From Verrucomicrobiota bacterium (GTDB taxonomy: Bacteria > Verrucomicrobiota > Verrucomicrobiia > Chthoniobacterales > UBA10450), in assembly GCA_003219435.1 (NCBI GenBank), contig QHOW01000091.1:1-34466 (forward strand): 34,466 bases of DNA. The letters are read 5' to 3'. Shown piece by piece: positions 1-34,466 of this stretch; the first letter of the stretch is position 1; each line of letters begins with the position of its first letter. The position numbers and the translations under genes are program-made. Under the pieces are notes generated by a model. That model was not told the origin of the DNA. It ran no database searches and saw only the letters and a program-made list of their open reading frames with translations.

Positions 1-1556
1 CCATTCGAATAACGCAACCCGACCTCTCTCATCGCGGCGCCCCGACCGTGCGCTGCCGCTGAACATAACCAGTTGAAGGAAGCTTTCGGATCGCGCTTGC
101 GCAGATGATCGCCAAGAATTTCCATCGCCGCGACAACGTCCAGTTTCGCTGCTTCGGTCAACGGTTCGCGCATCTGGTCGAACTCCGAGTCCTTGAGCGC
201 ATCGGGGCCCGACTGGACTTTGCTCAGTAACAGCTCGAGTCGCACTGTGCCAACGTCGCTCTCGGGAAAATCTTTTTGGGCGCGAACGTAATCGGCTACG
301 GCCTGAGGCCAGTCTCGTGATTCCTCGTATTTTTCCGCCTTGAGAATCGCATTTTTTAATAGCGTCTTGCGGTCGGCGGTCAGGTCATCTGCCGACATCG
401 CTTTTGGTGCAACGCTTGCCACTATTTCAGGGACGGGAGTGCGACTTCCCGGGACTCCGAGATGGTTGGGAGAGGCAGAAGACTGAGTTGTGGGCGGCAC
501 TTTTTCAACAGATCGCAGTTTGTAAACTGCGAAGAGGGCGATCGCGATCAGAAGTAATACTGCTCCGGACCAGCCCGCGATGCGCAGATAGTTTGCCGGC
601 GGCGGCGATCCACTAGGGATGGGTTTATTTTCCGCAGCGGCTGGCCGCGTCTCTTCGGCTACCGTCGGGAAATCCTGTTCACTGGCGGTTGCGCCGAGCT
701 GGAGCGACGCCAGGCATTTTTCGAGTTCGCTCCGAAGCTCGGCCGGCGTTTGCGGACGTTTCCCGGGATCCTTTTCAATCATGTGACCAACGAGTGTTCG
801 TAGCGTTGCGGGCAACTTTTCCAGTTGATCGAGCGGCGGCGGCTTGTGCAGATGCTGACTCATTACCTGGGCGATCGATCCGCCGAACGGGGCGCGGCCC
901 GCGAGCATGTACCAAAGAGTGACGCCCAACGAATAGATGTCGGAGCGAACGTCAATTTCCTTTTCTTCGAGCTGCTCCGGGCTGGCGAAATGCGCGGTGC
1001 CGACGAAGCCGCCCATCGAAAGCGTCGCCAGATCTTCCCCCGCCTCGCGCTTGTTTGATTTCGCGAGACCGAAATCGATCACCTTGACGAGGTAATCATC
1101 GTCTTCTTTCACCAGCATCAGGTTGGCTGGTTTGATGTCGCGATGCACGAGGTGATGTTTCGCGGCAGCGCCCAGCGCTCGCGTTACCTGCAGCGTGATT
1201 CGAAGCGCTAATGCCGGGTCGACCGGCCCGCCGCGTTTAATGAGTGACTCGACCGTTTCGCCATCGACGAACTCCATTGCGTAGAAATAAGCGTCGCCGT
1301 TCATGCCGAGATGAAACACCGAAGCGACGTTTGGATGGCGCAGCTGCGCGGCAGCGCGCGCTTCGCGCACAAAACGTTGCCGCGCGATCTCGCTCTGAAG
1401 ATAGGTCGCGTTAATAACCTTCAGCGCGACGTTGATTCGCAGACTGGTATCGAACGCTTTGTAAGTGATTCCCATCGCGCCGCGTCCCAACTCGAACGCA
1501 GAACCATCCTCGCGCGTTAATACTTCGTAGTGGTCGAAACTCTGAGTCTTGGGCAT
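1..1556 (-). CDS. Serine/threonine protein kinase, C-terminus beyond window edge
   Basis: Reverse-strand translation from ATG at 1556: MPKTQSFDHYEVLTREDGSAFELGRGAMGITYKAFD...VALKVI...HRDIKPANLMLV...VIDFGLAK...GTAHFASPEQ...SDIYSLGVTLWYMLAG, then a TM segment (AGWSGAVLLLIAIALFAVYKL) and a repeat-like C-terminal part; no stop before the window edge. Confidence 0.95.
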   Translation of the reverse strand, partial: MPKTQSFDHYEVLTREDGSAFELGRGAMGITYKAFDTSLRINVALKVINATYLQSEIARQRFVREARAAAQLRHPNVASVFHLGMNGDAYFYAMEFVDGETVESLIKRGGPVDPALALRITLQVTRALGAAAKHHLVHRDIKPANLMLVKEDDDYLVKVIDFGLAKSNKREAGEDLATLSMGGFVGTAHFASPEQLEEKEIDVRSDIYSLGVTLWYMLAGRAPFGGSIAQVMSQHLHKPPPLDQLEKLPATLRTLVGHMIEKDPGKRPQTPAELRSELEKCLASLQLGATASEQDFPTVAEETRPAAAENKPIPSGSPPPANYLRIAGWSGAVLLLIAIALFAVYKLRSVEKVPPTTQSSASPNHLGVPGSRTPVPEIVASVAPKAMSADDLTADRKTLLKNAILKAEKYEESRDWPQAVADYVRAQKDFPESDVGTVRLELLLSKVQSGPDALKDSEFDQMREPLTEAAKLDVVAAMEILGDHLRKRDPKASFNWLCSAAAHGRGAAMREVGLRYSN

Positions 1557-1649
1557 CTGGCAAAGTCGCGAATATAGCGATCAGCGGTTGGTTCCCAAAA
1601 CAGAATCTTGTCGGGCGCCTGTTTTCGAAATATTTAGTTCTCTACCGCC

Positions 1650-2555
1650 ATGCCAGCCAAGCTTCGTGTTACGCCAGCTGCCGCCGAGCCCTTCGAGCTC
1701 GCAATCGGCAACACCGCCACGATTGGCCGGACAAACGGTAACACGGTTTGCCTGAGCGCGAGCCCGCGCGTTTCGCGACAGCACGCGATTATTCGTTGCC
1801 ACAATGGCTATCAATATCAGCTGATTGATTTGGGCAGCCGCAATGGGACGTTAGTCAACGATCAGCGTGTGGTCACGCCCGTGACTCTGGAAAACGGCGC
1901 GCGCATCCAGGTGGCAGACAATACGATCGTTTTCGAACAAACCGAAGACGATCTCTCGAGCGCCAGCTTCGAAGTTACCATGCCCGGCTCGATGGACGGC
2001 GTGGTGGCCTCAGTTATCCAGCCCGTGGCCTTGCTGGTTTGCGACATTCGAGGGTTCAGCACAATGGCCGAAAAAATCTCCAGCTCGGACCTGGCGCAAC
2101 AATTGGGCGCCTGGTTCCGGGAAGCGGGCAATCTCGTGACGAAAAGTGGCGGCACGATCGACAAGTTCATCGGCGACGCCATTCTGGCTTACTGGACTGG
2201 GTGCAAGGGAGAAGTGGACTGCGCCGGTACGCTCGAAATCGCGAAACAGATGCTGGCGCTCACCAATCCAATGAAATGGACGAATGGCGATTTGTTACGG
2301 GTCGGCGTAGCGCTACATTACGGGCGCGTAACTTGCGGCAATGTCGGGCTCGACGCTGAGCGCGATGCCACCATCATCGGTGACGCCGTGAATACCGTAT
2401 TCCGATTAGAATCCCAGATGAAAGAGCTCAATCAGCGGCTGGTTCTTTCCCACGATTTTCGTGAGCGATTGACTAGCAGCGAAGGGCTGATCGATCTGGG
2501 CGAGCGGATACTGAAAGGTAAACGAAAGCCAGTCCGCGTCTACGGTCTGGCCTGA
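1650..2555 (+). CDS. FHA domain plus class III adenylate/guanylate cyclase
   Basis: FHA-like GRTNGNTVCLSASPRVSRQHAIIR...DLGSRNGTLVN; cyclase DIRGFSTMAEKI...GGTIDKFIGDAILAYW...IIGDAVNTVFRLES. Confidence 0.93.
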   Translation: MPAKLRVTPAAAEPFELAIGNTATIGRTNGNTVCLSASPRVSRQHAIIRCHNGYQYQLIDLGSRNGTLVNDQRVVTPVTLENGARIQVADNTIVFEQTEDDLSSASFEVTMPGSMDGVVASVIQPVALLVCDIRGFSTMAEKISSSDLAQQLGAWFREAGNLVTKSGGTIDKFIGDAILAYWTGCKGEVDCAGTLEIAKQMLALTNPMKWTNGDLLRVGVALHYGRVTCGNVGLDAERDATIIGDAVNTVFRLESQMKELNQRLVLSHDFRERLTSSEGLIDLGERILKGKRKPVRVYGLA

Positions 2556-2569
2556 GCGAGCGGCGATTG

Positions 2570-2850
2570 CGATATGACGCACTCGTGACTGCGGCATAAC
2601 ACTCGATAATTAGCGGCGCTGTTGTGCGGATCTCCCCGCTGCGTGCGAGTGTCCGGATCGGCTCCCGATCGTATTGAGACTTCGCCGCAACTCCGCAGAC
2701 TATGTACGGAAATACTGGTGACCCAGAGTAAAATATTGCCACCGAGGGAAACTCTGCGCCGAGCGCTCGAAACGCTTCCGGCGTGAAACGCCAGTAGTCG
2801 TTCGGATATCCGTGGATGGAAAGTGCATCGCCGACGGCAAAATAATTTTA
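2570..2850 (-). pseudogene. C-terminal remnant of a SAM-dependent methyltransferase
   Basis: Reverse frame reads DALSIHGYPNDYWRFTPEAFRALGAEFPSVAIFYSGSPVFPYIVCGVAAK, resembling the (P)xDYWRFTPEGxR motif near the end of sugar-locus methyltransferases; no SAM-binding half nearby. Confidence 0.6.
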
Positions 2851-3173
2851 ATGATGACTGTTGCACTGTGCCGGAATCGGTAACGAAAAAATCGAGAACC
2901 GATCCCCGCAGTATGCATAATCACTCGCCCTCGGTATCAGCTGCACGGGTTGACTATGGCAATTTCGGATTGATTGATCAGAATCGCGCTACTTCATCCA
3001 AAAGAGATGAGAAGTAATCGCGAATTGCTTTGAGATGATCGGATTCAATCCGTCGCAGGAAGTCGAAACACGCCGACCATGCCGTCTTGTTGCCAGTTAC
3101 GCGTTGTTTTCAGCCATTCCGGCGCCGGAAACCAGCCTAGAAACGCGGTTGTGGTTTAGACGGTCAGCGGAGC

Positions 3174-3368
3174 TCATTTCACGCTCGCTTCATCCTATTT
3201 AACGTTTCACGCCTATACCGGGGAAATGTGAAATGAACGCGCGTTTCAGAAAGCGCCACCTATGAGAACATCCGACGACGATGCATAAAACGAGAGAGAA
3301 ATGAAAATGAGGCATTCATTTCACGAAAAAATCGTTCCAATTTCAGACCGTTTCATGTGTCATTTCAC
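3174..3368. repeat. Cluster of four TCATTTCAC 9-mers (three direct, one inverted)
   Basis: TCATTTCAC at 3174-3182, 3316-3324, 3360-3368; GTGAAATGA at 3228-3236; in a non-coding gap. Confidence 0.7.
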
Positions 3369-3639
3369 GGCGGCTCAACCGCAGCGAGTTTTGTTCGTCG
3401 GTTCGTTTTCCTAGGGTTGTGAACAGACAAAGATAACTGGTTTTTGGACCTCGAATCGGCAGTCGCGCCGCTGTCAGAATCCTTCGTTGAGCCGAGAGAA
3501 AGCTTTTGATTCAGACAATCATCGGTGATTGCGAGGGATAGAGAGAGATTTAGTGACGGTCGGGGTTGCGATAGCTTCCGGCGTAAAGCCTATTACGGGT
3601 TTCGCAGCTCCTAATTTGGAGCCGCTACCGATGAACGCG

Positions 3640-5358
3640 TCAGTGATTTGTTACACGATATATCATCACGTCCTCCTTAGCAATTTCGCTAGAGAGAAAC
3701 AAAGCCGAGCGGTGGTCGATCTGATTAGCAATCCTGGACAAAGTGATTAGATACCTGACCTGGTATTTCTTCAGAGTGGGCAAGGCATCCGGTGACCCGG
3801 CGATGAGCTGCTTCCACATCAGCGTCGCCGCTTCGACCCGCGGGGTGTAGGGCACGTACGGGTTTGAAAAATAAACTGACGAAGTGGCGACGACCTTTCG
3901 AGCGGCTGGAGCGACCACGGTCAGATCAAGATTATCGCCCCTGCTTAAGAAAACATCCTCGGGCTGGGTATGTGATAAGATCCAGCGATAGGCATCGATG
4001 CGGGCTGCTCGGTATCTTGCGCCGGCTAAAGATCTGTCGCAAGCCACCAAAAAATCCCAGCGCGAGCCGTAAGCGGGCAACACGAGCGCCAGGAACAAAA
4101 CAACGCTTGCCCAAATCAGGAGAGTTTCAATTTGAAAAGTGAGGTGGCTGCTGCCAGACGTCGCGGGAAAAAACGTCGACGCGATATGGCGAGACAGCCA
4201 CTGGCAAACAAATACCAGGCCAAAACCAAACAGGATGTTTTCTATCGCTTTGAAGTAGAAGAGAAAATGATAGGCAGGCACAAACATTAGGTGCAAGTGT
4301 GGCATGAGGTGGAAATACGAGATTAGCTGTTGGATGTAATTCAGGGCCAATTCCACACAACAAACAGCCAACCAAGGGAAAAGTAGGCTTCTTCGAGGCC
4401 GATTGTATCGCGCCAGGATCAGAGCGACGAGCCCCGTAGCGGCGATTACGGTGAACCAGGAGAGATTTTCTCGAGCAAAGCCACCAATGTTCGCCAACTT
4501 CAGCGATGAGTACATCCAGTTACTCGGCGCGGAATTCAGGATTCTGAGATGGTAGCGGCCAAGAATCGAAAACGTAAACGGCAGGCTGACAATGAATGCA
4601 ATAAGAATGATCAATCCCAGCCCTCCGACTTCCCGGGTAAAGCCAGTTGTTAGGCCACTTCTCCTTTGCCCAATCCAGCTCTTTACCGCCATGGTAACGA
4701 TAACCGCGCCAAGAATGAGAGCTGGGGCTGTATGCCCGAGAAACGTGATGCCGAGCAAAAGTCCAACGGCAAAGTACCACCACAGCCCTCGCGATTCGAG
4801 GGCCTTGGCGTAAACCAGTAAACTAAAGTAAAACAGCGCTTGGACGAAATTTTCACCGTACAATAACGGAGAATAAGACGCCGAAACGTAAGAAGGCGCA
4901 CCGGGTGGCATGATGGCAAAGAGAAATGCGGCTGTGCTGGCCAGCGCAATCCGGCGGTCAAACAGAAAGGCGACCAGCGCATAAAAAGCTATTGGGGCTA
5001 ACAAGTTGAGGTAAGCGCCACCGCGGGCAGTGAGAGTAGCTGGCCCAACACCGGTTAAGCGCGACACATCGGCGATGATGATGGAGAGGAGCGGGTTGTA
5101 CCAAATGGTTTCTCCCCGATACAGGTTATCTTCTCCGTAGCGATGATCGAGAATTGTTTGCGCCAGCCCGATATCACGGCATTGATCGACATCGATCGTC
5201 GCCACCAGATCGCCGGTGGCGCGAATGCCATAGAATAGTGCCACCGCACATAAACTCAGCAGCGCTAAGTCGAGAACGAGACTGGCTCGTAACCACAGGA
5301 GCCAGCGGAATAGATATTTTTTTTGCGTCACCGTGCAGCGCAAGAAACCTTTCGCCAA
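3640..5358 (-). CDS. Polytopic membrane protein, GT-C/ArnT-like glycosyltransferase (PMT superfamily-like)
   Basis: 572 aa, many hydrophobic segments; early acidic motif DVDQCRDIGLAQTIL in the first extracytoplasmic loop. Confidence 0.7.
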   Translation of the reverse strand: MAKGFLRCTVTQKKYLFRWLLWLRASLVLDLALLSLCAVALFYGIRATGDLVATIDVDQCRDIGLAQTILDHRYGEDNLYRGETIWYNPLLSIIIADVSRLTGVGPATLTARGGAYLNLLAPIAFYALVAFLFDRRIALASTAAFLFAIMPPGAPSYVSASYSPLLYGENFVQALFYFSLLVYAKALESRGLWWYFAVGLLLGITFLGHTAPALILGAVIVTMAVKSWIGQRRSGLTTGFTREVGGLGLIILIAFIVSLPFTFSILGRYHLRILNSAPSNWMYSSLKLANIGGFARENLSWFTVIAATGLVALILARYNRPRRSLLFPWLAVCCVELALNYIQQLISYFHLMPHLHLMFVPAYHFLFYFKAIENILFGFGLVFVCQWLSRHIASTFFPATSGSSHLTFQIETLLIWASVVLFLALVLPAYGSRWDFLVACDRSLAGARYRAARIDAYRWILSHTQPEDVFLSRGDNLDLTVVAPAARKVVATSSVYFSNPYVPYTPRVEAATLMWKQLIAGSPDALPTLKKYQVRYLITLSRIANQIDHRSALFLSSEIAKEDVMIYRVTNH

Positions 5359-5843
5359 GTTACAAGACTAGTCGTTCGCCTTTGTGAAGTGCATACTCCC
5401 TTAACTTCGTTATGGTTTTCAATCTGCTTCCGTAAAAAGATCGTGCGCTCGACAGCGCCGATTGAATCCAGAATCGAATTTCGCCGGAGCGAAGCTTGCC
5501 CGCTCTTGTGTCAAAAAAATAGGTTCGACTGCCGGTGCTTCAAACACTTTCCACTGGCCATCGTGCGCCTGATTTCGATGACTGTCACGTAATATTTCTA
5601 ATTATTTGCATTTGTTACAACCTGCTAACGTCGGATGGTTACGGATCATGCGCGGCAACTCTCTCTCGCGTGCGCGAGTAAAGCTATCCACTCCGAATGG
5701 TAGCAAACAAATTGTCGTAGTGCCCCATCCAATGCGCTGGATCCGTGCTCGATTGATGACAAACTCTCTCGCTAAACTTTCCGCGCGTTTTACAAATTTG
5801 GCGGTTGGCGTGGGCATCTGTGACGAATGCGTTTCGCAGCGGA

Positions 5844-6692
5844 TCAGTTCATGGTCTTTGCGTCGGATCGGGTTTGAACTTCACTGGCTTGATTCTGCTC
5901 GTCTGAAGCTCTTATGTAGTCGCCCTTGCTGAAATATTTTTCGAGCCAGACATAAGCTATGAGAAAAAAATAACGGCTGCCCATTTCTTTAATTCTGAGC
6001 TTTGGCGTGCCAAAGCGGCGACTACGCCAGGTGATGGGAATAACCGTCCATGAATAGCCGCGGACGATAGCTTTCAGCGGCAATTCGACAGTAAGATTAA
6101 AATGAGGCGCGAGAAACGGGCGGCAGCCGTCCAACACAGTCTTGCGATAGGCTTTGAAGGCATTGGTGGTGTCATTAAGCGAGATGCGGAACAAGATGCG
6201 GATAAAGAGATTTGCCAATCGATTCAGCCGCAACTTCAACCAGGGATAATCGATCACACCAGCGCCTTTGATGAAGCGGCTGCCGAAAACACAGTCATAA
6301 CCTTCATTCAATTTTTTCCAGTAACGAACCACGTCGCGGCAATCGTCCGACTCGTCGGCCATCATCATGACGACAGCGTCACCGGCCATATGATCGAATC
6401 CGCACGCAACGGCACGCCCGAACCCGTGCGGCGCGGGATTTTGCACCGGCCTCAGAGTAGGAATGCTGGTCTTGAGCGATTCGAGTATCGTCCAGGTTTC
6501 ATCCGTGCTGCCATCGTCCACCACAATGATCTCATACGGCACATTGTGGAGCCGAAGTTCGACGTGGAGATGCTCGACGGTCGATGCGATGCAGTCCTCT
6601 TCATCTCGAGCCGGGATAACCACCGAGAGTAACTGCAACGGCGCTGTGCCGACAGGTGCAAGACTCATGCGCAGCCCGAAATTTCGAGCCAT
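5844..6692 (-). CDS. Family 2 glycosyltransferase (dolichol-phosphate-sugar synthase-like)
   Basis: LLSVVIPARDEEDCIASTVEHL...YEIIVVDDGSTDETWTIL...VVMMMADESDDCRDV...GSRF. Confidence 0.9.
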   Translation of the reverse strand: MARNFGLRMSLAPVGTAPLQLLSVVIPARDEEDCIASTVEHLHVELRLHNVPYEIIVVDDGSTDETWTILESLKTSIPTLRPVQNPAPHGFGRAVACGFDHMAGDAVVMMMADESDDCRDVVRYWKKLNEGYDCVFGSRFIKGAGVIDYPWLKLRLNRLANLFIRILFRISLNDTTNAFKAYRKTVLDGCRPFLAPHFNLTVELPLKAIVRGYSWTVIPITWRSRRFGTPKLRIKEMGSRYFFLIAYVWLEKYFSKGDYIRASDEQNQASEVQTRSDAKTMN

Positions 6693-7735
6693 TCAGGATG
6701 GGCTTGAGCGTGCTGAGCGATTTCTTCAAGGATTTGCTCGACCATAACAGTGGGCCGCCAATCCCACTGACGCTTTGCTCTGGCCGGATCCAGCACGATC
6801 CAGGGAATGTCATAGCGGCGCGAACCAGAGTCGCGTCCTACGGAGTGTTTTCCAAAACGTGTGGCGCACCACGCGCTCAACTGAGCCAACGACATAGCCG
6901 AACCGGCACCGCCGGAGACGTTTTGCACGTGCTCGACTTGTCGATCGGGCGATTGCATTTGCTTCCAGACAAGTTCCGCCACATCTCGCGGATGCAGGCA
7001 GTCGCGCACTTGATGTCCTTGTCCATCAAAACCAATATATCTAAGTGGCTGCCGTCGCAGATAAGAGTTAATCCAAAAGGCAAAGATTCCTTGGTCGGGT
7101 TGGCCGAACTGACCGGCACCTGCAAGCACACCGCAACGATTGATCCAGACCGGCAGACTAAAAGCCTCGCCATACTCGAGGGCGAGTATCTCAGAAGCGA
7201 GTTTCGTGGCTCCGTAAAGCGAGAGCGGCGGTGTGGTTGAGAAGTTCTCCGCGATGCCTTCGCTCGACAAACCGACAACAGAGCAGGAATCAAGCTGAGG
7301 ACAATAGGCTTGGTTTTCGATGGTGAGGGGCAGGCTGACGAGGGGCGCGATCGAATACACGCGGCTGGTGCTAAGCAGGATTAAACCTGCACTGGTCCGT
7401 TTACAGTACTCGAGCAGGTTGATTGTGCCGACCGAATTGTGCTCCATTAACTGGCGGCTGCTCGAGTCGCCGCTGACGCCGGCCAGCACACTTGCATTGG
7501 CCGCTGCGTCGATGACCCATTGAACGTTCGGTAGCACATCGAGATCACTTGGGCAGCGCACGTCGCCGTGAAAAAAGCGGACCCCCGCCGCCTTCAGCCG
7601 CGCGCGATTTTGTTCGCTGCCCGCTCGCAGGAGGTTGTCGATACCGCAAAGCTCGACCCTGGAATTAAACTCCTGGAATGTTCGCGCGAACGTGTTGCCG
7701 GTAAAACCACAGATTCCGGTGATCAGTATTTTCAT
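6665..7735 (-). CDS. NAD-dependent epimerase/dehydratase, CDP-paratose/tyvelose epimerase-like SDR
   Basis: MKILITGICGFTGNTFARTF (glycine-rich NAD motif), GIDNLLRAGSEQNRARLKAAGVRFFHGDVR, LSLYGATKLASE (YxxxK). Confidence 0.85.
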   Translation of the reverse strand: MKILITGICGFTGNTFARTFQEFNSRVELCGIDNLLRAGSEQNRARLKAAGVRFFHGDVRCPSDLDVLPNVQWVIDAAANASVLAGVSGDSSSRQLMEHNSVGTINLLEYCKRTSAGLILLSTSRVYSIAPLVSLPLTIENQAYCPQLDSCSVVGLSSEGIAENFSTTPPLSLYGATKLASEILALEYGEAFSLPVWINRCGVLAGAGQFGQPDQGIFAFWINSYLRRQPLRYIGFDGQGHQVRDCLHPRDVAELVWKQMQSPDRQVEHVQNVSGGAGSAMSLAQLSAWCATRFGKHSVGRDSGSRRYDIPWIVLDPARAKRQWDWRPTVMVEQILEEIAQHAQAHPEWLEISGCA

Positions 7736-8045
7736 TCAGATCGGAGTGGAGACCGCCAGTAGGTACGTTCGTTCGCTGGAAGAACTTATACGGATTTTCC
7801 TTGCACGAATACGAAAATTTTCACGAGAATTGCGCCGCGTTTCTCGTCGTTGGATGTTGCGTTCGCTGTAAGTGCATTCGCGATAATGGACCGGCACCCC
7901 TACGATGCGTAAGGCCATGCAGGCCGCACCGAAAATGACGTCGAAGTCGCCGAAAACGCTCTTTCGGCAGTTTGGCGGTAATTTTCCCCAGAAAAAAAGC
8001 ACGCAGGCCCATCTTTAATTGCGATGTGAACGAACGCCCGCCTAA
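7736..8045 (-). pseudogene. Remnant of a GT2 glycosyltransferase C-terminal part
   Basis: Two reverse frames: MGLRAFFLGKITAKLPKERF and FGDFDVIFGAACMALRIVGVPVHYRECTYSERNIQRRE, like the GDFDxxFGA...LRIVEVPVHYRERTYGxTNI C-terminus of GT2 proteins, with a frameshift. Confidence 0.65.
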
Positions 8046-8201
8046 TCGCACACTGCGCCCTGCCCGCAGTCGTGATTCAGTGCGTTCGGGCGGCTGTCGC
8101 TGCGTGAAGGCCGCGCGTACCCCGACAACATCGAAAGTCTAAAAACTTGTCTTGAATAAAACGGAGCGAACTCGCGAGGATGGGAAATGGAAGTGCTCGG
8201 G

Positions 8202-8573
8202 TTAGGTAGCTTTGGCGCTTTCGCTGTGCATAAACCATTGGCCTACACGACGCGCAAAACGAAGAGAGGGAAGTTCTAGAATGAAATAGAGAGCCCACGC
8301 CAAAAGGACGGAAATCGCGACGCAAACGACTGCCGAGATGAGCACGTTACTGGCATGAGACATTGCCGCACGGCGCAAGCAAACATACAACCCGCATCCG
8401 AGGGAGCAGATAACGAACATGCGAAACAAGTACAGAGGAAAAGAAATTTTGCCCAAAAACGCCATCGCTCGGCTTTCGAGAGCGTGATGGAGCTTGGAGG
8501 AAAATGCCACTCCTCCAACAATCAGAATAGCTGGGAGTACGGGCCAGCGGACTTTGCCGATTCTAATTCGCAT
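8202..8573 (-). pseudogene. C-terminal fragment of acyltransferase-3 (OafA-like) membrane protein
   Basis: ESRAMAFLGKISFPLYLFRMFVIC...AISVLLAWALYFILELPSLRFARRVGQW matches the C-terminal pattern of acyltransferase-3 proteins; N-terminal two-thirds absent. Confidence 0.75.
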
Positions 8574-8589
8574 TTTGCTAGCCTCCCCA

Positions 8590-8745
8590 GCGTCCCTGCT
8601 TATAAACGGGGCATTGCAGTCCGCATTTTCTTTGTCCTGAGCGGATTCGTTCTTTCGCTTTCGTATTTTCGAAAGAAACAGGCGCGAGTTTAACAGCGGC
8701 TGTATCGCGACGATATCTTCGGCTGATTGAATACAACGGCGAGAG
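8590..8745 (+). pseudogene. N-terminal fragment of acyltransferase-3 on the opposite strand, frameshifted
   Basis: GIAVRIFFVLSGFVLSLSYFRKKQARV then, in a second frame, LTAAVSRRYLRL: the GVxLFFVLSGF...RRYLRL signature of acyltransferase-3. Confidence 0.7.
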
Positions 8746-8802
8746 CTGCGATACCTCGGATGCTTTCGAGATATACAAGCCTTCGCCCGCGATATTGCTC
8801 TA

Positions 8803-9004
8803 GCTCAGTAAGACTCATGAGCACGCTCCATCAGCCGCCCGTTTGGAAGCGATCAATGCTGCGAAGTTGTCGAAGGAGGCCGATGCGCGGAAACTAAAAG
8901 GCAAGGCCCGAGTATCTTGGATGCTGAAGAAACTCAACAAGGATATTCGAACCGATGAACGCCAACTCCGGAGAATTCTGGCGAAGTCTCGCGATGGAAA
9001 TTAA
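8803..9004 (+). pseudogene. Start-less open frame ending in a charged helical tail; probable 3' remnant
   Basis: HEHAPSAARLEAINAAKLSKEADARKLKGKARVSWMLKKLNKDIRTDERQLRRILAKSRDGN*; no clear start codon. Confidence 0.35.
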
Positions 9005-9219
9005 CTTCAACGATGTGACTAGACTATGCTGTAGGTGATTCAGCGCATGGCATCAGAGGGTTCTAAATACGACTAACTTCGAACGCGCTTCAGGAATCCG
9101 TCTGGCGCATAATTAGTAAATTTCTCTCGCGCCAGCTTCCTCATGGCGTACAGCCAATAAGCTTGATTATTTCTTGTTTTGATGATTACGAAGCTCGGGA
9201 AGACACGGTTCGATGTTAG

Positions 9220-10218
9220 ATGAAAGAATCCAACAAAGTTGCCCTGATTACCGGAATCACTGGCCAGGATGGTTCATATTTATCCGAATTGCTCCTGGAG
9301 AAAGATTACACCGTGCATGGAATCGTGCGGCGCACGAGCAATCTGTTGCGATCGCGCATCGAGCATCTGCGGCGCGATGAAAAAATATACGGTCAACGAT
9401 TATTTCTGCACTATGGCGATCTCTCCGATAGCACGACCTTGCGTCGAATTCTCCACGATGTATGCCCGACAGAGCTGTATCATCTCGCCGGGCAAAGCCA
9501 TGTCGGCCTGAGTTTCGAAATTCCCGAATCGACATGCGAGGAGACGGGCATGGCAACGCTGCGGCTGTTAGAAATCGTGCGCGCACATCCGTTGCCCGTG
9601 AAATTTTATCATGCTTCGAGCGCGGAAATTTTTGGAGCCGCATCCGCTTCGCCGCAAACTGAGAACACCCCGCTGCGGCCGACCAGCCCATATGGTTGCG
9701 CCAAAGCGTTCGCGACACAATTGGCACGGGTTTATCGACAATCGTACGGACTGTTTGTTTGCAATGGTATTCTTTACAACCATGAGTCGCCACGCCGCGG
9801 GGAAAATTTCGTGACGCGCAAGATCGCACGCGCGGCCGCGCGGATCGCTCGAAATCGCGATGATGATCTTGTCCTCGGAAACCTGGAAAGCCGAAGAGAT
9901 TGGGGCCGTGCCCAAGATTACGTGCAGGCGATGTGGTTAATGCTGCAGCACGAGACAGCCGATGATTACGTAGTGGCGACCGGAGAGGCACATTCCGTGC
10001 GTGAATTTGTCGAAGCAGCCTTCGCAGTTGTCGATCTTCCGTGGGAGAAATACGTAAAGCACGATCCTTCGTTCGATCGTCCTACCGAGCCGGTCCGCCT
10101 GGTCGGATGTGCGGAGAAGATTCGCAAAACGCTTGGTTGGAAGCCGGCTGGAAGTTTCGCACAACTCGTGCGCGAAATGGTTGACGCAGAGCTCGCTGCG
10201 ATCGATTCACGCCAGTAG
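9220..10218 (+). CDS. GDP-mannose 4,6-dehydratase-like SDR (divergent paralogue)
   Basis: [35 protein letters not shown]...LHYGDLSDS...YHLAGQSHVGLSFEIPE...ASSAEIFG...SPYGCAKAFA...[16 protein letters not shown]. Confidence 0.9.
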   Translation: MKESNKVALITGITGQDGSYLSELLLEKDYTVHGIVRRTSNLLRSRIEHLRRDEKIYGQRLFLHYGDLSDSTTLRRILHDVCPTELYHLAGQSHVGLSFEIPESTCEETGMATLRLLEIVRAHPLPVKFYHASSAEIFGAASASPQTENTPLRPTSPYGCAKAFATQLARVYRQSYGLFVCNGILYNHESPRRGENFVTRKIARAAARIARNRDDDLVLGNLESRRDWGRAQDYVQAMWLMLQHETADDYVVATGEAHSVREFVEAAFAVVDLPWEKYVKHDPSFDRPTEPVRLVGCAEKIRKTLGWKPAGSFAQLVREMVDAELAAIDSRQ

Positions 10219-10242
10219 GACGCAATCGCTGGGCGCGCCGAC

Positions 10243-10413
10243 TCATGTGGCGCGGCAGCGGGCTTTGAAACCTTTGCGCCAAATCCAACTGACTGCTTCG
10301 TCGCGTTGCCCGACGGCAGCAGCGCGTAATAAAAATTCGCGATGAAGTTTCGCGATATCGTCTTTTGCAGCCGGCGTCGTTGAACGCCGACCGCGGTCAG
10401 CGACTGCGACCAT
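10243..10413 (-). CDS. Small ORF (56 aa) directly downstream of gmd, hypothetical
   Basis: MVAVADRGRRSTTPAAKDDIAKLHREFLLRAAVGQRDEAVSWIWRKGFKARCRAT*, ATG 3 nt past the gmd stop. Confidence 0.3.
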   Translation of the reverse strand: MVAVADRGRRSTTPAAKDDIAKLHREFLLRAAAVGQRDEAVSWIWRKGFKARCRAT

Positions 10414-10416
10414 AGC

Positions 10417-11430
10417 TCACGGCATCTGACCGAGATGTCTTCTTGGAGTTTCACGGGAAAGCAATTCCATGTCCGCGTCAACCATGATGCGGACGAGCTC
10501 GCGAAAACGCACTTTCGGTTCCCAACCGAGAATCTTTTTCGCTTTTGAGGGGTCACCGACCAGGAGATCTACTTCCGCCGGACGCTCATAACGCGGGTCG
10601 TGTTTGACAAATTCCTTCCAATCGAGATCGACATGTGAAAAGGCCGTTTCGACAAACTCACGCACGGTGTGCGTTTCGCCGGTGGCGAGGACAAAATCAT
10701 CCCCTTCTCCATGCTGAAGGATGCGCCACATCCCTTCCACGTACTCAGGTGCATATCCCCAATCTCGTTTTGCATCGAGGGTTCCGAGAAACAATTCCTT
10801 TTGCAGGCCGTGTTTGATCGCGGCGACGGCGCGCGAAACTTTGCGGGTGACGAAAGTTTCGCCGCGACGCGGGCTTTCGTGATTGAACAAAATGCCATTG
10901 CTCGCGCAAAGGCCATAGCTCTCGCGGTAGTTTACCGTCGCCCAATAGGCGAACATCTTCGCCACACCATATGGGCTGCGCGGCCAGAACGGCGTCTTCT
11001 CGGTTTGCGGTACTTGCTGCGCCTTGCCAAACATTTCGCTGCTTGATGCCTGATAGAAACGGGAACGCAACCCCACTTCTCGAATCGCTTCCAAAATGCG
11101 GATCGTTCCCACGCCAGTGACGTCGGCAGTGTACTCGGGGATGTCGAAGCTTACTCGCACGTGGCTCTGCGCGCCCAGATGATAAATTTCGTCCGGCTTC
11201 AAATCGTAAAGAAGCTTCACCAAATTCACCGAGTCGCTGAGGTCTCCATAGTGCAGAAACATTCGGACGCCGTTGATGTGTGGATCGGCATAAAGGTGGT
11301 CGATGCGCGAAGTGTTGAATGTGCTCGCGCGGCGAATAATCCCGTGCACTTCGTAGCCTTTCTCAAGAAGCAGATCGGCGAGATAACTGCCATCCTGTCC
11401 AGTAATTCCGGTAATGAGAGCCTTCGTCAT
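10417..11430 (-). CDS. gmd: GDP-mannose 4,6-dehydratase
   Basis: [49 protein letters not shown]...[43 protein letters not shown]...[19 protein letters not shown]. Confidence 0.96.
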
Positions 11431-11496
11431 GAGCCGCGTCTCGCTTTAAGGCAAACGATATGCACGAGCAAACGATTTAGTTGTAGCCGCAGGCCC

Positions 11497-11510
11497 TGAC
11501 CGCGGTCAGC
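11497..11510. repeat. Palindromic TGACCGCGGTCAGC within a REP-like half-site (TTGTAGCCGCAGGCCCTGACCGCGGTCAGC, 11481-11510)
   Basis: TGACCGCGGTCA is a perfect 12-bp palindrome; GACCGCGGTCAGC recurs at 10389-10401; the rph stop codon lies inside it. Confidence 0.5.
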
Positions 11511-12054
11511 TTTCCGGCGGCGTCACCATCAATCGGGCGAGCACGGCGCGTTGCGCAGCGATCAATTCGGCGATGCCTTTGCGGCCGAGCACCAGCATTT
11601 CGTCCAGTTGTGACTGCGAAAAAGTTGATTCTTCACCGGACCCCTGTACTTCCACGAACTCGCCGTCCTCGGTCGCCACGAGATTGAAATCGACGGCAAC
11701 GAGTTTGTCTTCTTCGTAGTTCAGATCGAGAATTTCATTGCCATCGAGAACGCCGGCGCTGACTGCGGCGACTAATTTCTGGACCGGAGGCGCGCCGAGC
11801 TTTTTTTTCCTTGCAAGTTTCCGGCAGGCGACCGCCAGGGCCAGGCTCGCCCCGGTAATCGCGGCCGTGCGGGTGCCGCCATCTGCTTGCAAGACATCGC
11901 AATCAATCCAGATCGTCCGCGGCCCAAGTTTTTCAAGATCGACAACCGCACGCAGGGATCGACCGATTAGCCGTTGAATCTCCGCGCTGCGTCCGTCGAT
12001 TCGGCCTTTTGCCACATCGCGCGGTTTTCGTGTCTGCGTCGAATATGGCAACAT
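11506..12054 (-). pseudogene. rph: Ribonuclease PH, N-terminally truncated
   Basis: MLPYSTQTRKPRDVAKGRIDGRSAEIQRLIGRSLRAVVDL...DCDVLQADGGTRTAAITGASLALA...FNLVATEDGEFVEVQGSGEESTFSQSQLDEML aligns to RNase PH from the EYGMLPRSTHTR motif on; the first ~60 residues are missing. Confidence 0.9.
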
Positions 12055-12582
12055 CGGCGCCGTATTCCGTTTCCACTTTGAAATCGTCGGGGGACGTATT
12101 CGGGTTCCCATGATAGCTCGGCGGCAATCCCTGCCGTGTCCTGGTCAAGCGCCCAACGACAATAGGAACCGTGTAAAATAAGCGGCCGCCAGGTTTCAGA
12201 ACGCGGTGCGATTCTCTTAACGCTGCCCTCGAATCGGGAACGTGTTCCAACGTGTCGGAATGGATGATGATGTCGATCGAAGCACTCGCAAAACTCACGG
12301 ATTCATCTCGATCACGGTAAGTTGCCGGATCGCTGAATTCCTGGCGCAAAGGTGCTCGAGGCTGCCATCAAACCCGAACGCCCTTGTTACGGCTGCAGCC
12401 AGCGTCATCGATCGTAGATTATTTTTGCAAGACACGCAGGAGAATCCCTGTTGAAGATTGATGTAATCGACCTCGCCGGGTGACAGCTTCCAGTCATCAA
12501 GCAGCTCCGGCCATAAGATCGTCTCCGCGGTGAATTGGCGCCTGCCGCATGCTGGGCACACTTCCAAGAGCGAACTCGGCAT
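12055..12582 (-). pseudogene. SAM-dependent methyltransferase with N-terminal Cys4 zinc-binding region; frameshifted and 3'-truncated
   Basis: Frame 1 CPACGRRQFTAETILWPELLDDWKLSPGEVDYINLQQGFSCVSCKNNLRS...LTVIEMNP; frame 2 SFASASIDIIIHSDTLEHVPDSRAALRESHRVLKPGGRLFYTVPIVVGRLTRTRQGLPPSYHGNP...KVETEYGAD, then joins rph. Confidence 0.8.
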
Positions 12583-12625
12583 TTAGGAAACGTGCCTGCG
12601 CTTAAACGTGGCCTTGACCGTGCAA

Positions 12626-13351
12626 CTACATCTTGCGATCGGGGGCAATATCAAAGCGCGCGTTCCATGTAAGCGATCTGGTCTTGAACCAGGTCGCATC
12701 GAATTCTGCTTTCGCGAAAAGTGCCCATGTTTGCCTCGGATGTTTCCAATCCAGGATCTCAAATCCCAGATTCGCTTTGGCGGCGATTCGTTCTAATGTC
12801 TCTGGTTTGAAACTCACACAATCAGGATAAACCCAGCCCGTAAGGGTTGAATCATCAGCACTCGGCAAGAAGGTGGCGACGAGAGCGCCACCGCGGGTCA
12901 GACAGTGCGATATCCCGAAAAGCCATTCGGTAATCAGGTCAAGCCCGCAATGACTGAAGATGGATTGAGCTAGCGCGAAATCGACTGAGATCTTTGCCTC
13001 AATGAGCGGCTTAGGTGAATCAGAGAAGAAAAACTTCGGGCGTTTGATTTGCACCAGCGCTTCACCGGTCTCTCTTTTGATGCCTTCCGTTACTAACCAT
13101 TCGTTAGGCTCGATTCCGATATATTTGTCCTTGTTCAGGTAGGGAATTAGTAGTCGTCCGATGCGAAGCGAGCCGCACCCCACATCAAGTAACGAGTGGT
13201 GCTGCCGCAGGCCGAGCGTCGTCAGAAGATTGAACGTCATGGCCGCAATCAAATCGTAATCTTCTGGCGGGCCGACGTAAGCCCGATAATGATCGTCGCC
13301 AGGTCGGAGACCTAAACCGAGACTCTCGGAGTCGTCTGAGTGATCTACCAT
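12626..13351 (-). CDS. Class I SAM-dependent methyltransferase
   Basis: LLDVGCGSLRIGRLLIPYLNKDKYIGIEPNEWLVTEG...FALAQSIFSHCGLDLITEWL. Confidence 0.85.
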   Translation of the reverse strand: MVDHSDDSESLGLGLRPGDDHYRAYVGPPEDYDLIAAMTFNLLTTLGLRQHHSLLDVGCGSLRIGRLLIPYLNKDKYIGIEPNEWLVTEGIKRETGEALVQIKRPKFFFSDSPKPLIEAKISVDFALAQSIFSHCGLDLITEWLFGISHCLTRGGALVATFLPSADDSTLTGWVYPDCVSFKPETLERIAAKANLGFEILDWKHPRQTWALFAKAEFDATWFKTRSLTWNARFDIAPDRKM

Positions 13352-14886
13352 TGACGTTTCAGGACGCTACCGTGGAAGTTCGTTAGCGCGTCTGCAGGTC
13401 TCTCTGGAAACCCCGTCACTTCGCGCGACTCATCGAACTGATAAATACGCTTGCGCGGACGCCGCCGAAAAGAAAACGACCGAAGCTTATCACCATCAAG
13501 GGCGTCTTTCGCGCCCGGCACACTGCAGGCGTGCACAGCCTTGGCATAGAGGGCGTCCCTCGTTGTGCACTCCAAAGCCGCGCAATTCGTGAGCTCTTGT
13601 GGATCTCGGATCCGACTGAATAATTGTTCGCGGCCACCGTTCGCCATAAAGATGTATTTCCACTCATCGGTCACGATCATGACTTTGAAAAACTCCGATC
13701 CCGGAGTCTCCGTCATCCCAGCGAGAAAACGGCGCGGCTCGGCTTCGCCTCGCAAGATGCCGAGAACATCAACCCCTTCGCGTAGCTCCGCTGCACCTCC
13801 CGCTTGCGTGGCAATTCCAAAGAGATCTGACAAACTGATTATTTCCGGCCTAACGACTCCGGCGGGCAATTGCGCCGGCCAACTGATGAGGAAGGGGATT
13901 CGGCACGAGGGATCGAAGAAATTTTGTTTTTGCCAGCCGTGGTGATCGCCTAACAAATCGCCGTGATCGGAAAAGAAACAGATCAAGGTGTTATTTGAGT
14001 TGGGACTTGCCTCAACCGCATCGAGCACTTTGCCGACACAAAAGTCGATGTATGAAATTTCACCGTAATATCGGGCCTTCACGATTCTAGCCAGCTGCGT
14101 GTTGAGCGCGTCCGCCCAAATCGCGTGCCGCATATAGGGAATTTCCTCATCCATGTGATCTTGCTCGATGCTGGCTGAAACTGGTTCCGGCATTTGCTCG
14201 GGATCGTACATCCGATTAAATGGAATCGGCGGCGCGAGTGGCGGATGCGGACCGACGAGCGAGAGGAAGCCAAAGTAAGGACGGCTGTCATTGGAACCTG
14301 CGATCTGCTCGACGACGCGATCAGTCGCCCACCACTCAACTCCTAGCTCCGCTGGTAAGGGGCTTCTTTGTGGCACGTAATACATTTCGGTTCGCTCGCC
14401 CATCGGTTGTTCCAGAAAATCAAATTCCGGGTGTTCTCGTGCCAGCCACGAAGCGTAATCGTCGCCCTTGCGTGTCACCGCAGTGTAAGTTTCCTCGCTG
14501 CGAGCAAAAATTTCAAACCCGAGATCCTCGTTCCACGGCGCAGTGTGAAATTTGCCGACGCCAAATGTTCGATAACCTAACCGCGACATCGTTCGACCAA
14601 GGTAAGCTCCACAGCGCTCTTCCATTTCTTTGGGCTGACCCGCGGCAGGTCTTGGCGGCGCGTTACTAAAAACGCGAGTCGTCGGCGGCTCGCAACCGGT
14701 CCGAATCGTATATCGGGCTGCGACACAGACCGGGCAGCTCGCGTACGCTTGGGTAAATGTAACGCCGCGTCGTACCAACCCATCCAGATTAGGAGTGTAG
14801 ATATCCGGGTTCCCAAGAGCAGCAATCGTGTCAAACCGCTGCTGGTCGGTCATGATGAACAAGATGTTAGGACGGTCTGAGGGCAT
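13345..14886 (-). CDS. Sulfatase (alkaline phosphatase superfamily), no evident signal peptide
   Basis: RPNILFIMTDQQRFDTIAALGNPDIYTPNLDGLVRRGVTFTQAYASCPVCVAARYTIRTG (C-x-A-x-R formylglycine-type motif); LICFFSDHGDLLGDHHGWQKQNFFDPSCRIPFLISWP. Confidence 0.93.
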   Translation of the reverse strand: MPSDRPNILFIMTDQQRFDTIAALGNPDIYTPNLDGLVRRGVTFTQAYASCPVCVAARYTIRTGCEPPTTRVFSNAPPRPAAGQPKEMEERCGAYLGRTMSRLGYRTFGVGKFHTAPWNEDLGFEIFARSEETYTAVTRKGDDYASWLAREHPEFDFLEQPMGERTEMYYVPQRSPLPAELGVEWWATDRVVEQIAGSNDSRPYFGFLSLVGPHPPLAPPIPFNRMYDPEQMPEPVSASIEQDHMDEEIPYMRHAIWADALNTQLARIVKARYYGEISYIDFCVGKVLDAVEASPNSNNTLICFFSDHGDLLGDHHGWQKQNFFDPSCRIPFLISWPAQLPAGVVRPEIISLSDLFGIATQAGGAAELREGVDVLGILRGEAEPRRFLAGMTETPGSEFFKVMIVTDEWKYIFMANGGREQLFSRIRDPQELTNCAALECTTRDALYAKAVHACSVPGAKDALDGDKLRSFSFRRRPRKRIYQFDESREVTGFPERPADALTNFHGSVLKRQW

Positions 14887-14889
14887 TTT

Positions 14890-15126
14890 TCAGTTGGAGA
14901 CGGATAGTGGGCACGACTTTCCAGGATCGCATCCCGTTAATCGTGCAAAAGCTTCGCGATATTTTGCCGAAGTCTTTCTGATGACATTCTGCGGCAACGA
15001 AGGCGCCGCCATTTCAGCCCAATCGAGCATCTCGCGATAATCGCGTGTGAAAGCCGAATTCAAATCTGTCGCGACAAATGGCAGCGTATCCCCCGGATTA
15101 AAAACTTCGCGCATTTTGCCGCTGCG
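14890..15126 (-). pseudogene. purC: SAICAR synthetase (PurC), internally deleted copy
   Basis: RSGKMREVFNPGDTLPFVATDLNSAF (PurC N-terminus, cf. [26 protein letters not shown]) joined to TRDYREMLDWAEMAAPSLPQNVIRKTSAKYREAFARLTG (PurC C-terminus); catalytic middle absent. Confidence 0.85.
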
Positions 15127-15255
15127 TCAGCCATCGCGGCAAACATAATTGACGATTATCGTCACTGAATCCCGGCCGGCCTCGTTGTAAAACAACATAC
15201 AAGCATGATTGGCCTGCGTTGGCGACCACAAGGGTCACTCCATCGGTCAGATCAT

Positions 15256-15480
15256 ATTGCCAATAGAATTTCATTTATCCCGATGATTTTCAGTCGGTAA
15301 TCAATCTTACCTAATCGCTTGAAAAGACCAATGCGTTGTTCGCTGCCAGAACTGCGGGCTTCCTCCGAACGCTTTCGGAGTTGAAACATTCGAAGCTAAT
15401 AAAGCTCTGCCTGATCTCGCTTTAAAGCCAGCGATCAAATCCCGCAGCAGGTAACCTTCGGACGCTCGCCGAGGAATTGC
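15256..15480. repeat. Left copy of ~225 bp diverged direct repeat with conserved hairpin
   Basis: Aligns almost gaplessly with 30826-31048; CTCCGAACGCTTTCGGAG at 15363-15380. Confidence 0.85.
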
Positions 15481-15539
15481 ATTTGCGAACGCGAACGTTC
15501 AACGTTTGGCGTCGAACGTCCAGTAAAAACCGGGAGTCA

Positions 15540-17603
15540 TCAGTGCAGATCGAAGCAGCGCTGAATGTCGTAAACCGCGTAGCCGTCGGACTCGAATGAC
15601 GAGCGATCGCGAAACTCGGCGGGCCAGACGTTGGGATCGCCTGGATGAACCACGTACCAGCGAATGCCAGTTTCGCGGACACTGCGCTGCAAGTCCGGAA
15701 TGTTTGTCGCCTGCTGCAGACTTTCCAGCTTCCGTAGCTGCTCCTGGTAAGGAGACTCTCGGAAAGCCTTGCTGGCGCTAGTCCAGACATCAAGTCTGGC
15801 TGCAAAAGAGGGCCGTTCGGCCAGACCCGCCAGGATAAGGACTTGGTCCAAATGCGAGTCTTGAGCGACGGCGTTGGCAGGAAGCTGGCTGCGGATGTAG
15901 TGGGCGCAGTCGATCAGGCCGCGATCCACGCGCAAGCTGGAAAACTCATCTGCTCCTGCCCACCTTCCGCGCTGTAGCCCGGATCCATAATACAAAGGAA
16001 CCCATATTAACGCGATGATACTAACAACCATCGCCCTGGTCCACAGCCGTGGACGATCCTCCGCCACCATGAGAAAAAGACGTCCTGCAGCAAGCGACCC
16101 TACCAGCCAATACACCCACACGAACGGGTGCTGCATGAATTCGTACGCATTATCCGATGTTCCATTTCTACCCAAACAAAAAGCCATCAGGAAAAGAATG
16201 ACTATCGCGGCTACCGATATCCCCTCCGATACCCGCCACGTTTTCCGCCAGGCCGTGAAAAGCCAAACAATTGGAGCGACGACCGCGAAAACCCCCAGAG
16301 CATTAACCCAAAGTAAACCGAAGGCTTCCGCCAGGTGAGAAGGAAACGGCTGCCCGGCGCTGAAAACCTGATACCAACGCTCAACACGCGTACCTCTGGC
16401 CAGGTTTGCCAATATTTTCCAATACCAATCACTCCCGGAGAAATCTAGGCGCACACTCGGCCCGACATAAAAGCGGTTCGTCAACGGGAGGAGGCCTATC
16501 CCCGCCGCGGCACAACCGGCGAGCACGAGCCATTGCCAGCGTCTGCGCGGCGGCCAGACTACAACGGCAAAAGAAAACAGCAGTGGAAATGCCGCCGCGA
16601 AGACCTGAACCTTGAAGAGAGACACGAGCCCACCTACGACCGCCCCTGATGCTATCCAGACGCGCCGCCGTTCGCGCGCCCCTTTGATGATAAGTATCAG
16701 TGCTGTTCCAGCAAACGCCACGCCGTAAAGACCTGCAGGAGAAACGTGTTGGAGCCAATAGTAACCGTAGGCGGGATGGGCGAGGTTTAACAACCAGGCG
16801 TCAGGTATTAGGGAGGTAGCCATGAGGGCCGCAAGTCCCGCCCCTTGATTCCACATTGCGCGGCCCAGGGCATAGCTGGCCAATCCCGTAAGGAATGACC
16901 CGAATGGCGCCCAGAAGCCTACGACTGTTTCATAAGCCCTGACATGTCCTACCTTAGCTAAACACGATGGCAGTGAGTAGCTGCCGTAATGGTAGAAGAT
17001 TGCGGGAAAGCCTTTCCACTCATAGTTACCAACTTGAGCCAAAGTTTCGGACCCCAAGCTGCGCGCAACGATAGTTGCGTGGAGGAAAAAATCCGACCAC
17101 GGCTTGAACACGATTGCGTCTTTGACCGTCTTCGTGGGCAAAATGAGATCTTGAGACCAGCCGGTTGCTGCAACAAGGCTCACGATCACGCTTAGCAGCC
17201 CCAGAGCAGAAAGCCGGCCACGCGGGCGATGTGGCAGAAGCTTCGGGATGCCCGCGACGGCGACCAGAAGCACAATCAGCAGAAGCCACAGTGAGAGTGG
17301 CACGAAGACCTTCCAGGCCATCCCCGCGACACAGACAACGGCAACCCCTAAGAGGAAATCGAGTGCGAAAAAGGATGGCAACCGCAGCACTGCTGTGACG
17401 ATGCCACCGGCTCTGAGCAGAAGCCACGGCAGCACTGCAAGAAACACTACGGAACGCGGGCTAAAGCTCCCACTGGCAAGTGTTATCCAGACGCTAAGGA
17501 AGGCCGAAATCGCAACGCACGCTAGCAAGCCGCATGTATCGAACCCGTGTGCGGGTTGCTGCTTTTGTTCCGCCCTCTTGGTTAGTTGCTCAATTTCACC
17601 CAT
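15540..17603 (-). CDS. Large polytopic membrane protein, GT-C-like/unknown
   Basis: ORF 15540..17654; internal Met (MGEIEQLTKRAEQ) at 17603 preferred because it reduces overlap with the upstream gene; ~12 hydrophobic segments plus soluble C-terminus. Confidence 0.7.
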   Translation of the reverse strand: MGEIEQLTKRAEQKQQPAHGFDTCGLLACVAISAFLSVWITLASGSFSPRSVVFLAVLPWLLLRAGGIVTAVLRLPSFFALDFLLGVAVVCVAGMAWKVFVPLSLWLLLIVLLVAVAGIPKLLPHRPRGRLSALGLLSVIVSLVAATGWSQDLILPTKTVKDAIVFKPWSDFFLHATIVARSLGSETLAQVGNYEWKGFPAIFYHYGSYSLPSCLAKVGHVRAYETVVGFWAPFGSFLTGLASYALGRAMWNQGAGLAALMATSLIPDAWLLNLAHPAYGYYWLQHVSPAGLYGVAFAGTALILIIKGARERRRVWIASGAVVGGLVSLFKVQVFAAAFPLLFSFAVVVWPPRRRWQWLVLAGCAAAGIGLLPLTNRFYVGPSVRLDFSGSDWYWKILANLARGTRVERWYQVFSAGQPFPSHLAEAFGLLWVNALGVFAVVAPIVWLFTAWRKTWRVSEGISVAAIVILFLMAFCLGRNGTSDNAYEFMQHPFVWVYWLVGSLAAGRLFLMVAEDRPRLWTRAMVVSIIALIWVPLYYGSGLQRGRWAGADEFSSLRVDRGLIDCAHYIRSQLPANAVAQDSHLDQVLILAGLAERPSFAARLDVWTSASKAFRESPYQEQLRKLESLQQATNIPDLQRSVRETGIRWYVVHPGDPNVWPAEFRDRSSFESDGYAVYDIQRCFDLH

Positions 17604-17638
17604 CGCGCTCCTTGAAGTTTCGGGTCTAACTCTCTGGC

Positions 17639-18781
17639 TCAGGCTTCCTGGCAATGAAACGCGCGCACGGCGTCAATCACCTGGGCCTGTTCCGAACTGC
17701 TCATTCCGGTGAAAAATGCAAGACGCACCAGGCGATCTGCCAAATCTTCCGTGACGGGACAATCGCCCTGGCGTCCGCCAAACCGCAATCCCATCGGCGA
17801 CAAATGCAGCGGCAGATAATGAAACACAGCCAAAATTCCAAGTCCTGCAAGATGCGAGATCAACGCCTGCCGCGCTTCGAATGAGGGCATGATCAAATAA
17901 AACATGTGGTAGCTTTGATCGCATTCAGGGGGGACAACCGGTAGGCGAACACCGTTCGTTTTGGCCCAGGAAGCCAACTCGCGCGCGTAGGTTTGCCAGA
18001 TTTGACGCCGCATTGACTGAATCTGCTCGCGGTGTTCAAGCTGTGCGCAGAGGAAAGCCGCCAGCAGGTCTGAAGGCAGATAGCTCGATCCGACATCGAT
18101 CCAGGTATATTTGTCAATCTCGCCGCGGAAAAACCGGCTCCGATCGGTTCCCTTTTCCCGAAGAACTTCGGCCCGCTGATTAAATTGTTCGTCGTTGATC
18201 AGAAGGGCACCGCCTTCTCCGCACGAGAAATTCTTTGTCTCGTGAAAACTGAGAGCTGCGAGCGGCCCAAGCGTGCCGAGATAGTGTCCGCGGTATCTTC
18301 CATAAAGACCATGCGCGTTATCCTCGACCACTGCGATCTGATGTCGGTGTGCGATCGCCATGATCGTGTCCATTTCGCATCCGACACCTGCATAATGCAC
18401 AAGAAAAATCGCTTTTGTGTGCGCGGTAATGCGTTGCTCGATTTGGCTTTCATCAATGTTCAGCGTGTCCGCCCGAATATCCACGAAGACAGGCTTGGCA
18501 CCGCGTAAGACGAACGCATTTGTCGCAGAGGGAAACGTGAACGAGGGAATGATGACTTCGTCTCCGGGCCCGATGTTTAAGAGGAGCGCAGCCATTTCCA
18601 GCGCGTGCGTGCAGGACGTCGTCAGGAGCGCCTTCTGAATCCCAAGCGATTGTTCGAGGAGGAGGTGGCATTGCGCGGTGAAGCTGCCGTCGCCGGAAAA
18701 TTTCGGGGCCGCGATGGCGACGCGAATGTAATCAAGTTCATCTCCCGTCGCGTATGGTCGATTGAAAGGAATGCGGATCAT
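17639..18781 (-). CDS. wecE: DegT/DnrJ/EryC1 aminotransferase, WecE/RffA-like (dTDP-4-amino-4,6-dideoxygalactose transaminase type)
   Basis: IPFNRPYATGDELDYI...LLTTSCTHALEMAALLLNIGPGDEVIIPSFTFPSATNAFVLRGAKPVFVDIR...EDNAHGLYGRYRG...SFHETKNFSCGEGGALLIND. Confidence 0.92.
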   Translation of the reverse strand: MIRIPFNRPYATGDELDYIRVAIAAPKFSGDGSFTAQCHLLLEQSLGIQKALLTTSCTHALEMAALLLNIGPGDEVIIPSFTFPSATNAFVLRGAKPVFVDIRADTLNIDESQIEQRITAHTKAIFLVHYAGVGCEMDTIMAIAHRHQIAVVEDNAHGLYGRYRGHYLGTLGPLAALSFHETKNFSCGEGGALLINDEQFNQRAEVLREKGTDRSRFFRGEIDKYTWIDVGSSYLPSDLLAAFLCAQLEHREQIQSMRRQIWQTYARELASWAKTNGVRLPVVPPECDQSYHMFYLIMPSFEARQALISHLAGLGILAVFHYLPLHLSPMGLRFGGRQGDCPVTEDLADRLVRLAFFTGMSSSEQAQVIDAVRAFHCQEA

Positions 18782-18819
18782 TGTTCAGTCGCTGGCCTTT
18801 TTGCAAGAATCACAGACCG

Positions 18820-19437
18820 TCACTTTTCGCATTCCAGAACGACAGTCACGTACGGGATGCGCATTGGTTTCGTGTCCACGGATGCTTTGACATTTCTAAA
18901 AACCTTCTCCGCAAGCTCGCGGTACTGCTGCTCGGTTCGGATATTCCGGCCCCGATCATGAGACATAATGTACTTGGAAAACGCGCCGTGGTTCGGGACC
19001 CAACATGGATCATGCGACACAAATCGGCCTCCATTCTTTAGCGCGTCATAAGCGAACTGAATACAATCCGCGGCATCCTCATCGTCCAGGTGATGTAAGA
19101 CACTGACTGCTGTCACAATATCGGCATTCTTAAATCGCAAGTCGCCGCGAAGGGAGTGTGTGTCGCCAACTACGAAAGTCCCCTTGCTGCCGTACGTGCG
19201 CTTGGCAGCAGCAATGTAATCGGGATTGATGTCGAATCCGACATACTGGACGTCCGGAAGGCACTGTAGAGCCTGCGCCGGCCCACACCCGATGTCGATC
19301 ACCTTGTCGCCGGCCTTGGCCCGAACGTGGTTCTGCACAATCCTGCGACGCCCCGCATTTCCTCCAACGGCAGCTTGAAACACGTTATATAGCAATGGGA
19401 CTTTCAACCAGCGCGATAATCCAGAGTCACTCTGCAT
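18820..19437 (-). CDS. Class I SAM-dependent methyltransferase
   Basis: DKVIDIGCGPAQALQCLPDVQYVGFDINPDYIAAAKRTYG...VVGDTHSLRGDLRFKNADIVTAVSVLHHLDDEDA. Confidence 0.9.
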   Translation of the reverse strand: MQSDSGLSRWLKVPLLYNVFQAAVGGNAGRRRIVQNHVRAKAGDKVIDIGCGPAQALQCLPDVQYVGFDINPDYIAAAKRTYGSKGTFVVGDTHSLRGDLRFKNADIVTAVSVLHHLDDEDAADCIQFAYDALKNGGRFVSHDPCWVPNHGAFSKYIMSHDRGRNIRTEQQYRELAEKVFRNVKASVDTKPMRIPYVTVVLECEK

Positions 19438-19669
19438 GTTGGGATCAATTCGCGTTGCTGCGTCTGGTTAAGTGTGCGCGTTTCATTTCGTTGTCAGGGC
19501 TGAAGCCACTTATGAAAGTAATGTCTTGCCCCGGAGATTCTTCAACCGAGTTTGTGCAGCGTGTGCTGGGCTGGATGATTGGTGACGTGTGCTGGCCCGA
19601 TGAGATATTCCGCGAAACCACGTGCGATGGCCATGCCTTCGAGGGTGAGAGCCGTCCTTGACCCACGCG

Positions 19670-19860
19670 TTGCGACAAATGCCAGATCAACCCTTGGCGA
19701 CGATCGAGCGACAGCAAGATTAAGTAAAACATGTGATAACTCTGCTCGCACTCGGGTGGAATCGTCGAAAGTCGCACCCCATTGTCCGTAGCCCAATCGC
19801 TTAATCCTCGCACGTAATTTTCCCAGACCTGTTGAAATGCCGATTGAATTTAGTCCCGAT
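19670..19860 (-). pseudogene. Fragment of a third WecE/DegT aminotransferase
   Basis: IQSAFQQVWENYVRGLSDWATDNGVRLSTIPPECEQSYHMFYLILLSLDRRQGLIWHL, matching IQSMRRQIWQTYARELASWAKTNGVRLPVVPPECDQSYHMFYLIMPSFEARQALISHL of the neighbour. Confidence 0.85.
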
Positions 19861-20469
19861 ATTATCGGCGCATATGCCGCGGGTATTCATCGATCTTGCT
19901 CCAAAGGAAGGAATGCTGCGAAACGGTTAGAAGAATACCACCCCATTGGCGCACTGCCCAGTACACTTGCGAGAAGGACTAATTCGTCATCCCCCATGTG
20001 TTCCAGTACGTCAAAAGCGCCGATCACATCAAACTGATTTTCGAAAGGTATCTGGCGCGCGTCCATTTGGAATAGATCTACACCAGGCACTCGATCGGCG
20101 GCCAGGCGCAAACCCACTGAGGAAACTTCGCCGCCCCCCAAGGTAAGCCGGCGCAGCGCTTTCCCGATACCGACCAGGACGAAATCGGTTCCGCAACCAA
20201 TTTCAAAAAAATTGTCGCGTCTGGAAAATAGTGTTCGAGGGCCCAGCAAAGCAAACGATTGCGGGAACGAAATCAGAAACTCCAGGGTTCCAGTTCGGCA
20301 AGTCTGCCGAAAGAACTCGCGTCGAATCCTTCGCTCTTTTCGGCCAGTTGTGGAGCGAAAGCCAAATGGCCGCCGAGCCATTTCGGTTCGTAAAGGCAAG
20401 ACGGACACTGCCAGGTCGCACCATCGAATATTTGCCGCAGTTACACCGAGTCTCATCAGAGCTTGTCAT
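19860..20469 (-). pseudogene. Multi-frameshifted SAM-dependent methyltransferase remnant
   Basis: FFEIGCGTDFVLVGI...AADRVPGVDLFQMDARQIPFENQFDVIGAFDVLEHMGDDELV; C-terminal QHSFLWSKIDEYPRHMRR* in another frame. Confidence 0.8.
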
Positions 20470-20488
20470 TAGTTCCCGTCTTCATCTT

Positions 20489-20600
20489 TAAGTCATCTCA
20501 CAAATACCGATCGCAGGGTTGTAGCCGCGCCTCTGTGAGGCGCGTGCGCACGGCACACAGCGCCGTGGCTACAGCAGCTTGGCATTTATGAGATGACTTA
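20489..20600. mobile_element. 112-bp MITE/REP-like element with 17-bp terminal inverted repeats
   Basis: TAAGTCATCTCACAAAT at left; right end is the inverse of TAAGTCATCTCATAAAT (16/17); interior TGTAGCC...GGCTACA stem enclosing GCGCCTC-TGT-GAGGCGC and CACGGC...GCCGTG hairpins. Confidence 0.8.
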
Positions 20601-20654
20601 TTATCACGTCCTAGCCGATTGTAATGTCAGCGCGGATGGCGACTAGTTGGCGAG

Positions 20655-21806
20655 TTAGCTTGCTTCCCATCTAAAATCCTTTAAGGCGGCTACAACTCGC
20701 ATCTGCTCCGCTTCAGTGAGGTCGTTATAGAATGGCAAGCGGACTAAGCGGTTGCTTACCTCTTCGGTTACGGGACAGTCACCCTTTTTCCCACCGAATT
20801 TCCGGCCCATGCGTGAGAAGTGGAGAGGCAGGTAATGAAAAACGCTACTGATTTCACGAGTGTTCAAATAAGCGATGAGTGCCTGACGCGCCTGAAGTGA
20901 AGGCAACACTAGGTAAAACATGTGGTACGGTTGCTCGCACTGCGATGGCACTGTTGGGATCTGCACACGGCGAGCGGCCGCCCAATCCCTGAGGTTCTCC
21001 TCGTAATACTTCCAAATCCGCTTCCGTTTTGACTGAATAATCTCGCGAGTTTCCAGTTGAGCGTAGAGGAAAGCCGCGAGAATATCCGACGGCAAGTAAC
21101 TCGAGCCGATGTCCAGCCAGGTATATTTGTCTACCTGGCCACGAAAAAAACGGCTGCGGTTGGTCCCCTTTTCCCGAACGATCTCGGCGCGCTCGATATA
21201 CTGAGGGTCGTTAATCAACAAAGCGCCGCCTTCGCCACAGGTAAAATTCTTACTTTCGTGAAAGCTCAACGTAGCTAGACAACCGAAAGTACCCAGATGC
21301 TTGCCCCTGTACTTTCCAAACAACCCGTGGGCGTTATCTTCGACTACGGGAACGCCGTGTCGCCCAGCCACCTCCAGAATGGTATCCATCTCGCATGCAA
21401 CGCCAGCGTAGTGGACTACCAAGATGGCCTTTGTCCGAGACGTAATTAGACAGTCCAGCAGTTTTTCGTCCAGATTCAGAGTGTCCCGCCTTATATCTAT
21501 GAAGACGGGCCGAGCGCCCCGCAGGACAAAGGCATTAACGGTGGAAACGAAGGTGAACGAAGGCGCAATCACCTCATCGCCCGGTTTGATGTCGAGGAGT
21601 AACGCCGCCATTTCGAGTGCGTGCGTACAAGACGTGGTGAGCAGTGCTTTGGGAGTGCCAAGCTCCTTCTCAAGCAGAGCATGGCATTTTTTGGTAAACG
21701 CACCGTCTCCAGAAATCTGGCAGTTAGCGATCGCTTGTTGAATAAACTCAAGCTCTCTTCCGGAGAAGTATGGGTGGTTGAAGGGAATGTTGGAGGGACG
21801 GCTCAC
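20655..21806 (-). CDS. wecE: DegT/DnrJ/EryC1 aminotransferase, WecE/RffA-like (second paralogue)
   Basis: IPFNHPYFSGRELEFIQQAIANCQISGDGAFTKKCHALLEKELGTPKALLTTSCTHALEMAALLLDIKPGDEVIAPSFTFVSTVNAF...SFHESKNFTCGEGGALLIND. Confidence 0.92.
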   Translation of the reverse strand: MSRPSNIPFNHPYFSGRELEFIQQAIANCQISGDGAFTKKCHALLEKELGTPKALLTTSCTHALEMAALLLDIKPGDEVIAPSFTFVSTVNAFVLRGARPVFIDIRRDTLNLDEKLLDCLITSRTKAILVVHYAGVACEMDTILEVAGRHGVPVVEDNAHGLFGKYRGKHLGTFGCLATLSFHESKNFTCGEGGALLINDPQYIERAEIVREKGTNRSRFFRGQVDKYTWLDIGSSYLPSDILAAFLYAQLETREIIQSKRKRIWKYYEENLRDWAAARRVQIPTVPSQCEQPYHMFYLVLPSLQARQALIAYLNTREISSVFHYLPLHFSRMGRKFGGKKGDCPVTEEVSNRLVRLPFYNDLTEAEQMRVVAALKDFRWEAS

Positions 21807-22106
21807 TCTGCAAGAAGTCCGACGACTGATATGTTTAATTTTATTGTGCTAGCTACCAATGATTCCATTTATCACCCGCCCAGCTCCCGGACCTTTCGCC
21901 AAGGTCACGATCTCGTGAAAAAGAATACGCTCAAGCCTGGTACGAGCACAAAGCAAAGCTGATGAAAGGACAGGCATAGCTTAACGCAAATCAGTTATTT
22001 GTCACCATCCCAGGGAAACTCTCCCAGAGGTTCAAAGATTCGACCTCTCTTCATCCACCGCATACGATGTTCTCACCGGAGTAGCCAGTTTGGGGTCTCA
22101 CATATC

Positions 22107-23033
22107 CTACCCCGGTGCAACTGAAGACACTTTTCGAAAAACGAAAATGTGCGTTGTGACCAGAGGCCAGCGAGTATTCCACGCCCTCCACCCCAGCTTG
22201 TTTACTAACTCCAGCGAAACCTGAATTAGACCGAGGATCCCGCCAAGACGACCCTGGGGAGCAGGACGAATCTCCACAATCTCAAATCCATGTCGCGCAA
22301 TCATCTGTTTTGTGCCTTCAATCGAGAAGAGCACCGTATGCCATGGCGCGGTAAGCGCCCCAGCCAGATCGGGCAAAGGTTTGCGCTTGTTGCCAAAACG
22401 AAAAAGATTGCCGACCAGCCTGAAGGTTGCCGCGGTTGGGTGCAGCGTTACGAGAAGCCCGTCATCTTTGAGCAGCCTGTGCACTGCCGACAAGACGGCG
22501 GCATGGTTAACCAAGTGTTCGAAAACAGCCGACATTGTGAGTGCCGAGACTTGACCTTCAAATTCTCTCAACGTGTTAAGATCGCCCTGTTGGATGGGTA
22601 AGCCACGCTGCTGGGCATACGCCACCTGATCCCGTGAGATCTCAACGCCCCGAGCGTCGAATCCCCGTTGAATCATCGCATTCACGAGATGACCCCAACC
22701 AGCGCCGAAATCAACGACCATGCCATTCACCCGGTAATCTGTCAGTACCTGAATAATGCTTGCACGGTATGTTCGTGAAACATTCCGCCACTTTTCTGGA
22801 TCCGAAAACTCCTTGGTCTGCTTGTACGCAACATATTCTGTTTGATAGGCTCGCCCCATCTCTGCTTCGTCCGGCATCGGAGAAAGTTGAATGGTCCCGC
22901 AAACCAAGCAGCGCATAAATGTATACGTTGAATAAGGACCGAAGAGTGTGAGTGGGCCTTGGCATACGATACAAGCCGTTGTTTGTGTCATCCGCGCCGC
23001 ACTGTAAATCTTTTTTCCCACTTTCAACTCCAC
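22107..23033 (-). CDS. SAM-dependent methyltransferase with N-terminal Cys4 zinc-binding motif
   Basis: CIVCQGPLTLFGPYSTYTFMRCLVCGTIQLSPMPDEAEM...VVDFGAGWGHLVNAMIQRGFDARGVEIS...HLVNHAAVLSAVHRLLKDDGLLVTLHP. Confidence 0.9.
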   Translation of the reverse strand: MELKVGKKIYSAARMTQTTACIVCQGPLTLFGPYSTYTFMRCLVCGTIQLSPMPDEAEMGRAYQTEYVAYKQTKEFSDPEKWRNVSRTYRASIIQVLTDYRVNGMVVDFGAGWGHLVNAMIQRGFDARGVEISRDQVAYAQQRGLPIQQGDLNTLREFEGQVSALTMSAVFEHLVNHAAVLSAVHRLLKDDGLLVTLHPTAATFRLVGNLFRFGNKRKPLPDLAGALTAPWHTVLFSIEGTKQMIARHGFEIVEIRPAPQGRLGGILGLIQVSLELVNKLGWRAWNTRWPLVTTHIFVFRKVSSVAPG

Positions 23034-23112
23034 GTTTCTTAACTCGTCTGCTTTCTCAAAAGGAATAACCGTTGTTCTCCAACCAGTCTGTCATGATGGC
23101 TAGCCGCCAGCA

Positions 23113-23619
23113 CTACAGCTCTATCTCGTCGCTTTTCTTGTCCCAAAACGTCACTCGCTGCGGAACGTACACTTCTCGTTCTTCTGTATCTTTCATGATT
23201 ACGGCCCCAGCGCCAATCAGCGTGCGCGGCGCGATCTTGATCGAGTTGCGCAACGTGGCGTTTACGCCGATGAAACAATATTCACCAACGTCCACGTGAC
23301 CCGAGACGACTATATGCGAAGCGAGAAACACGTGATCGTGGATCACAGAATCATGGGGATAGGCATAGCTCAGTTCGAACTTCGTCAGTGCCGGCATCCA
23401 ACAAAGAAAGGCGAGGAAACCGGCGAACAGTCCGCCGATTATCGAGGGGTTAAAAACTAAACGAAGCAAAAACAATGCTCTTTCCCGGAATGACCGTGGA
23501 AAGACGCCCGCTTTGGCCACCTGCCATTTCAGGATCAATTGCCCGCAAACTGTGAGAACGATTACGGCAAAGATGTGTACGAAGTCGAAAAGTGATTTGT
23601 GATTAATTGCCCGGTTCAC
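23113..23619 (-). CDS. Chimeric ORF: EmrE/ArnE-like membrane N-terminus fused to the C-terminal beta-helix of a PglD/NeuD-like acetyltransferase
   Basis: Residues 1-88 ...VLTVCGQLILKWQVAKAG...IGGLFAGFLAFLCWMPALTKFELSYAYP; residues 89-168 HDSVIHDHVFLASHIVVSGHVDVGEYCFIGVNATLRNSIKIAPRTLIGAGAVIMKD, paralogous to the end of 27361..28020. Confidence 0.8.
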   Translation of the reverse strand: MNRAINHKSLFDFVHIFAVIVLTVCGQLILKWQVAKAGVFPRSFRERALFLLRLVFNPSIIGGLFAGFLAFLCWMPALTKFELSYAYPHDSVIHDHVFLASHIVVSGHVDVGEYCFIGVNATLRNSIKIAPRTLIGAGAVIMKDTEEREVYVPQRVTFWDKKSDEIEL

Positions 23620-24774
23620 CTGTCCGTTTGTTGGGTGCAGTTTCTTTTTCTCTCTTTAGACAATTATATTATTCTTCTTTCTTCCTGTGAGGAATTCAAT
23701 AGCAATCATGTATCTTTGTTCATCAGAATCCAATCGGGCCAGGCTCGTTCGGCAGAGTTGTTGGCCGAGCGAGCGCCGCTGGCCCAATTTTACGGAGGAC
23801 TGGCGTCCTGGACAGCCGACAGATTGTTTGGCGAGCCTGGGGAGGAGGAGAACGGTCGAATCCGTGAGTTGCAGGAAAAAGACGAAATGAGCGACGACGA
23901 AATGAAATGGTTAAAAAAAGCGCGCCTTTTCGAGCTGCCACGCCGTACCTATGGCTGGATGGTCAGTCATGCTGCGGTCCCCTATGCGGAATGCTTGCGC
24001 GGCTCGCGGTATCGAGTTTATTTCAGCGCGCGCGATCGATACAATCGGTCCCGAACGGGATTTTTCGATTTCGATCTACAGCATCCGGAAAAAATTCTAA
24101 GTATCAGTAAGAACCCTATTTTAGACCTCGGAAGATTAGGAGCTTTTGACGATTCGGGTGCCATGCTTTCTTGGATCACAAATTACGAGAACAAGAAATA
24201 TTTTTACTATTTCGGATGGAACTTGGGCGTCACAGTTCCTTTCCGAAATGCCATCGGCCTTGCTGTCTTTCAAGGCGGAGGTCAAACGGCGCGCAAGGTC
24301 TCCGAGGGCCCTATTCTCGACAGAGACATCCACGACCCATATTTCGTTTCCAATCCCTGCGTGCTTATCGATGGCGGAATTTGGCGAATGTGGTACGTCT
24401 CCTACTGGTACCATATCCGTTATGCGGAATCCGCCGACGGAATCAACTGGAGAAGAACGGGAATCGTCTGCATTGATTTTATCACAAGAAACGAACATGC
24501 CATTTCAAGGCCTTGCGTCATAAAGGAAAACAACGGGTATAAAATGTGGTACTCCTATCGCGGAAACAATTATCGCATCGGTTATGCCGAATCCTCGGAT
24601 GGGCTGCACTGGACAAGAAAGGACAGCGAAGCCGGAATCCGTGTGTCTCGGTCCGGCTGGGATTCCAAAATGATCGAGTACCCTTTCGTGTTTGATCATC
24701 AGGGAAGCCGTTATCTTCTTTATAACGGTAATAACTACGGAGAGACCGGTGTCGGGCTGGCCCTTCTCGCATGA
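23599..24774 (+). CDS. Five-bladed beta-propeller glycoside-hydrolase-like protein (GH43/GH32/GH130-like fold); start uncertain
   Basis: Repeated blades RMWYVSYWYHIRYAESADGINWRRTG and KMWYSYRGNNYRIGYAESSDGLHWTRKD; possible true start near 23887 (MSDDEMKWLKKARLFELPRRTYGWMVSHAAVPYAE). Confidence 0.7.
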   Translation: MINCPVHLSVCWVQFLFLSLDNYIILLSSCEEFNSNHVSLFIRIQSGQARSAELLAERAPLAQFYGGLASWTADRLFGEPGEEENGRIRELQEKDEMSDDEMKWLKKARLFELPRRTYGWMVSHAAVPYAECLRGSRYRVYFSARDRYNRSRTGFFDFDLQHPEKILSISKNPILDLGRLGAFDDSGAMLSWITNYENKKYFYYFGWNLGVTVPFRNAIGLAVFQGGGQTARKVSEGPILDRDIHDPYFVSNPCVLIDGGIWRMWYVSYWYHIRYAESADGINWRRTGIVCIDFITRNEHAISRPCVIKENNGYKMWYSYRGNNYRIGYAESSDGLHWTRKDSEAGIRVSRSGWDSKMIEYPFVFDHQGSRYLLYNGNNYGETGVGLALLA

Positions 24775-25531
24775 TGATCCATACGATTACTCGCAAGGAC
24801 TTGTTGGATTTGGTGTATCGCCGCAAGGAAGAGTTCCTCGCATCGATTCGCCGGAGTTATGCGTACATCGTCCGATCTTATTACGGGCGAGAGAAGGTAT
24901 TGGCCTTCAATGAATTTCTTAAAAAAATACGCCACGCATCCGAACCGTCCTGGTACCCTTGTTTGGATGGGTGTCCTGATTACCACCGTATCAATGACGA
25001 GTATCCAAAATCTTATGTCCGGGCGAGGATGCATTCCTATTACTTTCATCGCTGGAATCCAAACAGGGGTGTTTTTCAGGACTTCAAGGAAGTTTTTGAA
25101 ATAAAAAATGTGCTGTCCGGGACAGACAAGGACGCTCATTATGACAATGTTCCTTCGGACGGTGTTATTTCACGCGTTGTGAGCCATCAATATCCGCGCG
25201 GCGGGGGTACTTAGCAGAGCATGTTGACCCGGTGAATCCTTTTTCGCTGATTCAAACCATCATCCAAGCGTCGGATCACGGCGTCGATTATCAGGAAGGG
25301 GGCCTGTACATCCGCGAGACGGAAACGTCGGAACCTATTTTCCTGGACGCTTACTATACAATGGGCGACATGATCATAGCTTCGCCCGACGTGCGGCATG
25401 CCGTGGCGCGGATCGATCCAAACATACCTCTGGATTGGTCTAAAGAAGATGGCCGTAGGATGATACTACCTGTCATCATCCGCTCCGATTACAACATGGA
25501 CCCCAAGACAAAGCCGAGGAGCGTCGGATGA
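24771..25531 (+). pseudogene. 2OG-Fe(II) dioxygenase-like protein split by a single-base frameshift in a G5 run
   Basis: ORF 24771..25214 (...HYDNVPSDGVISRVVSHQYPRGGG) continues in another frame as YLAEHVDPVNPFSLIQTIIQ...DYQEGGLYIRE...MGDMIIASPDVRHAVARIDP...RMILPVIIRSDY; HxD and distal H lie in the second half. Confidence 0.7.
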
Positions 25532-27213
25532 TCAGGCTAAGCATCGTCTCGACGCTCTACCAGTCGGAGTCTTACCTCGAGCAGTTCCATCGCCGGGTCG
25601 TCGCTGCAGCCGAGCAGATCACGCCGGACCTCGAGTTCGTGCTCGTCGACGACGGCTCGCCCGACGAGTCGGTGCGCGTGGCGCGCGGGTTGATCGCGCG
25701 CGACAACCGCGTTCGCTTGGTGCGGCTGTCGAGGAATTACGGCCACTTCCACGCGATCATGACAGGACTTTGTCATGCGCGAGGCGAGCTGATCTTCCTC
25801 ATAGACTCCGACCTCGAGGAGTCCCCGGAGGCGCTCGGCACGTTCTTCCAGCGGATGCAGCAGGCCAGCCACGATGACCCGATCGACGTCGTCTACGGTG
25901 TGCAGGCGCGCCGAAAAGGACGACTTCTCGAGCGTAGTTTCGGCGCGTTCTTCTACTCGCTCTTCAACCGTCTCTCGGGTGTGAAAGTCCCGCGCAATGC
26001 TCTCGTAGCGCGGTTGATGACTCGCCGATACGTAAACGCTCTGCTGCGTCACCGCGAACGCGAGTTGTTCATGCTCGGAGTGATGGCCCAGGTCGGATTC
26101 CGGCAGGAACCGGTTGTGGTCGAGAAATCCGACACGGCGCCAACGACCTACACGTTGCGGAAAAAGATCTCGTTGGCCTTGAAGTCGATGGCTGCCTTCA
26201 GCGACAAGCCACTGACCGCGATCTTTCTACTCGGTTTGGGAATCAGTTTTGTCGCCGCCCTTGGCATGATCTTCCTCTTTATCACCTCGGTCGTCGCCTC
26301 ATGGCACTACCTCGTCGGCTGGCCATCGCTCACGCTGCTCATCTCCTTCTTCGGCGGAATGATTCTGGTGTCGATCGGCACGGTCGGCTTCTACCTCGGT
26401 CGCGTGTTCGTGGAGGTGAAGGATCGTCCGGTGATCGTAATGCAGGTCGAAGAAACGGCCACGACAGGAACTAGCAGCCCCGATACTCTGACCGGAAGCG
26501 TGGGCGTGCCCCGACGAGCAATGCCCGAAACCATGCCGGATGACCATGTCAGCATCGTCACGCGATTCCTGCGGGTACTCGAGAGCAGGCTAGAAGTGCG
26601 CGGCGTGATCCACGTCGGAGCGCACCAGGGGCAGGAGGTCGACCAATATCTCGCGCATGGTTGCAAACGGATCGTGCTCGTGGAGCCGAATCCAGACGCG
26701 TGCCGCATCCTACGTGAGCGCTCCAAATCGCGACCGGAGGTACAAGTGATCGAGGCCGCCGCGCTCGACGAGTGCGGCACGGCGACGCTTCGAATCCACA
26801 CGAGCCGAACCGGCAGCACCGAGCCGGCGAGTGTGCTCGAGCTGAAGCGCTTCAAGGAGATCGTGCCTACGCTGGAAACGCCGAGAACTATTGAGGTGAA
26901 CGCGGATCGGCTCGACTCGCTGCTCGAGCGCTCCGGGATCGACAGCGCCGATTTCCAATTGCTGAATGTTGATGTTCAGGGTGCTGAGCTGCACGTATTA
27001 CGCGGGGCCGAGCGAACGCTCGCGTCGGTCGCGGCGGTACTCGTGGAAGTCCACGTCGTGGAGCTCTATAACGGCGGCGCGAGCGAGCGGGAGGTCGACG
27101 AGTTTCTGACAGAGCGCGGCTTCGAGCGTGCCGACGTCGCCTACCACGAGCTCTACGACGAGCGCGGCACGTTCCCGGCGTGGGCCGAAGCGCTGTACGT
27201 TCGCTCCCATTGA
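25528..27213 (+). CDS. Fusion: GT2 glycosyltransferase with two TM helices plus FkbM-family methyltransferase
   Basis: SIVSTLYQSESYLEQF...FVLVDDGSPDESVRVA...FLIDSDLEESPE; TMs TAIFLLGLGISFVAALGMIFLFITSV and LTLLISFFGGMILVSIGTVGFYLG; then GVIHVGAHQGQEVDQYLAHGCKRIVLVEPNPDACRIL...LLNVDVQGAELHVLRGAERTL. Confidence 0.93.
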   Translation: MIRLSIVSTLYQSESYLEQFHRRVVAAAEQITPDLEFVLVDDGSPDESVRVARGLIARDNRVRLVRLSRNYGHFHAIMTGLCHARGELIFLIDSDLEESPEALGTFFQRMQQASHDDPIDVVYGVQARRKGRLLERSFGAFFYSLFNRLSGVKVPRNALVARLMTRRYVNALLRHRERELFMLGVMAQVGFRQEPVVVEKSDTAPTTYTLRKKISLALKSMAAFSDKPLTAIFLLGLGISFVAALGMIFLFITSVVASWHYLVGWPSLTLLISFFGGMILVSIGTVGFYLGRVFVEVKDRPVIVMQVEETATTGTSSPDTLTGSVGVPRRAMPETMPDDHVSIVTRFLRVLESRLEVRGVIHVGAHQGQEVDQYLAHGCKRIVLVEPNPDACRILRERSKSRPEVQVIEAAALDECGTATLRIHTSRTGSTEPASVLELKRFKEIVPTLETPRTIEVNADRLDSLLERSGIDSADFQLLNVDVQGAELHVLRGAERTLASVAAVLVEVHVVELYNGGASEREVDEFLTERGFERADVAYHELYDERGTFPAWAEALYVRSH

Positions 27214-27360
27214 GCAGGACGTGATCGTCGAGTCGAGCTATATCCTGTGGAAAGGCTGCTTCGGCTGATCAGCTGTCCGACCGCGACAAAAACGGATGTC
27301 TTGCCGCGCGGATTCGTATCGGTTGTCAATGCAAACCCAGCGTTGGCCACTTCATTCCCG

Positions 27361-28020
27361 TTATAGCTCTATCTCAGAACTGCTCTTTGCAAACAATTTG
27401 GCTCTTTCCGGTAGATAAACTCCGCGCTCGACGGTGTCTTTCATGATTACTGCTCCCGCCCCGATCAGAGTCTCGCGAGCAATCGTAATAGAATCTCGCA
27501 GAGTCGCATTTACCCCTATGAAACAGTAAGGATGAATATGCACATGCCCGGAGACTACAATGTGAGAAGCAAGGAAGCAGTGGTCGTCAATCGTAGCGTC
27601 ATGGCCGATGTGATTGCCACTCCACAACGTGACATCATTACCGATGCGAACAAATGGTTGAATGGTGTTGTCCTCTAAGATGAAGCAGTTGTCGCCGACA
27701 GGATGGTCGGTGAGGAAGGAACATCGGCTACTGACGTAGCTAACCAGCTCATATCCCAGCTCCTTGGCCTTGTAGTACTTTTCCGCCCGCGTCCTGTTCA
27801 TCCGTGCATAGCTGAAGGCCACAAACATTTTATAATCTTGCGGTGAATAGAGCTTGGCGACCCCTTCGAATGCGACCATCGGTAGTCCAAGAAAAGACTC
27901 TCCTTTGAGATACTTTTGGTCAACCGTGAAGGCGGCGACCTGATGCTCGCTATCGCGCGTAAAGTAATAGTGAGCAAGGCGACCAATGTCGCCCGCTCCG
28001 AAAATTACCAGCCTCGCCAT
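27361..28020 (-). CDS. Sugar O-/N-acetyltransferase, PglD/NeuD-like
   Basis: MARLVIFGAGDIGRLAHYYFTRDSEHQVAAFTVD...GDNCFILEDNTIQPFVRIGNDVTLWSGNHIGHDATIDDHCFLASHIVVSGHV. Confidence 0.88.
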   Translation of the reverse strand: MARLVIFGAGDIGRLAHYYFTRDSEHQVAAFTVDQKYLKGESFLGLPMVAFEGVAKLYSPQDYKMFVAFSYARMNRTRAEKYYKAKELGYELVSYVSSRCSFLTDHPVGDNCFILEDNTIQPFVRIGNDVTLWSGNHIGHDATIDDHCFLASHIVVSGHVHIHPYCFIGVNATLRDSITIARETLIGAGAVIMKDTVERGVYLPERAKLFAKSSSEIEL

Positions 28021-28031
28021 AAGACTCTTTG

Positions 28032-28805
28032 CTACTGCTTTCTTACCAAGATGGTGAACTCGTAGAGCGGATAATCGTGAATCAAAGAAACGAACCGGGA
28101 GAACTTCGTTTTACAGTAGTCGAAAAAGAACAACGGATCCGCGTAGTACAGATCGGGGCGTAGAAATTCCGGGTCGGAATATTTCGTAAGGACATTGAAT
28201 GCGAAACCCCGTTTGCTTAGCCGGCTGATCGCCTCCAAGGTCCGCAACATGTAGCTCTCCCACTCAGTGGAAGACGCCTGCAACTTCACATTAAACATCC
28301 CGCTGGCCACGGTGTAATCGGCCTCGCTCAGATCCTGCTCTCTACTCACGAAAGTAACTTCTTGCATCCCGGCGTGTAGTTCGACCCCTTTGGCTATCAT
28401 CCGCGGAGAAATGTCAAATCCGCAATATTGAAACGCATATCCTTCGCCCTTCAAGTAATCGGCGAGGGCGCCATAACCGCAGCCATAATCGTTGATCGTG
28501 AATGGTTGGCTGTGGTCCGTGAGCTTCAGAAGTTGGACGAATCTCAAACGTTGAGAATCTGGCGAATTCCAGTCCACCCCGCACGCCGTCGCTCCATGAA
28601 ATTCAATCTTTTCGCTGTAATATCTCTCGACGTCGCCGAGGATCTTAGCGTCGTTCATCCGCCTTTTGTTGTTGTCGCTGTTCAAAGTGTGCACCGAGCA
28701 ACTCTCGGTTACCAGGACGGAAGGAAGTTTCTTCGTTTCGCAGACTTCTCTAATAATAGCGTAACGTCTTTGTTTCACCCCGACGAATATTTTGAGAGGT
28801 AGCAT
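28032..28805 (-). CDS. Class I SAM-dependent methyltransferase; true start may be MNDAKIL at 28658
   Basis: TINDYGCGYGALADYLKGEGYAFQYCGFDISPRMIAKGVELHAG...YTVASGMFNVK. Confidence 0.88.
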   Translation of the reverse strand: MLPLKIFVGVKQRRYAIIREVCETKKLPSVLVTESCSVHTLNSDNNKRRMNDAKILGDVERYYSEKIEFHGATACGVDWNSPDSQRLRFVQLLKLTDHSQPFTINDYGCGYGALADYLKGEGYAFQYCGFDISPRMIAKGVELHAGMQEVTFVSREQDLSEADYTVASGMFNVKLQASSTEWESYMLRTLEAISRLSKRGFAFNVLTKYSDPEFLRPDLYYADPLFFFDYCKTKFSRFVSLIHDYPLYEFTILVRKQ

Positions 28806-28834
28806 AAAGCGTGGTAACGATTGAAAGGTCCACG

Positions 28835-29527
28835 TTAGAAACTCTTCATATACCTGGTGGCGCTGAGGCCTTCATTGAAAATAAGGTCGATGATGCTAAC
28901 GCGTGGCTCAAAAGGAGGATAGAGCTGCCTGTACTCCGGATAGCCGGAGTAATCCATGTACGAAACGGCGATACCTTCGTTTCTAAATAATTCTTCATCG
29001 AGGTAAGCTTTTGCCGAAGGCCCCGAGAGGTACGCCGTCGCACCTGCTTGCTGGCATAAATGAACCAATCTTCCGGTTTTGTCCCCAATCAAATTGTAAT
29101 CCATCGACCATGATACAGTCGTTCTTATCCCAAGGATTCGGCAAATTGCGACGATGAAACGATGGTTTATGTGCGAGAGGAGTTGGTCGTCCGTTCGCAA
29201 ATACAACTCTTCAAACAACTCTTTCTGCATTGCGAAATATTTCGCCCTCGAGTAGCTATGCACGATGGTCGCCCAATGTCTCCGCTGCCAGGTCGGATCA
29301 CTGATCCTTGTGTCTTTTATCTTTTGAAAGTACTTACCCTTTACTGCGACCGGTACCGTTAGCCACAGCGGCCCGCTCGAGGTCTTGATGACGTTCCTGT
29401 TTCGCCAGTCTCTAATCGTATACTGCACGTCGTCGTAGAGAATAAATTCATCTACAGAATTGATTAAATCAAAGTACCCTCGCCATGGGATATAATTCGA
29501 TTGAACGACAGCTATCGTTTTGCGCAT
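28835..29527 (-). CDS. WbqC-like family protein
   Basis: [60 protein letters not shown]. Confidence 0.93.
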
Positions 29528-29670
29528 GGCAGGATCACGTCGAAAGCCGAGATACGATCGCTTGCGACGAAGAGCAGCGTATCTCCAAGGTCAAAAATTT
29601 CACGCACCTTGCCGCTGCGGACTTTTTTGGTTCCGGGAAGTTCGATTGAGGATTCTGTAGCGATCTGCAT
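29512..29670 (-). pseudogene. purC: SAICAR synthetase (PurC) N-terminal fragment, cut at the WbqC start codon
   Basis: [52 protein letters not shown]; homology ends at ILP, adjacent to the wbqC ATG. Confidence 0.9.
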
Positions 29671-29688
29671 GAGCAAATGCTGAATGGT

Positions 29689-29813
29689 CAACGCTCAATA
29701 TACAACTTTCAACTCACATGTCGCTTGTTATGTCGAGCGAAGTCGGGACATCTCTGTTCTAATCTCGAGAGATTCCTCGACTCCGCTCGGAATGCCAGAG
29801 TAATTGAGCGTTG
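29689..29813. mobile_element. 125-bp REP/MITE-like hairpin element with 11-bp terminal inverted repeats
   Basis: CAACGCTCAAT 29689-29699 and ATTGAGCGTTG 29803-29813; internal imperfect 25-bp arms TGTCGAGCGAAGTCGGGACATCTCT / AGAGATTCCTCGACTCCGCTCGGAA. Confidence 0.7.
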
Positions 29814-29829
29814 GAGATTGAATTCCTTT

Positions 29830-30597
29830 ATGGCCGGAATTGTCGTTAAACCGCGAGCCCGAATTTTGCATGGTCACGATTGGGTGTTTTCCAGCGAAGT
29901 CCTCAAGGTCTTCGGGGATCCGGCGGATGGGGACGTGATCTCCTTGAAAGACGGGCGCGATCGTTTGATTGGGAGCGCCATTTACAATTCCAAATCGCAA
30001 ATCGTAGCGCGCCGTTTCTCCCGGCAACGGCAGGATCTCGATCTGGATTTTTTCAAACGCTGCATCGCACAAGCCGCTGATTACCGCATGCGTCGACAAA
30101 TCGCTCCGAAGTTATGCCCCTTGGTCTGGAGCGAGAGCGACGGATTGCCAGGTGTAATTGTTGATCGCTATGGCGACTATTTTGTCCTGCAAACCCTCAC
30201 GCTCGGCATGGACAGGCGCAAGGATCTGATAATAAACGCAATCGTCGATCTTTTTGGCGACGTCACAATTATCGAGCGCAACGACGTGGCGGTTCGGCAT
30301 GCGGAAGGTCTTGATTTACGCACCGGTGTTTTGCGCGGATCCCGCAGCCGCAGGGCTTTACCGGTCGAAGTTGTAATAGGCGGCCTAAAGTTTGAAGTCG
30401 ACCTTTTGCAGGCGCAAAAGACTGGTTTTTACCTCGATCAAAAGCAGAACCATGAAGCAATCGCGCAACATGCCGAAGGGCGCCGCGTGCTCAATTGCTT
30501 CACAAACCAGGGAGCATTCGCACTGGCTTGCGCCCGCGCCGGAGCCGTCGAGGTAACAGGTGTGGAAGAAAATTCGGATGTCAGGTCGCGTGGATGA
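29830..30597 (+). pseudogene. rlmI: RlmI-like 23S rRNA (cytosine-C5) methyltransferase, C-terminally truncated
   Basis: MAGIVVKPRARILHGHDWVFSSEVLKVFGDPADGDVISLKDGRDRLIGSAIYNSKSQIVAR...DGLPGVIVDRYGDYFVLQ...KTGFYLDQKQNHEAI...VLNCFTNQGAFALACARAGAVEVTGVEENSD then stop; rest of the SAM domain missing. Confidence 0.85.
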
Positions 30598-30825
30598 CAT
30601 TGGGATCAGGCAACAGGAAAGGGTAGTGCGCCAAGGGCGCGCGTTTCATTTGCAAGTTGCTATCTATTTTTGTCCCCGCACAAAGCAACCATTTGCAAGG
30701 ATTTCCCTGCGCAATGTGGTCTTCTCAGGATCGCTGCTTTGCCGGGTGCAGTCCAGACAGTATGTATCGCGTCGGCCATCGGGGCAAAACACAAGCGACG
30801 ATTATCACTCGGCACCTTCGACTAC

Positions 30826-31048
30826 ATTGCCAATCGGATTTCATTTATCCCGATGACTTTCAGTCCGTCCTCAATCTTGCCTGGTGGGTTGAAAAGACCA
30901 ACGCATTTTTCGTTTCCAGAATCGCGGCTGCCTCCGAAAGCTTTCGGAGTTGAAACAGTGAAGGGTAATAAAGGCGCGCTGATCTCGCTTTGAGGCCAGC
31001 GCTCAAACCCGACGGCAGGTAACTCGAACGCCGGCCGAAGAAATTGTT
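30826..31048. repeat. Right copy of ~225 bp diverged direct repeat with perfect 18-bp palindrome
   Basis: Aligns with 15256-15480; CTCCGAAAGCTTTCGGAG at 30932-30949. Confidence 0.85.
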
Positions 31049-31137
31049 TGGTTTAGAATGGGGGTTTACCATGCGCCTCATCTGTGATACGCATTCTATT
31101 CTACCTGGGATTTGCCTGTTTTTTGAAGCAAGAACAC

Positions 31138-34100
31138 TTGAAGGACTCATCGACCGCCAACACCGTCGTTTGCATCGCCGGCGCGCATCGCTCAGGAACG
31201 TCGATGCTCACGAGGCTATTGCATACTTGCGGCCTCTACCTGGGCCCAGAAAACGATTTGATGCCCCCACAGGCTGATAACCCCGAAGGCTTCTGGGAAC
31301 ACTTGGGACTCGTGGCGCTGAACGACGAATTGTTGAATGAGCTGGGCGGCGCCTGGGACCTGCCGCCGAAAGCTGATGAGGATTTCACGCACGCCCGTCT
31401 TGATCCTTTGCGTCTGAAGGCGCGACTGCTCATCGAAAAATTTGATTCGGCAGACGTCTGGGGCTGGAAAGATCCGCGCAACAGTTTAACGCTGCCGTTT
31501 TGGCAGAGCCTCCTGTCGGGGCTGAAAACGCTGATCATCGTGCGTAATCCGCTCGAAGTCGCTTACTCGATGCGCCAGCGAAATGGAACGTCGTATTCGT
31601 TTGGTTTGCGCCTTTGGGAAATCTATAACCGACGGTTGATCGAAACGACGAGAGCTAAAGAGCGGCTCGTCACTCATTACGATTTCTTTTTCCAAAACGC
31701 GAAAACGGAACTGCGGCGAATTGCGCAGTTCATTTGCTTGCACGATGCGGAAGTAGAAAGCGCCGCAGCGCTGGTAACAACCCGAAGACGCCACACCCAT
31801 TTCACGATTGACGAACTGATCGATGCCCGCGTCTCCGCGGAAGTGATCGAGCTTTATCGCGCTTTGATTGCCGAGGCATCGCCGATGAGAAGGAACAAAG
31901 AGGCGCTGGCGACGGCTCCGCAATCTGCAAAACCCGACGACGCCGATTTGCTCCCCGGAGCAGTCACCCGACTAAATGCGTTTGTTCCAGAAAGGATTGC
32001 GCAGATCCAGGATCTCTATCGCGAACTCCTTATGCAAACCGAAGCTCGGCACAAGTCGCAAGTCGAGCAACTGACCACACATCTTGCGCGCCACAAGGCA
32101 CAAGTCGAGGAACTCAAGAACCATCTTGAGCGCACCGATGAGCTTCTTCGCGACAAAACCATCAGCCTTGCGGAAAGCGAAGCACGAATAGAGGATCTGC
32201 AGAACCGTCTCCGAAAACAGTTACAAGCTGCCAAGCGGCTATGTCGGCTCTTGGACGAGGCGGATCACGCAGCGGCCCGACTTCGCTCTTCAGCGCGCTG
32301 GCAAATTGTAAATCCGGTTGCCGCGCTAAGAGCAAGACTTTCTCCCCCGCAGGCGCGAGACTTGTTAGGCTATGGCCATTTGGAAAAAATCATTTCGACT
32401 TACGAAAACTGGCTGGCCGCCCATCCTGAGGTTGCTGCGATTGATGATCAAATCCAGGCGCTCACTTCGGGCGCGCCTTTACCCGCTGCGCGGAGAGCAG
32501 CGCCCGTTGAACCTCCTGTGCCAACGCGTCCGATTGAGTTTCCAGGTCATGAGGAGGTCGAAATTTCAATCATTATTCCTGTGTTCAATCAGTTCCGTTT
32601 CACCCAGGCCTGTCTGGCGTCGCTCCAGGAGCATCAGGGAACGCAGCGGTTTGAAGTCATCGTGGTAGATGATTGCTCGACGGACGACACTGCAGAGATT
32701 GTTTCGCGCATACCAGGGGTTGTTTATCTGCGCAACGAAAAGAATTCCGGTTTCATCGCCTCCTGCAACCGCGGTGCGGAAAAGGCGCGCGGCAGACACC
32801 TGGTCTTCCTGAATAACGACACGCTTGTAAAGCCAGGCTGGTTATCGGCCTTACTCGATACGTTCACAGAGCAACCACGAACCGGCATTGTCGGCTCAAA
32901 ACTTGTTTATCCCGATGGTCGATTGCAGGAAGCAGGCGGCATTATTTGGCGAGACGCGTCGGGATGGAACTACGGCAAGTTCGATGATGCCGAAAAACCG
33001 GAATACAATTATCTGCGCGAAGTAGATTACTGCTCGGCGGCGGCATTGATGATTCCCAAATCGCTGTTTGCTGGCGTGGGTGGGTTCGATTCCCGCTACG
33101 AGCCTGCGTATTACGAGGACGCCGACCTGTCGTTCAAAGTTCGGAAGGCCGGTTACAAGGTATTGTATCAGCCGTTCAGTGAGGTCATTCACTATGAAGG
33201 TGTAACCGGGGGCGTTGATCTCTCGACAGGCATAAAAAAACATCAGGATATCAACCGCTTAACGTTTGCAGAAACATGGGCTGCTGAGCTGATGACAAAA
33301 CCAGCTACTGGCGATTTGACGTTTTTGCATCAGCCGCCCCCTGGCCGAAAAAACATTTTGGTGATCGACCATCATCTTCCAATGTCCGATAAGGACGCGG
33401 GATCAGTTCGGATGTTCCATATTCTTAACATCCTTCATCAGTTGGGCCATCGGGTGACATTTATTCCTGATAATCTCGCGAATATCCCGCCTTACGGGGA
33501 CGAATTGCAGAAGCGTGGGATTGAGATCATTTACCACCCTTATTTCAAAAAAGTGCGTGATTATCTCATTTCGTACGGCCCCGAGTGGTGCGACTTTGCT
33601 CGCAAACATATCGCGGATACTCGGCTCTACGCGCCGCGAAGCCACATCATTTTTGATACTGTCGATCTACACTTTGTTCGCACCGATCGAGAGGCCCAGA
33701 TTACGGGCAACCCGGAGACGCGAGAAAAGGCGCGCCAGCAAGAAGAGCTGGAATACGATCTCATTGACCAGGCCGATGAGACCTGGGTGGTGAGCAGCGT
33801 GGAACAGAAGCTTCTCCGCGAAGCCAGGCCAGATAAGTCTATTGAGATCGTCTCAACGATTGCCGAGGTCCCGGGCTCGAAGACCCCGTTCGCGCTCCGG
33901 CGGGATTGGCTTTTTATCGGAGGGTTCCAACACAGGCCAAACATCGACGCGGTTCTCTTCTTCGTGAAGGACATTTATCCTCTGGTGAGCGAACATCTGC
34001 GCGGTGCCAAATTTTACATCATCGGCGACAAGGCGCCGCCAGAAGTCGCTGCGTTGGCAACTGGGACGATCATTGTCGCGGGATTACAGACAGATGTTCG

Positions 34101-34466
34101 TCCGTTTTTTGATAGCGTAAAGTTATCGGTTGCCCCGTTGCGCTTCGGCGCGGGCGTGAAAGGCAAGATCAATCAAAGCATGGCTTTTGGCGTCCCGGTG
34201 GTGGCCACCTCATTGGCTGTCGAAGGGATGGCGCTTCAAAACGGTAACGACATCCTGGTAGCGGACGAGCCGGAAGATTTCGCGCGGGCCATGATTGAGC
34301 TTTACGAATCGGAAGACCTTTGGAATCGGATCTCGGAGAACGGCATTAAGAAAACACGCGCCATTTATTCAACCGATACCGCGCGCAAGAAGCTGGAGCT
34401 TTTATTCAGCGATGAGCATCTCGGACGTTTGGAGCGATCGGCAGCGGTTGCACAGCCGGACATGGC
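31138..34466 (+). CDS. Multidomain sulfotransferase / coiled coil / GT2 / GT4-like glycosyltransferase, C-terminus beyond window; probable TTG start at 31138
   Basis: [32 protein letters not shown]...[14 protein letters not shown] (sulfotransferase); [37 protein letters not shown] (coiled coil); [21 protein letters not shown]...[11 protein letters not shown]...FLNNDTLV (GT2); [27 protein letters not shown]...[22 protein letters not shown] (GT4). Frame open to window end. Confidence 0.9.

Follow-up and report, generated by a model that had tools for sequence, protein, structure and literature searches.

Why should a short run of plus-strand genes lie between two acetyltransferase ends that are both encoded on the minus strand? 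The question is raised by positions 23,113 to 28,020 of a 34,466-nucleotide stretch of Verrucomicrobiota DNA (hereafter the window), a complete contig from a draft genome (2.73 Mb, 317 contigs, 85% complete). The initial annotation described the run as a foreign cassette, exchanged at duplicated, conserved acetyltransferase ends. From homology, gene order, a frameshift, a gene fusion and the positions of breakpoints, we arrive at a different explanation, which we consider reasonably probable. The region from 17.6 to 29.5 kb appears to be a mosaic in which a gene set that recurs across phyla (WbqC > ArnC-like GT2 > methyltransferase > NeuD-type acetyltransferase > propeller > ArnE/F-like flippase > WecE) has been rearranged and has partly decayed; the intact set would serve to load a 4-amino-4,6-dideoxyhexose onto undecaprenyl phosphate.

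Reading from 23.1 to 28.0 kb, one meets first a chimeric minus-strand ORF, then the propeller gene, an oxygenase-type gene that is broken and a fusion of GT2 with FkbM, and last an acetyltransferase gene that is intact. One gene of the set is broken here and another is fused. As the initial annotation noted, the plus-strand genes are tightly packed, with overlaps of 4 bp at both 24771/24774 and 25528/25531. All members of the gene set, including the propeller, NeuD-type acetyltransferase, WbqC and WecE, are found within 20655-29527, but in shuffled order. Instead of the canonical single-strand arrangement, the propeller, oxygenase and GT2-FkbM genes occupy the plus strand, and the remainder lie on the minus strand around them. 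On that strand are a WbqC family protein (28835-29527; PF08889, 4.6e-78), the SAM methyltransferase MT2 (28032-28805; 62% at the amino acid level to the locus L081), and the intact NeuD/PglB/VioB-family sugar acetyltransferase (27361-28020; TIGR03570, 164.9 bits against a cut-off of 160.8). These are followed by a truncated transporter, the SAM-dependent methyltransferase MT1 (22107-23033; PF13489, 1.2e-15) and a dTDP-4-amino-4,6-dideoxygalactose transaminase, which is the second WecE copy (20655-21806). The latter exceeds both of its NCBIfam cut-offs (PRK11706, 571.6 versus 375; TIGR02379, 536.3 versus 434.85). No Rfam families were found between 20 and 30 kb of the window.

The gene set was delineated from a propeller profile scan of 84,980 species genomes, which recovered more than 580 relatives. 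Loci were chosen by the propeller alone, and neighbouring genes were labelled by BLAST to proteins of the window and its relatives. Because only the best 80 matches were kept (79 of them scorable), the resulting frequencies describe near relatives of this propeller and not the whole family. Even so restricted, the best 80 span Omnitrophota, Pseudomonadota, cyanobacteria, Nitrospirota, Bacteroidota, Chloroflexi and archaea. Within 5 kb of the propeller, 64 of the 79 loci carry the acetyltransferase and 64 carry WbqC, with the ArnC-like GT2 present in 46, MT2 in 43 and WecE in 41. The common order is WbqC>GT2>MT>AcT>propeller>(ArnE/F-like)>WecE, and an unbroken string from WbqC through GT2, MT2 and the acetyltransferase to the propeller occurs in 16 of the 79 loci. 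The same arrangement is present on two publicly annotated plasmids, while none of the phage records encode the propeller. When the literature was searched for the whole gene set, only the EPS273 locus emerged. These neighbourhoods support the view that the set comprises recurrent, largely uncharacterised glycan-modification genes.

One sign of rearrangement in the window is the chimeric ORF (23113-23619, minus strand). Its first part is half of an ArnE/F-like (EamA/SMR) transporter, the N-terminal half (23357-23619; 86% DNA identity to positions 3547-3816 of locus L017); fused to this in frame are the final 80 residues of an acetyltransferase of the NeuD type (23113-23356). The 5-bp word TCATG at the fusion point is common to the window, to the same-genus genome G064 and to the intact acetyltransferase, and the fusion therefore fits joining by microhomology. 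The transporter is truncated and fused to an acetyltransferase remnant, probably by this route. A search of the 85%-complete genome yielded no other strong copy of the transporter. With the one recovered copy broken, the pathway may be inactive in this organism.

Upstream of the transporter fragment, a divergent intergenic region and leader are also common to G064 (23620-23877; 75% DNA identity to L017 3971-4179). The transporter half and divergent promoter thus form a host-like island of 520 bp (23357-23877) that is bordered on either side by foreign DNA. G064 has an intact transporter, which matches the EamA Pfam family but scores 63.2 bits against the ArnF-like cut-off of 99, and so does not reach the equivalog. 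Across its divergent promoter, G064 carries ACP and SDR genes (loci L017/L013), whereas the window has the propeller. The propeller, oxygenase and GT2-FkbM run is oriented against the other genes and lies behind the divergent promoter belonging to a resident ArnE/F-like gene, a site at which gene content differs between the two genomes. In another genome, G043, one end holds WecE and the transporter, and the other a WbqC 70% identical to that of the window. The middle of G043 differs from that of the window and starts with the same ACP and SDR genes that G064 has. From these layouts, it is plausible that loci in this family keep their ends and vary in the middle. The initial annotation had suggested comparing strains for alternative cassettes between acetyltransferase ends; alternative middles do exist, but in the three genomes they are bounded by the transporter and WecE on one side and by WbqC on the other.

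Further left, on the minus strand, lie remnants and additional intact genes. At 19666-20475, the C-terminal part of a WecE gene (19666-19863) runs into the N-terminal part of a methyltransferase gene (19863-20475); these two remnants have 89% and 84.6% DNA identity to G064, relative to which approximately 1 kb is missing at the junction at 19863. These are followed by a class I SAM methyltransferase (18820-19437; PF08241), whose relatives, at 35-41% amino acid identity, are placed in loci L111 and L125 with the ArnE/F-like gene on one side and WecE on the other. The outermost gene is the first WecE-like sugar aminotransferase copy, of the DegT/DnrJ/EryC1 family (17639-18781; PF01041, 293 bits), which is 77% identical at the amino acid level to a G064 gene. 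Between the methyltransferase remnant and the second WecE copy lies a 112-bp palindromic element (20489-20600) with 20-nt terminal inverted repeats that are 90% matched. Its core is matched in all 35 genomes of the genus.

The oxygenase provides evidence of decay. Initially annotated as a single dioxygenase ORF, it has a one-base frameshift near 25200-25207 that leaves an N-terminal piece (24771-25214, plus strand; 54% at the amino acid level to an intact relative in locus L083) and a C-terminal piece that has no start of its own (25202-25531, plus strand; 56% to L083). The frame is lost in GGCGGGGG, just ahead of the HxD motif, and the pieces meet at residues 144-146. No Pfam or PDB sequence match was found for the protein. 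Its tentative assignment to the 2OG-oxygenase class is based on a conserved HxD...H...R pattern (metal triad plus distal Arg), which by alignment is kept in four relatives and in the second piece of this frameshifted gene. That second piece carries HG>HA and GRW>GRR at sites that the four relatives keep, which argues against mere sequencing error and for real decay. Ribosomal frameshifting was set aside, as GGC GGG GGT does not resemble, by eye, the usual slippery heptamer, and the second half has changes at conserved sites.

No homologue of the oxygenase was found at E <= 1e-12 in the other 387 Verrucomicrobiota genomes searched. Two relatives found without the propeller query, in G020 and on a Pseudoroseomonas plasmid, adjoin both WecE and a propeller, while a third and more distant relative adjoins WecE and has no propeller. 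In Paraglaciecola chathamensis (L133:7600-7610), the same oxygenase codons at which the window gene breaks hold a tract of 11 G, also out of frame. With 5 G versus 11 G in L133, the window lacks the long in-frame homopolymer of a phase-variable gene. Runs of at least eight G or C are scarce, with only ten in 1.46 Mb of loci, and possible phase variation of the Paraglaciecola oxygenase is a lead that comes from one isolate.

The third plus-strand gene encodes, as the initial annotation recognised, an ArnC-like GT2 and an FkbM methyltransferase in one ORF (25528-27213, plus strand; PF00535, 6.7e-24; PF05050, 1.4e-18). The FkbM part passes its model (TIGR01444, 78 versus a cut-off of 37.7), whereas the GT2 part falls below the ArnC model PRK10714 (109 bits versus 529). 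No such fusion was seen in the 80 propeller loci, and no plasmid match covered 80% of it. Its GC3 is 0.72-0.79, compared with 0.52-0.68 in other genes of the window. Given this composition, and given the absence of the oxygenase from the 387 other Verrucomicrobiota genomes, both genes look imported. To that extent, the foreign look noted in the initial annotation is supported. A neighbourhood search for the triad, as the initial annotation had proposed, found the propeller and oxygenase together with a GT2 in L083, and with a separate FkbM gene in L133 and L136; in L083, GT2 and FkbM are likewise separate genes. The trio's components thus recur together elsewhere, in keeping with the suggested role as a candidate uncharacterised glycan-modification module, although not in the fused form.

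How, then, should the two acetyltransferase ends be understood? Exchange of a cassette by homologous recombination between duplicated 3′ ends is very improbable. Both tails are real and share an orientation, as originally observed, with 71% identity over 80 amino acids, and G064 and G043 do carry other middles at a comparable site. At the DNA level, however, the tails share only ~69% identity over 190 bp, with a longest exact match of 14 bp, and are therefore too diverged to represent a recent duplication or a good substrate for recombination. The left tail is almost as close to an Omnitrophota protein (67.5%, L081) as to its neighbour, and so the two copies are old relatives. Moreover, the breakpoints at 23357 and 23877 flank the 520-bp island and lie away from the acetyltransferase ends. 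Gene order also argues against exchange. The acetyltransferase is directly upstream of the propeller, on the same strand and with a gap of -20 to 136 bp, in 37 of the 79 loci, and is usually present there as a single copy. Within the window's family, only four further genomes have a strong acetyltransferase orthologue; all are among the five with a propeller orthologue, and in each the gene is just upstream of the propeller (in G043, with one intervening gene). Judged from these neighbourhoods, the intact acetyltransferase is a cluster member and a normal neighbour of the propeller, not a flank. Relatives therefore keep the same genes without flanking acetyltransferase copies, the very situation that the initial annotation had named as counting against its own reading. 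More generally, a reading made without tools can mistake a normal cluster member for a duplicated flank. A different objection is that the metagenomic contig is an assembly chimera, in which the glycan clusters of two strains were joined to give the fused transporter/acetyltransferase ORF and the remnants. The fragmented, incomplete assembly and the meeting of several half-genes at sharp junctions would fit this, but we regard it as unlikely. No second strong copy of the transporter or the acetyltransferase was found in the assembly, the shared 5-bp word is short for an assembler mis-join, and the conserved-site changes in the oxygenase point to real decay.

The propeller itself invites another alternative, namely that it is a catabolic glycosidase or phosphorylase found in surface-glycan islands by chance. 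The gene, described in the initial annotation as beta-propeller hydrolase-like, starts at 23902 and not at 23599; aligned relatives begin at 23902, and the residues before it derive from upstream DNA. As delimited (23902-24774, plus strand), its AlphaFold2 model is confident (pLDDT 94.5) and shows a five-bladed fold, for which Foldseek returns GH130/GH43-like structures (9fj8, TM 0.78; 5mt2, E 1.2e-11). This closeness of fold, with TM scores of 0.72-0.79 to GH130 mannoside phosphorylases and hydrolases, is what a catabolic role has in its favour. The window protein nevertheless shares only 16% identity with these enzymes and scores 16.1 on PF04041 (GH130), below the gathering score of 26; it passes no curated family cut-off, although 36 of 47 propeller relatives match PF04041 at E <= 0.01. 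Its N-terminus, MKWLKK, has no apparent signal peptide by eye. Across phyla, the gene often overlaps or abuts the acetyltransferase gene, and its neighbours are biosynthetic rather than uptake genes. We therefore give little credence to chance residence of a catabolic enzyme, and think that the propeller acts in biosynthesis. A propeller match at E <= 0.001 is present in 7 of the 83 genomes of the window's family: its own genome, the five with real orthologues, and G064, in which the match is a fragmentary one to the leader.

If the region is a decayed version of the cross-phylum set, what would the intact set do? It probably builds an unusual amino sugar and loads it onto a membrane lipid for use in surface glycans. 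Each enzymatic step and the substrate are predicted from the established chemistry of these families. WecE would make a dTDP-4-amino-4,6-dideoxyhexose, which the acetyltransferase, possibly with WbqC, would N-acylate and the methyltransferases would O-methylate. The ArnC-like GT2 would then transfer the sugar to undecaprenyl phosphate, and the ArnE/F-like protein would flip the lipid-linked product so that it could be passed on to a surface glycan. The propeller and oxygenase may act on the sugar or on its acyl group. We speculate, more tentatively, that this is an undescribed lipid-linked 4-amino-sugar pathway spread across phyla, in which the GH130-fold propeller and WbqC would be obligate biosynthetic components and an optional oxygenase would be switched by a G-tract in some lineages.

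Several known systems share parts of this gene set. The Arn (Ara4N) pathway of lipid A modification similarly combines an aminotransferase, an ArnC-like transferase to undecaprenyl phosphate and an ArnE/F-like flippase, as found among the window's relatives. It differs in that the set described here has a WecE-type aminotransferase, a NeuD-type acetyltransferase, WbqC, the propeller and methyltransferases, and does not reach the Arn equivalog cut-offs; neither ArnA nor ArnD was matched among the genes scanned. The viosamine island of Pseudomonas syringae, which modifies flagellin with mVio, encodes a 4-amino-4,6-dideoxyhexose aminotransferase, a VioB-type acetyltransferase and a methyltransferase (PMC3927599). 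The same kinds of genes occur here, with ACP and SDR genes in G064 and G043, but the viosamine islands as described lack the propeller, WbqC, ArnC-like GT2 and ArnE/F-like gene. The EPS273 exopolysaccharide locus of Pseudomonas stutzeri 273 has WbqC, GT2 and WecE-like genes, as does our set, and its WbqC is termed uncharacterised (PMC5532660). Unlike our set, its gene table includes no acetyltransferase-propeller pair.

In the predicted pathway, four proteins that are still poorly understood (the propeller, WbqC, the oxygenase and the GT2-FkbM fusion) come together around a single product that can be tested. The set is widespread, from Omnitrophota and cyanobacteria to Vibrio, Bacteroidota and archaea, yet WbqC is still called uncharacterised and the propeller is named a hypothetical protein in both annotated plasmids with the canonical order. 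For WbqC, the AlphaFold model is confident (pLDDT 95.3), and its best PDB fold match is a weak one to a cytidylyltransferase (a nucleotidyltransferase; E 0.023); no sequence relative was found in the PDB. N-acetylglycyl amino sugars occur in O-antigens, which prompted the idea that WbqC transfers glycyl groups, but the literature searched gave no support for such a role. Among propeller relatives, 10 of 47 have weak similarity to GINT1_N, which in plant glucosamine inositolphosphorylceramide transferase forms the propeller domain. Paired propeller genes lie side by side in three Mesorhizobium loci (L099, L104 and L107) and on a Rhizobium leguminosarum plasmid (L180 9001-10919). The gene after the propeller in other Verrucomicrobia of this family encodes a PhyH-type dioxygenase (L016:7944-9712, L012:4969-7062), replacing the oxygenase type found in the window.
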